Shown: one piece after another, positions 1 to 64,000 of the stretch
How the letters are laid out: each line of letters starts with the position of its first letter
Numbering within the stretch: the stretch's first letter is position 1
Assembly (NCBI RefSeq): GCF_006716345.1
Contig: NZ_VFOX01000001.1
Span: forward strand, 1,674,001 to 1,738,000
Origin: Microbacterium saperdae
Lineage (GTDB): Bacteria; Actinomycetota; Actinomycetes; Actinomycetales; Microbacteriaceae
Direction: 5' to 3'
Length of the DNA: 64,000 bases
Notes under the pieces: generated by a model
The model's input: only the letters and a program-made list of their open reading frames with translations
Database searches by the model: none
What the model was told of the DNA's origin: nothing
Position numbers and translations under genes: made by a program

Positions 1-1
1 G

Positions 2-1324
2 ATCGTGACGCGTGAGAACGTCGAGGCAGAGATGGGGCAGGCCGCCGCCCGGCAGCTGCTGCAGTCGCGCAACGCGCTCGTGATCACGGGACTCGCGGCG
101 ATCGCGATGGGATTCATCCCGGGGATGCCGCTGCTGGTGTTCGCCGGCATCGGCGCCGTGCTGCTCTTCGCGGCCTCGCGCGTCAAGGCGAACGAGGACC
201 GCGATGCGGCGCTCGAGGCCGATGCGCAACATCAGGAGGCGGTCGAGGCGGGAGCCGAGGGGCCTGACGAGCTCATGGACAGGATGCGCGTGCATGCTCT
301 CGAGATCTCGCTCGCCCCCGACATCGTGGATCTCGCGTCCGGGGGAGCCGGCGACCTGCTCACCCGGGTGAAGTCCCTGCGCCGCAAGCTCGCTCTGGAC
401 ATCGGCATCCTGATGCCCCCGGTGCGCACGCGGGACAACATCGAACTGCCGGCGCAGACCTATGCGATCCTCATCGCCGGCGTCGAGGTGGGGCGCGGCT
501 CTGTCCCGCGCGGGCACGTGCTGGCCATCGGAGGAGGACTCGAGCAGTTGCCGGGCACCGCTGTGGTCGATCCGGTGTTCGGTCTCGAGGGCAAGTGGGT
601 GCCCGCGGAGATGTCTCATGCAGCCGACATGGCGGGCGCGACCGTGATCGACAGAGCCAGCGTGATCATCACCCATCTGTCGGACGTCGTCCAGAGCCAA
701 GCCCATCGGCTGCTGTCGCTGGAGGATGTGCGCCAGCTCACCGAGCACCTCAAGCAGTCGAGTCCGACGACGGTGGAGGAGCTCACGCCCGCCGTGCTGT
801 CGCTGGCCGGAATCCAGCGCGTGCTCGCCGGTCTTCTGGCCGAACGGGTTCCCATCAACGACCTCGCGCGCATCTACGAGGCGCTGGCTCTGCGCGGCAA
901 GACCTCGACGGAGACGCCGGGGCTGATCGAGGCCGCGCGTGCGGCTCTCGGGCCGGCCATCGCCGCGCGTTTCGCCGAGGACGGACGACTGCGCGTCGTC
1001 ATGTTCGAACCGATGCTGGAGCAGCAGATGCTCGAGGGCATGCGCATCGTCGAGGGTAATCCGCAGATCGTGCTCACCCCGGAGGCCACCCTCCAGGTGT
1101 TGGACGGTGTCCGGCGGACGGTCGCCGAGCTCACGACGGCGGGGCCGGAGCCGGTGCTCGTGTGCGCGCCGTCGTTGCGCCAGGCGGTGCGGAGGATGAT
1201 CGCGCCCCAGGTCGACGGTCTCCCCGTGCTCTCCTACGACGAGGCGGGTGCCGGAGCGCTGGCCACCGATGTCGTGGGTGTCGTGCGGGTGACGCAGCAG
1301 GCCCTGCCGAGCAGTGTCGGGTAG
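2..1324 (+). CDS. flhA: FlhA, flagellar export gate protein (3' part)
   Basis: This is the C-terminal part of the FlhA component of the flagellar type III export gate, which sits in the inner membrane and docks substrate-chaperone complexes. The reading frame is already open at the first base, and the GTG at position 5 is an internal valine in an IVTR stretch, so the gene begins before the window. What is visible is the last membrane pair (roughly residues 23-58 of the shown part) and then a long cytoplasmic domain of about 370 residues with the VDPVFGLEG and TPEATLQ-type blocks of FlhA. It is followed after 89 bp by csrA. Family assignment is confident. Confidence 0.9.
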   Translation: MVTRENVEAEMGQAAARQLLQSRNALVITGLAAIAMGFIPGMPLLVFAGIGAVLLFAASRVKANEDRDAALEADAQHQEAVEAGAEGPDELMDRMRVHALEISLAPDIVDLASGGAGDLLTRVKSLRRKLALDIGILMPPVRTRDNIELPAQTYAILIAGVEVGRGSVPRGHVLAIGGGLEQLPGTAVVDPVFGLEGKWVPAEMSHAADMAGATVIDRASVIITHLSDVVQSQAHRLLSLEDVRQLTEHLKQSSPTTVEELTPAVLSLAGIQRVLAGLLAERVPINDLARIYEALALRGKTSTETPGLIEAARAALGPAIAARFAEDGRLRVVMFEPMLEQQMLEGMRIVEGNPQIVLTPEATLQVLDGVRRTVAELTTAGPEPVLVCAPSLRQAVRRMIAPQVDGLPVLSYDEAGAGALATDVVGVVRVTQQALPSSVG

Positions 1325-1413
1325 TGCGTCGATTCCGCTCGTTTACGAGGGCATGCATTAGCTTGGGGAGCAGGATGGCGTGAAGGCGCCGAAGCCATGG
1401 AAGGCGGACAGGC

Positions 1414-1662
1414 ATGCTGGTGCTGACGAGGCGCGCGAACGAGAGCATCGTGATCGGCGACGACATCACGGTCACGATCCTGGCGGTGACACCCGGAGGG
1501 GTGCGCATCGGAATCGATGCTCCGCGGGACACGCGCATCAACCGCGCGGAGATCGTGGTCGCCGTGAGCGATGCGAATCAGGAAGCCCTGCAGACCGCGG
1601 CGGACTCCTCTGCGGAGTCCCTGCTCCTGGCCGCTCTGGCCGGCCGCGGCACCACCCCGTGA
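1414..1662 (+). CDS. csrA: CsrA, translational regulator
   Basis: The product is an 82-residue RNA-binding protein of the CsrA/RsmA family. It begins [18 protein letters not shown], the family's usual start, and has the GVRIGIDAP and INRAEI segments. CsrA dimers bind GGA motifs in mRNA leaders and block translation, classically of flagellin. The partner antagonist FliW is encoded at the end of the same cluster (4580-4978), so the FliW-CsrA-flagellin switch known from Bacillus is likely present. The protein has an extension of about 20 residues after the core. A GGAAGGCGG ribosome-binding region precedes the ATG. Confidence 0.93.
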
Positions 1663-1735
1663 AAGCTGTCAATGGGTAGTTCTCCCCATCCGGGCTGAGT
1701 TACTCCCCTCCGCGTTGTCGCGATAGTCGTAGGTG

Positions 1736-1753
1736 TGACGGGCAATCCCGTCA
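1736..1753. promoter_or_regulatory. Small perfect hairpin in the flgN leader
   Basis: A 7-bp inverted repeat (TGACGGG, loop CAAT, CCCGTCA) lies about 30 bp upstream of the flgN-like GTG start, in the only substantial non-coding gap of the flagellar cluster. It has no T-run, so it is not an obvious terminator. It may be an operator or a leader hairpin. Its role is unknown. Confidence 0.35.
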
Positions 1754-1784
1754 TGGAAACCACGACCTGACGAGGTGACCAACT

Positions 1785-2267
1785 GTGGCCGCTCACGACC
1801 TGAGCATGCAGCTGCTGCGTGAACGCGAACTGCTCGAGATGCTGCTCTTCAAGCTCGACGAGCAGCAGATGCTTCTGGCGACCGGACGCAACCGGTGGAT
1901 CCGCCACGCATCCACCGAGATCGAACGTGTGCTCGCCGCCATGCCCACTGTCGCGCTCTCGCGTGACGCCCTGGTGGTCGCCACGGCCGACGAATGGGGC
2001 GTGCCGGAGGCGACGACGCTGCGCGAGCTGATCGAGGCGGCGCCGAACGACGGATGGCGTGAGGTGCTCACCGGGCATCTGACGACCATGACCGCCCTCG
2101 CGGACGAGATCGAGCAGATGAAGCAGATCAACGAGCAGCGACTGCGGACGGCCATCCGCGTCAGTCAGGAGACGATCGCCGGACTCGGCGTGCCCTCCGG
2201 CGAGTACACCCCGTCCGGTGATGTCGTCCGCGACGGCGACGCCCGACTTCTCGACACCAGGATGTGA
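1785..2267 (+). CDS. flgN: FlgN-like flagellar hook-filament junction chaperone
   Basis: The 160-residue protein is mostly helical and Leu/Glu/Arg rich (LLRERELLEMLLFKLDEQQ, then LADEIEQMKQINEQRLR), as in FlgN export chaperones. FlgN binds FlgK and FlgL and delivers them to the export gate. The main support is position: it lies directly between csrA and flgK, 7 bp upstream of the flgK start. The start is a GTG preceded by a GACGAGGTGACC region. The family is divergent, so the name rests on size, helical content and context. Confidence 0.75.
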   Translation: MAAHDLSMQLLRERELLEMLLFKLDEQQMLLATGRNRWIRHASTEIERVLAAMPTVALSRDALVVATADEWGVPEATTLRELIEAAPNDGWREVLTGHLTTMTALADEIEQMKQINEQRLRTAIRVSQETIAGLGVPSGEYTPSGDVVRDGDARLLDTRM

Positions 2268-2274
2268 GCTGCCC

Positions 2275-3681
2275 ATGTCATCTTTCGCAGGTCTCAGGCT
2301 CGCTGAATCCGCCCTCTCCGCCGCGCGTGCGGGAATGACGGTGACGGGTCAGAACATCGCCAATCAGACCACGACGGGCTACACGCGTCAGCGCGTCGAC
2401 CAGGCGCCCGTCTCCGGTCCAGGACAGACAGGGCTCTGGAAGAGCGGACTCGGCATCGGCGGGGGAGTGAACGTGACCGGCGTCGCACGCCTCGGCGACG
2501 CCGTGCTCGACGCCCGCGTGCGCGACGCCCTGTCGACATCGGGCTTCTGGAGCGCCAGGGCCGACGCGGCCGGTCGCGCCGAGAGCATGCTGGCTGAGCC
2601 CACCACCGCGGGACTGGCTGCGAACATGAACCGTTTCTGGGCCGGGTGGTCCGACCTCGCCAACACGCCCGAACCGGCCGCGGCGCAGGTCGTGCTCACG
2701 AACGCCCAGGTGCTCGTCGGCCAGATCGCCGCCGGATATGAGGCCGTCGCGGGGCAGTGGACCGATCTGCGCGGCCAGATCGATCGCGACATCGCCGATG
2801 TCAACGCCATCGCCGGTCAGGTCGCCACGCTCAACGGACAGATCCGAGAGGCGCTGCAGTCCGGTCGCAACGCCAACGAGCTGATCGACCAGCGCAACGG
2901 CCTCGCGCAGCAGCTGTCGACCGCCGTGGGCGCCAAGGGTGTGGTCGAGAGCGACGGCACGCTCACGTTGCGCGTCGACGGGAACGCCCTGGTCGCCGGC
3001 GACATGAGCCGGGACCTCGTCGTGAGCGGTCCGCGAGAGATCGCGGACACCGGTCGCATCGGCGTCGCCTGGGCCGATCGACCGGAGCTGGCTGTCGCCA
3101 TCGGCGGCGGAGTGATCGGCGGAACCATCAGCGCCCTCGCTCCCGCCGCGGACGGCGGTTCGCTCGCCAGCGTGGCCGCGGCCTACAACGAGACCGCATC
3201 CGCTCTGGCTGCGGCGGTCAACGACCTGCACCGTACGGGTGTCACATCGGCAGGCACCCCCGGCGGTGACTTCTTCGCCCTCGACGCCTCCGGCCCCGCG
3301 GCCCTCGGCCTGCGCGTCATCCCGACCGGACTCGAACAGCTGGCGCTGGCAGCACCGGGATCCGGATCCAAGGACACCACGATCGCGGATCGCATCGGTT
3401 CGCTGGGCACTGCGTCGACCGGGCCGAGCAAGACATGGTCGAGTTTCGTGACCGGCTTCGCCGTCACCGTCGCCGGAGACCTCCAGCGCGCGGATATCGC
3501 CGACATGGGTGCGGTCGCCGCCGTCACTGCGCAGCAGTCCAACTCCTCCGTGGACGGCGACGAGGAGACCATCAACCTCCTCACGTACCAGACCGCCTAT
3601 CAGGCCGCCGCGCGCGTGCTGACCGCGATGGACGAGGCTCTGGACCTCCTGATCAACCGCACCGGCCTGGTCGGCCGCTGA
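2275..3681 (+). CDS. flgK: FlgK, flagellar hook-associated protein 1
   Basis: This 468-residue protein forms the first layer of the hook-filament junction. The N-terminus (SFAGLRLAESALSAARAGM, then NIANQTTTGYTRQRV) is the standard FlgK/rod-hook N-terminal motif, and the C-terminus ends in the matching coiled segment (NLLTYQTAYQAAARVLTAM, DEALDLLINRTGLVGR). The ATG at 2275 is chosen because the family motif begins at once; the frame is open upstream to 2218 but that stretch overlaps flgN. It is 14 bp upstream of flgL. Confidence 0.95.
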   Translation: MSSFAGLRLAESALSAARAGMTVTGQNIANQTTTGYTRQRVDQAPVSGPGQTGLWKSGLGIGGGVNVTGVARLGDAVLDARVRDALSTSGFWSARADAAGRAESMLAEPTTAGLAANMNRFWAGWSDLANTPEPAAAQVVLTNAQVLVGQIAAGYEAVAGQWTDLRGQIDRDIADVNAIAGQVATLNGQIREALQSGRNANELIDQRNGLAQQLSTAVGAKGVVESDGTLTLRVDGNALVAGDMSRDLVVSGPREIADTGRIGVAWADRPELAVAIGGGVIGGTISALAPAADGGSLASVAAAYNETASALAAAVNDLHRTGVTSAGTPGGDFFALDASGPAALGLRVIPTGLEQLALAAPGSGSKDTTIADRIGSLGTASTGPSKTWSSFVTGFAVTVAGDLQRADIADMGAVAAVTAQQSNSSVDGDEETINLLTYQTAYQAAARVLTAMDEALDLLINRTGLVGR

Positions 3682-3695
3682 CCCGGGGAGACGAC

Positions 3696-4583
3696 ATGAT
3701 CGGACGCATCACGAGCAGCACCATGACGCAGCAGTCGCTGCGCACCCTGCAGACCAATCTCGCCGACCGCGAGCGTCTGCAGAACCAGGCCGCATCGCAG
3801 CGTGCCTTCCGCACGCCCAGCGAGGATCCTGCGGCGGCAGCCACCGCGCTCGGTGTGCACGGAGAGCAGTCGAGACTCGCCCAGTACGCCCGCAACCTCA
3901 GCGACGGCATGGCCTGGGTCACCTCGGTCGACACCGCACTGGGCGCGAGCACCGATCTGCTGAACCGCGCACGCGACCTCACCGCGCAGGGAGCGAACTC
4001 CGGGGCGCTCAGCCCGACCGCCCGTGAATCCATCGCGCAGGAGCTCGAGACGATCAGCGCCGAACTGCTCGCCCAGGCGAACACCACGGTGCTCGGTCGC
4101 AGTGTCTTCGCCGGCACCAGTGACGCCGGCGGGGCGTTCGAACCGGGCACTTTCACCTTCAACGGCAGCCCGGGAGACGGTGTGCGTCGCCGCATCAGCG
4201 ACGACGAGACCGTTCGCGTCGACTTCGACGGCTCCCAGGCGTTCGGGGTGGGGGCCGACAGCGCCTTCGCGCTCCTGAAGGACATCGCCGCCGAACTGCG
4301 CGGGGGCGCGAACGTCGGGTCGCGCCTCGACGACATCGACGCGCGACTCAAGGATGTGGTGGCAGCCCGCGGCACGACCGGGGCGCGCCAGGTCCAGATC
4401 GAGCGGGCCACGTCCCAGAACCTCTCGACCTCCACCGATCTGGAGGCCCGGCGCGCCAGCGTCGAGAACGTCGACAGTCTCGAGGTGCTCGTGCGCCTGC
4501 AGTCCGCCGAGCTCGTGTTCCAATCCGCTCTGCAGGTGACCGCGAGGTCCCTGCAGACCAATCTCCTGGAGTTCCTGCGATGA
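3696..4583 (+). CDS. flgL: FlgL, flagellar hook-associated protein 3
   Basis: The 295-residue protein is the second hook-filament junction protein and is related to flagellin. It has the N-terminal block MIGRITSSTMTQQSLRTLQ, the QNQAASQRAFRTPSEDPAAA segment and a C-terminal helical block (VLVRLQSAELVFQSALQVT). A GGGGAGACGAC ribosome-binding region precedes the ATG. The stop overlaps the fliW start by 4 bp, suggesting translational coupling. Confidence 0.94.
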   Translation: MIGRITSSTMTQQSLRTLQTNLADRERLQNQAASQRAFRTPSEDPAAAATALGVHGEQSRLAQYARNLSDGMAWVTSVDTALGASTDLLNRARDLTAQGANSGALSPTARESIAQELETISAELLAQANTTVLGRSVFAGTSDAGGAFEPGTFTFNGSPGDGVRRRISDDETVRVDFDGSQAFGVGADSAFALLKDIAAELRGGANVGSRLDDIDARLKDVVAARGTTGARQVQIERATSQNLSTSTDLEARRASVENVDSLEVLVRLQSAELVFQSALQVTARSLQTNLLEFLR

Positions 4584-4978
4584 CCGCGACGACCCCCGCC
4601 TCATCCACGGCCGCGATCGTGTTCGCCTCGCCGATGCACGGGCTGAGTCCGTACACGGCGTTCGAGCTCGAGGCGATCAGCGGCGCCGAGGGCCTGTACG
4701 CGCTGCGCGCCGTGGATGCCGACGTGCGACTGTTCCTGCTCGACGCGGCTGCCGTCGACCGGGACTACGCGCCCCCCATCCCCGCCCCCGTCCGCGCGGA
4801 GATCGGCGTCGACGGCGATGACGTGATCCGGGTGTACGTCGTCGCGAATCCCTCGGACGAGGGGGTGCACGTGAACCTGCGCGCGCCCATCGTGGTGCAC
4901 GCCGCGACGGGCCGCGCTGCGCAAGTCATCCTCGAGGAGCAGACGTACCCGATCCGAGCGCTGCTCGGTGGACGCTGA
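4580..4978 (+). CDS. fliW: FliW, flagellar assembly factor
   Basis: A 132-residue FliW homologue, with the FASPMHGLSPYTAFELEAI and NLRAPIVVHAATGRAAQVIL segments typical of the family. FliW binds CsrA and also flagellin, so that free flagellin releases FliW to inhibit CsrA. Its ATG lies inside the end of flgL (ATGA overlap). Together with csrA at 1414 this supplies both halves of the switch; flagellin itself is outside the window. Confidence 0.93.
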   Translation: MTATTPASSTAAIVFASPMHGLSPYTAFELEAISGAEGLYALRAVDADVRLFLLDAAAVDRDYAPPIPAPVRAEIGVDGDDVIRVYVVANPSDEGVHVNLRAPIVVHAATGRAAQVILEEQTYPIRALLGGR

Positions 4979-4981
4979 CGC

Positions 4982-5533
4982 GTGGTCGACCTGCGCGCCC
5001 GGAGACACGGTGCCGGTGCGACCACCGGCGTCAACCTGGTCGTGATGGCCTACGCCGACCGCATCGAGGTCGATTCGGATGGCGCGATCACGGCGCATCA
5101 TCTCGACGTGCGCGTGCACCCCGCCGACCGTCGGGCACCGGGGGAGACCGACCTCGCGCTCGTCCCGCATACGCACGGCGCGCAGCGGGTCGGCTACGAG
5201 AGCTCCGCCCGGTACACGGCGGATCAGTTCGGCGCGATCGAGAGCGCCGCCGGGAACAACGTCGTGGTCCTCCTGGACGAGCGGGGACGCCCGATCGGTG
5301 CGGCGTACGGGGTCAAAGCCGATCTGCTGATCGCCGACGGCGACATGGTCGTCAACACCAAGGCGCTTGCGGCGACCGCGCTGTCGGTCGATGTCGATGC
5401 GGCGGGCAATGACATCCGTGTGCAGATCCGGAAATCAGTCGCGGCCGCGGAAGCGGCGAAGAAGCTCGCAGATCAAAGAAATCCGAGATTCACCGCATAT
5501 ACGAAGCAAGAAGCACTATCCTCTGAGGGATAA
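4982..5533 (+). CDS. Protein of unknown function beside the flagellar cluster
   Basis: I do not recognise this 183-residue protein. It has no signal peptide or membrane segment and looks like a mixed alpha/beta protein (NVVVLLDERGRPIGAAYG; AYADRIEVDSDGAI), ending in an Ala/Lys-rich helix (KSVAAAEAAKKLADQ). The start is uncertain: GTG 4982, three bases after fliW, or ATG 5045. The last 60 bp are clearly more A/T rich than the neighbours (around AAAGAAATCCGAGATTCACC), a possible sign of transfer. It is followed by an HU-like gene and a phage-like AAA+ ATPase, and the three may have arrived together. Confidence 0.65.
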   Translation: MVDLRARRHGAGATTGVNLVVMAYADRIEVDSDGAITAHHLDVRVHPADRRAPGETDLALVPHTHGAQRVGYESSARYTADQFGAIESAAGNNVVVLLDERGRPIGAAYGVKADLLIADGDMVVNTKALAATALSVDVDAAGNDIRVQIRKSVAAAEAAKKLADQRNPRFTAYTKQEALSSEG

Positions 5534-5647
5534 GGGCTGGGGCCTCACAGATCCCGGTGTCGTCGGATGGGACTCGACGCACTGCGGAGCTGGCTGTCGG
5601 GGATACAGCGAAAGCCGCTCGGTGACGAGCGAACACACCAGGGGACG

Positions 5648-5971
5648 ATGAACATCATGAGCACATCCAAGACGCTCGACGCCAACCGGGTCAGCAAGCG
5701 CGAGTTCGTCCAGAGGTTCGCGCGACGCGGGGGAATCTCCGTCTTCGCTGCACAGGCCGCGTACAACGCCATGATCGACGAGCTTCTCGACCTCGTCAGC
5801 CAGGGCAACACCGTCACCCTCACCAACTTCGGCAAGTTCTACCCGCAGACCCACAAGGGGCATCGCGTGCAGTTCGGCAAGGATGAAGGAACCGGCGAGG
5901 TGACCGACTACACGGTGCTCAAATTCTCCGCGACGCGTGAAGTCAATCGACGCGTCAAGGTCAACGACTGA
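5648..5971 (+). CDS. HU/IHF-family DNA-binding protein
   Basis: The 107-residue protein has the HU/IHF fold signature: an N-terminal helical half (VSKREFVQRFARRGGISVFAAQ), then NTVTLTNFGKFYPQTH, corresponding to the V-x-l-x-g-F-G-x-F block of HU. The C-terminal arm is FSATREVNRRVKVND. It differs from the usual actinobacterial hup, which has a long Lys/Ala/Pro-rich tail, and resembles the short HU proteins of phages. The ATG at 5648 has GGGGAC just upstream; ATG 5657 is an alternative. The lone placement next to a phage-type ATPase suggests an accessory, not the main, nucleoid protein. Confidence 0.8.
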   Translation: MNIMSTSKTLDANRVSKREFVQRFARRGGISVFAAQAAYNAMIDELLDLVSQGNTVTLTNFGKFYPQTHKGHRVQFGKDEGTGEVTDYTVLKFSATREVNRRVKVND

Positions 5972-6017
5972 CAACGCGTGCAGCGTCCCTCGCCGATCGA
6001 CGGGGTACGCTCGGCGC

Positions 6018-7136
6018 CTATCTCGCGCGGATCTCGGCGGTGTCCCAGAGTCCGAAGCCGTAGTTCCCCTGGCCCGCCAGGGTCAGGCGAACGGATGTGG
6101 GGTAGATCTCCGGTTCTTCGTCATCATCTCCGAGCAGTTCGAGCCTGTCGATCGGCACGAAGATGCCGCCGTCCGGTTCGAAGATGAGATCGCGGGGGAC
6201 GAACGAGGCGAAGATCGAGCGCATGGAGTTGCGCAGTTCGAATGTGCGACCGACATCCCCGCGTTCGAAGAGGTTGATCTCGACCTCGTCTGCCCACACC
6301 TTGCCGTCGGGGAAGCGCGCCTCGATCCGGTATGTGCCCGGCTCGACCGACTTGATGTTCAGGTCGTCGACGATCTCGGAGAACAGCGTGTCCGGCTGTC
6401 GGAGTTCGAACGCGATGGCGCGCAGGTGGTCGTAGTTCAGGCGCGCACGGCGGGAGAACAGGGCGACGTTCTCGATCTCGTCCGGGTCGGCACCCGGCGC
6501 CTGGTCGACGAGGTACTGACGCACCTCCTCCGGGCCCGGGTAGTCGAATCGCAGGTGGTAGTGGAAGCGGCCGGGGCGGTTGACGAGATAGGTGCTGACA
6601 TCGGCGATGTCGTTCACCGACAGGCAGTAGATGCGCTTCACGGAGGACAGGCCGTCGAACAGCGAGAGGAACTGGTTCTGACGATTGAGGCCGTCGGTGA
6701 GTCCCCGGCGTCCGGCCGGGAAGATCTTCTCGAACTCGTCGAAGACGATCAGGCACTCGTCGAGACTGTCGAGGAAGTCGACGAGGCCGTCGTTGTCCTC
6801 CGAGACGACCACGACGGGAAGGCCGTGTGCGCGGGCGGATTCAGCGACCATCCGCAGGAAGAGGGACTTGCCGATGCCTTTGTCGCCGGACAGCATCACT
6901 CCGAGACTGCGCTCGGCGAGCGCGTACGACCGGAAGATCTTGGCGACCTTCCGGTCGCGCCCTCCGTACACCCGTTCCGCGCCGACCGTCAGATCGTCGA
7001 TCCTGATCAGGCTGAAACCCTCCTTCGACGAGAATCCCACCCGATAGGTTCCCAACGGAAACACCTGGTGCGTGCGCACGGCGTCGTCGTAGACGCGCAC
7101 ATGCCCGCCGGTCTCGATATAGGTGCTTCCCAACAC
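6018..7136 (-). CDS. AAA+ ATPase of phage-like type
   Basis: The 372-residue protein has an intact AAA+ core: Walker A GDKGIGKS (84-91), Walker B LIVFDEFEK (129-137), a sensor-1-like LSVND (172-176) and the arginine-finger region NRPGR (186-190). The first 75 residues (HVRVYDDAV..., RIDDLTVG...VYGG) form a small N-terminal domain, and about 100 residues after the ATPase form a beta-rich C-terminal domain ending in FGLWDTAEIRAR. From memory, the architecture resembles AAA ATPases annotated in large tailed phages; I could not run a search. It converges with the HU-like gene and has 680 bp of non-coding sequence upstream. Substrate unknown. Confidence 0.8.
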   Translation of the reverse strand: MLGSTYIETGGHVRVYDDAVRTHQVFPLGTYRVGFSSKEGFSLIRIDDLTVGAERVYGGRDRKVAKIFRSYALAERSLGVMLSGDKGIGKSLFLRMVAESARAHGLPVVVVSEDNDGLVDFLDSLDECLIVFDEFEKIFPAGRRGLTDGLNRQNQFLSLFDGLSSVKRIYCLSVNDIADVSTYLVNRPGRFHYHLRFDYPGPEEVRQYLVDQAPGADPDEIENVALFSRRARLNYDHLRAIAFELRQPDTLFSEIVDDLNIKSVEPGTYRIEARFPDGKVWADEVEINLFERGDVGRTFELRNSMRSIFASFVPRDLIFEPDGGIFVPIDRLELLGDDDEEPEIYPTSVRLTLAGQGNYGFGLWDTAEIRAR

Positions 7137-7819
7137 CCTCCTCCTTCACCCCCCGACGTCTTCATCGGCCGGGCTCCGCGATCGTTCAGGCGGGCGTTCG
7201 GCGAGTGCTCTCCGTCCGTCGTATCAGCGGGCGGCCTGCGGCCGGGAGAGAGGAGCGGTGGGGGGAACCGCCTGCACACTTTTTCATGTCCCGGAGTCTG
7301 CGACAAGTACGAAACGGCGTGTCGAGCGCGAATTTTCTCTTCGTTTACGTGCAGTCCTCGCCGATCCGCTCAGGACGTGCCCTTTTCCCGCTCCGCTTCG
7401 TCGCCCCAGGGGCGATCTGACGGGTCGGAACACGCGTCGGGACACCTCAAGGAACCCTCAAGAGGAGCTTCTGGCTGGTCTCAGACACTTTCTTGACGTA
7501 CGCTTTTTCTGCCGAGACTCTGCACAGAGGGTCGAAGCCATGTAGCTGCATGTCTGGGGAGCGTCGTCGAATCGCGGAGCTCTGCGTCTGTTCCGGCGCT
7601 CACGAGCGGTCGGAACACGCAGATCCGTCGTCGCCTCGACTCCGAATGACCCGGGATGCGCGCGGCGGAGGGGTCGCGTCCAATCTCGGAGCGCTACTCG
7701 GTGTGCCGTCGCGAAATTTCTCTGCGGCGGTGCGCGATGAGCAGATCAGCACGATGCGTGGATCAGGGGCCGGGTCCGATGAGCGAGTAGCCCCCTGAAC
7801 ACGAAGTTGGTAATCAAAA
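7137..7819. other. Long non-coding stretch with repeats
   Basis: No convincing gene is seen in 683 bp. The stretch holds a 13-bp direct repeat, GGTCGGAACACGC, at 7423-7435 and 7608-7620. The second copy pairs with GCGTCTGTTCCG at 7584-7595 as an imperfect inverted repeat. T-rich patches occur near 7330 and 7493-7509, including a TTGACG at 7493 that could be a -35 element. The stretch separates the phage-like genes from core metabolism and may hold promoters for the ATPase (leftward) and for the small gene at 7820. Confidence 0.4.
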
Positions 7820-8065
7820 GTGCACGACGACGACATCCGCGCGACCAAGGCGGAAGTTCTCCGCACGGCGGCCGATGAGTTCCGTCGCGCGGCCGCGGCC
7901 GGTCAAGCCCCGGAATCGAATCTGTTGGCCGCATCCCTGCTCGAGCAACGCGCCGCGCGCATCGAGGCGGGGGAGGACGACCACTCCCAGGTCTCTGCAG
8001 CGGACATCCACGCCGAAGCGCACCCCGAGCGCGAGCAGCCCGAAGAGGGCGCGGACGTGGACTGA
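7820..8065 (+). CDS. Small acidic hypothetical protein
   Basis: An 81-residue, Ala/Glu/Asp-rich protein with a helical N-terminal half (RATKAEVLRTAADEFRRAAAA) and a disordered acidic tail (HPEREQPEEGADVD). I do not recognise a family. Third-position GC is as high as in the neighbours, which supports coding. The start is a GTG with no Shine-Dalgarno; a TAATCA hexamer sits only 3 nt before it, so the start assignment is tentative. The next gene is ldh, 49 bp downstream. Confidence 0.55.
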   Translation: MHDDDIRATKAEVLRTAADEFRRAAAAGQAPESNLLAASLLEQRAARIEAGEDDHSQVSAADIHAEAHPEREQPEEGADVD

Positions 8066-8114
8066 TCCGTTCCCGTGCTGGAGTCAGGGCGCGCGCGACT
8101 GCGAGACTGTGGTC

Positions 8115-9068
8115 ATGGAGATCATCGAGAACTCGAAGCTCACCGTCGTCGGCGCGGGAAGCGTGGGGTCGAGTGTCGCCTACGCCGCGTTGATCCGCGG
8201 TTCCGCCCGCCACATCGCGCTCTACGACATCGCGACCGAGAAGGTCGACGCCGAGGTGCTCGACCTCGCGCATGGCACGCAGTTCACGGGATCGAGCGAC
8301 ATCGTCGGCGGCAGCGACATCTCGGTCGTGGCCGGTTCGCACGTCGTCGTCATCACGGCCGGGGCGAAGCAGCGCCCGGGGCAGACGCGCATCGAGCTCG
8401 CGGAGGTGAACGCGGGCATCATCCGCACGATGATGCCGCAGCTGCTCGACGTCGCACCCCATGCCGTGTATGTCATCGTCACGAACCCCTGTGACGTTCT
8501 CACCGTGCTGGCTCAGGAGGAGACCGGGCTTCCGCCCGAGCGCATCTTCGCCTCCGGAACAGTGCTCGACACGTCGAGGTTGCGGTGGAAGCTCGCCGAG
8601 CGCGCGGGCGTGTCCACGGCCAGTGTGCATGCGCACATCATCGGCGAGCACGGCGACACCGAGTTCCCGTTGTGGTCGCGCGCCACGATCGGGACCGTGC
8701 CGATCCTGGACTGGGAGATGCCGGGATACCCGAGGATCAGCCGCGACGAACTCGACGCGATCGCCATCGACGTGCGTGATGCCGCCTACAAGGTGATCCA
8801 GGGCAAGGGAGCGACCAACTACGCGATCGGACTGTCGAGCGCGCGCATCGTCGAAGCGATCCTGCGCGACGAACATGCCGTGATGCCGGTCAGCACGGTG
8901 CTGCACGACTTCCACGGGCTGGACGGTGTGGCGCTCTCCGTGCCATCGATCGTCAGCGCGACCGGAGCCGTCCCGATCCGGAACACGACCTTCTCCGACG
9001 AGGAACTCGGCCTCCTGCGGCACTCGGCCGACGCCCTGGCCGGTGTCGCCGCGTCGCTGCGTGGCTGA
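8115..9068 (+). CDS. ldh: L-lactate dehydrogenase
   Basis: This 317-residue NAD-dependent enzyme interconverts pyruvate and L-lactate. It has the nucleotide-binding GAGSVGSS motif (13-20), the substrate loop AGAKQRPGQTR (82-92) and the catalytic histidine in GEHGDTEF (His179). Gln86 in the loop is the residue that marks lactate rather than malate specificity, and Arg92 corresponds to the loop arginine. The ATG at 8115 directly precedes the Rossmann strand; no clear Shine-Dalgarno is present, so the transcript may be leaderless. It is monocistronic and converges with an SDR gene. Confidence 0.94.
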   Translation: MEIIENSKLTVVGAGSVGSSVAYAALIRGSARHIALYDIATEKVDAEVLDLAHGTQFTGSSDIVGGSDISVVAGSHVVVITAGAKQRPGQTRIELAEVNAGIIRTMMPQLLDVAPHAVYVIVTNPCDVLTVLAQEETGLPPERIFASGTVLDTSRLRWKLAERAGVSTASVHAHIIGEHGDTEFPLWSRATIGTVPILDWEMPGYPRISRDELDAIAIDVRDAAYKVIQGKGATNYAIGLSSARIVEAILRDEHAVMPVSTVLHDFHGLDGVALSVPSIVSATGAVPIRNTTFSDEELGLLRHSADALAGVAASLRG

Positions 9069-9092
9069 GTCCGACCAGGGCGCCGCGGCGCT

Positions 9093-9857
9093 TCAGCTCC
9101 CGTGCGGGTCGAGGTGGTTCAGCGTCGCCACCACCTGTGCGTAGTCGCCGCGGGCTTCCCCGTAGCGGAGGAACTTGACGTTCTCGACCTGGATCTCGGT
9201 CGCCTCGGGCTGACTCTCGATCAACCCGATGACCTCGGTCACGAAGTCGTCGAGGGGCATCGCGAACGCGTTCTCCTCATGCCCCGGCATCAACGCCGTG
9301 CGCACGGCCGGCGGTTCCAGCTCGACCACCCTCACGCTCGACTCGGCGAGCTGGAGGCGGAGCGATTCACTGAGCATGTGGATCGCGGCCTTGCTGGCGT
9401 TGTAAGTCGGTGTCGCGCGAAGCGGCGTGAAGGCGAGTCCGGACGAGACGGTCATGATCGTGGCATCCGCCATGCTGCGCAGGTGCTCGATGAACGCGGC
9501 GATCAGGCGGATCGGACCGAGCACGTTGGTGACGATGGTCTGCTCTGCCGTCTCGAGGAAGCCGGCTGGCGTCGACCAGTCCTCGACGCGCATGATGCCG
9601 GCCATCGTGATGATCACGTTCAGGTCGGGGTGCGCGTCGAGCACCTCACGGGCGGCGGTGGCGACGCTGGCGGCATCGGTCGTGTCGATCTGCACCGTGT
9701 GCAGGCCCGAGCCCTCGGCGGCGATCGTGTCGAGCAGCTCGGTACGGCGTCCGCCCACGATCACGGTGTTGCCCTTGGCGCGGAGCTGGTGGGCGAGAGC
9801 GAGGCCGATGCCGCTGGTCGCTCCGGGGATGAAGATGGTGTTTCCGCTGATGTTCAT
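9093..9857 (-). CDS. Short-chain dehydrogenase/reductase
   Basis: A 254-residue classical SDR with the cofactor motif GATSGIGLALA near the N-terminus, the NVLGP segment, VSSG and the catalytic YNASK. Substrate is not predictable; family members of the DltE type are annotated as oxidoreductases. The start at 9857 is preceded by GGAGAGTGGGTGC. The frame runs on upstream without family similarity. It is transcribed divergently from a MmyB-type regulator, with a perfect inverted repeat between them, a common arrangement in which the regulator controls the reductase. Confidence 0.9.
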   Translation of the reverse strand: MNISGNTIFIPGATSGIGLALAHQLRAKGNTVIVGGRRTELLDTIAAEGSGLHTVQIDTTDAASVATAAREVLDAHPDLNVIITMAGIMRVEDWSTPAGFLETAEQTIVTNVLGPIRLIAAFIEHLRSMADATIMTVSSGLAFTPLRATPTYNASKAAIHMLSESLRLQLAESSVRVVELEPPAVRTALMPGHEENAFAMPLDDFVTEVIGLIESQPEATEIQVENVKFLRYGEARGDYAQVVATLNHLDPHGS

Positions 9858-9901
9858 GCACCCACTCTCCGGTGACCACCGGGATCGCTCCAGAGAGCGG
9901 T

Positions 9902-9928
9902 GATCCAGGGATCGGGCGTCCCTGGATC
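9902..9928. promoter_or_regulatory. Perfect operator-like palindrome between SDR and MmyB genes
   Basis: Two perfect 10-bp arms, GATCCAGGGA and TCCCTGGATC, are separated by 7 bp (TCGGGCG). It lies in the 100-bp divergent intergenic region, 45 bp upstream of the SDR start and 29 bp upstream of the regulator start, next to the regulator's probable -10 (GATACT, 9946-9951). It is the best candidate binding site for the adjacent MmyB-type regulator. Confidence 0.7.
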
Positions 9929-9957
9929 GCACTCCCGGCGCGGGGGATACTGCAGGA

Positions 9958-10794
9958 ATGGATCGAGATGCACTGGCCGGGTTCCTGCTGCGGCGTCGTG
10001 AGGCGTTGAGCCCGTCGGACGTCGGGTTGAGCGCCGGCGCGCGGCGGCGCACGGTCGGACTGCGCCGCGAGGAGGTCGCCCAGCTGGCGGCGATGTCGAC
10101 GGACTACTACACCCGCCTCGAGCAGCGGCGTGGCCCGCAGCCGAGCGCGCAGATCCTGGCCTCGCTCGCCCGCGCATTGAGATTGACACCGGACGAACGC
10201 GACTACCTGTATCGCGTCTGCGGCCACAGCGCCCCCGATCGGGCCGGCGCCACCGATTATGTGCGTCCCGGCATACTCAGGGTGCTCGATCGTCTGCACG
10301 ACACCCCGGCCTTCGTGGTGTCGGTGCTCGACGAGGTGCTGGTGCAGAACGACGCCGCCCGCGCGCTGCTCGGTGACGCGAGCGGACTCACCGGCCTCGA
10401 CCGCAGCGGCATCTACCGCTGGTTCGCGCACCCGGAGCAGGAACGCCGTCGGTATCCCGAGGAGGATCACCCGCGTCAGAGCCGTGCGCTCGTCGCCTCC
10501 CTCCGTGCGGCACACGGCGTCCTCGGCGCGCGTTCCCGGGCGGGGGACATCGCCGCAGAGCTCGCCGCGCGCAGCGCGGAGTTCGCGGAGCTGTGGAGCG
10601 TCCACGAAGTCGCCCGCCGGTTCGAGCAGCACAAGGTGCTGATACACCCCGAACTCGGAGCGATCGAGGTGGACTGTCAGGCGCTCTTCACGGAGGACGA
10701 GTCCCAGGCGCTCATCGTGCTCACGGCCGCCCCGGGGAGTGAGGCGGCGAGCAAGCTCGAACTCCTCCGCGTGATCGGTACCCAGGTCGTCTGA
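9958..10794 (+). CDS. MmyB-family helix-turn-helix transcriptional regulator
   Basis: The 278-residue protein has an N-terminal Xre-type HTH with the hallmarks of the MmyB family: RRRTVGLRREEVAQLAAMS, then DYYTRLEQRRGPQPS and LTPDERDYLY. A C-terminal ligand-binding PAS-like domain follows (VLDEVLVQNDAARALLG; IYRWFAHPE; EIDCQALFTEDESQ-like end). Such regulators commonly sit next to and control an SDR, here the divergent gene at 9093-9857. The ATG follows a GATACT hexamer by 6 nt. Confidence 0.92.
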   Translation: MDRDALAGFLLRRREALSPSDVGLSAGARRRTVGLRREEVAQLAAMSTDYYTRLEQRRGPQPSAQILASLARALRLTPDERDYLYRVCGHSAPDRAGATDYVRPGILRVLDRLHDTPAFVVSVLDEVLVQNDAARALLGDASGLTGLDRSGIYRWFAHPEQERRRYPEEDHPRQSRALVASLRAAHGVLGARSRAGDIAAELAARSAEFAELWSVHEVARRFEQHKVLIHPELGAIEVDCQALFTEDESQALIVLTAAPGSEAASKLELLRVIGTQVV

Positions 10795-10806
10795 GCGGGA
10801 CCGGCT

Positions 10807-11655
10807 TCAGGACTCCTCGTGCGTCCGGGGGTCGGCGCCGAACAGGCGTCCGTCCGGACGACCGAGTGCGGTGATCGCAGCGACCTCGGCCTCGTCGAGG
10901 ACGACCTCTGCGGCGGCGAGGTTGGAGAGCTGGTGCTCCAGCGACGACGCCTTCGGGATCGAGACCGTGCCGCGGGCCACGTGCCACGCCAGCACGGTCT
11001 GTGCCGGGGTGATCTCATGCGCGGCGGCGACGTCGAGGATGACCTGCTCCTCCAGGAGCGCGCGGGCGCGCCCGAGCGGGCTCCACGCCTCGGTGAGGAT
11101 GCCCTGCTCGCGGTGATAGGCGATCTGCTCCTCCTGGGGGAAGAATGGGTGGACCTCGATCTGGTTCACGACGGGACGCACGCCCGTCTCCTTCTCGATG
11201 CGCTCCAGGTGCTCCGGGAGGAAGTTCGAGACGCCGATCTGCCGCACGACCCCGCGGGCCTGCGCGTCGACCAGTGCGGCCCACGCCTGCACGTACTCGT
11301 CCTGGCTCGGGTTCGGCCAGTGGATCAGGTGCAGATCGGTGACGTCGAGGCCGAGGCGCGAGCGGCTCTCCTCGATGCTCGTGCGTGCCTTCTCGGAGGG
11401 GTGGTGACGACCGGGCAGCTTGGTCGTCACGATGATCTCGTCACGGGCGACCTCGGACTGTGCGACGCCGCGCCCGACGGAGCCTTCGTTCTCGTAGTTG
11501 AAGGCGGAGTCGACCAGTCGGTAGCCCGCGCCGATCGCGCCGGCGACGGCCGTCGCGCCGGCGTCGCCGTTCAGGGCGTAGGTGCCGAGACCGATCGCGG
11601 GCAGGGCGAAGCCGTTGTGTGCGGTGAACGAGGGGATGACGGGCTGAGTGCTCAC
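10807..11655 (-). CDS. Aldo/keto reductase
   Basis: A 282-residue NADPH-dependent aldo/keto reductase of the 2,5-diketo-gluconate reductase-like group. The catalytic tetrad is visible in VDSAFNYENE (Asp, Tyr), TTKLPG (Lys) and LIHWPNP (His). The C-terminal SIPKASS segment binds the cofactor phosphate. The GTG at 11655 is preceded by AAGGAGCACC. It converges with the MmyB regulator (12-bp gap) and diverges from the YchJ-like gene. Confidence 0.92.
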   Translation of the reverse strand: MSTQPVIPSFTAHNGFALPAIGLGTYALNGDAGATAVAGAIGAGYRLVDSAFNYENEGSVGRGVAQSEVARDEIIVTTKLPGRHHPSEKARTSIEESRSRLGLDVTDLHLIHWPNPSQDEYVQAWAALVDAQARGVVRQIGVSNFLPEHLERIEKETGVRPVVNQIEVHPFFPQEEQIAYHREQGILTEAWSPLGRARALLEEQVILDVAAAHEITPAQTVLAWHVARGTVSIPKASSLEHQLSNLAAAEVVLDEAEVAAITALGRPDGRLFGADPRTHEES

Positions 11656-11684
11656 GGTGCTCCTTCTGAGGTGTGCCCTCAGCG

Positions 11685-11690
11685 TACGCT
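11685..11690 (+). promoter_or_regulatory. -10 hexamer TACGCT of a leaderless start
   Basis: TACGCT lies 6 nt before the GTG at 11697 and no Shine-Dalgarno is present. This supports GTG 11697 over the in-frame GTG 11673 as the start of the YchJ-like gene. Confidence 0.5.
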
Positions 11691-11696
11691 GGGGCG

Positions 11697-12119
11697 GTGA
11701 CGACGAAGGGCCGCGTTGCGGCACATGACGATGCTCCCGATGACTCCACGCGGTGTCCCTGCAACTCGGGCGATCTGTTCGGTGCATGCTGCGCTCCGCT
11801 GCTGCGCGGAGCCGCCGCGCCGACCGCAGAGCGGCTGATGCGCTCGCGCTACACCGCGTTCGCGCTGGCGGACGCGAGCTATCTGCGCGCGACCTGGCAT
11901 CCTTCGACGCGGCCTCTCGAGCTCGAGCTCGAGCCCGATCTCGAGTGGCGACGACTGGTGATCATCGACCGCGTCGGCGGCGGACCGTTCGATCAGAACG
12001 GCATCGTGGAGTTCGAGGCGCACTGGCGGCAAGGCGAGGCCCGAGGGGCATTGCAGGAGCGCAGCCGCTTCGTGCGGGAGGATCGTCGCTGGCTCTACGT
12101 CGGCGGCGATGTGCGGTGA
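11697..12119 (+). CDS. YchJ-family (UPF0225) protein with SEC-C-like cysteines
   Basis: A 140-residue YchJ-like protein. It carries the N-terminal cysteine cluster CPCNSGDLFGACC (a SEC-C-type zinc site) and the family blocks LMRSRYTAFALADASYL and TWHPSTRP. The C-terminal part is a small NTF2-like fold (VEFEAHWRQG, RSRFVREDRRWLYV). The molecular role of the family is unknown. Start GTG 11697 is taken from the -10 placement; GTG 11673 is an alternative. Confidence 0.85.
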   Translation: MTTKGRVAAHDDAPDDSTRCPCNSGDLFGACCAPLLRGAAAPTAERLMRSRYTAFALADASYLRATWHPSTRPLELELEPDLEWRRLVIIDRVGGGPFDQNGIVEFEAHWRQGEARGALQERSRFVREDRRWLYVGGDVR

Positions 12120-12141
12120 TGGGCGAGACGCATCCAGAGGA

Positions 12142-12147
12142 TAGATT
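12142..12147 (+). promoter_or_regulatory. -10 hexamer TAGATT of a leaderless start
   Basis: TAGATT ends 6 nt before the GTG at 12154, with no Shine-Dalgarno in between, so the zinc-ribbon gene is probably transcribed from its own start codon. Confidence 0.55.
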
Positions 12148-12153
12148 GGGACA

Positions 12154-12891
12154 GTGAACTCCAGCCCTGAGAAACAGCGCATCCTGCTCGACATCGCCGA
12201 CCTGGATCGGCGGATCGCGCAGGCGGAGCGTGCGCGCACCACGCCCCCGCAGGGGCCGCGCATCACCGAGCTCGTCGCTCAGCGCCAGGACCAGCTCCGC
12301 GAGCTGACCGCCCTGACCGGAACCCGTGACGATGCGCGCACCGAGCTCACCCGCCTCGAGTCCGATGTGTCTCTGGTGGAACAGCGCCGCGCACGCGATG
12401 CCGGACGCCTCGCGACCGCGACCAACGCGAAGGAGGCGCAGGCCCTCGAGCACGAGCTGGCAAGCCTGGCGCGGCGTCAGAGCGATCTGGAGGACGCGGA
12501 GCTCGACATCATGGGCCGTCTGGAAGAGGCGGATGCCGCCGTCGCCGCACAGCAGGCGCTGATCGACACCACCACGGCCGAGGGCACCGCGCTCACCACA
12601 CAGGCCAAGGCCGATGTCGCCGCCGCGACCGACCTCATCGCCCAGCTCGGGCGAGACCGCACCGCCATCAGCGCGGGTGTGCCGGAAGACCTGTTCGCCG
12701 AGTACACGCGCCGCGCGGCCAACAGCGCCGGCGCCGCGCTCCTCACCCGCGGGACGTGCGAGGGCTGCCGCATCGTGCTGCCCGGAACCGACCTGAACAG
12801 CATCCGCCGGGCCGCCGACGACGAGGTTCTGTTCTGCCCGGAGTGCGGCTGCATCCTGGTGCGCACCGAGGAGTCTGGTATCTCCGCATGA
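12154..12891 (+). CDS. C4-type zinc-ribbon coiled-coil protein
   Basis: A 245-residue protein of the actinobacterial zinc-ribbon family (DUF164-like). About 180 residues form a long coiled coil (RIAQAERARTTPPQ, then repeated Leu/Glu/Arg heptads). The C-terminal ribbon has two CxxC pairs, CEGCR and CPECGC. In related genomes it neighbours genes for nucleic-acid enzymes, and here it is 22 bp upstream of a PolA-type polymerase. Function is unproven; nucleic-acid binding is likely. Confidence 0.87.
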   Translation: MNSSPEKQRILLDIADLDRRIAQAERARTTPPQGPRITELVAQRQDQLRELTALTGTRDDARTELTRLESDVSLVEQRRARDAGRLATATNAKEAQALEHELASLARRQSDLEDAELDIMGRLEEADAAVAAQQALIDTTTAEGTALTTQAKADVAAATDLIAQLGRDRTAISAGVPEDLFAEYTRRAANSAGAALLTRGTCEGCRIVLPGTDLNSIRRAADDEVLFCPECGCILVRTEESGISA

Positions 12892-12913
12892 GCGGGGTCC
12901 TCCCACGTCGACG

Positions 12914-14611
12914 ATGAGCGCACCGTCGCCCTCCGAGCGGCGCATCGCCCTCGTGTCGAGCGGCGCGGGGCGTTACGTCGCCGTCGAGCTCGACGACACC
13001 GACGAGGAGCAGTCCAGGATCACCCTGACCGCGGCCGAGCTCGTCGCCTGGGTGCGAGACGCGGAAGCAGCAGACTCTCCGCGGTGGATCATCCGGAGTG
13101 CCAGGGACATCTATGCCGTGCTGCTCGCCGCGGATGTGCGCATCGCCCGCTCTCACGATCTGCTGCTCTGTCACGCGATCCTGCGTGACACCGCCGCCGT
13201 CGCCTCACCGCTCGCGCCGTCGGCCGCCTGGGAGCGAAAGGAGCCGACCGACGCGGCACCCGCGCTGTTCGACGTGTTCGATGACGAGCGCGGAGAGGAT
13301 CCGGTCGTCGAGGTGCTCGAGCAGTTCCGCGCGCAACGGCGCGTGACGAGCGCTGCCGCGGATGGACGGCTCACTCTGCTGTGCGCTGCCGAATCCGCGG
13401 GCGGGCTGATCGCGGAGGAGATGCGGGTCGCGGGTCTCCCGTGGAACGAGCAGGTGCACGAGCGGATCCTCACCGACACGCTCGGCACACGTCCGATGGC
13501 CGGGGGTCTTCCGAGTCGCATGGTCGAGCTCGGCGATCAGGTGAGGTCCATCCTCGGTGACGCGACTCTCCACCTCGACAGCCAGCAGAAGCTGCTGCGG
13601 GCCCTGCATCGTGTCGGCGTGCAGGTCGAATCCACGAGCAAGTGGGAGCTGGCGCAGCACGAGCATCCGGTCGTCGAGCCGCTTCTCGCCTATAAGAAGC
13701 TCTCGCGCCTGCTGAGCGCGAACGGGTGGGCGTGGCTGGCGGAGTGGGTGCACGAGGGGCGCTTCCGCCCCGTGTACATCCCCGGCGGCGTCGTCACCGG
13801 CCGATGGGCCTCGGCCGGCGGGGGAGCGCTGCAGCTTCCGCGCAGTCTGCGCCCGGCCGTACATGCGGACCCGGGATGGACGCTGGTGGTCGCCGACGTC
13901 GCGCAGCTCGAGCCGCGCATGCTGGCGGCCATGGCGGCGGATGAAGCCATGGCGCGCGCCGCGCAGGGACGCGATCTCTACGCCGGCGTCGTCGAATCCG
14001 GCGCTGTCGGCACGCGCGAGGAGGCGAAGTACGCGGTCCTGGGTGCGATGTACGGGGCGACCACGGGCGACAGCGGACGCCTGGTGCCGCGCCTGCGCAA
14101 GGTCTATCCCCGAGCCATGGCGCTCGTCGATGCGGCTGCACGTACCGGCGAGGACGGCGGTATCGTCTCGACCTGGCTCGGACGCTCATCACCGCGCCCG
14201 TCGGATGAATGGATGAGGCTGCAGTCCGAGGCGACCTCCGCCGATGCGGACCCGGCCGTGGTCGCTCTCGCGCGGCGTCGCGCCAGGGACTGGGGCAGGT
14301 TCACGCGCAACTTCGTGGTGCAGGGCACCGCTGCGGAGTGGTCCCTCATCTGGTTGGCGGAGATCCGGCATCGGTTGCGGCAGTTCGAGGAGACGTTCGC
14401 CGCCGCGGAAACGTCAGGGCCCTTCGCCCGGATGCCGCATCTCGCGTTCTTCCTGCACGACGAAGTGATCCTGCACGTGCCGGAGCAGCATGCGGAGGCG
14501 GCCGCCACAGCGGTGACGGAGGCCGCGGCCACCGCGACACGGCGCCTGTTCGGCAACTTCCCGATCGATGTGCCGCTCGATCTGCGCATCGCGATGTCCG
14601 CCGACAAGTAG
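12914..14611 (+). CDS. PolA-type DNA polymerase (bifunctional 3'-5' exonuclease/polymerase type)
   Basis: The 565-residue protein is a family-A polymerase without the 5' nuclease domain. The polymerase half has motif A VADVAQLEPRMLAAMAAD (catalytic Asp), the O-helix motif B region REEAKYAVLGAMYG, and motif C FFLHDEVILH. The N-terminal 200 residues correspond to a divergent exonuclease-like domain. It is much shorter than PolI (about 900 residues) and belongs to a second, actinobacterial polymerase group thought to act in repair. The last bases overlap the rnpB promoter. Confidence 0.9.
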   Translation: MSAPSPSERRIALVSSGAGRYVAVELDDTDEEQSRITLTAAELVAWVRDAEAADSPRWIIRSARDIYAVLLAADVRIARSHDLLLCHAILRDTAAVASPLAPSAAWERKEPTDAAPALFDVFDDERGEDPVVEVLEQFRAQRRVTSAAADGRLTLLCAAESAGGLIAEEMRVAGLPWNEQVHERILTDTLGTRPMAGGLPSRMVELGDQVRSILGDATLHLDSQQKLLRALHRVGVQVESTSKWELAQHEHPVVEPLLAYKKLSRLLSANGWAWLAEWVHEGRFRPVYIPGGVVTGRWASAGGGALQLPRSLRPAVHADPGWTLVVADVAQLEPRMLAAMAADEAMARAAQGRDLYAGVVESGAVGTREEAKYAVLGAMYGATTGDSGRLVPRLRKVYPRAMALVDAAARTGEDGGIVSTWLGRSSPRPSDEWMRLQSEATSADADPAVVALARRRARDWGRFTRNFVVQGTAAEWSLIWLAEIRHRLRQFEETFAAAETSGPFARMPHLAFFLHDEVILHVPEQHAEAAATAVTEAAATATRRLFGNFPIDVPLDLRIAMSADK

Positions 14612-14619
14612 TCGCGCCG

Positions 14620-14625
14620 TAGACT
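14620..14625 (+). promoter_or_regulatory. -10 hexamer of rnpB
   Basis: TAGACT lies 8 nt upstream of the predicted 5' end of RNase P RNA (14634). It sits just after the polymerase stop codon. No clear -35 is seen. Confidence 0.55.
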
Positions 14626-14633
14626 GGACCCGC

Positions 14634-14992
14634 GAATGGGTCGACTGGACGGTCGCGTGGCGGGAGACCGCACCGAGGAACGTCCGGGCTCCACAGGGCA
14701 GGGCGGTGGGTAACACCCACCCGGAGCAATCCGCGAGACAGTGCCACAGAGAGTAGACCGCCCCGCAAGGGGTAAGGGTGAAAGGGTGGTGTAAGAGACC
14801 ACCGGGGGTCATGGTGACATGACCCGCCAGGTAAACCTCGCCCGGAGCAAGGTCAGACAGAGGATGTTGACGCGGCTCGCCGAGTCCTCGGGTAGACCGC
14901 TGGAGCGGCACGGCAACGTGTCGCCGAGAGAGATGGCCGTCGAAGGGGCGAAGAACCCCGGAACAGAACCCGGCGTACAGGTCGGCCCATTC
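14634..14992 (+). ncRNA. rnpB: RNase P RNA (bacterial type A)
   Basis: The catalytic RNA of RNase P, which matures tRNA 5' ends. The universal blocks are present: GAGGAACGTCCGGGCTCCAC near 14679, GGTGGGTAACACCCACCCGG, GCGAGACAGTGCCACAGAGA, the AAGGGTGAAAGGGTGGTGTA block with AAGAGACCACC, and near the 3' end GCCGTCGAAGGGGCG with ACAGAACCCGGCGTACAGG. The ends are set by helix P1: GAATGGG at 14634-14640 pairs with CCCATTC at 14986-14992. Length about 359 nt. A hairpin terminator follows at 15005-15040. Confidence 0.96.
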
Positions 14993-15004
14993 GCCTCAGA
15001 CGAC

Positions 15005-15040
15005 GAAGGCCCCGACGATCGCAGAGTCGTCGGGGCCTTC
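15005..15040. terminator. Bidirectional terminator between rnpB and ppgK
   Basis: Arms GAAGGCCCCGACGAT and a near-perfect complement ending GTCGGGGCCTTC flank a short CGCAG loop, with T/A-containing flanks on both sides. It lies between the convergent rnpB and ppgK and probably serves both. Confidence 0.85.
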
Positions 15041-15051
15041 TCGTGTCGAGG

Positions 15052-15798
15052 TCAGTCGCCGGCGAGAGATGCCGCGCCGATGATGCCCGAGTTGTTGCGG
15101 TGGATCGCAGGGACGATCGGCGTCTTGAGCTCGAGCAGCGGCAGGAAGTCGCCGGCGTTCTTCGAGACCCCGCCGCCGACCACGAAGAGGTCGGGGCTGA
15201 ACAGGAACTCGATGTGCGAGTAGAACGCCTGCAGGCGTTCGGCCCATGCGGCCCAGCTGAGGCCCTCGCGCTCGCGTGCCGAGGTCGCAGCCCACTGCTC
15301 GACGGACTCGTAGGTGCCGTAGTTCAGGTGACCGAGCTCGGTGTTCGGCAGCAGCACGCCGTCGTAGAGGAAGGCCGAGCCGATGCCGGTGCCGAGCGTG
15401 GTCAGCAGCGTGAGGCCGCGGACATCCCTGGCCGCACCGTGGCGCGACTCCGCGACTCCGGCGGCATCCGCGTCGTTCACGAAGACGATGTTGCGTCCGA
15501 GACCGTCGCGGAAGAAGCGCTCCGCGTCGAAGTCCACCCACTCCTTGGACACGTTCGCGGCCGACAGGGTCTTGCCGCGCTTGACGATCGCCGGGAAGGC
15601 GACACCGAGCGGAAGAGTGGAGTCATGCACGTCGAGCGTCTTGAGGACCGTCTGCACGGCCTCGAGGACATCCTGAGGGGATGCGCCCGTGGGGGTGGGG
15701 ACACGCACACGATCCGATTCCATCGTGCCGTGCGTGAGGTCGACGATTCCAGCCTTGATTCCCGTGCCGCCGATATCGACGCCGATCGCTTTTGCCAT
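15052..15798 (-). CDS. ppgK: Polyphosphate glucokinase
   Basis: A 248-residue ROK-family sugar kinase that phosphorylates glucose with polyphosphate and/or ATP. The N-terminal phosphate motif is VDIGGTGIKAGIVDL. The actinobacterial PpgK blocks follow: FPAIVKRGKTLSAANVSKEW, NDADAAGVAE, LTTLGTGIGSAFLYDG, ELGHLNYGTYESVEQW. The ATG at 15798 begins the conserved MAKAIGVDIGG. The length matches the family. Confidence 0.93.
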   Translation of the reverse strand: MAKAIGVDIGGTGIKAGIVDLTHGTMESDRVRVPTPTGASPQDVLEAVQTVLKTLDVHDSTLPLGVAFPAIVKRGKTLSAANVSKEWVDFDAERFFRDGLGRNIVFVNDADAAGVAESRHGAARDVRGLTLLTTLGTGIGSAFLYDGVLLPNTELGHLNYGTYESVEQWAATSAREREGLSWAAWAERLQAFYSHIEFLFSPDLFVVGGGVSKNAGDFLPLLELKTPIVPAIHRNNSGIIGAASLAGD

Positions 15799-15867
15799 GG
15801 GCGATAGCTTAGCGACCACGGCGTACGCCAGTAGGATCGGAGTCACTACGTGAAGGAGGGACGGAAC

Positions 15868-16080
15868 ATGTCTGACGGTGATGACAAGTACTGGTACAAC
15901 TCGGAGACCGGGCAGGTCGAGTTCGGCATGATCTCGCCGTCCGCCGACCGAGTCGGTCCGTTCGACACGGCTGCCGAGGCCGCCCGTGCACCCGAGGTCC
16001 TGAAGGAGCGTTCGCGCGCCTGGGCCGAAGAAGAAGCAGTCGAGCAGGGCTGGGACGCGAAGGGCCAGGGCGCAGAGTAG
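15868..16080 (+). CDS. Small SPOR-associated-type protein
   Basis: A 70-residue protein starting MSDGDDKYWYNSETGQVEFG. It matches a small actinobacterial family usually placed immediately upstream of glnA2, as here (2-bp gap). The KYWYNSETGQVE block and the R-x-GPFDTAAEAARA block resemble a minimal repeat with aromatic residues. A GGAGGG Shine-Dalgarno precedes the ATG, and a TAGGAT hexamer at 15832 may be its -10. Function unknown; linkage to nitrogen genes is positional. Confidence 0.8.
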   Translation: MSDGDDKYWYNSETGQVEFGMISPSADRVGPFDTAAEAARAPEVLKERSRAWAEEEAVEQGWDAKGQGAE

Positions 16081-16082
16081 CC

Positions 16083-17420
16083 ATGGACAAGCAGAGGGAT
16101 TTCGTCCTCCGGACGATCGAAGAGCGCGGCGTCAAGTTCGTGCGACTGTGGTTCACCGATGTGATCGGAACCCTCAAATCGGTCGCGATCGCGCCCGCAG
16201 AGGTCGAGGGGGCCTTCGCAGAGGGCATCGGCTTCGACGGCTCGGCGATCGAGGGACTGACACGCAGCTACGAGTCGGACCTGTTGGCGCAGCCCGACCC
16301 CACGACCTTCCAGACGCTCCCGTGGCGCGGTGAGATCGATCCGACCGCCCGCATGTTCTGCGATCTGACGACACCAGACGGCCAGCCAGCGGTCGCCGAC
16401 CCGCGCCATGTGCTCAAGCGCACGCTGGCCAAGGCCGCGGACGCCGGCTTCACGTTCTACACGCATCCCGAGATCGAGTTCTACCTTCTGAAGTCGTCCT
16501 CGTATGGTCCTGAGGGTCCGATCCCCGTGGACTCCGCCGGCTACTTCGACAACGTCCCCGGTGGCACGGCTCACGACTTCCGTCGGCGTTCGGTGCGGAT
16601 GCTCGAAGACCTCGGCATCTCGGTGGAGTTCAGCCACCACGAGGGCGGCCCCGGCCAGAACGAGATCGATCTGCGCTACGCCGACGCCCTCACGACGGCG
16701 GACAACGTGATGACCTTCCGCACCGTCATCAAGGAGGTGGCGATCGAGCAGGGCGTCTACGCGACGTTCATGCCGAAGCCGCTCAGCGGTCACCCCGGCA
16801 GCGGGATGCACACGCACATGTCGCTCTTCGAGGGCGATCAGAACGCCTTCTACGAGGAGGGCGCCAAGTACCAGCTGTCCAAGACGGGGCGGCACTTCAT
16901 CGCGGGTCTGCTCAAGCACGCGAACGAGATCTCGGCGGTCACCAACCAGTTCGTGAACTCCTACAAGCGTCTCTGGGGCGGCGACGAGGCCCCGAGCTTC
17001 GTCACCTGGGGCCACAACAACCGTTCGGCGCTCGTGCGCGTCCCGATGTACAAGCCGAACAAGGGACAGTCCTCGCGCGTCGAGTACCGAGCCCTGGACT
17101 CCGCGGCCAACCCGTACCTCGCCTACGCCTTGATGCTCGCTGCCGGTCTCAAAGGCATCGAGGAGGGCTACGAGCTTCCGCCCGAGGCCGAGGACAACGT
17201 GTGGTCGCTCAGCGACGCTGAGCGTCGGGCGCTCGGCTACTCGTCACTGCCCGCGAGCCTTGACCACGCCCTCGAGTTCATGGAGGACTCGGAGCTCGTC
17301 GCCGAGACGCTGGGGGAGCAGGTGTTCAACTACGTGCTGCTCAACAAGCGCAAGGAGTGGGAGGCCTACCGTGGCCAGGTCACTCCGCTGGAGTTGAAGA
17401 ACAACCTCGAGCTGCTCTGA
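16083..17420 (+). CDS. glnA2: Glutamine synthetase family protein GlnA2
   Basis: A 445-residue type I glutamine-synthetase fold protein, with the N-terminal beta-grasp block VRLWFTDVIGTLKSV, GIGFDGSAIEG, the Mg/ATP site THPEIEFYLL, MPKPLSGHPGSGMHTHMSL and NRSALVRVP. It is of the shorter alpha-like type: the C-terminal region reads DNVWSLSDAERRALG where adenylylated enzymes have a D/N-LY-E/D-LP tyrosine motif, so GlnE probably does not modify it. It is in an operon with glnE (7 bp downstream), as in Corynebacterium and Mycobacterium. Activity on ammonia or on other amines is not known. Confidence 0.92.
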   Translation: MDKQRDFVLRTIEERGVKFVRLWFTDVIGTLKSVAIAPAEVEGAFAEGIGFDGSAIEGLTRSYESDLLAQPDPTTFQTLPWRGEIDPTARMFCDLTTPDGQPAVADPRHVLKRTLAKAADAGFTFYTHPEIEFYLLKSSSYGPEGPIPVDSAGYFDNVPGGTAHDFRRRSVRMLEDLGISVEFSHHEGGPGQNEIDLRYADALTTADNVMTFRTVIKEVAIEQGVYATFMPKPLSGHPGSGMHTHMSLFEGDQNAFYEEGAKYQLSKTGRHFIAGLLKHANEISAVTNQFVNSYKRLWGGDEAPSFVTWGHNNRSALVRVPMYKPNKGQSSRVEYRALDSAANPYLAYALMLAAGLKGIEEGYELPPEAEDNVWSLSDAERRALGYSSLPASLDHALEFMEDSELVAETLGEQVFNYVLLNKRKEWEAYRGQVTPLELKNNLELL

Positions 17421-17427
17421 GTCGCCC

Positions 17428-20406
17428 ATGGCCCGTCCGGACGATTCCGTCTCGCTCTCCGCGCTGGCCAGGCTCGGTTTCTCGGAACTGAGCGAGGCGG
17501 CCGCAGAACTCACCGAGCTCGCCACGATCCTCGGAGCCCCGCGCTCCGAGATCCTGGACGGTGCGGCAGGGGCGCCGGATGCCGATGCAGCGGTGCGCGG
17601 GATGCTGCGCGTCGCGCGACGAGACCCTGCGCCCGTGAAGCAGCTTCTGGCCGATGAGCAGGAGCGCCGACGGGTGTGGCGTGTCCTCGGCGCATCCGAG
17701 GGGCTGGCCGACTTCTTCCTCCGGCATCCGGAACAGCTGTCGGTGCTGAGCGGGCCGATCGATGCGCTGCCCTCTTCTGCCGAACTGCGGGAGAGGCTGC
17801 TGTCGTCCGTCGGCACGGTCGACGGTTTCGCGGAGACCGGCGAGGATTCCGCCGTCGTCTCTCTGCGCGTCGCCTATCGCGCGAGTCTGGCGAGGATCGC
17901 GGCGTTCGACCTGACGCACCCCGCGCCCACGACCGTCGTCGGGGCAGTGGCGGCGGCCCTCGCGGATGCGGCCGGGGCGGCGCTCGAGGCCTCTCTCGCC
18001 GTCGCACGGGCCCGCCTCGAAGGCTCCGCGCCCCACGAGCAGATCGCGGCGACGCGGCTCGCGATCATCGGCATGGGCAAGTCCGGCGCCCGAGAGTTGA
18101 ACTATGTCAGCGACGTCGATGTGATCTTCGTCGGGGGCACCGCGGATGAGGAGGTGGTGAGTGAAGCTCGGGCGATCGACATCGCGACCCGCCTCGCGCG
18201 CGAGACCATGCGCGGACTCAGCGGGATCGAGGTCGAGCCTCCGTTGTGGGAGGTCGATGCGGCTCTCCGACCCGAGGGCAAGCAGGGTGCGCTGGTCCGT
18301 TCTCTGACCTCGCACCTGGCGTACTACGACCGATGGGCGAAGAGCTGGGAGTTCCAGGCGCTGCTGAAGGCGCGCCCGCTCGCCGGCGACCCCGAGCTCG
18401 GCGACGACTACATCGCCGCGGTGCAGCCGAAGATCTGGTCGAGCGCCGCCCGGAAGGACTTCGTCGACAGCGTCCAACGCATGCGCGAGCGGGTGATGGA
18501 GCACATCGGTCCCGAAGACGTGCCGTACCAGATCAAGCTCGGCGCCGGAGGTATCCGCGACATCGAGTTCACCGTGCAGCTGCTGCAGCTCGTGCACGGG
18601 CTCACGGATCCCACGCTGCGCACGCGCGGCACGCTGGAGAGCCTGGATGCGCTGGTCGCGGGTGGTTACATCGGTCGGGTGGAGGCGGCGGCGTTCGCAC
18701 AGGACTACTGCATCCTGCGGCTCATGGAACACCGGCTGCAGCTCCGCGAGCTCAGTCGCACCCATCTGATGCCGCGCACCCCGGCCGGCTTGCGGGTGCT
18801 CGCGCGCAGCACCGGTCTCGCTGACACCGGAGACGGGATCTGGGCGCGGTGGGAGACCGTGCGCCGCGAGGTCCGGGAGATACACACCCGCCTCTTCTAT
18901 CGTCCGCTGCTCAGCGCCGTCGCGGCGTTGCCGGAGGAGGAGCGCACGCTCTCGGCCGCGCAGGCGCACGATCGCCTTGCGGCGATCGGATTCCGTGATC
19001 CGGCCGGCGCGCTGAGGCACATCGGCGCGCTCACGACAGGGCTCAGCCGCAAGGCGACGATCCAGCGGCATCTGATGCCGATCATGGTGCGCTGGTTCGC
19101 GGACGGCAGCGACCCCGACTACGGCCTGATCGCGTTTCGGCGCATCAGCGAACGCCTGGGCGACACTCCCTGGTTCCTCCGCATGCTGCGGGATTCCTCC
19201 GGCGCCGCTGAGAGTCTGACCCGCCTGTTGTCGTCCTCGCGCTACATCGGCGAGTTGATGGAGTGGATCCCGGAATCGGTCGCCTGGTTGGACAGCACGG
19301 AGCTGCTCCGCCCTCGCGGCGCCGTCGCGCTCGACGAGGAGGCGCGGGCGATCCAGACGCGCCATGAGACCGTCGGAGATGCTCTCCGCGCCGTCAGGGC
19401 GAATCGCCGCCGCGAGCTCCTCCGCACCGCGATGGGCGCCGTCCTCGACGTCGTGACGATCGAGGAGATCGCGACTGCCCTCACGGAGATCACCGAGACG
19501 ACGATTCAGGCGGCGCTACGGGCGGTCTTCCGCGAGGTCGTCCCGCCGGAGGACGACGCGCTGGACTTCGCCGTGATCGGCATGGGTCGCTTCGGTGGTG
19601 CCGAGCTCGGATTCGGCTCGGACGCCGACATCCTCTACGTGTACGACGCGAACGGCGTGGACCCGCAGCGCGCGCAGACGCTCGCCACCCAAATCGTTAC
19701 GCGCCTGCGTGAGCACCTGACCGATCATCGCCTGCCGCTCGACCTCGACGCGGATCTGCGTCCTGAGGGCCGCAGCGGCCCCGTCGTGCGGTCGATCGAG
19801 GCATACACCGCATACTACCGCCGCTGGTCGCTGTCGTGGGAGGCGCAGGCGCTGCTCCGAGGGCGTGGTGTGGCCGGCAGCAGCAAGCTGATCGAGAAGT
19901 TCATGGCACTCGCCGATTCGATCCGTTACCCCGAGACCGTCGACCAGCAGGGACTGCGTGAGATCAAGCGCATCAAGGCCCGTGTCGAGGGGGAGCGGCT
20001 GCCCCAGGGCGCCGATCCGAGGAGGCACCTGAAGCTCGGCCCGGGAACGCTGAGCGATGTCGAATGGCTGGTGCAGCTCCTGCAACTGCAGCACGCGTAC
20101 GACACTCCGGGCATGCGGACGACTTCCACGATCGCGGCGCTGGATGCCGCAGTGGCGGCGGGGCTGGTCGACGAGGTCTCCGCCGAACGCCTGCGCGATG
20201 CCTGGCGACTGGCGAGCAGGCTGCGGTCGGCGATCACCCTGCTCACGGGCCAGACGACGGATGTGCTGCCCGCGGACCGCCGTGAACTCGACGCGATCGG
20301 GCGTCTCCTCGGCTATCCCGACCGCTCGGCCACCGAGCTGGAAGAGGACTACCTCGGAGTCACTCGTCGAGCCCGCAAGGCGTTCGAGCAGCTGTTCTAC
20401 GGGTGA
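17428..20406 (+). CDS. glnE: GlnE, glutamine synthetase adenylyltransferase/deadenylylase
   Basis: The 992-residue two-headed enzyme adds and removes AMP on glutamine synthetase. Two nucleotidyltransferase domains are visible. The first is around residues 210-240 (IGMGKSGARELNYVSDVDVI) and the second around 713-735 (IGMGRFGGAELGFGSDADIL), both with the G-S/V-x-x-D-x-D metal site. Each is followed by a helical regulatory part. The likely target is GlnA1 (31522-32946), which carries the adenylylation tyrosine, not the neighbouring GlnA2. Confidence 0.95.
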   Translation: MARPDDSVSLSALARLGFSELSEAAAELTELATILGAPRSEILDGAAGAPDADAAVRGMLRVARRDPAPVKQLLADEQERRRVWRVLGASEGLADFFLRHPEQLSVLSGPIDALPSSAELRERLLSSVGTVDGFAETGEDSAVVSLRVAYRASLARIAAFDLTHPAPTTVVGAVAAALADAAGAALEASLAVARARLEGSAPHEQIAATRLAIIGMGKSGARELNYVSDVDVIFVGGTADEEVVSEARAIDIATRLARETMRGLSGIEVEPPLWEVDAALRPEGKQGALVRSLTSHLAYYDRWAKSWEFQALLKARPLAGDPELGDDYIAAVQPKIWSSAARKDFVDSVQRMRERVMEHIGPEDVPYQIKLGAGGIRDIEFTVQLLQLVHGLTDPTLRTRGTLESLDALVAGGYIGRVEAAAFAQDYCILRLMEHRLQLRELSRTHLMPRTPAGLRVLARSTGLADTGDGIWARWETVRREVREIHTRLFYRPLLSAVAALPEEERTLSAAQAHDRLAAIGFRDPAGALRHIGALTTGLSRKATIQRHLMPIMVRWFADGSDPDYGLIAFRRISERLGDTPWFLRMLRDSSGAAESLTRLLSSSRYIGELMEWIPESVAWLDSTELLRPRGAVALDEEARAIQTRHETVGDALRAVRANRRRELLRTAMGAVLDVVTIEEIATALTEITETTIQAALRAVFREVVPPEDDALDFAVIGMGRFGGAELGFGSDADILYVYDANGVDPQRAQTLATQIVTRLREHLTDHRLPLDLDADLRPEGRSGPVVRSIEAYTAYYRRWSLSWEAQALLRGRGVAGSSKLIEKFMALADSIRYPETVDQQGLREIKRIKARVEGERLPQGADPRRHLKLGPGTLSDVEWLVQLLQLQHAYDTPGMRTTSTIAALDAAVAAGLVDEVSAERLRDAWRLASRLRSAITLLTGQTTDVLPADRRELDAIGRLLGYPDRSATELEEDYLGVTRRARKAFEQLFYG

Positions 20407-20456
20407 GCCCCGCTCGTCGAGTTGCAGTATCGGCCGGTGTCGCCCAAGCTGGCGCT

Positions 20457-21377
20457 ATGACCCACGCACGCATCGGCATCGTCTGGAATCCCTCGAAGGT
20501 CGATCAGGACGTTCTGAAAGATGCCGTGAGCGTCGTCTTCGGCGATGAGCAGGACATCCGCTGGTGGGAGACCACTCCGGAGGACCCCGGCCGCGGCATG
20601 GCGAAAGAGGCGCGCGACGACCGTCGCGACATCGTGATCGCCGTGGGAGGCGACGGCACGGTCCGCGCGGTGGCGGAGTCGCTCGCCGGCTCGGAGATCG
20701 CTCTCGGAATCGTGCCGCAGGGCACCGGAAACCTGCTCGCCCGCAACCTCGAGGTCCCGCTGAACAACGTGCAGGCGGCGCTCGAACGCGTGCGCGATGC
20801 GGAACCGCGTCGCATCGATCTCGGCTGGGTGTCGTATGACGGCACCGAGCACGCCTTCGCGGTGATGGTGGGATTCGGGATCGACGCGCAGATGCTGGTC
20901 GAGACCGATGACGACCTGAAGTCCAAGGCCGGCTGGCTCGCCTATGTCGAGGCGATGGGTCGCGCACTGGCAGGCACGGAGATGACCGACATCACGGTGT
21001 CGGTCGATGGCGAGAACCCGGTCGCCGTGCGCGGTCATACCATGCTGATCGGCAACTGCGGCATGGTGCAGGGCGGCATCCGTCTGCTGCCGGACGCCGT
21101 GCTCGACGATGGCAAGCTCGACGTGCTCATGATCAGCGCCGACGGGCCGCTGCAGTGGCTCGACACCTTCCGTTCGTTCGTGTGGGACAACGGCATCCGT
21201 CGGTTCTTCGCGGGTGGGGATGAGGCGGTCAGCACAGAATCGGCTCAGCACATCGCGGTGGAGACGCTCTCGGTGGAGCTGGAGACCCCACTCGTCTTCG
21301 AGATCGATGGCGAGGAGATGGGTGAGGTCACCTCGTTCGACGTGCGCGTCGAGGCCGGCGCACTCCTCGTCCGCTGA
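20457..21377 (+). CDS. Diacylglycerol/sphingosine kinase-like lipid kinase
   Basis: A 306-residue DAGK-catalytic-domain protein with the nucleotide motif VGGDGTVRAVAESL and the LGIVPQGTGNLLARNL block. The C-terminal beta domain ends EIDGEEMGEVTSFDVRV. Members phosphorylate diacylglycerol or related lipids at the membrane. The ATG at 20457 (MTHARIGIVWNPSK) is the start of the family domain; the frame is open upstream to 20403 across the glnE end. Confidence 0.9.
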   Translation: MTHARIGIVWNPSKVDQDVLKDAVSVVFGDEQDIRWWETTPEDPGRGMAKEARDDRRDIVIAVGGDGTVRAVAESLAGSEIALGIVPQGTGNLLARNLEVPLNNVQAALERVRDAEPRRIDLGWVSYDGTEHAFAVMVGFGIDAQMLVETDDDLKSKAGWLAYVEAMGRALAGTEMTDITVSVDGENPVAVRGHTMLIGNCGMVQGGIRLLPDAVLDDGKLDVLMISADGPLQWLDTFRSFVWDNGIRRFFAGGDEAVSTESAQHIAVETLSVELETPLVFEIDGEEMGEVTSFDVRVEAGALLVR

Positions 21378-21398
21378 CGCCGTTCCGGCCGGCGACGC

Positions 21399-22547
21399 TC
21401 AGGGGGCGCTGAGCGTCGGGGGAGCCGTCTTGCGGTCCTGAGCGGGGAACAGGACCTTCTGGACGATGATGATGATGCTCGCCGCCACCGGGATGGCCAC
21501 CAGGGCGCCGAGGATTCCTCCGAGCGCTCCTCCGGCGACCGCGGCGATCACCACGAGCGCTCCGGGAACCGCGACGGCCTTGCTCATGATGCGCGGCGAG
21601 AGGATGTATGCCTCGATCTGCATGTAGACGAGGTAGTAGATGATGGCGATCAGTGCGGTCACCGGACTGACGAACAGGCAGATCAACGAGTTGATGATCG
21701 ACGCCGAGAGCGTACCGACCAGGGGGATCATCGATCCGATGAAGGCGATCAGCGCGAGGAGCGCCGGCACCGGGGCGCCGATGATGCTGAGCACGATCAG
21801 GCTCAGCACGCCGTTGATCAGGGCGAGGCTCGCCTGTCCGATCACGTAGCGACCCACAGCCCCTGAGACATCCTCCAGCAGCTCGCTGAACGTGTCGCGC
21901 TGGTACGCGGGCACGAAGCGCGCTGCCGTGCGCTTGATGCCGTGCAGCGACGCCATGAAGTACAGGGTCAGGATCAGGACGATCGTGACTCCGGTGAAGC
22001 CGCCGGCGATCCCGGCACCCACGGCGAACACCCCACCGCCGATGTCGGCGAGGTTGCCGGGGTCCTTCAAGAAGGAGAGAACTCCGTTCGCCGCGTCTTC
22101 GAAGGCCGACCCGAACTGGTTGTTCAAATCCTTGAACCATCCGGATGCCTGGATGTCCTTGACCATCTGCGGGCCGTCTTCGACCAGATTGGTGATCTGC
22201 TGCACCAGGATCGGGACGATCGCGAGGATGATGCCGGCGAAGGCCAGGACCACTCCGGTGACGACGATCGCGACGGCAGCCGGACGGGGCAGCTTGCGCT
22301 CGATGAATCGGACGATGGGGTCCAGCCCCAGAGCCAGGAAGATCGCGACACCGATGTAGACGAGGACCGTGGCGAGCTGGTCGACGATGCCGCCGATCAC
22401 CAGCGCCACGAGAACGCCGAGTGCGCCGAGCAGTCCGAGCATGAACGGGTTCGCCCGCGCGAGCGAGGCGACAGCCGCGGAAGGGCGGGGGGAGGGCGGC
22501 GCCGGCTTCACCGGTTCGATGTGCTCGCGATTCGACTTCCGACGCAT
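21399..22547 (-). CDS. AI-2E family membrane permease
   Basis: A 382-residue integral membrane protein with about eight hydrophobic segments and the family blocks ALGLDPIVRFIERKLPRPAA, LTLYFMASLHGIKRTAARF and YVIGQASLALINGVLS. The family includes AI-2 exporters (TqsA), Na+/H+ antiporters and many transporters of unknown substrate; nothing here points to AI-2. The start has a Lys/Arg-rich cytoplasmic N-terminus (MRRKSNREH). Confidence 0.9.
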   Translation of the reverse strand: MRRKSNREHIEPVKPAPPSPRPSAAVASLARANPFMLGLLGALGVLVALVIGGIVDQLATVLVYIGVAIFLALGLDPIVRFIERKLPRPAAVAIVVTGVVLAFAGIILAIVPILVQQITNLVEDGPQMVKDIQASGWFKDLNNQFGSAFEDAANGVLSFLKDPGNLADIGGGVFAVGAGIAGGFTGVTIVLILTLYFMASLHGIKRTAARFVPAYQRDTFSELLEDVSGAVGRYVIGQASLALINGVLSLIVLSIIGAPVPALLALIAFIGSMIPLVGTLSASIINSLICLFVSPVTALIAIIYYLVYMQIEAYILSPRIMSKAVAVPGALVVIAAVAGGALGGILGALVAIPVAASIIIIVQKVLFPAQDRKTAPPTLSAP

Positions 22548-22915
22548 GATGTGTCCCCCACTCGACTGTCCGACCCTTCAGTTGATCACCCGCTTGCAGT
22601 GTGGTCAAGCCGACGCACGGAGCGTACATGTATGCGGCGTAATACATCTCATGGGCGCGCTAGGCTCGGAGAAGTCTCGTATCCGGGATGGGGCGCGGTG
22701 GGGAACCGCGAGGGGAAGGGTATTTGTGGATCTCTGGGGAGCGGTCGTCGTGCCTTCTGCGCGATCGGCACGTGGTGAAATGTCGATTTCTCATCGGCGC
22801 GCGGAGGTGAGCTCGCGCCTCTTCGTACGACTCTGATCATGGCGACGACGGCCCGCTCGATACGGGAAGACGCCGGGGCGGCGGAAGCACCGCGTCAGCA
22901 GCATCCGGTGACGAC
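22548..22915. other. Non-coding stretch before the AraC gene
   Basis: No convincing gene. The only feature is a 36-codon frame from GTG 22726 (VDLWGAVVVPSARSARGE...) behind a purine-rich AGGGGAAGGG. It stops at 22836, shortly before the AraC-type gene in another frame. It may be a tiny peptide, a displaced N-terminus of the regulator, or chance. Confidence 0.3.
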
Positions 22916-23737
22916 ATGCCGGTAGCGAGAGCCCGCACGCTCGCGATGTTCGGCAGCGTACGCATTCGGGAGTTCGTCCGAGGGCGGGATGACGGTCGAT
23001 CCCGCCTCGACCGTGTCGCCGGTCTGATCGGCCTCCACAGTGTCAGATCCGGAGGGATCGACATCGGCTCCGCATCGGGAACGATCCGTCTCCATGAGAA
23101 CGACGCGTTCCTGCTGAGTCATGACGCGCCCCTGCTGGCCTCGCCGCGGGATGAGCTGCGACTGCTGTCGATCCTGATTCCGGCAGAAGCCCTGACCGGG
23201 TATGCCGCGCCTGCTCCGGGAGAGGTGCGCACGGTGGCGTCCACGAGCGCGTTGCTCGACCCCGCAGTGGCCTTCGCGGAGTCCGCGGCGACGACCGACA
23301 GCGAACCGGTCAGCGGTTTCGGCAACTACTACTTCGAGCGCCTGCTCCAGGAGATGGTGCTCGGCGTCGCTGTCGAGGGCACCCGAGCCCCGCGTGTGGG
23401 GCTCTCGGCCGATGTCTATCGTGACGCGGTGAGCACGATCGTGGCCCAGCGTTCTGACCCTCAGCTCGCGCCGCGTGGAATCGCCGAGCAACTCAGCATC
23501 TCGCTGCGCCAGCTGCAGCGAGCGTTCCGGGCACGCGGCACCACGCCCGAACGGGCCATCCGTCGAGCACGGGTGGAGCATGCGCTCGACCTGCTCACCG
23601 ATCGCGCCTACGACGGATTGAGCGTGGCGATGATCGGGGAGTACTCCGGGTTCTCCGGCGGGTCGAGTCTCGCCAGAGCGATGGGGCAGGAGGGGATGAG
23701 CTCCCCGTCCGAGGTGCGGCGAGCCGCGCGGGGGTGA
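22916..23737 (+). CDS. AraC-family transcriptional regulator
   Basis: A 273-residue regulator with a C-terminal double helix-turn-helix (IAEQLSISLRQLQRAFRARG; then VAMIGEYSGFSGGSSLARAM), the AraC/XylS signature. The N-terminal 150 residues form a cupin-like sensor (RLHENDAFLLSHDAPLL; ELRLLSILIPAEAL). Relatives usually have some 30-40 more residues at the N-terminus. Here the frame closes at a TGA at 22808 without another start, so the N-terminus may be shortened. Target unknown; its nearest downstream neighbour encodes an exported protein. Confidence 0.85.
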   Translation: MPVARARTLAMFGSVRIREFVRGRDDGRSRLDRVAGLIGLHSVRSGGIDIGSASGTIRLHENDAFLLSHDAPLLASPRDELRLLSILIPAEALTGYAAPAPGEVRTVASTSALLDPAVAFAESAATTDSEPVSGFGNYYFERLLQEMVLGVAVEGTRAPRVGLSADVYRDAVSTIVAQRSDPQLAPRGIAEQLSISLRQLQRAFRARGTTPERAIRRARVEHALDLLTDRAYDGLSVAMIGEYSGFSGGSSLARAMGQEGMSSPSEVRRAARG

Positions 23738-24035
23738 GCCGTCCCGCCGTGAGCCGGAGTCGATACCCAGAACGACAGGCCATGGTCCGGTGGCGACAAA
23801 CATGCCTCTTGTGCGTCGCGTGCCCGGGCAGCGCGGGCAGCATGGCAGCTGGTAGGTCGCCCCACCCGGCGTGCGATCGCCCGTCACCGGTGCGGAACCC
23901 GTCCGCACCGCCCACGCCCGCATCGTTGCGCTCCTCGTCGGCGCGTCCGCATGAGGACCGCTTCGTCCGAGGGCATCGACTGCTGCGGTGTGGGTCGTCG
24001 TCGTGCCGGGATCCACTCTCAGAGGAGAACACCGA
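23738..24035. other. Intergenic stretch with a hairpin
   Basis: No gene seen. A perfect 8-bp hairpin, GGTGCGGA / TCCGCACC, lies at 23889-23909 and has no T-run. The leader of the next gene ends in a strong GAGGAGAA Shine-Dalgarno. Confidence 0.35.
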
Positions 24036-24635
24036 ATGAGCATCAACGAGCAGGACGCCACGACCGGCATGGACCGCCGCACCGTCATCAAAGCCGCAGC
24101 CTGGTCCGCCCCCGTCATCGCCGTCGCCGTCGCGACGCCGCTGGCTGCTGCGAGCGAGGGGACGGGACCGCGCCCCGCTCCCGCGGGACTCACCGAATGG
24201 CAGGGGGGCACGTCTGTCTCGACGTCGATCGCCAACCCTGCCCACGTTCTGATCAACCGCGGCGCGAACGTCGGCTTCATCGCCTTCACGCCCGACGGAG
24301 ACGATCTGGAAGCGCCCGGGCTGTTCACCTCCGGTGCGGCGTCCGTGAGCGTGACCTGGGGCGCGGGTGGCAACGTCACCGACCCCACGAGCTACCGTCT
24401 CGAGGAGAGCAACCTCAACGGCTGGACGCGCGTCGGTGCGCTGCCGGCGGCAGGGACGACCGGAACGGTCCAGTACGTGTACTCCGGCATTCTGAACGGT
24501 GCAGGCAACGTCGTCACGCTGCCGCTGCTGCGCCTGTATCCGACGGCCGGCGGATCGCTGACCGCCACCTACGTCAGCACGACGCTCACCTCGGAGCACC
24601 TGAGCGAGAAGACCTCGGGCGCACGCGTTCCGTAA
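24036..24635 (+). CDS. Tat-exported protein of unknown function
   Basis: The 199-residue protein begins with a twin-arginine signal, DRRTVIKAAAWSAPVIAVAV followed by ATPLAAAS, with cleavage expected near residue 38-40. The mature part is Thr/Gly/Ser rich and beta-like (GLFTSGAASVSVTWGAGG; GGSLTATYVSTTLTS), suggesting an immunoglobulin-like secreted fold; it ends without an anchor or sorting signal. I recognise the signal type, common in Microbacterium, but not the domain. A perfect terminator follows. Confidence 0.8.
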   Translation: MSINEQDATTGMDRRTVIKAAAWSAPVIAVAVATPLAAASEGTGPRPAPAGLTEWQGGTSVSTSIANPAHVLINRGANVGFIAFTPDGDDLEAPGLFTSGAASVSVTWGAGGNVTDPTSYRLEESNLNGWTRVGALPAAGTTGTVQYVYSGILNGAGNVVTLPLLRLYPTAGGSLTATYVSTTLTSEHLSEKTSGARVP

Positions 24636-24651
24636 ACCCGCATCCGCTCGA

Positions 24652-24693
24652 CGCGAAGAGCCCGCCCCGCGTACGCAGGGCGGGCTCTTCGCG
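24652..24693. terminator. Bidirectional terminator
   Basis: Perfect 16-bp arms, CGCGAAGAGCCCGCCC and GGGCGGGCTCTTCGCG, with a 10-nt loop. It lies between the convergent Tat-exported gene and the PPOX-like gene. Confidence 0.88.
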
Positions 24694-24705
24694 TATCAGG
24701 GAGTC

Positions 24706-25194
24706 TCAGGCGTCCGGGAGCTCGACCTTCTCGTTCTCGGCGTCGTATGGCTCGCCCGTGACCTTGGCCTTCACGAAGCTGAAGAGCGAGGCGAGCTTGC
24801 CGCCGGGGCTGTCCCAGTACTCCGCGGACTCGGCGGAGAACTTGAGCAGTCCGACATCGGGGTCGTCCGGGCCTTCCGTGAACCACGCCTCCACAGTCGG
24901 GCTCCACAGCTCGCGCACCTTCGCGGGATCCTCCACGAGCTCTGCCGTGCCGGAGAGCGAGACCCAGGAGCCGTTCGAGCTGAGCGAGACGCCCGCGTGG
25001 TCGTCCCGTCGGAGGTCTTCCAGGAATGAGGCGCTCCGTGACACGAGGAACCAGAGGTCGCCGTCGAACTCCGCCTCCTGCACGGTGAGCGGGTGCGCGA
25101 CCAGGCGGTCCTGGGCATTGCGCGTCGTGAACATGGCGAAGCGGAAGTCCTTGATCAGCTCCGCGACGCGCTGGGTGGGGGTGGTGTCGGTCAT
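24706..25194 (-). CDS. Pyridoxamine 5'-phosphate oxidase-like (general stress) protein
   Basis: A 162-residue split-barrel flavin-binding protein of the general stress protein 26 type. The blocks are FRFAMFTTRNAQDRLVAHPL, GDLWFLVSRSASFLEDL, GVSLSSNGSWVSLSGTAELV and ELWSPTVEAWF. Such proteins bind FMN or F420, but the physiological reaction is usually unknown. The start has AAAGGGACGAACCTC upstream. It shares a terminator with the convergent upstream gene. Confidence 0.88.
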   Translation of the reverse strand: MTDTTPTQRVAELIKDFRFAMFTTRNAQDRLVAHPLTVQEAEFDGDLWFLVSRSASFLEDLRRDDHAGVSLSSNGSWVSLSGTAELVEDPAKVRELWSPTVEAWFTEGPDDPDVGLLKFSAESAEYWDSPGGKLASLFSFVKAKVTGEPYDAENEKVELPDA

Positions 25195-25301
25195 GAGGTT
25201 CGTCCCTTTCGCGCGGGCCCTGTGCGGGCGGAGATCCCATCATCACCGTGTGATCAGCTGACGCCGAGGGGGTTGCGATTCTGCGGGGCCCGCGTTAAGC
25301 G

Positions 25302-26780
25302 CTACCGTGCATCGACCGCGTGGACAGCGGCTCGCCGAGTGCTGACCCCGAGCTTGCGATAGACGGATCGGATGTGCGTCTTCACCGTCGGGTAGGAGAT
25401 GCCCAGATGCGTCGCGATCTCCTCGGCCGTCATCTCGGTGCGCAGGCAGGCGAGGATCTCGCTCTCGCGCCGAGTGAGCACGCCGTCGAGGAGACTCGTG
25501 AGGCGTCCCCGGCGCTCCAGGATGCTCTGCAGGAGTGCGTGGTGCCGTGAGCCTCGGTGCACGTGCGCTCCCAGCAGGTCGCCGATCACCTCGTCGTCCG
25601 CCAGGAAGGGCGCGAGGACCTTCTCCGCGGTCGCCGCCTCGAGCGCGCGGTCGAGCTGCTCGTGAGCCTGAGGTCCGCGACCGGCCTCCGCGTTGAGCGC
25701 TGCGGAGGTGACGAGAGTGTTCACCAGCGCATAGCGGGGGAGCGCAGTGGTGCTTGCGAGCCGGAGCGCCTGTGCGGCGAGCGCGGGTTCCCCCATCACG
25801 CGATAGAGCTCGGCGAGTCGTGCGTGCGCCACGGGCGCGCCCGTTCGTGCGGAGAGCACCGGTGCGGCGACGCCGCGCGCGCGGTCGTCCCTGTCTTCGG
25901 CATGGGAGAGCCACGCCGAGACGACCCGGCGCAGAGTGTCCCACGGGACTCCGTGCTTGTCGGCCCTGCTCACGCCCTGAAGGAGTGCCCCGGCGTTGTA
26001 GTAGCGGTCCTGACGGCGGAGCGCGATGAGGCTCATCACGAGGTACAGACGGGCGAGCGCCTCGAAGTTGTTCCCCGGGGTTCCGTCGGCGATGACGGAG
26101 TCGAGATGGACGATCGCCCCCTCGAAGTCGCCTCGCCAGTAGGCGATGCATCCGCGGTTCGCCTGCGGGAGGCCGCCCTCGAAGCGATCCCAGTCGGACG
26201 GGGACGCGGATGCAGGGAGCGCATCGAGGATCTGTTCGGCCTCCGTGAAGAGCCCGGCATGGGTGAGTGCGAAGGCGAGGTTGGACTGTGCGAGACGGAG
26301 CGTCTCGGCGTGTCCACGCAGACGAGCCTCATCCGCGGCCGACCGGAGCAGAGCGATCGCGCCGGCGGGGTCGCGGCGAAGCCGCACCTCGGTCCACCCC
26401 AACAGGAACAGCGCCGACGGGTAATCGTCATCCGGGCCGCACTGCGAGAGCGCTTCGCGTGCGCGGTCGGCGAGCGCGGCCTTGGTCGGTGTGTCGGGGG
26501 CGAGCAGCAGTTCCGTGAAGCAGGCGACGAAGTCGTCGGATGCCACGCGCATCCCCTGCCCGCGCAAGAAGGTCGCGCCGAACGTATCGCCCAGCAGGTC
26601 GCGGCAGCAGGCACGGATGAGGAGGACATGCGGGTCGTGCGGATCGGGGGCCGCAAGGCAGAGCTGCTCGAGCTCTGCGGTGTGGGATTCGAGGATCAGT
26701 CGCAGCCAGTTGCGCCGCAGGGTGCGCCGAGCCTGTTCCGGATCGCCGGATGCGAGCTCGTGGCGTACGGCTTCGATCAC
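25302..26780 (-). CDS. LuxR-family transcriptional regulator with TPR-like sensor
   Basis: The 492-residue protein ends in a LuxR-type HTH (LTRRESEILACLRTEMTAEE, IATHLGISYPTVKTHIRSVY). About 400 residues of helical, TPR-like repeats precede it, without the Walker ATPase of MalT/LAL proteins. The GTG at 26780 is chosen because CTGGAGCC precedes it; the frame is open to 27017 with no family similarity. It is divergent from the SHOCT/DUF6325 gene run, 187 bp away, and is its likely regulator. Confidence 0.85.
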   Translation of the reverse strand: MIEAVRHELASGDPEQARRTLRRNWLRLILESHTAELEQLCLAAPDPHDPHVLLIRACCRDLLGDTFGATFLRGQGMRVASDDFVACFTELLLAPDTPTKAALADRAREALSQCGPDDDYPSALFLLGWTEVRLRRDPAGAIALLRSAADEARLRGHAETLRLAQSNLAFALTHAGLFTEAEQILDALPASASPSDWDRFEGGLPQANRGCIAYWRGDFEGAIVHLDSVIADGTPGNNFEALARLYLVMSLIALRRQDRYYNAGALLQGVSRADKHGVPWDTLRRVVSAWLSHAEDRDDRARGVAAPVLSARTGAPVAHARLAELYRVMGEPALAAQALRLASTTALPRYALVNTLVTSAALNAEAGRGPQAHEQLDRALEAATAEKVLAPFLADDEVIGDLLGAHVHRGSRHHALLQSILERRGRLTSLLDGVLTRRESEILACLRTEMTAEEIATHLGISYPTVKTHIRSVYRKLGVSTRRAAVHAVDAR

Positions 26781-26967
26781 GGCTCCAGAATATCGGCGTC
26801 CGACGGGGCCGGGCGCGATGCTGACGCACGATGTCATCCGCGGAGGATGAGGTCGCCGCCACAGCCTCTCCGCACTCGCCAGACTGTCAGCGATATGCCT
26901 CTCACCGGATCGGATCCGGGCGCCGTGTCTCACGGCAGAGCGACAAGAGAAACGGATACACACGGAC

Positions 26968-27342
26968 ATGCTCTTCTGGGAAATTCTCGGCTGGATGCTC
27001 TGGGCGACGGTCTTCATCGGCTACCTGTTCGCGCTGTTCGCGATCATCACGGACCTGTTCCGCGATCGTGAGCTCAACGGCTGGTGGAAGGCGCTCTGGG
27101 TCATCTTCCTGATCTTCCTGCCCTTCCTCACAGTGCTGATCTACCTGATCGCGCGGGGACAGGGAATGGCGGAGCGGAGCGGCCGCGCCGCGCGGGAGGC
27201 GGAGGATGCCGCGCAGACGTACATCCGCGAGGTCGCGGGGTCGTCGCCGAGCGAGGAGATCGCCGCCGCTGCTGCCCTCCTCGAAGCCGGGTCCATCTCG
27301 ACGGCGGAGTTCGAGCAGCTGAAGGCCAAGGCGCTGTCGTGA
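26968..27342 (+). CDS. PLDc_N-SHOCT domain membrane protein
   Basis: A 124-residue protein with two N-terminal membrane segments (roughly residues 5-27 and 40-63; WWKALWVIFLIFLPFLTVLI is PLDc_N-like) and a C-terminal SHOCT motif (IAAAAALLEAGSISTAEFEQ, LKAKAL). SHOCT is a short oligomerisation-type motif. It is first in a same-strand run with DUF6325, SHOCT, DUF1254, a large membrane protein and a phosphatase. The stop overlaps the next start. Confidence 0.88.
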   Translation: MLFWEILGWMLWATVFIGYLFALFAIITDLFRDRELNGWWKALWVIFLIFLPFLTVLIYLIARGQGMAERSGRAAREAEDAAQTYIREVAGSSPSEEIAAAAALLEAGSISTAEFEQLKAKALS

Positions 27343-27776
27343 CGATCACCGGTTACGGACCGGTCGATCTCTACCTGCTCGGCCTTCCTGATGGTCAGCC
27401 GGACCGCGCGGCGTTGCAGGCTCTCCTCGACCTCGTCGAGACGGAGACTTTGCGACTGCTCGACCTCATCCACATCTCGCGGTCGGCGGATGGCGCGATC
27501 ACGCTGACGGAGGTCGACGATCTCTCACCCGCATACGGAGTCCAGGCGCACCAGTTGCACGCGTCCGGTCTCGCGGGGCAGGAGGACATCGCCACGCTCG
27601 CCGTCGCCGTTCCCGCCGGCACCGCGGCGCTTCTCGTAGCCGTCGAACTCGTCTACCAGCGTGAGCTGTCGGCCCGGACCGCCGAATCCGGTGCGGTACT
27701 GCTCGGACACGAGCGGATCCCGGCACCGGTGGTCAATGCGCTGATGGATTCCCTTCCCTCGAGAACGGAGGGGTGA
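27339..27776 (+). CDS. DUF6325 family protein
   Basis: A 145-residue protein starting at a GTG overlapping the previous stop (GTGA). The start TITGYGPVDLYLLGLPDG and the LLDLVETETLRLLDLIHISR block match the DUF6325 family, which often sits beside SHOCT-domain genes in actinobacteria. A longer frame from 27084 is only read-through of the upstream gene. Function unknown. Confidence 0.85.
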   Translation: MTITGYGPVDLYLLGLPDGQPDRAALQALLDLVETETLRLLDLIHISRSADGAITLTEVDDLSPAYGVQAHQLHASGLAGQEDIATLAVAVPAGTAALLVAVELVYQRELSARTAESGAVLLGHERIPAPVVNALMDSLPSRTEG

Positions 27777-27777
27777 G

Positions 27778-28104
27778 ATGCCGTTCATCCCGAGGATCGG
27801 CCGACCGGGTCTGCTGGGACTCGCCGCACGCGCTGCTGTCGTCGCCGGCACGGCCACCGCCGTGAGCGGAGCGGTGGCGGCGCATCGTCGGAACACGGCG
27901 CAGTTGCAGTACGACGCCGCGCAGTTCGAGTCTCTTCCGCAGAGCGAACCCGCGCCCCAGGGTCCGGTGCTGTCTCCGGCGCCCCCGCAGGCATCGTCTC
28001 CCGGTGATCTCGTCACCGAACTCCAGAACCTCATGCAGCTCAGGACGCAGGGGATGCTGACCGACGCCGAGTTCACGGCCGCAAAAGCGCGATTGCTCTC
28101 CTGA
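27778..28104 (+). CDS. SHOCT domain protein
   Basis: A 108-residue protein with an N-terminal hydrophobic segment (about residues 12-33), a Pro/Gln-rich linker and a C-terminal SHOCT motif (LQNLMQLRTQGMLTDAEFTA, AKARLLS). It begins 1 bp after the DUF6325 stop, so the first three genes are very likely co-translated. Function unknown. Confidence 0.87.
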   Translation: MPFIPRIGRPGLLGLAARAAVVAGTATAVSGAVAAHRRNTAQLQYDAAQFESLPQSEPAPQGPVLSPAPPQASSPGDLVTELQNLMQLRTQGMLTDAEFTAAKARLLS

Positions 28105-28148
28105 GCATCGCCCACGCTCCTGCCCACCTCTGAACAGAAGGAACCTCC

Positions 28149-29090
28149 ATGCCTGCAACCAAAGTCACCTTCCTCAACTTCGCGCGTGCCGAGTCCGACC
28201 TGATGTTCGCCCGGCTCTCCGCCGCGACGGGCCTCGGGGAGTGGAACCACACCCGGGGCCTGAAGGGCCTCGACGACCAACCGGTGATCCGCCAGAACCG
28301 CGACACCCTGTACAGCAGTGCGATCATCGACGTGCGCGATGGCGTCACGCTCACGCTGCCCGAGACGGGGGCGCGGTACATCTCGGCGCACGTGATCAAC
28401 CAAGACCACTACACCGCGTTCATCCTCAGCGAAGCGGGTGAGCACGTGCTCACCCGCGACCTGGTCGGCACCGATCATGCCGCCGTCCTCGTGCGGATCC
28501 TCGTCGACCCGAACGATGCGAACGACGTGACCGAGGTGAACCGGCTCCAGGACGGCCTGATCCTGTCCGGCGGGGGCTCCGGCGCGTTCCCGCTCCCGGA
28601 ATACGATGAGGCCTCCCAGACGGAGACCCGCGATGCGCTCCTGACGCTCGGGCGCGGCGTCTCGACCTACGATCATGCCTTCGGTACGCGGACCCAGGTC
28701 GATCCGGTGATGCATCTGCTCGGAACCGCGGGCGGCTGGGGAGGTCTGCCCGAGTACGAGGCCACTTACATGAGCGTCGACGAGGGACTGCCGGTGGCCG
28801 ACTACCGACTGGTCCTCCGGGACGTTCCCGTCGACGCGTTCTGGTCGGTGTCCCTCTACAACGCCGCCGGCTACTTCGAGCCCAACGCGCTCGGCGTGAA
28901 CAGCATCAACAGCCTCACCGCGGTTCCTGATGCCGACGGCGCTGTGACAGTGCGCTTCAGCGAACATGCGGATGGCGCACCGAACACGCTGCCCATCATG
29001 ACGGGCTGGAACTACACGCTGCGGCTCTATCGTCCCCGGCGACCGATCCTCGACGGCACGTGGGACGCGCCGCGCCCGGAGAAGATCTGA
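28149..29090 (+). CDS. DUF1254/DUF1214 domain protein
   Basis: A 313-residue protein with the DUF1254 block (IRQNRDTLYSSAIIDVRDGV; TLTLPETGARYISAHVINQD) and the DUF1214-like C-terminus (DAFWSVSLYNAAGYFEPN; SINSLTAVPDADGAVTVRFS; NYTLRLYRPRRPILDGTW). Family members form beta-rich folds and are mostly of unknown function. No signal peptide is seen, unlike many relatives. AGAAGGAACCTCC precedes the ATG. Confidence 0.88.
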   Translation: MPATKVTFLNFARAESDLMFARLSAATGLGEWNHTRGLKGLDDQPVIRQNRDTLYSSAIIDVRDGVTLTLPETGARYISAHVINQDHYTAFILSEAGEHVLTRDLVGTDHAAVLVRILVDPNDANDVTEVNRLQDGLILSGGGSGAFPLPEYDEASQTETRDALLTLGRGVSTYDHAFGTRTQVDPVMHLLGTAGGWGGLPEYEATYMSVDEGLPVADYRLVLRDVPVDAFWSVSLYNAAGYFEPNALGVNSINSLTAVPDADGAVTVRFSEHADGAPNTLPIMTGWNYTLRLYRPRRPILDGTWDAPRPEKI

Positions 29091-29095
29091 CGCCG

Positions 29096-30496
29096 ATGGC
29101 GCCGCAGACGACGGAACAGCTTCATGCAGAACTCGCGCGACTCACGGCCGAGAAGGACGAGCTGACGCGCCAACTGGTTGCCGCCCGCGAGGGTGGCGAG
29201 TCCTCCGCGTCCGTGTCTCGCGTGGACAGACCTCGGAGGCGGGCATGGGGATGGACGATCCTCAGCACGGCGCTCGTGACGATCGGCGCCGTGCTCACGC
29301 CGGTGGCGATCGTGTCCACATGGGCTCATCGTGAGCTCACCGACACGTCGTACTTCGTCGCGACGTTCGCGCCGCTCGCCGAAGACCCCGCCGTACAGGA
29401 CTTCGTGGCCGGTCAGAGCGTCGCGGCGATCGAGTCGGCGATCGACATCGACCGAATCGCTGATGACCTCTTCGCGGGCCTCGAGGGCTTGGAGCTCGCA
29501 CCGCGAGCCACCGAAGCGCTCGGATTGCTGAAGGCACCGGCGGTCGCGGGAGTGAAGGGCCTCATCCACGACACAGTGACCGAGTTCGTGCGCTCCGACG
29601 TCTTCGCGGTCATCTGGAAGGATGCGCTGACCGTCACGCACCGACAGCTCGTGAGCACCGCCACGGGACAGAATGACGCAGCCGTGTCCGTCGGTCAGAA
29701 CCAGGAGATCAGTCTGCAGCTCGGCCCGATCATCCGGTCGGTGAAGGAGCAGCTGGTCGCAGACGGCTTCACTCTCGCCGCGCAGATCCCGGAGATCGAC
29801 AGATCCATCGTGATCGCGGAATCCAGTTCGGTCGGCATTTACATCACGATCTACCAACTGGTCGTCGCCCTGGGGATCTGGCTGCCGTGGGTGTCGTTCC
29901 TGTTGTTGGCCGCCGGGGTCCTGATCGCCCGGCGGCGCGCAGTCGCCCTGATCTGGACCTCCGGTGCGGTGCTGCTCACGATGGTGCTCGTGGGAGCAGG
30001 GATCGGTGTGGGGACCGGGGTCTTCGCCCTCGCGGTCGCCGAGAGCATTCCGCACGATGCAGCGGTCGCGCTGTACTCGGGCATCCTCGGCTTCGTGTCG
30101 AGCATCGTGCTCGTGATGGCCGTGCTTGCGGCGACGGTGCTGATCGTGACGATGTTCGCCGGTCCGTGGCACTGGGCGCGGAAGCTTCGCGCACATGCGT
30201 CCGCGGCCTTTGCGGCGATCCGCCACGCGGCTGAGCAGCGCGGCATCACCACGGGTGGCTTCGGCGCGCAGCTGCACCGGTGGCGTATGCCGCTGCGCGT
30301 CCTGGTCGGTCTGGGGTGCTTCGCCGTGCTGCTCCTGTCGCGGCCGCTGTCGCCGAGCACGATCGTGTGGACGGCGCTGGTCGGCGTCATCCTGGTCGCG
30401 GTCCTCGAACTCGTGGCCCGCCCGCCGGGTACGCTGCACGCGGCATCCGACGGAGCCGCACACACCCGCACCATGGACGAGGAGAAGGTCACATGA
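29096..30496 (+). CDS. Large membrane protein of unknown function
   Basis: The 466-residue protein starts with a short coiled coil (TEQLHAELARLTAEKDELTR), then a membrane segment near residues 57-80. A large outside domain of about 170 residues follows, then three more membrane segments (about 245-270, 285-310 and 325-350), a cytoplasmic stretch and a final pair near 400-440. I do not recognise a named family beyond conserved actinobacterial membrane protein. The start is 5 bp after DUF1254; the end overlaps the phosphatase start by 4 bp. Confidence 0.8.
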   Translation: MAPQTTEQLHAELARLTAEKDELTRQLVAAREGGESSASVSRVDRPRRRAWGWTILSTALVTIGAVLTPVAIVSTWAHRELTDTSYFVATFAPLAEDPAVQDFVAGQSVAAIESAIDIDRIADDLFAGLEGLELAPRATEALGLLKAPAVAGVKGLIHDTVTEFVRSDVFAVIWKDALTVTHRQLVSTATGQNDAAVSVGQNQEISLQLGPIIRSVKEQLVADGFTLAAQIPEIDRSIVIAESSSVGIYITIYQLVVALGIWLPWVSFLLLAAGVLIARRRAVALIWTSGAVLLTMVLVGAGIGVGTGVFALAVAESIPHDAAVALYSGILGFVSSIVLVMAVLAATVLIVTMFAGPWHWARKLRAHASAAFAAIRHAAEQRGITTGGFGAQLHRWRMPLRVLVGLGCFAVLLLSRPLSPSTIVWTALVGVILVAVLELVARPPGTLHAASDGAAHTRTMDEEKVT

Positions 30497-31305
30497 CAGC
30501 ACCGATCGACAGGCGCGTGGCGCTGCGGAGCGCACCCAATCTGCGAGAGCTCGGTGGCCTCACCACCACGGCCGGCGTCATACGCCCGGGTGTCATCTAT
30601 CGCTCAGCCACGCTGGCGCGGCTGCAGGGCGACGACCTCGCCGCCTTCGCGGGCCTCGGGATCGCGACGGTCTACGACCTGCGGACGGCGGCAGAACGCG
30701 CTGCCTCGCCCGACCGGCTGCCTGCCGGAGTGAGCGTCCTGGGGCTGGACGTGCTCGCCGACAGCACTGCGGATGTCGCGGCCAGCGTCGGGCAGCTCGT
30801 CACCGATCCCGGCGCGTTGGCCGCCACTCTGGGGGAGGGCCGTGCCGAAGCGCTGATGCAGGACTCGTACCGCAACATCGTGAGTCTCCCCTCGGCTCTC
30901 GCCGCGTACCGCGCCTTCTACCTGGACCTGATCGACCCTTCGCGCACCGGTGCTGCACTCTTCCACTGCACGACGGGCAAGGACCGTACCGGCTGGGCTG
31001 CCGCTTCACTGCTGCTCCTGCTCGGGGTGGCGGAGGAAGACGTACGCGCCGACTATCTGGAGACGAACGCGGATCTCCTTCCGACGCTGCAGCCGATCCT
31101 CGACGCCGCGGCGGCGAAGGGCGTCGACACGGCGCTGCTCCTGCCGATGCTCGGGGTGCGCGACGAGTACCTCGACGCCGCGCTCGACGAAGCACGCACC
31201 CGCTTCGGCAGCATCGAAGGCTATGCGCGCGACGGCCTCGGGCTCACGCCGGAACACCTCCAGACATTGCAGGACCGCTTCGTCGAAGCATCCTCACACG
31301 TCTGA
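30493..31305 (+). CDS. Tyrosine-protein phosphatase
   Basis: A 270-residue phosphatase of the bacterial PTP/lipid phosphatase group (Y_phosphatase3). It has the N-terminal NLRELGGL, the DLRTAAE block and the P-loop HCTTGKDRTGW (C-x5-R). Members dephosphorylate phosphotyrosine or phosphoinositides. It is last in the SHOCT/DUF6325 run, coupled to the membrane protein by an ATGA overlap, and is followed by a long hairpin. Confidence 0.9.
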   Translation: MTAPIDRRVALRSAPNLRELGGLTTTAGVIRPGVIYRSATLARLQGDDLAAFAGLGIATVYDLRTAAERAASPDRLPAGVSVLGLDVLADSTADVAASVGQLVTDPGALAATLGEGRAEALMQDSYRNIVSLPSALAAYRAFYLDLIDPSRTGAALFHCTTGKDRTGWAAASLLLLLGVAEEDVRADYLETNADLLPTLQPILDAAAAKGVDTALLLPMLGVRDEYLDAALDEARTRFGSIEGYARDGLGLTPEHLQTLQDRFVEASSHV

Positions 31306-31310
31306 TCCCG

Positions 31311-31382
31311 CACGACAGAGCTCCGGTTCCTCCTGGCCTCTCGCTCCGAGGGACCAGGGGGAGCCGGGGCTCTGTCGTCGTG
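31311..31382 (+). terminator. Long hairpin terminator after the phosphatase gene
   Basis: CACGACAGAGCTCCGG pairs with CCGGGGCTCTGTCGTCGTG, and the inside extends with CCTCCTGG/CCAGGGGG, giving a long imperfect stem just after the stop codon. Confidence 0.75.
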
Positions 31383-31431
31383 TCGGGCGCTACGCCGCAG
31401 CGCCCGAGGTTCCTCTCGGAGCTGGACGACG

Positions 31432-31467
31432 AGAGAGCCCGCCACGGTGGACCGTGACGGGCTCTCT
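31432..31467. terminator. Terminator of glnA1
   Basis: AGAGAGCCCGCCACGGT and ACCGTGACGGGCTCTCT form a 17-bp stem with one mismatch around a GG loop. It lies downstream of the minus-strand glnA1. Confidence 0.8.
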
Positions 31468-31521
31468 GAGATTCTGCGGACTACCTGCGGGCCTCAGCCT
31501 CAGGCAGTCCGCGGGATCGGG

Positions 31522-32946
31522 TCAGACGCCGAAGTACAGCTCGTACTCGAACGGGTGCGGGCGCTGGGCCATCGGCAGGATCTCGTTCTCGTACTTGTAG
31601 GAGATCCAGGTCTCGATGAGCTCCTTGGTGAACACGCCGCCCTCGAGGAGGAACTGGTGGTCGGCCGCGAGAGCGTCCAGCGAGTCCAGCAGGGAGTTCG
31701 GAACCTGCGGGATGTCCTTGGCCTCCTCGGGGGGAAGCTCGTAGAGGTCCTTGTCGACCGGCTCGTGCGGCTCGGTGCGGTTCTTGATCCCGTCGAGGCC
31801 GGCCATCAACTGCGCGGCGAAGGCGAGGTACGGGTTGCCGGAGGCATCGGGCGCGCGGAACTCGATGCGCTTTGCCTTCGGGTTCGAGCCCGTGATCGGG
31901 ATACGGATCGCGGCGGAGCGGTTGCCGGCCGAGTAGACCAGGTTGACGGGAGCCTCGAAGCCCTTGACCAGACGGTGGTAGCTGTTCAGGGTCGGGTTGG
32001 TGAAGGCGAGCAGCGCCGGCGCGTGCGCCAGGATGCCACCGATGTACCAGCGCGCGATGTCGCTCAGCTGGCCGTAGCCGGCCTCGTCGTAGAACAGCGG
32101 CTTGCCGTCGCTCCACAGCGACTGGTGCGTGTGCATGCCGGAGCCGTTGTCGCCGTAGAGCGGCTTGGGCATGAAGGTCGCGACCTTGCCCCACTCTTCG
32201 GCGGTGTTCTTGACGATGTACTTGAACTTGAGGATGTCGTCCGCCGCATGGACCATGGTGTCGAAGCGGTAGTTGATCTCCTGCTGGCCACCGGTGCCGA
32301 CCTCGTGGTGCGAGCGCTCGAGGATGAACCCGGCGTCGATCAGCTTGAGGGTGATGTCATCGCGCAGATCTGCGGTCTTGTCGACGGGGCTCACCGGGAA
32401 GTAACCGCCCTTGTAGGGGGTCTTGTTGGCGAGGTTTCCGCCCTCTTCTTCACGGCCGGTGTTCCAGGCGCCCTCTTCGGAGTCGACGCTGTAGAAGCTG
32501 GAGTTCGCGGTGACCGAGTAGCGGACGTCGTCGAAGATGTAGAACTCGGCCTCGGGGGCGAAGAACGCGGTGTCGGCGATGCCGGTCGACGTGAGGTACT
32601 TCTCCGCCTTCTTGGCGACCTGACGGGGGTCCTTCGAGTAGATCTCACCGGTGCGCGGGTTGTAGATGTCGAAGATCATCACGAGCGTGCTCGCCTCGCG
32701 GAACGGGTCGACGTACGCCGTCGTCACGTCCGGGATGAGCTGCATGTCGGACTCGTGAATGCTGGCGAAGCCACGGATCGAGGAGCCGTCGAACAGCTGA
32801 CCCTCCGTGAAGAACGCCTCGTCGACCGTTGACGCAGGAATGTTGAAGTGCTGCTGCACACCCGGAAGATCGGTGAAACGGATGTCAAGGAACTTGACGT
32901 CGTTCTCCTTGATGTAGCTCAGCACCTCGGACGAATCTTTGAACAT
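31522..32946 (-). CDS. glnA1: Glutamine synthetase type I (GlnA1)
   Basis: The 474-residue enzyme makes glutamine from glutamate, ammonia and ATP. Signature blocks are [47 protein letters not shown] and [19 protein letters not shown]. Tyr402 in [13 protein letters not shown] is the adenylylation site, so it is the expected target of GlnE (17428-20406). AGGAGTCGTAC precedes the ATG at 32946. A GlnR-type box lies 61-98 bp upstream of the start. Confidence 0.96.
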
Positions 32947-33006
32947 GTACGACTCCTGTGTAGCGGATCGATGGCTTACGGCCATTCTGCACAGTACGGC
33001 TGAGGG

Positions 33007-33044
33007 ATTTCTCCAGGGTGTCCGCTTTGTTTCGGGCTTGTTAC
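33007..33044 (-). promoter_or_regulatory. GlnR-type binding box upstream of glnA1
   Basis: Read on the minus strand, four half-sites follow one another with 6-nt spacers: GTAAC, GAAAC, GACAC, GAAAT. This matches the a-b-a-b arrangement gTnAC-n6-GaAAC known for the actinobacterial nitrogen regulator GlnR; the first pair is exact and the second is degenerate. It lies directly upstream of glnA1 and ends about 10 bp before a TACTGT hexamer that could be the -10. Confidence 0.7.
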
Positions 33045-33063
33045 AGCGCCCGGACCGCATCGG

Positions 33064-33069
33064 TAGGCT
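33064..33069 (+). promoter_or_regulatory. -10 hexamer TAGGCT of a leaderless start
   Basis: TAGGCT ends 6 nt before the GTG of the RDD gene at 33076. A weak GGAGAG lies in between, too close for a normal Shine-Dalgarno. Confidence 0.5.
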
Positions 33070-33075
33070 GGAGAG

Positions 33076-33504
33076 GTGACGGATGCGGCGAACATGTACC
33101 CCGGTGAGCGACTCGGACTCCCGGACTCAGGATCACGGAGCATCGGTCGGATCGGTCGTCGGATCGGCGCCCTCCTCATCGACTACACGGCCGCGACGAT
33201 CATCGCGACGGGCTTCCTGGGTTTCAACCAGTTCGCGCTCCCGACCGAGGCCGGACTCACGCAGTTCGCCCCGCTGCTCGTCTTCGCGCTGCTGCAGATC
33301 ATCTTCATCCCGGTCGTCGGAGGCAGCCCCGGTCACCGCATCGTCGGCATGCGTCTCGTGCGCATGGACGGCGGATGGATCGGCGTGTGGCGACCCCTCG
33401 TGCGCACTCTGCTGCTGATCCTCGTGATCCCCGCGGTGATCTGGGATGCCGACCAGCGAGGTCTGCACGACAAAGCCGTCGGCACGGTGCTGATCCGCGC
33501 CTGA
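33076..33504 (+). CDS. RDD family membrane protein
   Basis: A 142-residue RDD protein with two clear hydrophobic regions ([37 protein letters not shown]), the family block [14 protein letters not shown] and a C-terminal membrane segment followed by [12 protein letters not shown]. The RDD aspartate and arginine are in [13 protein letters not shown] and [11 protein letters not shown]. It diverges from glnA1 in many actinobacteria, as here. Function unknown. Confidence 0.9.
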
Positions 33505-33517
33505 CGCTCGCCGGTGC

Positions 33518-33997
33518 TCAGTCCCTGCCGCGGTTGCGGCGCCGGGCCTCCCGCGGCGCACGCCCACCCAGGAACGAGCGCGCGGGGTCGACGGCATAAC
33601 CGCGCCGCAAGGCTTCGCGGCCGATGAGCATACGGAAGCCCATCTCGTCGCGGTTGCTCAGTGTGACCTCTGCCAGCACCTCTCGATCCACCAGGCGGAT
33701 CAGCAACATGACGACGAGGCGCTCCTGCGCATGGCCTGAGGAGCTGCGCACGGCGCGTCGATCGTGCACAGGCGTCTCGACCACGACCGTGTCCTCCTGG
33801 CTGTCCTGCCAGGGCTTGAGACGGAATCGCACCCAGGACTCGCCCTCTCGGTCGAACTCCTGGATGTCGAATGCGTGCAGGGAGGAGGTCCGCGCGCCGG
33901 TGTCGATCTTGGCTTTGATCCAGTCCACGCCGAGATCGGGCAACGCAACCCATTCTCGCCACCCTGTAAGAGTGTTTGAATGGGATGTCTTAGTCAC
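33518..33997 (-). CDS. RimK-associated ATP-dependent zinc protease-like protein
   Basis: A 159-residue protein of the COG4067/RimB-like group, with the retropepsin-like DTGA block (WIKAKIDTGARTSSLHAFDI), FRLKPWQD and MLIGREALRRGYAVDPARSF. The aspartate in DTGA is the predicted catalytic residue. The GTG at 33997 is followed by a family-like start (WREWVALPDLGVDWIKAK). The divergent partner at 34023 is a RimK ligase, the usual neighbour. The C-terminus is Arg-rich. Confidence 0.85.
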   Translation of the reverse strand: MTKTSHSNTLTGWREWVALPDLGVDWIKAKIDTGARTSSLHAFDIQEFDREGESWVRFRLKPWQDSQEDTVVVETPVHDRRAVRSSSGHAQERLVVMLLIRLVDREVLAEVTLSNRDEMGFRMLIGREALRRGYAVDPARSFLGGRAPREARRRNRGRD

Positions 33998-34022
33998 CCG
34001 ACCATCCTGGCAGGAATTCTCC

Positions 34023-35210
34023 GTGAAGATCGCAGTGCTCTCCCGTGCGCCCCAGGCGTACTCCACCCAACGACTGCGTGCGGCTGCCCTCCAGCGCGGC
34101 CACAACGTCAAGGTGCTGAATACGCTGCGCTTCGCGATCGACCTCACCGCGGACGAACCGGACCTGCACTACCGAGGCAGACAGCTGAGCGATTACGACG
34201 CGATCCTGCCGCGCATCGGAAACTCGATCACGTACTTCGGCACGGCCGTGGTGCGCCAGTTCGAGCAGATGGACGTATACACGCCGAACACGGCGAACGG
34301 CATCTCCAGCGCCCGGGACAAGCTCCGTGCGAACCAGATCCTGTCACGGCACAACATCGCGATGCCGCCGACCGCATTCGTGCGCAACCGAGCCGATGTC
34401 CGGCCCGCGATCGAGCGTGTGGGTGGCGCACCGGTCGTCATCAAACTGCTGGAGGGCACGCAGGGGATCGGCGTGATCCTCGCTCCGCAGGTCAAGGTCG
34501 CCGAGGCGATCATCGAGACCTTGCACTCCACCAAGCAGAACGTGCTCATTCAGAAGTTCATCTCGGAGAGCCGTGGACGTGACATCCGCGCCTTGGTCGT
34601 CGGAGATCGCGTGGTCGCGGCCATGCGGCGCTCGGCGGCGGGAGACGAATTCCGTTCGAACGTGCATCGCGGCGGTTCTGTCGAGGCGATCGAGCTCGAC
34701 CCGGTCTATGAACGGGCCGCCGTCCGTTCCGCCCAGATCATGGGGCTGCGCGTCGCCGGAGTGGACATGCTCGAGGGCGACGACGGACCTCTCGTGATGG
34801 AGGTCAACTCCTCACCGGGATTGCAGGGCATCGAGACCGCGACGAAGCTCGACGTCGCGGGCGCGATCATCGACTACATCGCCGGTCAGGTCGCGTTCCC
34901 TGAGATCGACGTGCGGCAGCGGCTGACCGTCTCGACGGGGTACGGCGTGGCAGAGCTCATGGTGCACGGTGCGGTCGACCTCGTGGGCAAGACCCTGGGT
35001 GAAGCGGGGCTCTGGGAGCGTGACATCACGGTGCTCACTCTGCATCGGGGCGCCACGGTGATCCCCAACCCGCGCAAGCATGTGGTGCTCGAGGCTGAGG
35101 ATCGTCTGTTCTGCTTCGGAAAGCTCGACGAGATGCGATCGATGGTCCCGGAGCGCCGTCGCCGGCGCGCGAAGGTGCGTCGACTCCCACGCCAACCGCT
35201 TTCGGAGTGA
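34023..35210 (+). CDS. rimK: RimK-type glutamate ligase fused to a TrkA-C domain
   Basis: The first 290 residues are a complete RimK ATP-grasp ligase: VKIAVLSRAPQAYSTQRLRA, ARDKLRANQILSRHNIAMPP, VIKLLEGTQGIGVIL, RDIRALVVGDRVVAAM, MEVNSSPGLQGIE. RimK proteins add glutamate to ribosomal protein S6 or other tails. About residues 302-372 (GYGVAELMVHGAVDLVGKTL, then a RGATVIPNPRKHVVLEAEDR block and a LFCFGKLDEM end) form a TrkA-C/RCK_C domain, normally the ligand-sensing part of K+ channel regulators. Total 395 residues against about 300 for E. coli RimK. Start GTG 34023. Confidence 0.9.
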   Translation: MKIAVLSRAPQAYSTQRLRAAALQRGHNVKVLNTLRFAIDLTADEPDLHYRGRQLSDYDAILPRIGNSITYFGTAVVRQFEQMDVYTPNTANGISSARDKLRANQILSRHNIAMPPTAFVRNRADVRPAIERVGGAPVVIKLLEGTQGIGVILAPQVKVAEAIIETLHSTKQNVLIQKFISESRGRDIRALVVGDRVVAAMRRSAAGDEFRSNVHRGGSVEAIELDPVYERAAVRSAQIMGLRVAGVDMLEGDDGPLVMEVNSSPGLQGIETATKLDVAGAIIDYIAGQVAFPEIDVRQRLTVSTGYGVAELMVHGAVDLVGKTLGEAGLWERDITVLTLHRGATVIPNPRKHVVLEAEDRLFCFGKLDEMRSMVPERRRRRAKVRRLPRQPLSE

Positions 35211-35217
35211 CAGGACA

Positions 35218-35256
35218 GAAGCGCGGCCGCACCTCCGAGGAGGGCGGCCGCGCTTC
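35218..35256. terminator. Terminator between rimK and DUF4191 genes
   Basis: GAAGCGCGGCCGC pairs with CGGCCGCGCTTC, and the loop itself contains CCTCC/GGAGG, giving a long stem between convergent genes. Confidence 0.85.
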
Positions 35257-35276
35257 GTCGTCTGCGGGGCTGCAGC

Positions 35277-35987
35277 TCAGCGCGGGCGCTGCGCGCGCAC
35301 CTTCGTCGGGTCGATGCCCTTGGGGATCGGCAGCGAGGAGAGCGACTGCGACACCGACTCGATGCGGCGGATGACAGCCGCGAGAGTCGCCTTGTCGATC
35401 GCCTTGGGGAGTTTCTTGATGGTCTTGGCGAGATCGGCGATGGTCACTTCGTCGTCACCGTGTCCGACGTAGAGCACCGTCACGGGCACGCCGTTCGCGA
35501 CGCGCTGGACCTTGCTGCGCTCTTCGTTGACGAGTCGGGTGAGCCGACCGCGTGCGCCTTCTCCCACGATCACGACGCCGCCCCGGCCGACCGTGCGATA
35601 GACCGCTTCCTGCGTCTTCGGGTTGATGCCGACCGGCGTCTCGGATGCCTGCCAGCGGCGACCGAGGCTGGTGCTGAGCACGTGGCCGGTTGCTCCGGGC
35701 ATGCCGTCGATCTTCGCGTACATGGCCGTCGTGGAGAGCCTGGTCATGAGGAACATGGCACCGAGCACACCGAACATCAGTCCGCTGATACCCCAGAGCA
35801 CGAGCGTCCAGATCTGGAACGGGGGAATGAGGTAGCCGGCGACGAGGCCGAGGAGGACACCGCCGATCAGGATGCCGACCTGCGCCCACGGCAACCAGGC
35901 ATACACCTCACGGGTGAACCGGAAGAGGGACTTGATCTGGGAGAAGAACCCAGGACGCTTTTCGGGTTCGGGAGCACGCTTTGCCAT
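35277..35987 (-). CDS. DUF4191 membrane protein
   Basis: A 236-residue protein with a basic N-terminus (MAKRAPEPEKRPGFF), two adjacent membrane segments (about 38-58 and 62-82) and a cytoplasmic part with GMPGATGHVLSTSLGRRWQA and QEAVYRTVGRGGVVIVGEG. These match the actinobacterial DUF4191 family, which sits beside lipoate/2-oxoacid dehydrogenase genes in many genomes, as here. The ATG at 35987 is the family start. Function unknown. Confidence 0.87.
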   Translation of the reverse strand: MAKRAPEPEKRPGFFSQIKSLFRFTREVYAWLPWAQVGILIGGVLLGLVAGYLIPPFQIWTLVLWGISGLMFGVLGAMFLMTRLSTTAMYAKIDGMPGATGHVLSTSLGRRWQASETPVGINPKTQEAVYRTVGRGGVVIVGEGARGRLTRLVNEERSKVQRVANGVPVTVLYVGHGDDEVTIADLAKTIKKLPKAIDKATLAAVIRRIESVSQSLSSLPIPKGIDPTKVRAQRPR

Positions 35988-36176
35988 GCGCACCAGCCTA
36001 CCGAGTCCGGAGGCGCTCGTTGACGGCGTTCGCGTCCAGCGGAGCGTTGCCGCCCTGCCGCGCAACGGGTGCTTCGCCGCGTGGACACCTCCTGCACAGT
36101 TCGTCGATTGTCGGCTTTTCGTCCACATCGCCTCCGATCGGCTTCGGGGAGTGGGCAGATCCGGTGTGATGAAGCC

Positions 36177-37712
36177 ATGCCAGCTGCCGCGACCGACGCC
36201 CTCACACCCGCGCTCCTTCCCGGGGCGCATCGGGTGATCCGGGCGATCGACTCGCATGAGGGTCCGTTCGTCGGGGTGCTGGTCACGCGTGGCGACGCCG
36301 TGGCGGTTCGGGTCGACGCAGCGACGCTGGCCGGCTGGGAGGGCTGGCGCTTCGGAGGCTCGGAGCACGTGGCCGGACCGCTCGACCTCGTGCGCCGTGC
36401 GCAGGGACACGACGTGCTGCTTCCATGGTGCACCGAGAGGGTGTCGGCATTCGTGGGGCGTCGCACCGCGGCGGATGTGGGGCTGTCGTCGGGGGAGTGC
36501 AGCACTCTACTGGTGAGTCTGTTCCGAGCGCTGGAGGAGCTCGGAGAAGACGGAGCGACGGAGAATGCGACGGGCGCCTGGTGGCTGACGGACGAGGGCA
36601 GGCCGGTCTTCGTGCTCGGCGAAGGCGTGGAGGCGCGGGCGGGGGTCGCGCTGCTCGTCGCGCAACTCGGGGAGAACTGTGCGGACAAGACGCTGGGGCG
36701 TCTTCTGGGGGTCGTGCAGGAAGGGCTGCGTACGAACCTCGAGCAGCAACAGCGTCGTGTGCCGCGGCTGCTGCTCGAGAAGTGGGAAGGGGAAGTTCTC
36801 GAGGTCGCGGCACCGCGGGTGCTTCGTCGGGAGATGTTCGCTCCCGAGAGGGCGGACACGGTCGCCAGGGCGGCGCTGCGTGGGGAATCCTCGGCTCTCC
36901 CGTCACGGCGCGTCGCCGGTTCGGCGCGCGGGGGGCGCATGCGGCGTGGCGTGACGAGAGATCGTGCCAGGGCGCGAACTTCGGCCGGGAGGTTCGCGTC
37001 CGTGCCGGGGGACGTCATGCGGTGGGTGCGGGGATGCGCCCGCGCTCTGCGCCCTCCGACCCGCCGCGAACGCATGGGGGCGCCGACAGTGCAGCGGGGC
37101 ACCGCACCCCGGCCCCGCCGTCGTTCGCTCCTGGTCGCGGCGGGCGCGGCGATCGCCGTGCTGCTGGGCGGGCTCGTGTGGCCCAGCGGAGCGACGAGCG
37201 AGGTCGCGGAGGGCCCGCAGCCATCGGGCGCCGTGCAATCCGCGGATCCTGACACGGGGAGCGCGGCTGATCTTTCCCCTGCCGCAGAGCGACCTGGCGC
37301 ATCTGCGGATCATGTGCGGCAATCGCCGGACTCTTCGCCCTCTCCGGTCGCGTCGCGGCCGACTCCGGAGTCAGAAGAACCTGCGGAGGCGGCGTCCTGG
37401 TTGCTGGACGAGATCAGCCGGTGCGCGGACGCTGGTGACGCGATCTGCGCCGTGGCCGTGGCGGGCGGATCGGCTGCCGTGATCGAACTGCTCGCCGACG
37501 GCGGAGCAGAATTGTCTGATGTGGAGCTCGTCGACGAGTACGGAGACGCCGCCGTCGTGCGACTGACACCGAAGGACGCGCGGAAGGATGTGGGTGCACC
37601 GGATGCGACGCGGGACGCCGCATCGGGAGCCGATCAGTTCCTGGTGCTCGTGCGGATCAACGAGAAATGGCTGGTCCGCGACGTGTACGACGTCGCGGAC
37701 CAGGCAGAGTGA
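36177..37712 (+). CDS. Single-pass membrane protein of unknown function
   Basis: The 511-residue protein has a cytoplasmic N-terminal part of about 225 residues (GAHRVIRAIDSHEGPFVGVL; LPWCTERVSAFVGRR), a very basic Arg-rich stretch (about 235-315), one membrane segment near 315-335 (SLLVAAGAAIAVLLGGLVW) and an outside Ser/Pro-rich linker. A small C-terminal domain follows (CADAGDAICAVAVAGGSAAV; FLVLVRINEKWLVRDVYDVA) that resembles an NTF2-like fold. I do not recognise a family. The ATG at 36177 begins the coherent protein. Confidence 0.75.
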   Translation: MPAAATDALTPALLPGAHRVIRAIDSHEGPFVGVLVTRGDAVAVRVDAATLAGWEGWRFGGSEHVAGPLDLVRRAQGHDVLLPWCTERVSAFVGRRTAADVGLSSGECSTLLVSLFRALEELGEDGATENATGAWWLTDEGRPVFVLGEGVEARAGVALLVAQLGENCADKTLGRLLGVVQEGLRTNLEQQQRRVPRLLLEKWEGEVLEVAAPRVLRREMFAPERADTVARAALRGESSALPSRRVAGSARGGRMRRGVTRDRARARTSAGRFASVPGDVMRWVRGCARALRPPTRRERMGAPTVQRGTAPRPRRRSLLVAAGAAIAVLLGGLVWPSGATSEVAEGPQPSGAVQSADPDTGSAADLSPAAERPGASADHVRQSPDSSPSPVASRPTPESEEPAEAASWLLDEISRCADAGDAICAVAVAGGSAAVIELLADGGAELSDVELVDEYGDAAVVRLTPKDARKDVGAPDATRDAASGADQFLVLVRINEKWLVRDVYDVADQAE

Positions 37713-37721
37713 TGAGTCGGA

Positions 37722-39503
37722 TCAGGCGCCGAGCTGTGCGGCGAACTGAGCGGCCTCGAGGCGGGCCTTGACCGCACCGAGGAAGCGAGCAGCGTCAGCA
37801 CCGTCGATGATCCGGTGGTCGTACGACAGCGCGAGGTACACGTACGAACGGATCGCGATCGCGTCGGAGCCGCCGACCTTCACCAGACCGGGGCGCTTGA
37901 CGACCGTACCGGTGCCGAGGATCGCCGACTGGGGCAGGAACACCACGGGAGTGTCGAACAGCGCGCCGCGCGAACCGGTGTTGGTCAGCGTGAACGTGCC
38001 GCCGGCGAGCTCGTCGGGCTTCAGCTTGTTGTCACGCGTCCGAGCAGCCAGGTCGGCGATCTCGTGCGCGATCTGAGCGATGTTCTTCGAGGCGGCATCC
38101 CGCAGCACGGGCGTGAGCAGTCCGCGCTCGGTGTCGACAGCGATCGACACGTTCTCGGACGCCGGGTAGACGATCTGGTCGTCCTTCACCGTCGCGTTGA
38201 CGATCGGGAACGCCTGCAGCGCCTCAGCCGTCGCGAGTGCGAAGAACGGGAGGAAGGAGAGCTTGTCGCCCGTCTTCTCCAGGAACGATCCCTTGACGCT
38301 GTCGCGGTAGTTCGCGAGATCCGTGACATCCACCTCGACGACGGTCGTCAGCTGTGCCGTCTGCTGCATCGAGGCGACTGCACGCTCGGCGAGCACCTTG
38401 CGCAGGCGGGACATGGGCTGGGTCGTGCCGCGCAGCGGCGAGACCTCGAGCGGAGCCGGAGCAGCCGCAGCCGGTGCGCCTGCTGCGGGGGCGGCCGCAG
38501 CCGTCTCCGCAGCCTTGAGCACGTCCTCCTTGCGGATGCGTCCGCCGACACCGGTGCCGGTGACCGACGCCAGATCGACGCCCTGCTGCGACGCCAGACG
38601 ACGCACCAGAGGGGTCACATACAGGTTGTCGCTCTCGGTGGGCAGAGCCAGCGCCGGAGCAGCAGGCGCTGCCGCCGGAGCAGCAGCGGGCGCCGGAGCG
38701 GCAGCGGGCGCCGGAGCGGCAGCGGGCGCCGGAGCGGCAGCGGGCGCCGGAGCGGCAGCGGGCGCCGGAGCGGCAGCGGCGGGAGCAGCAGCAGCGGCCG
38801 GAGCAGCAGCAGGTGCCGGAGCAGCAGCAGGCGCTGCCGGAGCGGGTGCCTCTGCGGCCGGGGCGGGTGCTGCCGGAGCGGCACCGGAGCCGACACGCGC
38901 CAGGACCGCACCGACGGAAACGGTCTCGTCCTCAGCGGCGACGATCTCCTGCAGCACACCGGCGACGGGCGAAGGGATCTCGGTGTCGACCTTGTCGGTC
39001 GAGATCTCGAGCAGTGCCTCGTCGACGGCGATCGTGTCACCGACCTGCTTGAGCCAGCGGGTGACGGTGCCCTCGGTGACGCTCTCACCGAGTTCGGGCA
39101 GAACGATGTCGGTGGCATCGCCGGCGGGCGCGGCGGCCGGTGCAGCCTCGGCTGCCGGTGCAGCTTCCGCGGCGGGGGCAGGCGCTGCCTCAGCGGCAGG
39201 TGCGGGGGCGGCCTCGGCGGCGGGCTCGGCGGCAGCCGGAGCGTCCGCGGCCGGAGCCGGAGCGCTTCCGTCGCCGATGCGAGCGAGCAGAGCACCGACC
39301 TCGACGGTTTCGTCCTCGGCGACGAGGATCTCCTCGATCACGCCGCTGACGGGGGAGGGGATCTCGGTGTCGACCTTGTCGGTCGAGATCTCCAGCAGGC
39401 CCTCGTCCGCCTGTACGGTGTCGCCCACCTGCTTGAGCCAGCGGGTGACCGTACCCTCTGTGACGCTCTCACCGAGAGCGGGGAGGATGACGGATGTGCT
39501 CAT
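37722..39503 (-). CDS. sucB: Dihydrolipoamide acyltransferase (E2) of a 2-oxoacid dehydrogenase
   Basis: A 593-residue E2 subunit with two lipoyl domains (lysine in [14 protein letters not shown], twice), an E3-binding domain ([20 protein letters not shown]) and a C-terminal catalytic domain with [17 protein letters not shown]. Actinobacterial proteins of this type serve pyruvate and/or 2-oxoglutarate dehydrogenase. Ala/Pro linkers of up to 70 residues separate the domains; the second is encoded by a tandem repeat. It is last in pepA-lpdA-sucB. ACTCCTTCAG on the plus strand gives a GAAGGAG Shine-Dalgarno. Confidence 0.94.
38683..38772. repeat. Five perfect 18-bp tandem repeats in the sucB linker
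   Basis: Five identical copies of GCAGCGGGCGCCGGAGCG lie head to tail and encode Ala/Pro repeats on the minus strand, followed by a degenerate copy. Length variation between strains is likely. Confidence 0.95.
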
Positions 39504-39570
39504 GACGGAGTCTCCTTCAGGAAGTGTGTTGACGCTTGTCTAGCTTAGTGACTCAGGCACCGGTTGGTGC

Positions 39571-40944
39571 TCAGAGGGCGTGCAGGGGCTTTCCGGCCAG
39601 GGCGAGGAAGGCTTCGCCCAGCGCCTCGCTCTGCGTGGGATGCGCGTGGATCAGGGGCGCGATGTCCTCGGGGTGGGCTTCCCAGGCGACTGCGAGCTGT
39701 CCCTCGGTGATGAGTTCCCCGACCCGGTCTCCCAGCAGGTGGACGCCGATCACGGGGCCGTCCTTGAGCCGGACGACCTTCACGAGACCGCCGGTTCCGA
39801 TGATCTCACTCTTGCCGTTGCCGGCCAGGTTGTACTCGTACGCCGCGATGGCGTCGGCTCCGTGCTCGGCGACGGCCGCTGCCTCGGTCAGTCCGACGGA
39901 GGCGACTTCAGGGCTCGAGTAGGTGACCTTGGGGATCTGCAGGTCGGGGATGTTGACCGGAGCCAGTCCCGCGATCCGCTCTGCCACGGCGATCCCCTGC
40001 TGGAAGCCGCGGTGCGCGAGCTGCAGCCCGGGAACGATGTCACCGACGGCCCACAGGCCTGGGACACCCGTGCGGAGGTTCTCATCGACGGTCACGAATC
40101 CGCGGTCGAGCGTCACGCCGGCCTCTTCGAACCCGAGGTCAGCGGTCACCGGCCCGCGGCCGACCGCGACCAGCAGGTAGTCCGCGGAGAACTCCTTGCC
40201 GTCCTCCAACGTGACGGTCACGGAGCTGTCGTTCTGGACCGCGGTCTGGAAGCGGACGCCGAGAGAGTACTGGATGCCCCGGCGACGGAATGCGCGCTCG
40301 AGGCCCTTGCTGAGGGCGACGTCCTCGTTCGGGACGAGGTGCGGCAGCGCCTCGACGATCGTCACCTCGGAGCCGAACGAACGCCAGACGCTGGCGAACT
40401 CGACGCCGATCACACCGCCGCCGAGGATGAGCACCCGCTCGGGGATGACATCGAGTGCGAGTGCCTGCTCGCTGGTGATGATGCGGCCGCCGATCTCGAG
40501 GCCGGGGAGTGAGCGGCTGTACGATCCGGTCGCCAGGACGACATCGGTACCGGAGTAGGTGTCCTCGCCGACGCTCACGGTGCGGTCGGCGTTGAGACGC
40601 CCCGTCCCCGCCACGGTCGTGATCCCGCGCGCCTTGACCAGTCCCTCGAGGCCCTTGAACTTCTTGGCGACGATGCCTTCACGGTACGTGCGGACGCCGA
40701 CGGGATCGATCCCGGTGAGAGTCGCCGTGACGCCGACCGATGCGGCATCCCGCACATGCTCGGCGACCTCTGCCGCGTGCAGCAGCGCCTTGGTCGGGAT
40801 GCAGCCGCGGTGCAGGCAGGTGCCGCCGACCTTGTCCTTCTCGATCAGGGCGACGGATTTGCCGAGCTCGCTGGCCCGGAGCGCCGCGGCGTAGCCGCCG
40901 CTGCCGCCACCGAGGACGACGACGTCGAAGGTGTGTGTGGTCAT
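39571..40944 (-). CDS. lpdA: Dihydrolipoyl dehydrogenase (E3)
   Basis: A 457-residue flavoprotein that reoxidises dihydrolipoamide. The FAD motif is VVLGGGSGGYAAALRA, the redox disulfide is GGTCLHRGCIPTK, the NAD site LILGGGVIGVEFASVW and the C-terminal catalytic base is in IHAHPTQSEALGEAF (His-x4-Glu). It lies between pepA (3-bp gap) and sucB and supplies E3 to that complex. Confidence 0.96.
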   Translation of the reverse strand: MTTHTFDVVVLGGGSGGYAAALRASELGKSVALIEKDKVGGTCLHRGCIPTKALLHAAEVAEHVRDAASVGVTATLTGIDPVGVRTYREGIVAKKFKGLEGLVKARGITTVAGTGRLNADRTVSVGEDTYSGTDVVLATGSYSRSLPGLEIGGRIITSEQALALDVIPERVLILGGGVIGVEFASVWRSFGSEVTIVEALPHLVPNEDVALSKGLERAFRRRGIQYSLGVRFQTAVQNDSSVTVTLEDGKEFSADYLLVAVGRGPVTADLGFEEAGVTLDRGFVTVDENLRTGVPGLWAVGDIVPGLQLAHRGFQQGIAVAERIAGLAPVNIPDLQIPKVTYSSPEVASVGLTEAAAVAEHGADAIAAYEYNLAGNGKSEIIGTGGLVKVVRLKDGPVIGVHLLGDRVGELITEGQLAVAWEAHPEDIAPLIHAHPTQSEALGEAFLALAGKPLHAL

Positions 40945-40947
40945 AGG

Positions 40948-42417
40948 TCATGCCTCCGTGTGGGATGCGTGGGCGAAGGCGACGATCGATCGAACCATCG
41001 CCCCAGTGGGGCCCTTCTCAGTGAAACCGTAGGGTGCACTGCCGTGCTCGCCGGATCCGGCGATGTCGAGGTGCACCCAGGGGATGCGAGGGGCGTCATC
41101 CGCATCGGACACGCGTCCGACGAACCGGCGCAGGAAGAGTCCCGCGAACGACGCGCCGCCGGCCCGATCGCTCATGTTGGCGTTGATGAGGTCCGCGATC
41201 GGCGAGTCGAGCGTGTCTTCCATGTACTCGGGAAGAGGCATGTGCCAGGCGAGCTCATCGGCCGAGTCTGCGGCGGCGAGGAACTGGGCCACGGTCTCGT
41301 CGTCGCCCATCACTCCGGTGTGGCGGTGTCCGAGGGCGAGGATGATGGCTCCGGTCAGAGTGGCCACGTCGATGATCACGTCCGGGTGCTCGCGGCTCGC
41401 GGCGACGAGGCCGTCGGCGAGCACGAGGCGGCCCTCTGCGTCGGTGTTGAGGACCTCGACGGTGGTGCCATCGAGCATCCGCAGCACGTCCCCGGGACGT
41501 GTCGCACGTCCGGAGGGCATGTTGTCGGCGATGCAGAGCCACGCGGTGACGCGAACCGGCAGCCCCAGCGTCGCGATGGCTCGCAACGCGGCGAGGCTGG
41601 TCGCCGCGCCCGCCATGTCGAACTTCATGCCGACCATGGACGCGGCCGGCTTCAGGGACAGCCCGCCCGTGTCGAACGTGATTCCCTTGCCCACCAGCGC
41701 GATATGGCGCGAGGCATCCGCGGGGGAGTAGTCGAGACGGACCAGGCGCGGTGGTCGGTCAGACCCCTGACCGACACCCAGGATGCCGCCGAACCCCTGC
41801 TCTGCGAGGGCAGCCTCGTCGAGGATCTCCACAGTGACATCCAGGTCGGCGACGCTGTCGGCTGCACTCTGCGCCAGCTGTGCGGGACTCTGCCATTCGG
41901 CGGGAACCTGCACGAGGTCCTTGATGAGGGCGACTGCGTCACCGACGGTCTGCGCGTGCGCGGCCGTCGCGTCGTCGATCTGCGCGTGCAGGATGACGGA
42001 CGATGCGCGCTTCTTGCCCTGCTCCGAGCGGTAGCCCTCGAAGCGGTGTCCGCCGAGAACGGCACCTTCCGCAGCGGCAGCCGCGAACGACTCGAGCCCC
42101 GGCGCGAGCGCCAGGGAGATCGTCTCGAACCCGGTGATCACCCGCAGGGCGGCTCCGGCGGCGTTGCGGACGGAGACAGCTGTGGGAGCCCCTGCGCCGA
42201 CCACCGCGAACGGGACGGAGGACACCTCGGGCGCATGCACACGGGCGAATGCGGATGCGGATCCGGTGAATCCGATGCCGGCGAGGATGTCGGCGAGACC
42301 GGGGTAGCCGTCGAGCGCCGAGGCGGACTCCGAGATGTCGGGGACGACGAGCACTGCGGCATCTGCAGCGCTTCCGGGGAACTGATCGATGGTGTGCGAG
42401 AGCACGGGAAGCGTCAT
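40948..42417 (-). CDS. pepA: Leucyl aminopeptidase
   Basis: A 489-residue M17 metallopeptidase. Metal and catalytic residues are in LVGKGITFDTGGLSLKP, MKFDMAGAATSL and VLNTDAEGRLVLADGL (the NTDAEGRL signature). It removes N-terminal residues from peptides in the cytoplasm. It begins the minus-strand run pepA-lpdA-sucB. Confidence 0.95.
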   Translation of the reverse strand: MTLPVLSHTIDQFPGSAADAAVLVVPDISESASALDGYPGLADILAGIGFTGSASAFARVHAPEVSSVPFAVVGAGAPTAVSVRNAAGAALRVITGFETISLALAPGLESFAAAAAEGAVLGGHRFEGYRSEQGKKRASSVILHAQIDDATAAHAQTVGDAVALIKDLVQVPAEWQSPAQLAQSAADSVADLDVTVEILDEAALAEQGFGGILGVGQGSDRPPRLVRLDYSPADASRHIALVGKGITFDTGGLSLKPAASMVGMKFDMAGAATSLAALRAIATLGLPVRVTAWLCIADNMPSGRATRPGDVLRMLDGTTVEVLNTDAEGRLVLADGLVAASREHPDVIIDVATLTGAIILALGHRHTGVMGDDETVAQFLAAADSADELAWHMPLPEYMEDTLDSPIADLINANMSDRAGGASFAGLFLRRFVGRVSDADDAPRIPWVHLDIAGSGEHGSAPYGFTEKGPTGAMVRSIVAFAHASHTEA

Positions 42418-42518
42418 GGTTCCATCCTAGGGATCACCGCGGTGGCACGGGCGCGAGCGGCCACCCGCGTGTTCGCTCTCAGCATGATGCCGCCAACCCC
42501 GGCAGCGGGAGTGGCTCG

Positions 42519-42524
42519 TAGCAT
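42519..42524 (+). promoter_or_regulatory. -10 hexamer TAGCAT of a leaderless start
   Basis: TAGCAT ends 6 nt before the ATG of the PAC2 gene at 42531, with no Shine-Dalgarno. Confidence 0.55.
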
Positions 42525-42530
42525 GGACAC

Positions 42531-43472
42531 ATGCCCTTCTCCGGACCCATCCATGAACGAGTCGCGAACGCGCCGGCCGTCCCGCGCGGGCTGCCCCTGG
42601 TGGTGCTCCTGACCGGATTCACCGATGCGGGCAGCGCTGTGTCCGGCCTCATCGATCACCTGCGAGAGACGACGTCGCCGCAGGCCGTCGTGGTGTTCGA
42701 CAACGATGTGCTCCTTGACTACCGCGCCCGTCGCCCCGTGATCTCCTTCGATCAGGATCACCTGACCGAGTTCCGTCCGCAGCGCCTCGAGCTGTCTCTC
42801 GCCACGGATGCGCTCGGACAGCCTTTCCTGCTGCTCGCGGGCTACGAGCCGGACTTCGCGTGGAACGCCTTCGCGAGCACGGTGCTGGAACTGGCCACCG
42901 AGTTCGAGGTCTCAGGTCTCAATTGGGTGCATTCGATCGCCATGCCCGTGCCGCACACGCGGCCGATCGGCACGACCGTCAGCGGCAATCGCCGCGAACT
43001 GAACGTGGTCCACTCGGTCTGGCGTCCGCGCACACAGGTGCCGGCGACGGCGGGTCACCTCCTCGAGTTCCGCTTCGCCGAGCGCGGCGACCGCGCCGTG
43101 GGATTCGTGCTGCTGGTTCCGCACTACCTCGCCGAGACCGAGAACCCCGATGCCGTCATCACCGCTGCCGAGCGGCTGATGGCATCGACGGGCCTGGTGC
43201 TCGTGCTCGACGCCGTCCACGAGCGACGGGACGACTATCTCGCGCGTGTCGACGAGCAGGTGCTCGGCAACGACGAGCTGCAGCAGATGGTGCACAACCT
43301 GGAGCGCCGCTACGACGCCTACATGGCCGGGCGCAACCCCGACGACGGCTCATACGACGAGGGCGGATTCAGCGAACGCGACCTTCCCAGCGCCGACGAA
43401 CTGGCTGCGGAGCTCGAGCGCTACCTGGCCTCTCGGCCTTCGGGTGACGAGGACAAGCCCGGGCGGACGTGA
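42531..43472 (+). CDS. PAC2 (proteasome assembly chaperone) family protein
   Basis: A 313-residue PAC2-family protein: LVVLLTGFTDAGSAVSGLID, VVVFDNDVLLDYRARRP, FLLLAGYEPDFAW, AMPVPHTRPIGTTVSG, LVPHYLAETENPDAV. The family is conserved upstream of sigA in actinobacteria and is related to chaperones of proteasome assembly, although the bacterial role is unknown. An acidic tail follows the domain. Confidence 0.9.
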   Translation: MPFSGPIHERVANAPAVPRGLPLVVLLTGFTDAGSAVSGLIDHLRETTSPQAVVVFDNDVLLDYRARRPVISFDQDHLTEFRPQRLELSLATDALGQPFLLLAGYEPDFAWNAFASTVLELATEFEVSGLNWVHSIAMPVPHTRPIGTTVSGNRRELNVVHSVWRPRTQVPATAGHLLEFRFAERGDRAVGFVLLVPHYLAETENPDAVITAAERLMASTGLVLVLDAVHERRDDYLARVDEQVLGNDELQQMVHNLERRYDAYMAGRNPDDGSYDEGGFSERDLPSADELAAELERYLASRPSGDEDKPGRT

Positions 43473-43477
43473 CCCGA

Positions 43478-43498
43478 TTCCGGCGAACTTCGCCGGAA
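43478..43498. promoter_or_regulatory. Perfect 10+1+10 palindrome upstream of sigA
   Basis: TTCCGGCGAA, one C, and TTCGCCGGAA form a perfect inverted repeat 6 bp after the PAC2 stop and 140 bp before the sigA start. The one-base centre is too tight for an RNA hairpin loop, so a dimer-binding operator is more likely. A TACTAG hexamer near 43526 could be a promoter element. Confidence 0.5.
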
Positions 43499-43638
43499 TG
43501 CATCCGCATCGCCACACGTGTGCGATACTAGGACTCTGACCCGTTGTCAATCGCTCCTTTTCTGGAGCGGACTTGACAAGGGTCTTACTAGTGTCCGAAA
43601 TGTCCCGGGGCGGTCCGCAGCCCCGTGAAAGGCGAAAC

Positions 43639-44880
43639 GTGACTCCTGCCACGACAAACAAATCCCGGACGACGAAGAAGGCCGCTGACGAGACCGCGAC
43701 CGAGGCTCCGGTTGAGACGAAGGATGCGGCTGAGAAGCCTGCGCCGCTGAGCGCAGCGAAGCGCGCAGCTGCCAAGCGCGCGCCCGCGAAGAAGAAGAAG
43801 GCCGACGACATCGTCGAAGACGATGAGGCGCCCGCCGCCGAGGCGGTCGACGAAGACGACGAAGACAGCAAGCCGAAGTTCACCGAGCCGCTTCCGACCG
43901 GCGCGATCGTCATCACGTCCAGCGACGAGGACGACGTTCCCGTCTACTCCTCGCAGATCACCGGCGCGACCGCCGACCCGGTCAAGGACTACCTGAAGCA
44001 GATCGGCAAGGTCGCGCTGCTGAACGCGGCCGAAGAGGTCGAGCTCGCGATGCGCATCGAGGCAGGGCTTTTCGCCGAGGAGAAGCTGTCGACGATGACC
44101 GCCGCGGAGAAGGCCGGTCAGCTCGGTCTCGATCTGCAGTGGGTCGCCCGCGATGGCCAGCGCGCCAAGAGCCACCTGCTCGGAGCGAACCTCCGCCTCG
44201 TCGTGTCGCTCGCCAAGCGCTACACGGGTCGCGGCATGCAGTTCCTCGACCTCATCCAGGAGGGAAACCTGGGTCTCATCCGTGCCGTCGAGAAGTTCGA
44301 CTACACCAAGGGATTCAAGTTCTCGACCTACGCGACGTGGTGGATCCGCCAGGCGATCACCCGCGCGATGGCTGACCAGGCCCGCACGATCCGCATCCCG
44401 GTCCACATGGTCGAGGTCATCAACAAGCTCGCCCGTGTGCAGCGTCAGATGCTCCAGGACCTGGGTCGCGAACCCACGCCGGAAGAGCTCAGCCGCGAAC
44501 TCGACATGACGCCCGAGAAGGTCGTCGAGGTGCAGAAGTACGGCCGCGAGCCGATCTCCCTGCACACCCCGCTCGGTGAAGACGGAGACAGCGAATTCGG
44601 TGACCTCATCGAGGACACCGAGGCCGTCGTCCCGGCCGACGCGGTGGGCTTCACGATGCTGCAGCGTCAGCTCGAGCAGCTGCTCGACTCGCTCTCCGAG
44701 CGCGAGGCAGGCGTGATCCGCATGCGCTTCGGCCTCGGTGACGGTCAGCCCAAGACGCTCGACCAGATCGGCGACACCTTCGGCGTGACCCGCGAGCGGA
44801 TCCGTCAGATCGAGTCGAAGACCATGGCCAAGCTCCGGCACCCGAGCCGCTCGCAGTCGCTGCGGGACTACCTCGAGTGA
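43639..44880 (+). CDS. sigA: Primary sigma factor (RpoD/SigA/HrdB)
   Basis: The 413-residue housekeeping sigma factor has a Lys/Ala- and acid-rich N-terminus, region 1.2 ([20 protein letters not shown]), and region 2 ([40 protein letters not shown]). Region 3 follows ([18 protein letters not shown]), then region 4 ([40 protein letters not shown]). The GTG at 43639 is chosen because GAAAGGCGAAAC precedes it; the frame is open to 43573. It is translationally linked to the next gene. Confidence 0.95.
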
Positions 44881-45572
44881 TGCAGGCGAACGAGGGCAAG
44901 GCGCTCGAGACCAGCGTCGACGGGAAGAACTACGCGCGGATCCCGCTGCGTACGCGCGTCGTGATGCCGGATGACGACCTCGATGCCGTCATCACGGAAT
45001 ACGCGAAGGACGCGGTACAGCCGGGGGACCTGCTGTTCGTGACCGAGAAGATCGTGGCGATCACGCAGGGACGGTCGTATCGTCTCGACGAGATCAAGCC
45101 CCGCAAGCTCGCTCTGTTCCTCTCGAAGTACGTCACCCGCACGCCGTACGGGATCGGGCTCGGCATGCCGGAGACGATGGAGATGGCGTTGCGGGAGTGC
45201 GGTACCCCGCGCATCCTCTTCGCGTCCGCCGTCGCAGCGGTGACCAAGGCGTTCGGACGTCGTGGCGACTTCTACCGCATTGCGGGAGACAAGGCGCGTG
45301 CGATCGATGGCCCGACCAAGCACACCATCCCTCCGTACAACGAGGCGGTCGTGCTCGGACCCAAGGACCCCGATGGCGTCGCCGCACGTCTGAAGGCTCT
45401 GATCGGTGGCCAGGCCGAGGTGGCGGTGGTCGACATCAACGATCTCGGTGGGAACATCCTCGGGTCCACGCTCGACAAGGACGGCGAGCGTCGTCTCGTC
45501 AAGATCCTCGGCGATAACCCGCTTGGTCAGGGTCTCGAGTCCACGCCGCTCGGTATCGTCCGCGCGATCTGA
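44880..45572 (+). CDS. F420-0:L-glutamate ligase-like (CofE-type) protein
   Basis: A 230-residue protein of the CofE fold family: DLLFVTEKIVAITQGRSY, LGMPETMEMALRECGTPR, VVLGPKDPDGVAARLKALIG, VAVVDINDLGG. True CofE adds glutamate to coenzyme F420; this shorter relative is widespread beside sigA in Micrococcales, even where F420 genes are not evident, and its substrate is unknown. The ATG overlaps the sigA stop (TGATG). GTG 44877 is an in-frame alternative. Confidence 0.82.
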   Translation: MQANEGKALETSVDGKNYARIPLRTRVVMPDDDLDAVITEYAKDAVQPGDLLFVTEKIVAITQGRSYRLDEIKPRKLALFLSKYVTRTPYGIGLGMPETMEMALRECGTPRILFASAVAAVTKAFGRRGDFYRIAGDKARAIDGPTKHTIPPYNEAVVLGPKDPDGVAARLKALIGGQAEVAVVDINDLGGNILGSTLDKDGERRLVKILGDNPLGQGLESTPLGIVRAI

Positions 45573-45585
45573 CCCGCTCACAGCA

Positions 45586-45628
45586 ACGAAGAAGGCCCCG
45601 GATGCTCAGCATCCGGGGCCTTCTTCGT
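45586..45628. terminator. Bidirectional terminator
   Basis: Perfect 21-bp arms beginning ACGAAGAAGGCCCCGGATGC and ending GCATCCGGGGCCTTCTTCGT around a single C. It separates the CofE-like gene from the convergent ATP-grasp gene. Confidence 0.9.
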
Positions 45629-45639
45629 GCATCGCTGTC

Positions 45640-46656
45640 TCAGAATCCGATGACCTCGCGATAGCGCGGCTTGTGTCCCGTGCGGATGCCGGTGACGCTC
45701 GGCTTGTTCTCGTACACGCCCGCGCCCCAGTTGCCCTCCACCAGTACCGGGCCGTCGGGGGACACGACGATGTCCCATCCCACGTACTGCACTTCCGGAA
45801 CGACGCGTGCGACCTGGTCGATGAACGCGCGGACCTCGTCCATGTAGGGGAGCTGGAAGTCGGCGATCGGGAACCCTGTGTCGGGGTGCTTCTCGTGCAC
45901 GTGGCCGTGGGAGTCGTATCCGGCGCCGACGGAGTGACCGTTCTCGTCGAGCATCGTGTAGAAGCCGCCGAAGGTCATCTGGTCGCTGACCGCGCCGCGA
46001 CCGAACTTCTGCGCCATCGCGAGGATGTGCGCCTTCTCACCGTCGAAGAATGCCGTGATGCGCGTCGTGTTGACGGTTCCCGGGCACACCGCGGCGAGGG
46101 CATCGTGCTGGCGGATGACCTCTTCGATGAGCATTTCGCCGCGGGCGAGAAGTCCACGGTGGAACTCCTCCCAATCCTCGACCTCCGCCGCATGGTAGCG
46201 GTGCACGCCGGTCCCGGCCTGGCCGACCGGCTCCTTGGTCACGATCGTGCCGAGCCGCTGCGCGAACTCGCGGACGGCATCGGCGTTGCCCTCCTCGACG
46301 ACCATCCACTCCCGGTGGAGGTGCACCGAGAACTGCTTGTCGAACTCCACCTTGTCCTGGAAGATCCAACGGAAGTCCGGGTGGTCGTAGCGCTGCGAGA
46401 GCTGGTTCGAGACCGGGTGGGTCATGTACGTCTCGCGCTCCGCGCGGGTGAGCATCGCGAAATCGTAGTCGATGTAGTCCTGGAAGCCGACGTTGTGGCG
46501 TGCCGCTGACCAGAGCATGTCGACGACGATCGACGGCACCGCCTTGTGGTGCTGCGCAGAGGCCTCTTTGGCGCGCTCCACGACCGATCCGACGTCGATG
46601 CGGCGTGCGCGTCCGATCAGATAGCGAACGCGGGGCGCGAGGGAAAGACGTGACAT
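45640..46656 (-). CDS. Sugar-transfer-associated ATP-grasp protein
   Basis: A 338-residue protein of the ATPgrasp_ST type. Core blocks are REWMVVEEGNADAVREFAQ, TIVTKEPVGQAGTGVHRY, LLARGEMLIEEVIRQHDALA, PGTVNTTRITAFF and the metal-binding end YVGWDIVVSPDGPVLVEGNW. ATP-grasp enzymes form amide or ester bonds through acyl phosphates; this family is linked to cell-envelope polymers in other bacteria. It is divergent (83 bp) from two alanine-racemase-family genes, which suggests it may use a D-amino acid. The substrate is inferred only. Confidence 0.85.
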   Translation of the reverse strand: MSRLSLAPRVRYLIGRARRIDVGSVVERAKEASAQHHKAVPSIVVDMLWSAARHNVGFQDYIDYDFAMLTRAERETYMTHPVSNQLSQRYDHPDFRWIFQDKVEFDKQFSVHLHREWMVVEEGNADAVREFAQRLGTIVTKEPVGQAGTGVHRYHAAEVEDWEEFHRGLLARGEMLIEEVIRQHDALAAVCPGTVNTTRITAFFDGEKAHILAMAQKFGRGAVSDQMTFGGFYTMLDENGHSVGAGYDSHGHVHEKHPDTGFPIADFQLPYMDEVRAFIDQVARVVPEVQYVGWDIVVSPDGPVLVEGNWGAGVYENKPSVTGIRTGHKPRYREVIGF

Positions 46657-46726
46657 TGTGCTCCGAAGGTTGGGGATCCCATCCAGTCTACGGGTGGCGT
46701 CGGAGGGAACCTGAGCGCACGGAAGC

Positions 46727-46732
46727 TAGGCT
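46727..46732 (+). promoter_or_regulatory. -10 hexamer TAGGCT of a leaderless start
   Basis: TAGGCT ends 7 nt before the GTG at 46740, within the 83-bp divergent region, and would drive both racemase-family genes. Confidence 0.55.
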
Positions 46733-46739
46733 GGAAGAC

Positions 46740-47444
46740 GTGTCCGACACGACTTCCAGCGCCCGAACGCATGCGGTGATCTCACGCTCCGCCTTGGCCG
46801 CTGCGGCGGAATCCGCCGTGCAGAGCGGGGGAACGGTCGCCGATCTTCGCCGCGACGCCTGGGGGCATGGCGTCCTGGCCGTGGCACACGCCGTGACCGC
46901 AGCCGGTGCGAGCAGTGTGCTGGTCGACTCCGTCGGGGAGATCGATGCGCTCGCCCTCGAAGGCATCACCGGAACCATCGACGGTGTCCCCGACATCGAC
47001 CCCGACCTTCTCTATGGACTGCCGGCCGGAGGCGATGCCTCAGCGCTCCGCCCCGTCATGAGGCTGGTCGGACACGTTCTCTCGACGAAGCGCCTGCGTG
47101 CCGGCGACGCGGTCTCCTACGGCTATACCCATCGCGCTCCCGCGGACACGGTCGTCGCACTCGTCACCGGCGGATATGCGCAGGGGGTCGTGCGGGCGCT
47201 GGGAAACCGGGCGCACGTCGAGATCGACGGCACGGAGCGCCTCATCGTCGGCCGCGTCGCGATGGATGTGTGCGTGGTCGATCTCGAGGGCACCGACGTC
47301 GCTGTCGGTACCGAAGTCACGTTCTTCGGCGGCATGGGGCCTGCTGCGCGCACGCTGACGCAGTGGGCGGCGATCACCGGACTCTCCGCCGCGGAGCTCA
47401 TCACCGTCGCCGGTGCGCACGCCGTCCGGGGGTGGGAAGCATGA
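46740..47444 (+). CDS. Truncated alanine racemase-like protein (C-terminal domain, no barrel lysine)
   Basis: The 234-residue protein has only the start of the PLP barrel (residues 10-75) and then a full racemase C-terminal domain. The lysine motif K-x-x-AYGHG reads RRDAWGHG here, with Arg37 at the lysine position and Trp41 for the tyrosine. About 150 barrel residues are missing. The C-terminal domain is good: AVSYGYTHRAP, GGYAQG (Tyr146, at the catalytic Tyr265 position of Bacillus Alr) and GRVAMD (Met175). The ATGA overlap with the next racemase gene suggests a paired function. Alone it should be inactive. Confidence 0.85.
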   Translation: MSDTTSSARTHAVISRSALAAAAESAVQSGGTVADLRRDAWGHGVLAVAHAVTAAGASSVLVDSVGEIDALALEGITGTIDGVPDIDPDLLYGLPAGGDASALRPVMRLVGHVLSTKRLRAGDAVSYGYTHRAPADTVVALVTGGYAQGVVRALGNRAHVEIDGTERLIVGRVAMDVCVVDLEGTDVAVGTEVTFFGGMGPAARTLTQWAAITGLSAAELITVAGAHAVRGWEA

Positions 47445-48481
47445 GCCGTCCGCAGCTGCGCATCAGCAGCCGCCAATTCCGGGCGAACATCGAATCCGTG
47501 AGAGACCGGATCGCGCCATCCGCGCTCATGCTGGTCGTCAAGGACGACGCCTATGGTCACGGCCTCTCGTGGGTTGTCGAAGTCGCTGAATCAGTCGGCG
47601 TCGAGTGGTTCGGCAGTTATGACGTGCGCAGCGCGCTGGATGTGCGCCGCGTCGCGGGTGGCGCCGTGCGGGTGTTCGCATGGGCTACATCGACCGACAC
47701 GGAGATCGACGACGCACTCGTGCAGGGGGTTGATCTGGGCGTCGGAACAGCGGAGTATCTGGGCCGGATCATCGCGCGCGCGGCCGCGCTCGGCGTCATC
47801 GCGCGCGTGCACCTCAAGATCGACACCGGCCTTCATCGCAACGGCGTGCTCCGCGAGGACTGGGACGATGTCGTCGCGGACGCTCGTGCCGCCGAGGTGG
47901 CAGGGCTGCTCGAGATCGTCGGAGTCTGGAGCCATATCGCGGAAGCCAGCGATGCAGAGGACGATGAGGCTCAAGCCGTCTTCCTCGACGCGGTGCGCGT
48001 GGTGGACGACGCCGGATCCGCTCCGGCGTGGCAGCACCTGACCGCATCGGCGGCCTCATGGTGGCGTCCCGAACTCCGCGGCACGCTGTCGCGGATCGGT
48101 GCCTTCTGCTACGGCGTCCGTTCGGCGGACGGCCCTGAACTCGACGGAATCCGCCCCATCGCCTCGCTGGTCGCCTCCGTGAAAGCGATCGTAGAGGGCG
48201 AAGCAGTCGTCGACATCGGCAGCTTCGACGGACTGCCGTCGACGCTCGCGGGGTCACCGGTCGGAACGCCGGGGGGAGCACGAGAGCTGCGACGGATCGA
48301 CCACACGTCGTCGGTCGTGCAGGGATGGCCCGGAATGGCGGCGGGCGATGAGGTGCACCTGTTCGGTGCGGGCGCTCACGGCGAGGTCAGCGCCACGACT
48401 CTTGCGGAGCGCATCGACACGGTCGGCGAGGAGATCCTCACGCGACTCAGTGTCCGTGTGCGACGGGTCGTCGTCGACTGA
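47441..48481 (+). CDS. Alanine racemase-like protein (intact barrel, altered C-terminal domain)
   Basis: The 346-residue protein has a full PLP barrel: Lys34 in LMLVVKDDAYGHG, the phosphate and carbamate-site region LKIDTGLHRNG (Arg133), SHIAEAS, LTASAASWW and the RIGAFCYG block. The C-terminal domain is degenerate: the catalytic Y-A-D-G block reads IGSFDG (Ser261 in place of the tyrosine), and the G-R-x-x-M-D block reads RRIDHTS. It should lack the second acid/base residue. Because that residue comes from the partner subunit, the upstream protein could supply it. Substrate amino acid unknown. Confidence 0.87.
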   Translation: MSRPQLRISSRQFRANIESVRDRIAPSALMLVVKDDAYGHGLSWVVEVAESVGVEWFGSYDVRSALDVRRVAGGAVRVFAWATSTDTEIDDALVQGVDLGVGTAEYLGRIIARAAALGVIARVHLKIDTGLHRNGVLREDWDDVVADARAAEVAGLLEIVGVWSHIAEASDAEDDEAQAVFLDAVRVVDDAGSAPAWQHLTASAASWWRPELRGTLSRIGAFCYGVRSADGPELDGIRPIASLVASVKAIVEGEAVVDIGSFDGLPSTLAGSPVGTPGGARELRRIDHTSSVVQGWPGMAAGDEVHLFGAGAHGEVSATTLAERIDTVGEEILTRLSVRVRRVVVD

Positions 48482-48555
48482 TGTCGGGCGGCGACCCGTC
48501 GTCGGTCATCCGTGAGACGGGTGACGTCGGAGGGATCTGCTGAGCGGATCGGACC

Positions 48556-48774
48556 TCAGACCGCGTCGACCAGTCGAGCGGTCTCGTCGTGCCAGCTGGT
48601 CGCGATGGTACGGAGCTTCTCTTCGTACTTGCGGCCGTGGTGGGCGCAGAAGAGGAGCTCGGAGCCGTTGACCTCGGCGGCGATGTACGCCTGAGCGCCG
48701 CAGGAGTCGCAACGGTCTGCTGCGGTCAAGCGGAACTCGACGGTAGAGGTCTCACGTTCGGTTGTTGCGTTCAT
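48556..48774 (-). CDS. Small zinc-finger-like protein (DUF7455 type)
   Basis: A 72-residue protein with CDSCGAQAYIAAEVNG and FCAHHGRKYEEKL, a Cys/Cys/Cys/His zinc-knuckle pattern conserved in actinobacteria. It lies between the racemase pair and parE. The ATG at 48774 has GAGGCACCGAG upstream; the frame is open to 48828. Function unknown. Confidence 0.85.
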   Translation of the reverse strand: MNATTERETSTVEFRLTAADRCDSCGAQAYIAAEVNGSELLFCAHHGRKYEEKLRTIATSWHDETARLVDAV

Positions 48775-48941
48775 CTCGGTGCCTCCTCGGGTGTCGGGTT
48801 CGCTGTGGAGCGTGCTCAATACAACCACGGGGATGCTGGGCGCATGCCCGGATCACGGCGTGTTTCGCTCAGCGCGTACGGGAACGGGCTCGATGGATGT
48901 TTCCCGGGGAGTGTCTGCGGGGTGCGAGGGCTCCACGAGAA

Positions 48942-48947
48942 TAGACT
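48942..48947 (+). promoter_or_regulatory. -10 hexamer TAGACT of a leaderless start
   Basis: TAGACT ends 8 nt before the GTG of parE at 48956. GGAGATT lies in between, too close to act as a usual Shine-Dalgarno. Confidence 0.5.
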
Positions 48948-48955
48948 CGGAGATT

Positions 48956-51034
48956 GTGACCGCCGAGTATTCCGCACATCATCTCCAGGTGCTCGAAGGG
49001 CTCGAAGCCGTCCGCAAGCGCCCCGGTATGTACATCGGGTCGAACGGATCGCCCGGGCTCATGCACTGCCTCTGGGAGATCATCGATAACGCCGTCGACG
49101 AGGCGGTCGCCGGCAACGGCAAGAAGATCGACATCATCCTGCACTCCGACGGCAGCGTGGAGGTGCACGACCTCGGGCGTGGCATCCCCGTCGACGTCGA
49201 ACCGCGAACCGGATTGACCGGTGTCGAGGTGGTCTTCACCAAGCTGCACGCCGGTGGAAAGTTCGGTGGCGGCTCCTACGCCGCATCCGGTGGTCTGCAC
49301 GGTGTCGGCGCCTCCGTCGTGAACGCTCTCTCCGAGCGTCTCGATGTCGAGGTCGATCGAGGCGGCAAGACCTACGCGATGTCCTTCCACCGCGGTGAGC
49401 CCGGCCGCTTCGCCGACTCGGGGGAGAAGCGCCCCGATGCGCCCTTCGCTCCATTCGAGGACGGCAGCGAGCTCCGGGTCGCCGGCAAGGCGCCGCGCGG
49501 TGTGACAGGAACGCGTGTGCGGTACTGGGCCGATCGGCAGATCTTCACGAAGGACGCCGCCTTCCAGCTCGGCGAGCTCGAGAACCGGGCACGTCAGACC
49601 GCGTTCCTCGTGCCGGGGCTCGAGATCGTCATCCGCGACAACCGCGCGGAGGAGTCGATCGAGACCTCGTATCGTTACGAGGGCGGCATCTCCGAGTTCG
49701 TCGACTATCTCGCGAACGACCCGCCCGTGACCGACAACTGGCGCATCCAGGGCGAGGGGACCTTCAAGGAGACCGTCCCCGTCCTGCAGGCGGACGGCCA
49801 CATGATCGCCACCGAGGTCGAACGGGTCTGCCAGGTCGACATCGCGCTGCGCTGGGGGACGGGGTATGAGACCACCATGCGCTCGTTCGTCAACATCATC
49901 GCGACCCCCAAGGGGGGAACGCATCAGCAGGGATTCGAGCAGGAGATGCTCAAGGTCCTGCGCGCGCAGGTCGAGCAGAACGCGCGGCGCCTCAAGGTCG
50001 GAAACGACAAGCTCGAGAAGGATGACGTTCTCGCCGGCCTCACCGCCGTGCTCACCGTGAACGTGCCCGAACCGCAGTTCGAAGGCCAGACGAAGGAAGT
50101 GCTCGGCACGCCGGCCGTGCGCCAGATCGTCGCCCAGGTCATCCGCAAGGATCTCGGACTCCGCTTCAGCTCGACCAAGCGCGATGACAAGAACCAGGCC
50201 ACGCAGCTGCTGGACAAGATCGTCGCAGAGATGAAGGCCCGTGTCTCGGCGCGCGCGCACAAGGAGACCCAGCGCCGCAAGAACGCGCTCGAGTCCTCCA
50301 CGCTCCCCACGAAGCTCGTCGACTGCCGCACGAACGAGGTGGAACGCAGCGAACTGTTCATCGTCGAGGGCGACTCGGCGCTCGGCACTGCGAAGAACGC
50401 GCGCAACAGCGAGTTCCAGGCGCTGCTGCCCATCCGAGGCAAGATCCTCAACGTGCAGAAGGCGTCGATCGGCGACATGCTGTCGAACGCCGAATGCGCC
50501 TCGATCATCCAGGTGATCGGCGCAGGCTCCGGTCGCTCGTTCGACATCGACGCCGCCCGGTACGGCAAGGTCATCCTGATGAGCGACGCCGACGTCGATG
50601 GCGCGCACATCCGTACCCTGCTGCTCACGCTCTTCTTCCGCTACATGCGTCCGCTGATCGAGCACGGGCGGGTGTTCGCGGCCGTTCCGCCGCTGCACCG
50701 GGTGATCGTGATGAACCCGGGCTCGAAGCCGAACGAGACGATCTACACCTACAGCGAGCAGGAGATGCACGCACTGCTGACCAAGCTCCGCAAGGCGGGC
50801 AAGCGCTGGCACGAGCCGATCCAGCGCTACAAGGGTCTCGGCGAGATGGATGCCGAGCAGCTCGCGACGACCACGATGGACCGCTCAGGACGCCTGCTGC
50901 GACGCGTGCGCATGGAGGATGCCGAGGCGGCGGGTCGCGTCTTCGAGCTGCTGATGGGCAACGAGGTCGCTCCGCGTCGCGAGTTCATCATCGACTCGTC
51001 CGACCGCCTGTCCCGCGAGTCCATCGACGCCTGA
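48956..51034 (+). CDS. parE: DNA topoisomerase IV subunit B
   Basis: A 692-residue type II topoisomerase ATPase/Toprim subunit. GHKL motifs are LWEIIDNAVDEAVAG and GGLHGVGASVVNALSE, and the Toprim parts are FIVEGDSALGTAKNARNSEF and MSDADVDGAHIRTLLLTLFF. It is the non-gyrase member: the partner ParC gene lies convergently just downstream, as in other Microbacteriaceae, while gyrB sits near dnaA elsewhere. The GTG at 48956 starts the conserved EYSAHHLQVLEGLEAVRKRP block. Confidence 0.92.
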   Translation: MTAEYSAHHLQVLEGLEAVRKRPGMYIGSNGSPGLMHCLWEIIDNAVDEAVAGNGKKIDIILHSDGSVEVHDLGRGIPVDVEPRTGLTGVEVVFTKLHAGGKFGGGSYAASGGLHGVGASVVNALSERLDVEVDRGGKTYAMSFHRGEPGRFADSGEKRPDAPFAPFEDGSELRVAGKAPRGVTGTRVRYWADRQIFTKDAAFQLGELENRARQTAFLVPGLEIVIRDNRAEESIETSYRYEGGISEFVDYLANDPPVTDNWRIQGEGTFKETVPVLQADGHMIATEVERVCQVDIALRWGTGYETTMRSFVNIIATPKGGTHQQGFEQEMLKVLRAQVEQNARRLKVGNDKLEKDDVLAGLTAVLTVNVPEPQFEGQTKEVLGTPAVRQIVAQVIRKDLGLRFSSTKRDDKNQATQLLDKIVAEMKARVSARAHKETQRRKNALESSTLPTKLVDCRTNEVERSELFIVEGDSALGTAKNARNSEFQALLPIRGKILNVQKASIGDMLSNAECASIIQVIGAGSGRSFDIDAARYGKVILMSDADVDGAHIRTLLLTLFFRYMRPLIEHGRVFAAVPPLHRVIVMNPGSKPNETIYTYSEQEMHALLTKLRKAGKRWHEPIQRYKGLGEMDAEQLATTTMDRSGRLLRRVRMEDAEAAGRVFELLMGNEVAPRREFIIDSSDRLSRESIDA

Positions 51035-51048
51035 GCGTCGTCCTCGAC

Positions 51049-51093
51049 AGAAGAGGCGGGCTTCCCTCGGCGATTCGAGGGAGGCCCGCCTTC
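51049..51093. terminator. Terminator between parE and parC
   Basis: AGAAGAGGCGGGCTTCCCTCG pairs with CGAGGGAGGCCCGCCTTCT around a short loop, with two mismatches. It lies between the convergent genes. Confidence 0.85.
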
Positions 51094-51102
51094 TCTGCGA
51101 AG

Positions 51103-53544
51103 TCAGACGATGGTGCGGCCGATGCTGCCGATCACGCCGTCGATCGGCTGACCGGACGCGTCGCGCCGGGCACCAGGTTCGGGAAGCTTCCGCACGGCCC
51201 CCGTGGGGTCGACGGCCTGTGCCGGGTTCGGGCCCACCCACGCGACCGTGAGGCGGTCCTCGCCTTTCAGGAAGGCGTGCGCGCGCACGCCGCCGGTGGC
51301 GCGCCCCTTCGCGGGGTACTCCGAGAACGCGGTGACCTTCGCCCGACCCGGCTCTGTGCCGGGGAGGATGCCCTCGGTGCCCGAGACGGTGGCGACGACC
51401 GCTTCGGCGTCCGCATCGACGACGCCGAAGAACATCACCGCCGCACCGGATCCGAGTTTGATGCCGGCCATGCCGCCGGCAGCAGCGCCCTGAGGGCGCA
51501 CGGCAGAGGCGGAGAAGTGAAGGAGCTGCGCGTCGGTCGTGACGAACACGAGCTCGGCGTCGTCCGGTGCCTCGGCAGCGCCGACGACGGTGTCACCGGG
51601 CTTCATGGCGATGACCTCGATCTCCGGGCGCACGGGGATGGCGGAGGGCACGATCCTCTTCACGGTTCCCTGGGCGGTGCCGAGTGCGATCGGAGTGTCG
51701 CTGTCGAAGCGCACGAAGCCGAGGATCCGCTCGCCACGAGTGGTGATGCCCAGGTAGTCCCGCAGTGGCGTACCCGCTGCGAGCTGCACCGAGCTGGAGG
51801 GCACGGACGGCAGATCGACGGGGGAGAACCGCACGACGCGACCAGCGCTGGTGAGTGCACCGAGCTCTGCGCGGACCGTGACCTCGAGCGTCGTCAGGAT
51901 CGCATCGTGCTTGCTCCGTCGTGCCGGCACCGTGAGCTCCTGTCCTTCACCCAGGTCGACGCGCACGGCGCGGCCGGTGGTGGAGAGCACGAGCACCGTC
52001 GGGGCATCGGCGATCTGGAGATCGACAGCACCCTTCGTCGCACGGGGCTTGGGCGGAGCAGCGTTCATCAGCAGCGTGCGGCGCGGCGTCCCGTAGGCGT
52101 CGGCGGCGGCGTCGAGCTCGGTGGCGACAGCGGCGCGGAGCAGCACCGGGCTGTCCAGCAGCTCGCGGAGAGCAGCGATCTCGGCCTTCAGCGCATCGCG
52201 CTCTGCCTCGAGCTCGATGCGTGAGAACTTCGTCAGTCGGCGCAGGCGGAGCTCGAGGATGTACTCGGCCTGCAGCTCGCTGAGATCGAAGACGGAGCGC
52301 AAGCGAGAGCGCGCCTGCTCCGAATCGTCGGAGGAGCGGATGACCTGGATGACCTCGTCGATGTCGAGGATCGCGATCAGCAGACCCTCGACGAGGTGCA
52401 GGCGCTCCTCTCGGCGGGCGAGGCGGTAGCGGCTGCGCCGGGTGATGACCTCGAGGCGGTGCGCCACGTAGACGCTCAGCATCTCCTTGAGGCCGAGCGT
52501 GCGGGGCTGGCCGTCGACGAGCGCCACGTTGTTGATGCTGAACGAGTCCTCGAGCGGAGTGAGTCGGTACAGCTGCTCCAGCACGGCGTTCGGATCGAAC
52601 CCGGTCTTGATGCCGATCGCGACGCGCAGACCGTGATTGCGGTCGGTCAGGTCGGTGACATCGCTGATGCCCTGGAGCTTCTTGGACTGCACCGCGTCGC
52701 GGATCTTCTCGATCAGACGCTCGGGCCCGACCATGTACGGCAGCTCGGAGACGACGATGCCCGTGCGGCGAGGGCCGAGAGGTTCGATGGACACCTTGCC
52801 GCGCACCTTGAGGGCGCCGCGGCCGTTGGCATAGGCGTCCTTGACGCCGTCGAGGCCCATGATCACCCCGCCGGCCGGGAAGTCCGGGCCCGGCACGAAC
52901 TCCATGAGGTCTTCCGTGGTGGCGTCCGGATTCTCGAGCAGGTGCGTGGCAGCCGCGACGACCTCGATGAGGTTGTGCGGGGCCATGTTCGTGGCCATGC
53001 CGACCGCGATGCCGCTCGCACCGTTGACGAGCAGGTTCGGGAACGCGGCAGGCAGGACGGCGGGCTGCTGGAACTGTCCGTCGTAATTCGGGATGAAATC
53101 TACGACGTCCTCGTCGAGGTTCTCCGTCAGGGCCAGCGCGGCGGCCGCCAGGCGGGCCTCGGTGTATCGCGCGGCTGCGGGCCCGTCGTCGAGTGAGCCG
53201 AAGTTGCCGTGCCCGTCGACCAGGGGCACGCGCAGCGCCCACTCCTGCGCCAGGCGCACGAGTGCGTCGTAGATGGCCGTGTCGCCGTGCGGGTGGAGCT
53301 TCCCCATCACCTCGCCCACGACGCGGGCGCTCTTCACGTGACCGCGGTCGGGGCGGAGGCCCATCTCGGCCATCTGGTAGAGGATGCGTCGCTGCACCGG
53401 CTTGAGACCGTCGCGCGCATCGGGCAGAGCGCGGGAGTAGATCACCGAGTACGCGTACTCGAGGAACGAGCCCTGCATCTCGGTGGACAGGTCGATGTCC
53501 TGGATGCGCTCCTCGACGGGCTCGGGCGGCGGAGTTTTCGGCAT
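51103..53544 (-). CDS. parC: DNA topoisomerase IV subunit A
   Basis: The 813-residue subunit breaks and rejoins DNA with Tyr127 ([10 protein letters not shown]). The quinolone region reads [20 protein letters not shown], with Thr89 at the position of Ser83 in GyrA. The C-terminal half has a coiled coil and a beta-pinwheel region ([33 protein letters not shown]). It is convergent with parE and shares its terminator. Confidence 0.93.
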
Positions 53545-53588
53545 GGGCTTCCTGAGGGCGTGCGGGAGCCTGTGTCAGACTGGCTCGG

Positions 53589-54710
53589 ATGTCCCTCATG
53601 CTACCGTCCGAGTCGCCATCAGCCCGGAGCATCGTCGGGGTGGCGGGCGACCTCTTCGCGTCCTTGCGTGCCGAGTCCGATGTGCTCCCGCCCGCGCAGT
53701 CCGTCGTGCTCGTGGTGGTCGACGGCCTCGGCGCCATCAGCCTCCGCGGTCATGCGGGTCACGCCAGGGCGCTGACGGCGGGGATGACGAAGCGCGACAC
53801 CGCGCAGTCGGTGTTCCCGTCGACCACGGCCGCTGCGTTGACGAGCATCCTCACCGGGGTGTGGCCGGGCGAGCACGGCCTCGTCGGATACCGGGTGCTC
53901 GACGCCCGTCGCGACGTGCTCGTGAACCAGCTCACCGGCTGGGAGTCGGAAGGGCTCGACCCGCTCACCTGGCAGCCGGCGCCGACGATCTTCGAGCAGG
54001 CCGTGGCTGCCGCGAGACCGGCGTTCGCCGTCGGTGTCGCCGCCTACGAGCACAGCGGGTTCACGCGGGCCACGCTGCGCGGCGCCGAGTTCGTGGCGGC
54101 GAGCACTCCCGCGGAGCGCGTCGCAGCCGCCTACGGGCTCGCGGAGCAGCACCCCGGCGCTCTCGTCTACTGCTACCTTCCCGAGGTCGACAAGGCGGGG
54201 CACAAGCACGGCGTGGCGTCTGCCGAGTGGGTGGCGGCGCTCGAGGACATCGATTCCGCTCTCTCGGTACGGGTGCCCTCCGGTGTCGGCGTGCTCGTCA
54301 CCTCCGACCACGGCATGGTCGACGTGCCGTCACGGCGTCAGGCGGTGCTCGACGCTTCGCACCTGGCCGGCGTCCGCCATGTCGGGGGAGAACCGCGGAT
54401 GCTCCACGTCCACCTCGAGCCGGATGCCGTCGCCGCAGACGTCGTGGCTCGCTGGCGCGCCGACCTCGACGGCGTCGCCGATGTGCTCACCCGCGACGAG
54501 GCGATCGCGGGCGGCCTCTTCGGGCCGCGCGTCACGGATGACGCTCGTTCTCGGGTGGGGGACCTGCTGGTCGTCGCCCGCGGAGTGTGGGCGGTCTACG
54601 ACGGCACTGCCGCCGACCAACGGGGCCGCGGGATGATCGGGCAGCACGGGGGACTGACTCCCGAAGAGAGAACGGTCCCGGTGATCAGGCTCGGTGCATT
54701 CTCCCGCTGA
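53589..54710 (+). CDS. Alkaline phosphatase-superfamily (nucleotide pyrophosphatase-type) protein
   Basis: A 373-residue AlkP-superfamily hydrolase with the metal site VVVDGLG, the nucleophile region FPSTTAAALTSILTGVWPGE (Thr/Ser), YCYLPEVDKAGHKHG and the second metal site TSDHGMVDVP. Members cleave phosphodiesters or pyrophosphates. No signal peptide is seen, so it is probably cytoplasmic. It diverges from parC with 44 bp between, and is conserved at this place in Micrococcales. Confidence 0.9.
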   Translation: MSLMLPSESPSARSIVGVAGDLFASLRAESDVLPPAQSVVLVVVDGLGAISLRGHAGHARALTAGMTKRDTAQSVFPSTTAAALTSILTGVWPGEHGLVGYRVLDARRDVLVNQLTGWESEGLDPLTWQPAPTIFEQAVAAARPAFAVGVAAYEHSGFTRATLRGAEFVAASTPAERVAAAYGLAEQHPGALVYCYLPEVDKAGHKHGVASAEWVAALEDIDSALSVRVPSGVGVLVTSDHGMVDVPSRRQAVLDASHLAGVRHVGGEPRMLHVHLEPDAVAADVVARWRADLDGVADVLTRDEAIAGGLFGPRVTDDARSRVGDLLVVARGVWAVYDGTAADQRGRGMIGQHGGLTPEERTVPVIRLGAFSR

Positions 54711-54734
54711 GCAGGAGAGGCGCCGACACTGACA

Positions 54735-55784
54735 TCACTCGTCGGTACGGGCTCCGAAGACGATCTCGTCCCACGAGGGCATCGCGTTGCGGCGGCGCCG
54801 GCGGGCGTTGCCGTCGGACGGCTCACTCGAGCTGGTCTGCGGTTCCGTCGTCGCCGGTTCCGGCTCATCGGTCTCCGGTTCGAACGCCGCGTCGAACAGG
54901 GCGATCGGGTTCGGCTCGGAGTGGAGATCCTCGACGTCATCGATCAACGGAGCCGTCTCGCGCTGGCCGCGGCGGCGACGGAGCGCCTCGAGCAGGTCTG
55001 CTGTCTCGGGGCTCGTCGTCGACGACTCGGGTGCGCGCTTGGTCGCAGCCTCCTGAGCGGCGGCGTTCGAGCGCTCCGGAAGAGACGGTTCCTCGACATC
55101 GGCCTCGGGGGTCGGCAGCAGCCGCGGCCCGAATGCACCGGAGTCGAAGCGGCTCTCGTCCTTGTACGGCGAGCCGGCGCGCTCCGCGTCGACCGCCCGC
55201 AGACGGGGGATGAGCCCTTCAGGCAGGGAACCCTGACGGGAGAGCTGCGTGGCGTCGGCATTGAGCGGCGACAGGGCACTGCGTCGAGGATCGAAGCTCC
55301 ACCGCGCGTCGTGCTCGACGTCGCTCGCAGTGAACTCGAGCTTGACGATCCAGCCGGTCTCGTCCTTCCAGCTCGCCCACCGTTCCTCCGACGCCTCGAC
55401 ATCGGCGAGCTTGGCGCGAACGGCGACCCCGAAGGTCGGCTGGGCGTCGGGCTCCACCTCGCTGCCGATCAGCACGGGAACGGCCAGGGCCTGACCGATG
55501 ATGTGCTCGCGCTCCGCGAGCACCGGGCCCTCGAAGCGGGCGACGTCGTCGACACTGATGCCGAGCAGCTCGGAGACCTCGACGGCGGTGAGCCCGGCGC
55601 GGATCTGCGCCTGGATGTCACGGGGACTGGCGGCCAGACGCTGTGCGGTCGGCTCGGCCTGGCGGGTGGCGCGACGGATCTCCCGTTGCAGGACATCGTC
55701 GATGGGCAGCGCGAACCGCTCGCCCGACTCGGTCGCGAGTACGAGGACTCCTGATTCTGTGCCGACGATGGTGACGTTTTCCAT
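54735..55784 (-). CDS. sepH: SepH, septation protein (DUF3071)
   Basis: A 349-residue protein with the SepH N-terminal domain (ENVTIVGTESGVLVLATESG; FALPIDDVLQREIRRA) and an HTH-like segment (LTAVEVSELLGISVDDVARF), followed by a long acidic, disordered tail ending RRRNAMPSWDEIVFGARTDE. SepH binds FtsZ and promotes its assembly in Streptomyces and Mycobacterium. It is divergent from a DUF4193 gene, the usual order. Confidence 0.92.
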   Translation of the reverse strand: MENVTIVGTESGVLVLATESGERFALPIDDVLQREIRRATRQAEPTAQRLAASPRDIQAQIRAGLTAVEVSELLGISVDDVARFEGPVLAEREHIIGQALAVPVLIGSEVEPDAQPTFGVAVRAKLADVEASEERWASWKDETGWIVKLEFTASDVEHDARWSFDPRRSALSPLNADATQLSRQGSLPEGLIPRLRAVDAERAGSPYKDESRFDSGAFGPRLLPTPEADVEEPSLPERSNAAAQEAATKRAPESSTTSPETADLLEALRRRRGQRETAPLIDDVEDLHSEPNPIALFDAAFEPETDEPEPATTEPQTSSSEPSDGNARRRRRNAMPSWDEIVFGARTDE

Positions 55785-55982
55785 GCGAATGCCCCTCTGA
55801 TGGGTGTGCGTTCATGGTGTCACGCGAGTGCCCTCGCGGGCGGGAATACTCTGGGCGTGCCGCGAGTTTGCTCTGTCGCACACCCCGGCATTTGCTTATT
55901 GCTCTGAGGTCGTGCAAACTATGGCCGCCGAATACCCGACGGCGAACCACCCACTCGTACCATGAAAGTGGAGATCTACCGC

Positions 55983-56276
55983 ATGGCAACCGATTACGAC
56001 GCTCCCCGAAAGAGTGAAGACGACTCCGAGTCGATCGAAGCGCTCAAGGAGCGTGTGCCGGACAAGCTCTCCGGCTCAAGCGGGGACGAGGATTCCGACA
56101 ACCCGTCGAGCTTCGACCTCCCGGGCGCCGATCTGTCCGACCTCGAGCTCGATGTCGTCGTGCTGCCCGCGCAGCAGGACGAGTTCACCTGCATGAGCTG
56201 CTTCCTGGTGAAGCACCGCTCGCAGCTCGACCACGAGGACGCTTCCGGCCCTATCTGCAAGGAGTGCGCTGCCTGA
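55983..56276 (+). CDS. DUF4193 family protein
   Basis: A 97-residue acidic protein (MATDYDAPRKSEDDSESIEA...) with the C-terminal metal knuckle CMSCFLVKHRSQLDHE followed by CKECA. It matches the conserved actinobacterial DUF4193 family located next to sepH and dut. The ATG at 55983 is the family start; a longer frame from 55962 is not needed. Function unknown. Confidence 0.9.
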   Translation: MATDYDAPRKSEDDSESIEALKERVPDKLSGSSGDEDSDNPSSFDLPGADLSDLELDVVVLPAQQDEFTCMSCFLVKHRSQLDHEDASGPICKECAA

Positions 56277-56296
56277 GCACGCGCAAGCGAACCGCA

Positions 56297-56328
56297 ACGC
56301 GCCCCCGACCTTCCGGTCAGGGGCGCGT
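56297..56328. terminator. Bidirectional terminator
   Basis: ACGCGCCCCCGACC and GGTCAGGGGCGCGT form a 14-bp stem with one mismatch around a TTCC loop, between the convergent DUF4193 and DUF3093 genes. Confidence 0.85.
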
Positions 56329-56365
56329 CGTCATTTCGGGCGTGGGTCGCGAGTCGCGGTGCGCG

Positions 56366-56830
56366 TCAGGACCGGGACTCGCGGATCGCGGCGGCGAGGC
56401 GGTCGGGAGTCCGCGACGAGATCGTCCAGCTGTCCACGGGGTCTGCCGGGTCGATGTTCGGCACGACCACGACCCCGTCGATGCCTCCGCGGATGAGATG
56501 CCACCCGCGCGCCGGAAGTCCGGGGCCCCGGGCCTGTCGCGCATCCTCCGCCGTCAGCGCCACGGGCTCGCCGAGGTGCACGGTGTCGATGTGCGCCCGA
56601 CCGGCGCGCAGCACGGCTCCCTCGACAGTCACGACCGGCGTCGAGACGATGAAGAGCGTGACGAGCACCGCGGAGACGGCGGCGCCGACCAGGAGCGCGA
56701 CCGTCGATCCGATCGGGACGAAGATCAGCGACACCATCGGTCCCGCCAGGGCGACCGTGACCAGGAGCCGCAGGCTCGGGGCGAGTCGTTCGCGATAGTG
56801 CGTACGTGCGTCTGTGGTGGGGTTCTGCAT
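56366..56830 (-). CDS. DUF3093 membrane protein
   Basis: A 154-residue protein with two membrane segments (LLVTVALAGPMVSLIFVPIG; VALLVGAAVSAVLVTLFIVS) and a cytoplasmic part with LPARGWHLIRGGIDGVVVVP and DSWTISSRTPDRLAAAIR, typical of DUF3093. It diverges from dut in many actinobacteria, as here. The start is ATG 56830 or the in-frame ATG 56839. Function unknown. Confidence 0.88.
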   Translation of the reverse strand: MQNPTTDARTHYRERLAPSLRLLVTVALAGPMVSLIFVPIGSTVALLVGAAVSAVLVTLFIVSTPVVTVEGAVLRAGRAHIDTVHLGEPVALTAEDARQARGPGLPARGWHLIRGGIDGVVVVPNIDPADPVDSWTISSRTPDRLAAAIRESRS

Positions 56831-56836
56831 TAGCCT
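56831..56836 (+). promoter_or_regulatory. -10 hexamer TAGCCT of a leaderless start
   Basis: TAGCCT ends 6 nt before the dut GTG at 56843, in the 12-bp region between divergent start codons. Confidence 0.5.
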
Positions 56837-56842
56837 CATGGG

Positions 56843-57295
56843 GTGACCGATTCCGTTGATGTCCCCATTATCGCCTCTGTGGTCCCCGGATACGCCCACC
56901 CGGGCGACGCCGGCGCCGACCTGGTGGCGGCGGAGGCCGTGCATCTCGCACCGGGCGAGCGAGCGCTGGTCGCGACCGGCGTGCGCATCGCGTTGCCCGA
57001 AGGGTACGCCGCCTTCGTGGTCCCGCGCAGCGGTCTCGCGGCCAAGCACGGCATCTCGATCGTCAACTCTCCGGGGACCGTCGACGCGGGGTACCGCGGT
57101 GAGATCAAGGTGAGTCTGATCAACACCGACATCCACAGCGCGTACGATGTGGCCGTCGGCGATCGCATCGCGCAGCTGATCGTCATGCCCGTGACACGTG
57201 CCACGTTCATCCCGGTCGAAGAGCTGCCGGACAGCGTGCGCGGCGAAGGTGGATTCGGATCCACCGGCTATCAGGCAGGGAAGAACAATGACTGA
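56843..57295 (+). CDS. dut: dUTP diphosphatase
   Basis: A 150-residue trimeric dUTPase that hydrolyses dUTP to dUMP and pyrophosphate. The five motifs are visible: GDAGADLVA, PRSGLAAKHG, IVNSPGTVDAGYRGEIKVSL (catalytic Asp), GDRIAQLIV and the C-terminal GEGGFGSTGY. Start GTG. Its end overlaps the next start by 8 bp. Confidence 0.96.
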   Translation: MTDSVDVPIIASVVPGYAHPGDAGADLVAAEAVHLAPGERALVATGVRIALPEGYAAFVVPRSGLAAKHGISIVNSPGTVDAGYRGEIKVSLINTDIHSAYDVAVGDRIAQLIVMPVTRATFIPVEELPDSVRGEGGFGSTGYQAGKNND

Positions 57296-57875
57296 CAACA
57301 CCCCCAACCCCGCGAAGTCCGCGCCGCTCAACCGGGCGACCGACGGGCCCTTCGACGATTCCGAGGCGAATCCGGTCCGCCCCTACATCGACCTCGGCGG
57401 CATCAAGATCCTTCCTCGCGAGGGACTCAATCTGCGCCTCGAAGTCGAGGAGCAGTCCAAGCGCATCGTGGCGGTCGGCCTCGATTACGCGGAATCCTCG
57501 CTTCAGGTCCAGCCCTTCGCCGCGCCGCGGTCCGGCGGACTGTGGGACGAGACCCGTGTGCAGCTCCGCGATCAGGTGCGCGCCCAGGGCGGCCGCGTCG
57601 AAGAGCGCGAAGGCGCACTCGGCAAAGAGCTTCTCGCCGAGGTGCCCGCCACGGCGAGCGAAGGGTCAGGACTGCGTCTGGCACGGTTCATCGGCATCGA
57701 CGGTCCCCGCTGGTTCCTCCGCGGTGTGATCGGCGGCGCTGCGGCGTCCGATCCTGACGCGGCGGAGAAGGTCGAGGACCTGTTCCGTTCCATCGTCGTG
57801 GTCCGCGGTGGTTCCCCGATGCCTCCGCGCGATCTGATCCCGTTGAAGATGCCGGCGACGCCGGGATCCGCGTGA
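57288..57875 (+). CDS. DUF3710 family protein
   Basis: A 195-residue protein of the actinobacterial DUF3710 family, with ATDGPFDDSEANPVRPYIDL, GGIKILPREGLNLRLEVEEQ, and RFIGIDGPRWFLRGVIGGAA. It follows dut almost universally in actinobacteria. The start overlaps dut; AGGGAAGAAC precedes the ATG. Function unknown. Confidence 0.92.
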   Translation: MTDNTPNPAKSAPLNRATDGPFDDSEANPVRPYIDLGGIKILPREGLNLRLEVEEQSKRIVAVGLDYAESSLQVQPFAAPRSGGLWDETRVQLRDQVRAQGGRVEEREGALGKELLAEVPATASEGSGLRLARFIGIDGPRWFLRGVIGGAAASDPDAAEKVEDLFRSIVVVRGGSPMPPRDLIPLKMPATPGSA

Positions 57876-58606
57876 GCACCCCCGAGCCCGGCGCCGAACG
57901 AGAGCAGAGCGCATCCGAGATCTTCGGTGCGGCGCTCGGCGGTGCGGCACGGCGTGCGGGGCTGGATCCCGCGGACGAGGGAAGAACTCACAAGGTCGTC
58001 TGGTCGGCGATCGGCGGGTGGCGCGGGATCCTCGAGTCGGTCCTGCCGAGCCTCGCGTTCGTCGTGCTGTTCACGCTGCAGCCGAAACCCCTCATCCTCG
58101 CGCTCGGCGTCTCTGTCGGGCTCGCTGCGGTCTTCACGATCATCCGTCTCATCCAGAAGTCGCCGCCGTCGGCCGCGCTCGGGGGACTGGTGGCCGCAGC
58201 CGCCGCTGCCGGACTGGCGCTGTGGACAGGGCGCGGTGAGGACAACTTCGTTCCCGGACTCGTGACGAACGCCGTCTACGGTTCTGCGCTGCTCATCTCC
58301 GCACTGATCGGCTGGTCTCTGATCGGTCTCGCTGCGGGCTTCCTGATGGGGGAGGGTACCGCCTGGAGGCAGGACCGTCGCAAGCGTCGCGCCTTCTTCT
58401 GGCTCGGGATCGCGTGGGCGGCGCTGTTCTTCGCCCGTCTCGCCGTGCAGTTCCCGCTGTATCTGGCCGGTGATGTCACCGCGCTCGGGACTCTGAAGCT
58501 GGTCATGGGGCTGCCGCTGTTCGCGCCGTTGATCGCCGTGACGTGGTTGGTCGTGCGTGCGCTGTACCCCCGCGCGCCTGCGCACGAGGATGCCTCTGCG
58601 GCGTGA
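57872..58606 (+). CDS. DUF3159 membrane protein
   Basis: A 244-residue protein with about five membrane segments and the family blocks WRGILESVLPSLAFVVLFTL and GIAWAALFFARLAVQFPLYL. The GTG start overlaps DUF3710 by 4 bp. It completes the dut-DUF3710-DUF3159 run. Function unknown. Confidence 0.91.
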   Translation: MSTPEPGAEREQSASEIFGAALGGAARRAGLDPADEGRTHKVVWSAIGGWRGILESVLPSLAFVVLFTLQPKPLILALGVSVGLAAVFTIIRLIQKSPPSAALGGLVAAAAAAGLALWTGRGEDNFVPGLVTNAVYGSALLISALIGWSLIGLAAGFLMGEGTAWRQDRRKRRAFFWLGIAWAALFFARLAVQFPLYLAGDVTALGTLKLVMGLPLFAPLIAVTWLVVRALYPRAPAHEDASAA

Positions 58607-58608
58607 TA

Positions 58609-58634
58609 GATTTATCTTGATATCAAGATAAATC
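58609..58634. promoter_or_regulatory. 26-bp perfect palindrome upstream of acnA
   Basis: The half-site GATTTATCTTGAT is followed directly by its exact reverse complement. The site is strongly A/T rich in a GC-rich region, starts 2 bp after the DUF3159 stop and lies about 125 bp before the acnA start. It is an operator-type site; the binding protein is not identified. Confidence 0.75.
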
Positions 58635-58681
58635 GCAGGCTTCTGCCGCGGGTCGAAAAGGCGCAGACTGGTTAGGTCCGC

Positions 58682-58714
58682 CTTGCTAGCCGCAGGACCT
58701 CCGAGGCGAGCAAG
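58682..58714 (+). other. Leader hairpin of acnA
   Basis: CTTGCTAGCC and GGCGAGCAAG pair with one mismatch around a 13-nt loop, 45 bp before the acnA start. It has no T-run, so a leader structure is more likely than a terminator. Confidence 0.4.
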
Positions 58715-58759
58715 ATGGAACCGCCTGTCGCTTCCATCAGATCAGAAGGAGACGGAATC

Positions 58760-61594
58760 GTGTCCACGGTGAACAGCTTCGGTGCCCAGAGCACCCTGAC
58801 AGTCGGCAGCACCGACTATGAGATCTTCCGCATCGACACGGTGCCCGGTTTCGAAAAGCTTCCCTTCAGCCTCAAGGTGCTGCTGGAGAATCTCCTTCGT
58901 ACCGAGGACGGCGCGAATGTGACGAAGGCGCAGATCGAGGCCCTGGGCTCGTGGGACGCGTCCGCGGAGCCGAACACCGAGATCCAGTTCACGCCGGCGC
59001 GCGTGGTCATGCAGGACTTCACGGGTGTTCCCTGCATCGTCGACCTCGCCACCATGCGTGAGGCCGTCACCGCCCTCGGCGGCGACGCGAACAAGATCAA
59101 CCCGCTCTCGCCCGCGGAGATGGTCATCGACCACTCGGTGATCGCCGATCTCTTCGGCTCGGAGAACGCTCTCGAGCGCAACGTCGAGATCGAGTACGAG
59201 CGCAACGGCGAGCGGTACCAGTTCCTCCGCTGGGGCCAGACGGCCTTCAGCGACTTCAAGGTGGTTCCCCCCGGAACCGGCATCGTGCACCAGGTGAACA
59301 TCGAGCACCTCGCCAAGGTCATCTACGACCGCGACGTGAACGGCGTGCTGCGCGCGTACCCCGACACCTGCGTCGGCACCGACTCGCACACCACCATGGT
59401 CAACGGACTCGGCGTCCTGGGCTGGGGCGTCGGCGGCATCGAGGCAGAGGCCGCCATGCTCGGCCAGCCCGTGTCGATGCTCATCCCGCGTGTCGTCGGT
59501 TTCAAGCTGAGCGGCGAGATCCCCGCCGGCGTCACGGCGACCGATGTCGTGCTCACTATCACCGACCTGCTGCGCAAGCACGGTGTCGTCGGCAAGTTCG
59601 TCGAGTTCTACGGTGCGGGTGTGGCCTCGGTGCCCCTCGCGAACCGCGCCACGATCGGGAACATGAGCCCCGAGTTCGGCTCGACGGCAGCGATCTTCCC
59701 GATCGATGACGTCACTCTCGACTACCTGCGCCTCACGGGTCGCAGCGAAGAGGCCGTCGCACTCGTCGAGGCATACGCCAAGGAGCAGAAGCTCTGGCAC
59801 GATGCCGCACACGAGCCCACGTTCAGCGAGTACCTCGAGCTCGACCTCGGCACCGTCGTGCCGTCGATCGCCGGGCCGAAGCGTCCGCAGGACCGCATCC
59901 TCCTCTCCGAGGCGAAGTCGCAGTTCGAGCAGGACATCCTGAGCTACGCCACCGCGTCGACCTCGGACTCGATCGTCGACCTGGAGTCGAAGCACTCGTT
60001 CCCGGCCTCCGACCCCGGTCAGACGCCCGGCGACGAGGAGCCGACCACGCGCCCCGTGCACATCAACAGCGGTGCTCCGGCGAATGCCTCCAAGCCGGTG
60101 CCGGTGACCACGCCGTCCGGTGAGAAGTACATCCTCGACAACGGCGCCGTCACGCTCGCGGCCATCACCTCGTGCACCAACACCTCGAACCCGTCGGTGA
60201 TGATCGCCGCCGGTCTCGTGGCACGCAAGGCGCTCGAGAAGGGCCTGAAGCAGAAGCCGTGGGTCAAGACCACGCTCGGCCCGGGCTCGAAGGTCGTCAC
60301 GGACTACTACGAGAAGTCCGGACTCGACAAGGACCTCGAGGGGCTCGGCTTCTACACCGTCGGCTACGGCTGCACGATCTGCATCGGCAACTCCGGCCCG
60401 CTGATCGAAGAGGTCTCCGCGGCCATCAACGATCACGACCTCGCCGTGACCGCGGTGCTCTCCGGAAACCGCAACTTCGAGGGGCGCATCAGCCCCGATG
60501 TGAAGATGAACTACCTCGCCAGCCCGCCGCTGGTCATCGCCTACGCGCTGGCCGGATCGATGCACTTCGACTTCGAGAACGACGCGCTGGGCAAGGGCAC
60601 CGACGGTGAAGACGTCTTCCTGAAGGACATCTGGCCCACGCCCGCCGAGGTGCAGGAGCTGGTCGATTCCTCGATCTCCCGCGAGCAGTTCATCAAGCAG
60701 TACGCGACCGTCTTCGACGGCGACGAGCGCTGGAAGAGCCTGCCGACTCCGGATGACGCGATCTTCCAGTGGGACGACAAGTCGACCTACGTGCGCAAGG
60801 CGCCGTACTTCGACGGCATGACGATGGAACTCACCCCGGTGCGCGACATCCAGGGCGCCCGTGTGATGGCGACGCTCGGCGATTCGGTCACCACCGACCA
60901 CATCTCGCCGGCCGGAAACATCAAGCCGGGGACGCCCGCGGCGCAGTACCTCACCGAGCACGGTGTCGACCGCAAGGACTTCAACTCCTTCGGTTCGCGT
61001 CGTGGCAACCACGAGGTCATGATCCGCGGCACGTTCGCGAACATCCGCCTGAAGAACGTCATGGTCTCGGCGGTCAACGACGGCCAGGTCGTCGAGGGTG
61101 GCTTCACCCGCGACTTCACGCTTCCGGGTGGACCGCAGTCGTACATCTACGACGCGAGCATGAACTACCAGGAGCAGGGCACGCCGCTCGTCATCTTCGG
61201 TGGCAAGGAGTACGGCTCGGGCTCATCGCGTGACTGGGCGGCCAAGGGTACGAGCCTGCTGGGCGTCAAGGCGGTCATCACCGAGAGCTTCGAGCGCATC
61301 CACCGCTCGAACCTGATCGGAATGGGCGTCGTCCCGCTGCAGTTCCCCGCCGGACAGAGCTGGGAGTCGCTGGGACTCGACGGCACCGAGGTCGTCTCGA
61401 TCTCCGGTCTCGAGGAGCTCAACAACGGCGTCACGCCGAAGACGGTCCGCGTGACCGCCACTCCGAGCGAGAACTCTCCCGAGGGCAAGCAGGTCGTGGA
61501 GTTCGACGCGGTCGTCCGCATCGACACCCCCGGTGAGGCGGACTACTACCGCAACGGCGGCATCCTGCAGTACGTGCTGCGTTCGCTGGTCTGA
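58760..61594 (+). CDS. acnA: Aconitate hydratase A
   Basis: The 944-residue [4Fe-4S] enzyme isomerises citrate to isocitrate in the TCA cycle. The cluster cysteines are in [18 protein letters not shown] and [13 protein letters not shown]. Other blocks are [32 protein letters not shown] and [15 protein letters not shown]. The GTG at 58760 is preceded by AGAAGGAGACGGAATC; ATG 58715 is in frame but has no such site. Confidence 0.96.
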
Positions 61595-61603
61595 CGCATC
61601 GCT

Positions 61604-61640
61604 CGAAAGGGGCTCGGAACATGATTCCGGGCCCCTTTCG
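61604..61640 (+). terminator. Terminator of acnA
   Basis: CGAAAGGGGCTCGGAA and TTCCGGGCCCCTTTCG form a 16-bp stem with one mismatch around a 5-nt loop, ten bases after the stop codon. Confidence 0.85.
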
Positions 61641-61750
61641 TCGTGTCAAGGGTCCTGCCCTCTCCGAGGATTCCCGGGGGAGCGCGATAGGATCGACACG
61701 GCGTCCGCACCCCGCGCGAGCGCCGCTACGGAGCCTGTGAGGAGGCGCAG

Positions 61751-63691
61751 ATGCCCATTCTTCCGAGCATCTCAGGACCCCGAGATCTGGACGCGTTGTC
61801 CGCAGATCAACTGGTCGAACTCGCCGCAGAGATCCGCGAGTTCCTCGTCGAGAACGTCTCCCGCACCGGTGGACACCTCGGCCCCAACCTCGGCGTCGTC
61901 GAGCTCACGATCGCGCTGCACCGCGTCTTCTCCTCGCCGGACGACCCGTTCATCTTCGACACCGGGCACCAGTCGTACGTGCACAAGCTCCTCACGGGCC
62001 GACAGGACTTCTCCGACCTCCGGGTGCGTGGCGGTCTCGCCGGCTACCCGCAGCGCAGCGAGAGCCCCCATGACGTCGTCGAGTCCTCGCACGCCTCCAG
62101 TTCGCTGAGCTGGGCGGACGGCGTCTCACGCGCCCTCACCGCCACCGGACGCGCGGACCGACATGTCGTCGCTGTCGTCGGTGACGGTGCGCTCACGGGC
62201 GGTATGACCTGGGAGGCGCTCAACAACATCTCCGACGACAACGACCGCAACCTCGTGATCGTCGTGAACGACAACGGCCGCTCCTACGCGCCCACCATCG
62301 GTGGCATGTCCCGGTATCTGAACCGGGTGCGCACGGCCGCCGCCTACAAGGACCTGCACCACAAGTCCGATCGTCTGTTCCGGGCGTTCGGTCCCGTCGG
62401 GCGTGCGGTCTTCCGCGGTGTGCGCGGCGGCACGCACGGCTTCCTGTCGCGCTTCACCAACAACGAAGCGCTGTATTCCAACCTCGACATCAAGTACCTC
62501 GGACCGGTCGACGGACACGATCTGCCCGCGCTCCTCGAGACGCTCGAGCTCGCGAAGTCCTACGGGGCGCCCGTGATCGTGCATGCGATCACCGAGAAGG
62601 GCCGTGGTTACCAGCCGGCTCGCGATGACGATGCGGATCAGTTCCATGCCGTCGGCCGCATCGATCCGGTCACGGGGGAGACGCTGTCCTCCGGCGGACG
62701 CGGGTGGACGGATGTGTTCTCGGATGCGCTCGTGGATGTGGGCGGACGACGCGACGACGTGATCGCGATGACGGCTGCCATGCTGCGTCCGACCGGACTC
62801 GCCCGATTCGCGGAGCGGTTCCCCGACCGTGTGTACGACGTCGGCATCGCGGAGCAGCACGCCGTCGCTTCGGCCGCCGGGCTCGCCTTCGGAGGCCTGC
62901 ACCCGGTCGTGGCGGTCTACGCGACGTTCATGGGCCGCGCGTTCGACCAGGTGCTGATGGATGTCGCCCTGCACCGCGCGGGCGTGACCTTCGTGCTGGA
63001 CCGTGCCGGAGTCACCGGTCCCGACGGCCCCAGCCACCACGGCATGTGGGATCTGGCGATGCTGCAGATCGTCCCGCACATCCGGATCGCCGCCCCGCGT
63101 GACGGCGCGCGGCTCACAGAAGCGCTGGATGAAGCAGTCGCGGTGGACGATGCGCCGACCGTGATCCGGTTCCCCAAGGGCGCGGTCGCGGAGGATCTCC
63201 CCGCGATCGAGCGCCTTCACGACGGCGTCGACGTTCTCGCCAGAGGCGAGTCCGAAGACGTCCTGATCGTCGCGATCGGCCCGTTCGCGACTCTCGCGAT
63301 GGATGTCGCCGCCCGCCTGCGGGCCCAGGGTATCGGCGCCACCGTGATCGACCCGCGATGGGCGATCCCGGTGCAGGCGTCGGTCACGGCTCTCGCTGCA
63401 CGACACCGCCTGGTGATCACGCTCGAGGACGGTATCCGTGTCGGCGGCATCGGCACGCGCGTGCGCCAGGTGCTGCGTGAGGCGGGCATCGACACCGCGG
63501 TGGACGAGCTCGGGCTGCCGGATGAGTTCATCGACCACGCGTCGCGCGAGCAGATCCTGGAGGATGCCGGTCTGACGGCCCCCAAGATCGCGCAGGACAT
63601 CGTCGCCCAGGTGCTCGGCACCCGCATCCCGTTCGCACGGAACGCGGGGGAGACCGGCGCGATCGACCTGCCGCTCCACGAGCGCCGCTGA
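61751..63691 (+). CDS. dxs: 1-deoxy-D-xylulose-5-phosphate synthase
   Basis: The 646-residue thiamine-diphosphate enzyme condenses pyruvate and glyceraldehyde 3-phosphate, the first step of the MEP isoprenoid pathway. Blocks are RTGGHLGPNLGVVELTIALH, VGDGALTGGMTWEALNN (ThDP site), YLGPVDGHD, VGIAEQHAVASAAGLAFGG (catalytic Glu) and DRAGVTGPDGPSHHG. GAGGAGGCGCAG precedes the ATG. A TAGGAT at 61688 may be the -10. Confidence 0.96.
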   Translation: MPILPSISGPRDLDALSADQLVELAAEIREFLVENVSRTGGHLGPNLGVVELTIALHRVFSSPDDPFIFDTGHQSYVHKLLTGRQDFSDLRVRGGLAGYPQRSESPHDVVESSHASSSLSWADGVSRALTATGRADRHVVAVVGDGALTGGMTWEALNNISDDNDRNLVIVVNDNGRSYAPTIGGMSRYLNRVRTAAAYKDLHHKSDRLFRAFGPVGRAVFRGVRGGTHGFLSRFTNNEALYSNLDIKYLGPVDGHDLPALLETLELAKSYGAPVIVHAITEKGRGYQPARDDDADQFHAVGRIDPVTGETLSSGGRGWTDVFSDALVDVGGRRDDVIAMTAAMLRPTGLARFAERFPDRVYDVGIAEQHAVASAAGLAFGGLHPVVAVYATFMGRAFDQVLMDVALHRAGVTFVLDRAGVTGPDGPSHHGMWDLAMLQIVPHIRIAAPRDGARLTEALDEAVAVDDAPTVIRFPKGAVAEDLPAIERLHDGVDVLARGESEDVLIVAIGPFATLAMDVAARLRAQGIGATVIDPRWAIPVQASVTALAARHRLVITLEDGIRVGGIGTRVRQVLREAGIDTAVDELGLPDEFIDHASREQILEDAGLTAPKIAQDIVAQVLGTRIPFARNAGETGAIDLPLHERR

Positions 63692-63697
63692 ACCTGA

Positions 63698-64000
63698 TCA
63701 GGAGTTCGAGCCCCAGGGCTTCCTCTCCTGTCGAGATCGCCAGAACGTCCGATACCAGCCGCCCGCGACCGAGATGGCGCAGGTGACGATGACCACGGCG
63801 ACGAACGGCGCGGGCGGTTGCCCGATGATCCCCGATGCCGTAACCGCGGCCCCGATGGCGGCGCCCAACCCGGCGAAGGCGAGCAGGTGGGCGACGACGT
63901 GATCGGTGGCAACGAGCAGGCGGCCGAGCCCCCACGCGAGCGGTGAGCCTGCCAGCATCACGAGCAGTGATACCGCGCCGCCGATCGGGATGCCGTACAG
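63698..64000 (-). CDS. Membrane protein of unknown function (partial)
   Basis: The minus-strand frame is open to the window edge (codons read ...LYGIPIGGAVSLLVMLAGSP), so the 5' end is outside. At least three hydrophobic segments are seen (AVSLLVMLAGSPLAWGLGRL; HVVAHLLAFAGLGAAIGAAV; FVAVVIVTCAISVAG), ending in the basic tail WYRTFWRSRQERKPWGSNS. I do not recognise a family. It converges with dxs, 6 bp apart. Confidence 0.7.
   Translation of the reverse strand: MYGIPIGGAVSLLVMLAGSPLAWGLGRLLVATDHVVAHLLAFAGLGAAIGAAVTASGIIGQPPAPFVAVVIVTCAISVAGGWYRTFWRSRQERKPWGSNS

Follow-up and report, generated by a model that had tools for sequence, protein, structure and literature searches.

Two overlapping alanine racemase-like genes of Microbacterium saperdae as a candidate heteromeric diamino acid racemase

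Alanine racemase (Alr) is a homodimeric drug target whose active site is built from both subunits. Solved members of this group (TIGR00492; domains PF01168 and PF00842) are homodimers with two identical sites. In contrast, the gene pair described here, A and B, carries the halves of the site on separate genes, one of its two sites appears dead, the specificity residue Tyr354 gives way to Asp or Glu and both products score under the TIGR00492 cut-off. VanT serine racemases apply the Alr fold to a non-alanine substrate for the cell wall; they are single proteins, and A and B both fell far below the cut-offs of the VanT models. Association of a dead paralogue with a live PLP-dependent or other enzyme is known from the ornithine decarboxylase antizyme inhibitor and from trypanosomatid prozymes. 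There the partner regulates, whereas A appears to give part of the catalytic residues.

Lysine and broad-specificity racemases (Lyr, Bar, Bsr) have Tyr354 replaced as in B, which opens the pocket to long side chains (PMC3485190, accessible part); they are homodimers displaying Thr or Ala at this position, in contrast to Asp or Glu in B. The Arg-Asn pair that they need was found in B but also in the ordinary Alrs of the family Microbacteriaceae, and is therefore not diagnostic. PddB, the diaminobutyrate (DAB) racemase of Streptoalloteichus hindustanus, inverts DAB and, unlike the pair, is cofactor-independent and weakly DapF-like (PMC8225329, accessible part). Among the titles and abstract openings listed, a coverage with few subscription papers, no paper on a heteromeric Alr-fold racemase was found.

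The gene pair

The window is the whole stretch of DNA analysed, 64,000 nucleotides from contig NZ_VFOX01000001.1 of M. saperdae. The pair, its key codons and its upstream neighbours are located as follows.

44877-45572, + strand: neighbouring CofE-like (F420_ligase) protein, by profile match; MurT/GatD occupy this place in other genomes
45640-46656, - strand: neighbouring ATP-grasp ligase (ATPgrasp_ST), by profile match; divergent from gene A
46740-47444, + strand: gene A, truncated Alr-like subunit, 234 aa, GTG start, TGA stop at 47442-47444 (ORF list, Pfam, alignment)
46848-46850, + strand: codon of A Arg37, PLP-lysine position of the putative dead site (alignment)
47175-47177, + strand: codon of A Tyr146, equivalent to Tyr265' of Geobacillus Alr, proposed second catalytic base in trans (alignment)
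47262-47267, + strand: codons of A Met175-Asp176, equivalent to Met312'/Asp313' (alignment)
47441-47444, + strand: ATGA overlap of 4 nt, stop of A and start of B
47441-48481, + strand: gene B, 346 aa, ATG at 47441, TGA at 48479-48481; subunit with the PLP-binding barrel and a degenerate C-terminal domain
47540-47542, + strand: codon of B Lys34, the PLP lysine, equivalent to Lys39 (alignment)
48221-48223, + strand: codon of B Ser261, Tyr265 position of the putative dead site (alignment)
48428-48430, + strand: codon of B Glu330, specificity position Tyr354 of the putative live site (alignment)

Re-reading of the sequence recovered both open reading frames of the preliminary description together with their ATGA overlap (47441-47444), which probably couples translation of A and B. 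A scan of the pair region for promoters and terminators found none. Gene A consists of a barrel remnant (~residues 13-83) followed by the alanine racemase C-terminal domain: PF00842 alone exceeded its cut-off (101 bits), and PF01168 was reduced to a sub-threshold remnant of 43 residues. The earlier estimate that about 150 barrel residues had been lost is fair, the Alr of the same genome (368 aa) exceeding A (234 aa) by 134 residues. In B, PF01168 was complete (135 bits) and PF00842 weakly matched (33.7 bits). With 101.2 and 110.8 bits, respectively, A and B stayed below the TIGR00492 equivalog cut-off of 168 bits. The TIM barrel and C-terminal beta domain that characterise an Alr-fold (fold-type III) PLP protomer were both recognised.

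Alignment with M. tuberculosis Alr placed A Arg37 opposite the PLP lysine and A Tyr146 opposite the tyrosine of GYADG; Met175-Asp176 were also kept. B Lys34 matched the lysine of VVKSNAYGHG in S. lavendulae Alr and B Ser261 stood opposite the catalytic tyrosine. These alignments bear out what had been proposed initially, namely a C-terminal domain with Tyr146 and an arginine at the lysine position in A, and a whole barrel with Lys34 and a replaced tyrosine in B. PLP lysine and catalytic tyrosine were thus never combined in one polypeptide of the window pair. The specificity residue Tyr354 was replaced in both proteins (Glu330 in B, Ala218 in A), and B also lacked Met312 and Arg309. The closest named relatives of A were from Microbacterium (e.g. 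M. croceum, 82 % identity). Three other full-length Alr-family genes occur in the M. saperdae genome (two contigs), so that A and B come on top of these.

Complementary residue loss

In a sample of 150 family genomes, relatives of A and B were found as neighbours in many genera, and at least 41 of these genomes were counted as having the pair. Residues were aligned in Geobacillus numbering for 43 pairs (41 from the family sample, representing 26 genera, plus loci L173 and L174), together with 20 canonical Alrs encoded singly and 15 cases of two full-length Alrs in tandem. Residue counts exclude genomes G124 (A cut at a contig end) and G012 (a fragment, likewise at a contig end); loci L112 and L289 were treated separately, and the B protein of L111 is truncated. 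Roles of active-site residues follow the accessible parts of PMC3146814 and PMC3485190.

None of the 43 A proteins displayed the lysine at position 39 (Arg in 28, other residues in 11, a gap in four) or the tyrosine at position 354, and only five and two retained Arg136 and His166, respectively. The C-terminal half of the site was kept: position 265 was Tyr in 37 and Phe in six, Met312 was invariant (43/43) and position 313 was Asp in 38 and Asn in five. B proteins displayed the reverse. Lys39, Arg136, His166, Ser204 and Arg219 were each present in 43/43 and Tyr43 in 42/43, so that the six cofactor residues were kept in 257 of 258 cells, while Tyr265 was found in only 13 of 43, Met312 in none of 42 and Asp313 in 31 of 42. 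Position 354 was Asp in 25 and Glu in 17 of the 42 readable B proteins. Arg309, three residues before Met312, was present in 41/43 A and 2/43 B proteins (35 of the B rows being gaps).

Summed over sites, residues of the live site, composed of the B barrel and the A C-terminal domain, were kept in 375 of 387 cells, versus 84 of 387 for the mirror site. Such retention on one side and decay on the other is what a heterodimer with a single site would be expected to show, and in all 43 pairs one half of the site was conserved in A and the complementary half in B. Among controls, canonical Alrs kept all of these residues (Ser or Thr at position 204). Tandem copies were near-complete; Phe265, Asn313 and Trp354 occurred in two, five and two of the 15 first copies, respectively, and the full-length second copies displayed Asp or Glu at position 354 in 15/15. 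Conservation in 43 pairs excludes chance and, together with the co-occurrence described below, rules out random decay or an artefact.

Some pairs deviate. In four of the six pairs with Phe265 in A, Tyr was absent from both subunits, which counts against a composite site; the 13 B proteins with Tyr265 suggest that some B might work alone, a point against obligate pairing. The pairs with Phe265, including the four without any Tyr at this position, would also fit B being an Alr-fold PLP enzyme of another reaction, or A being a regulator of the antizyme-inhibitor or prozyme type that activates B without giving a base, for which there are precedents among fold-type III decarboxylases. Either is judged very unlikely. 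A keeps precisely the trans-acting Tyr/Phe265, Met312, Asp/Asn313 and Arg309 and little else of the site, and in some fusions nothing but its C-terminal domain is left; active-site residues would be superfluous in a pure regulator, and the set retained by A counts against regulation. That A and B form one composite heteromeric active site is highly probable.

Co-occurrence, locus, fusions and INTERMEDIATES

The genus survey covered 366 genomes, a group taken as Microbacterium in view of the nearest named A proteins, at thresholds of E<=1e-46 for B and E<=1e-28 for A. B was found in 298 and A in 299 of them; 295 displayed both, 64 neither and seven only one by score. Each of these seven was explicable on inspection: B was fragmented in G219, partially matched in G403 and represented by a C-terminal piece in G432, G461 harbored a diverged pair, G473 a full-length A, and G422 and G423 single-ORF A-B fusions of 549 and 531 aa, respectively. 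At 80 named loci beside the CofE-like gene, both genes were present in 42, neither in 36 (with an intact interval to gyrB) and one alone in none, two loci being incomplete. The A and B genome lists were compared by eye, and their overlap agrees with both tallies. The co-occurrence check suggested in the preliminary description thus came out in favour of the pair, homologues of A or B not being regularly found alone. The 4-nt overlap was exact in 33 of 39 pairs measured, the start of B being taken as the in-frame start codon nearest to the A stop.

Neighbourhoods were compared at 39 pair loci, at L112 and in the window (41 loci in all). The pair usually lay between rpoD and gyrB, which were found nearby in 36 and 38 loci, respectively. 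MurT and GatD, homologues of lipid II isoglutaminyl synthase, were near the pair in 24 loci, and a CofE-like protein in 14, usually with an ATP-grasp ligase (11). Both modules were found only at L089, where both matches were weak, and neither in four loci. This near-exclusive distribution looks as if the modules were alternative modifications of the D-Glu carboxyl of the wall precursor. Pair-less genomes displayed the order rpoD-CofE-ATP-grasp-gyrB in 17 of the 19 checked, with the interval closed cleanly, and the other two lacked CofE. At pair-less loci L154, L155, L156, L158, L165-L167 and L170, CofE was followed by two ATP-grasp genes in succession in place of the single divergent gene. Microbacterium-type sequences were also encountered under Stenotrophomonas maltophilia, Streptomyces sp. 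and Zhihengliuella sp. (L208, P0173, P0203), possibly in mislabelled or contaminated records.

Among the 120 homologues listed for the fusion, 20 were natural A-B fusions of 426-739 aa. They ranged from a full-length lysine-less A joined to B (P0013, Parafrigoribacterium mesophilum) to a near-bare A C-terminal domain (P0001, P0018). Structure prediction for the natural fusion P0001, the sequence of which differs from that of the window and whose A part is devoid of barrel remnant, gave a pTM of 0.89. In P0055, the dead half of the B C-terminal domain is largely gone, leaving what looks like a minimal single-chain form; P0048 resembles a piece of some longer fusion protein.

A quick tree of C-terminal domains (SH-aLRT support; long branches for P0009, P0063 and the B rows of L272 and L282) grouped canonical, tandem-first and nearly all A-type domains on a branch with support 95. 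P0009 and P0063 fell outside this branch, as did B-type and tandem-second domains. Fusions joined the tree at two well-supported places (99 and 95) and possibly at two more. Full tandem copies, full-length lysine-less A proteins (L089, L090, L092, L093, L097, L098), barrel-less A proteins and fusions thus survive as intermediates, so that the path from homomer to obligate heteromer can be reconstructed. Since Asp or Glu at position 354 was already present in all tandem second copies, the specificity change would have come first after duplication. A likely order is duplication, specificity change, loss of the A lysine and of Met312 and Arg309 in B, barrel deletion and fusion.

Both proteins lack residues of their parent enzyme, as would a degenerating duplicate of which neither product functions. 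This is extremely improbable for a pair conserved over 26 genera, kept in a genome of 0.93 Mb, overlapping, jointly gained and lost, and fused; in addition, A is 66-89 % identical to 44 relatives among the matches listed, with an invariant active-site half. The split heteromeric racemase advanced in the preliminary description gains support from the co-occurrence, the site-by-site complementary loss in 43 pairs and the natural fusions.

Substrate and proposed enzyme

Related arrangements bear on the substrate. In the 0.93-Mb genome G015, the B protein of the split pair (L272:765-2649) was the sole PF01168 match and a D-Ala-D-Ala ligase (Ddl) was present, an argument for racemase activity of the pair in this genome, possibly also on alanine. 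G140 and G077 displayed, besides the main pair, a second split pair in reversed order (L112:7107-8977 and L289:2989-4874, respectively). Its first gene encodes a racemase with Tyr354, Lys39 and Tyr265 that has lost Met312, and the next gene a Thr-for-Lys partner with Tyr265, Met312 and Asp313; beyond this second pair and the B of the main pair, no PF01168 match better than E 1e-20 was found in either genome. It is possible that the reversed pair represents a second split.

Tandem full-length racemases of G034 and G109 (L116, L117) comprise a Tyr354 copy with Phe265 and a neighbour with Tyr265 and Asp354. The former, which is the first copy, was the only strong Tyr354 Alr found in these genomes, and possibly already depends on its neighbour, or both on each other. 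The window's genome also harbors a racemase whose Tyr354 position is occupied by His (L002, G000:C2 near 722-726 kb), located between D-Ala-D-Ala carboxypeptidase-like and D-Ala-D-X ligase-like genes in a small VanT-like cluster (names given by eye, ligase domain by profile match).

The pair-only situation of G015 and the second pairs of G077 and G140, with their intact Tyr354, would favour a heterodimeric racemase acting mainly on alanine or serine as an auxiliary D-Ala supply, and not on a diamino acid. This is rather unlikely: 42 of the 43 family-sample genomes with the pair or part of it have at least one further B match (the exception being G015), the window's genome has its three other Alr-family genes, position 354 was Asp or Glu in all 42 readable B proteins and 64 of the 366 genus genomes manage without the pair. 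Tyr354 defines alanine specificity and is replaced in lysine racemases (PMC3485190, accessible part). Its replacement by Asp or Glu would suit a cationic substrate, and a D-ornithine (D-Orn) or D-DAB racemase is the best-supported candidate function.

M. lacticum and M. hominis have L-Lys walls and displayed no pair, and M. hydrocarbonoxydans and M. aerolatum have D-Orn walls and displayed the pair; all four would agree with the pair denoting D-Orn. M. oleivorans was devoid of the pair. Walls of Microbacterium contain L-Lys, D-Orn or DAB, and that of Rhodoluna lacicola D-Dab (accessible parts of PMC10757982 and PMC4156110, respectively). According to such partly accessible reports, D-Orn is found in M. 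testaceum, M. hydrothermale and M. galbinum, where the pair was present, and in M. croceum, where A, the only protein looked at, was found. Lys is reported for M. arborescens and M. saccharophilum (the latter in PMC10978784), from which the pair was absent at the locus, the only place considered in M. arborescens. Two species were discordant: M. radiodurans is reported as D-Orn, yet lacked the pair and any other B-like gene, and M. enclense is reported as L-Lys, yet strain ZYFD042 displayed the pair. The available part of the wall-type source names both as differing from their clades. A simple rule equating the pair with D-Orn was rejected, six species agreeing and these two disagreeing on the partly accessible reports. 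M. albopurpureum is described with L-ornithine and not the D-form (PMC10978784, accessible part), which counts against the D-Orn reading.

A tight link to diaminobutyrate transaminase was likewise discarded: TIGR00709 exceeded its cut-off in 11 of 58 genomes with a B-type racemase versus 17 of 92 others (150 searched). EctB was found at only two of the loci examined, L096 and L292. The latter (L292:4242-9246, G461, of the window's genus) combines a Pseudoclavibacter-like pair with EctB and MurT/GatD and looks like a swapped diaminobutyrate cassette; the nearest named relatives of its B were from Pseudoclavibacter (61-63 %), metagenome proteins being closer.

With good confidence, we infer that A and B form an obligate Alr-fold heterodimer with one composite site, probably a racemase of D-ornithine (elsewhere of D-diaminobutyrate) for B-type peptidoglycan. 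B would hold PLP on Lys34 within a whole cofactor cradle (Tyr38, Arg133, His165, Ser203, Arg218) and would place the acidic Glu330 near the substrate side chain, while A would contribute, across the dimer interface, Tyr146 as second base together with Met175 and Asp176. The mirror site, made of the A barrel and the B C-terminal domain, would be dead and decayed. The origin of the pair would lie in the tandem duplication of an alr-like gene, after which A lost first its lysine and then pieces of its barrel. For Microbacterium the most likely substrate is ornithine, and for other genera probably diaminobutyrate or lysine, in each case a cationic diamino acid; the product would be the D-diamino acid of the B2-type peptidoglycan cross-bridge. 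That the pair is a diamino-acid racemase for the cell wall is itself favoured with reasonable confidence. No paper on a gene for the D-Orn or D-DAB of B-type walls was found among the titles and abstract openings listed, which include few subscription papers.

A broader proposal, for which the balance seems even, is that the Alr fold here has its first heteromeric member, an obligate two-gene, composite-site enzyme for D-ornithine or D-diaminobutyrate of type-B peptidoglycan; that gain, loss or replacement of this small cassette between rpoD and gyrB determines which wall chemotype, a taxonomic character in this family, is formed (L-Lys, D-Orn or D-DAB); and that the same split evolved again for an alanine enzyme in one genus (G077, G140). 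Evolution seems to have put the halves of one active site in separate genes, to have fused them again more than once and to have let the idle site decay. The D-diamino acids of B-type peptidoglycan have long served as a taxonomic marker, and the pair is a candidate for the enzyme that makes them.
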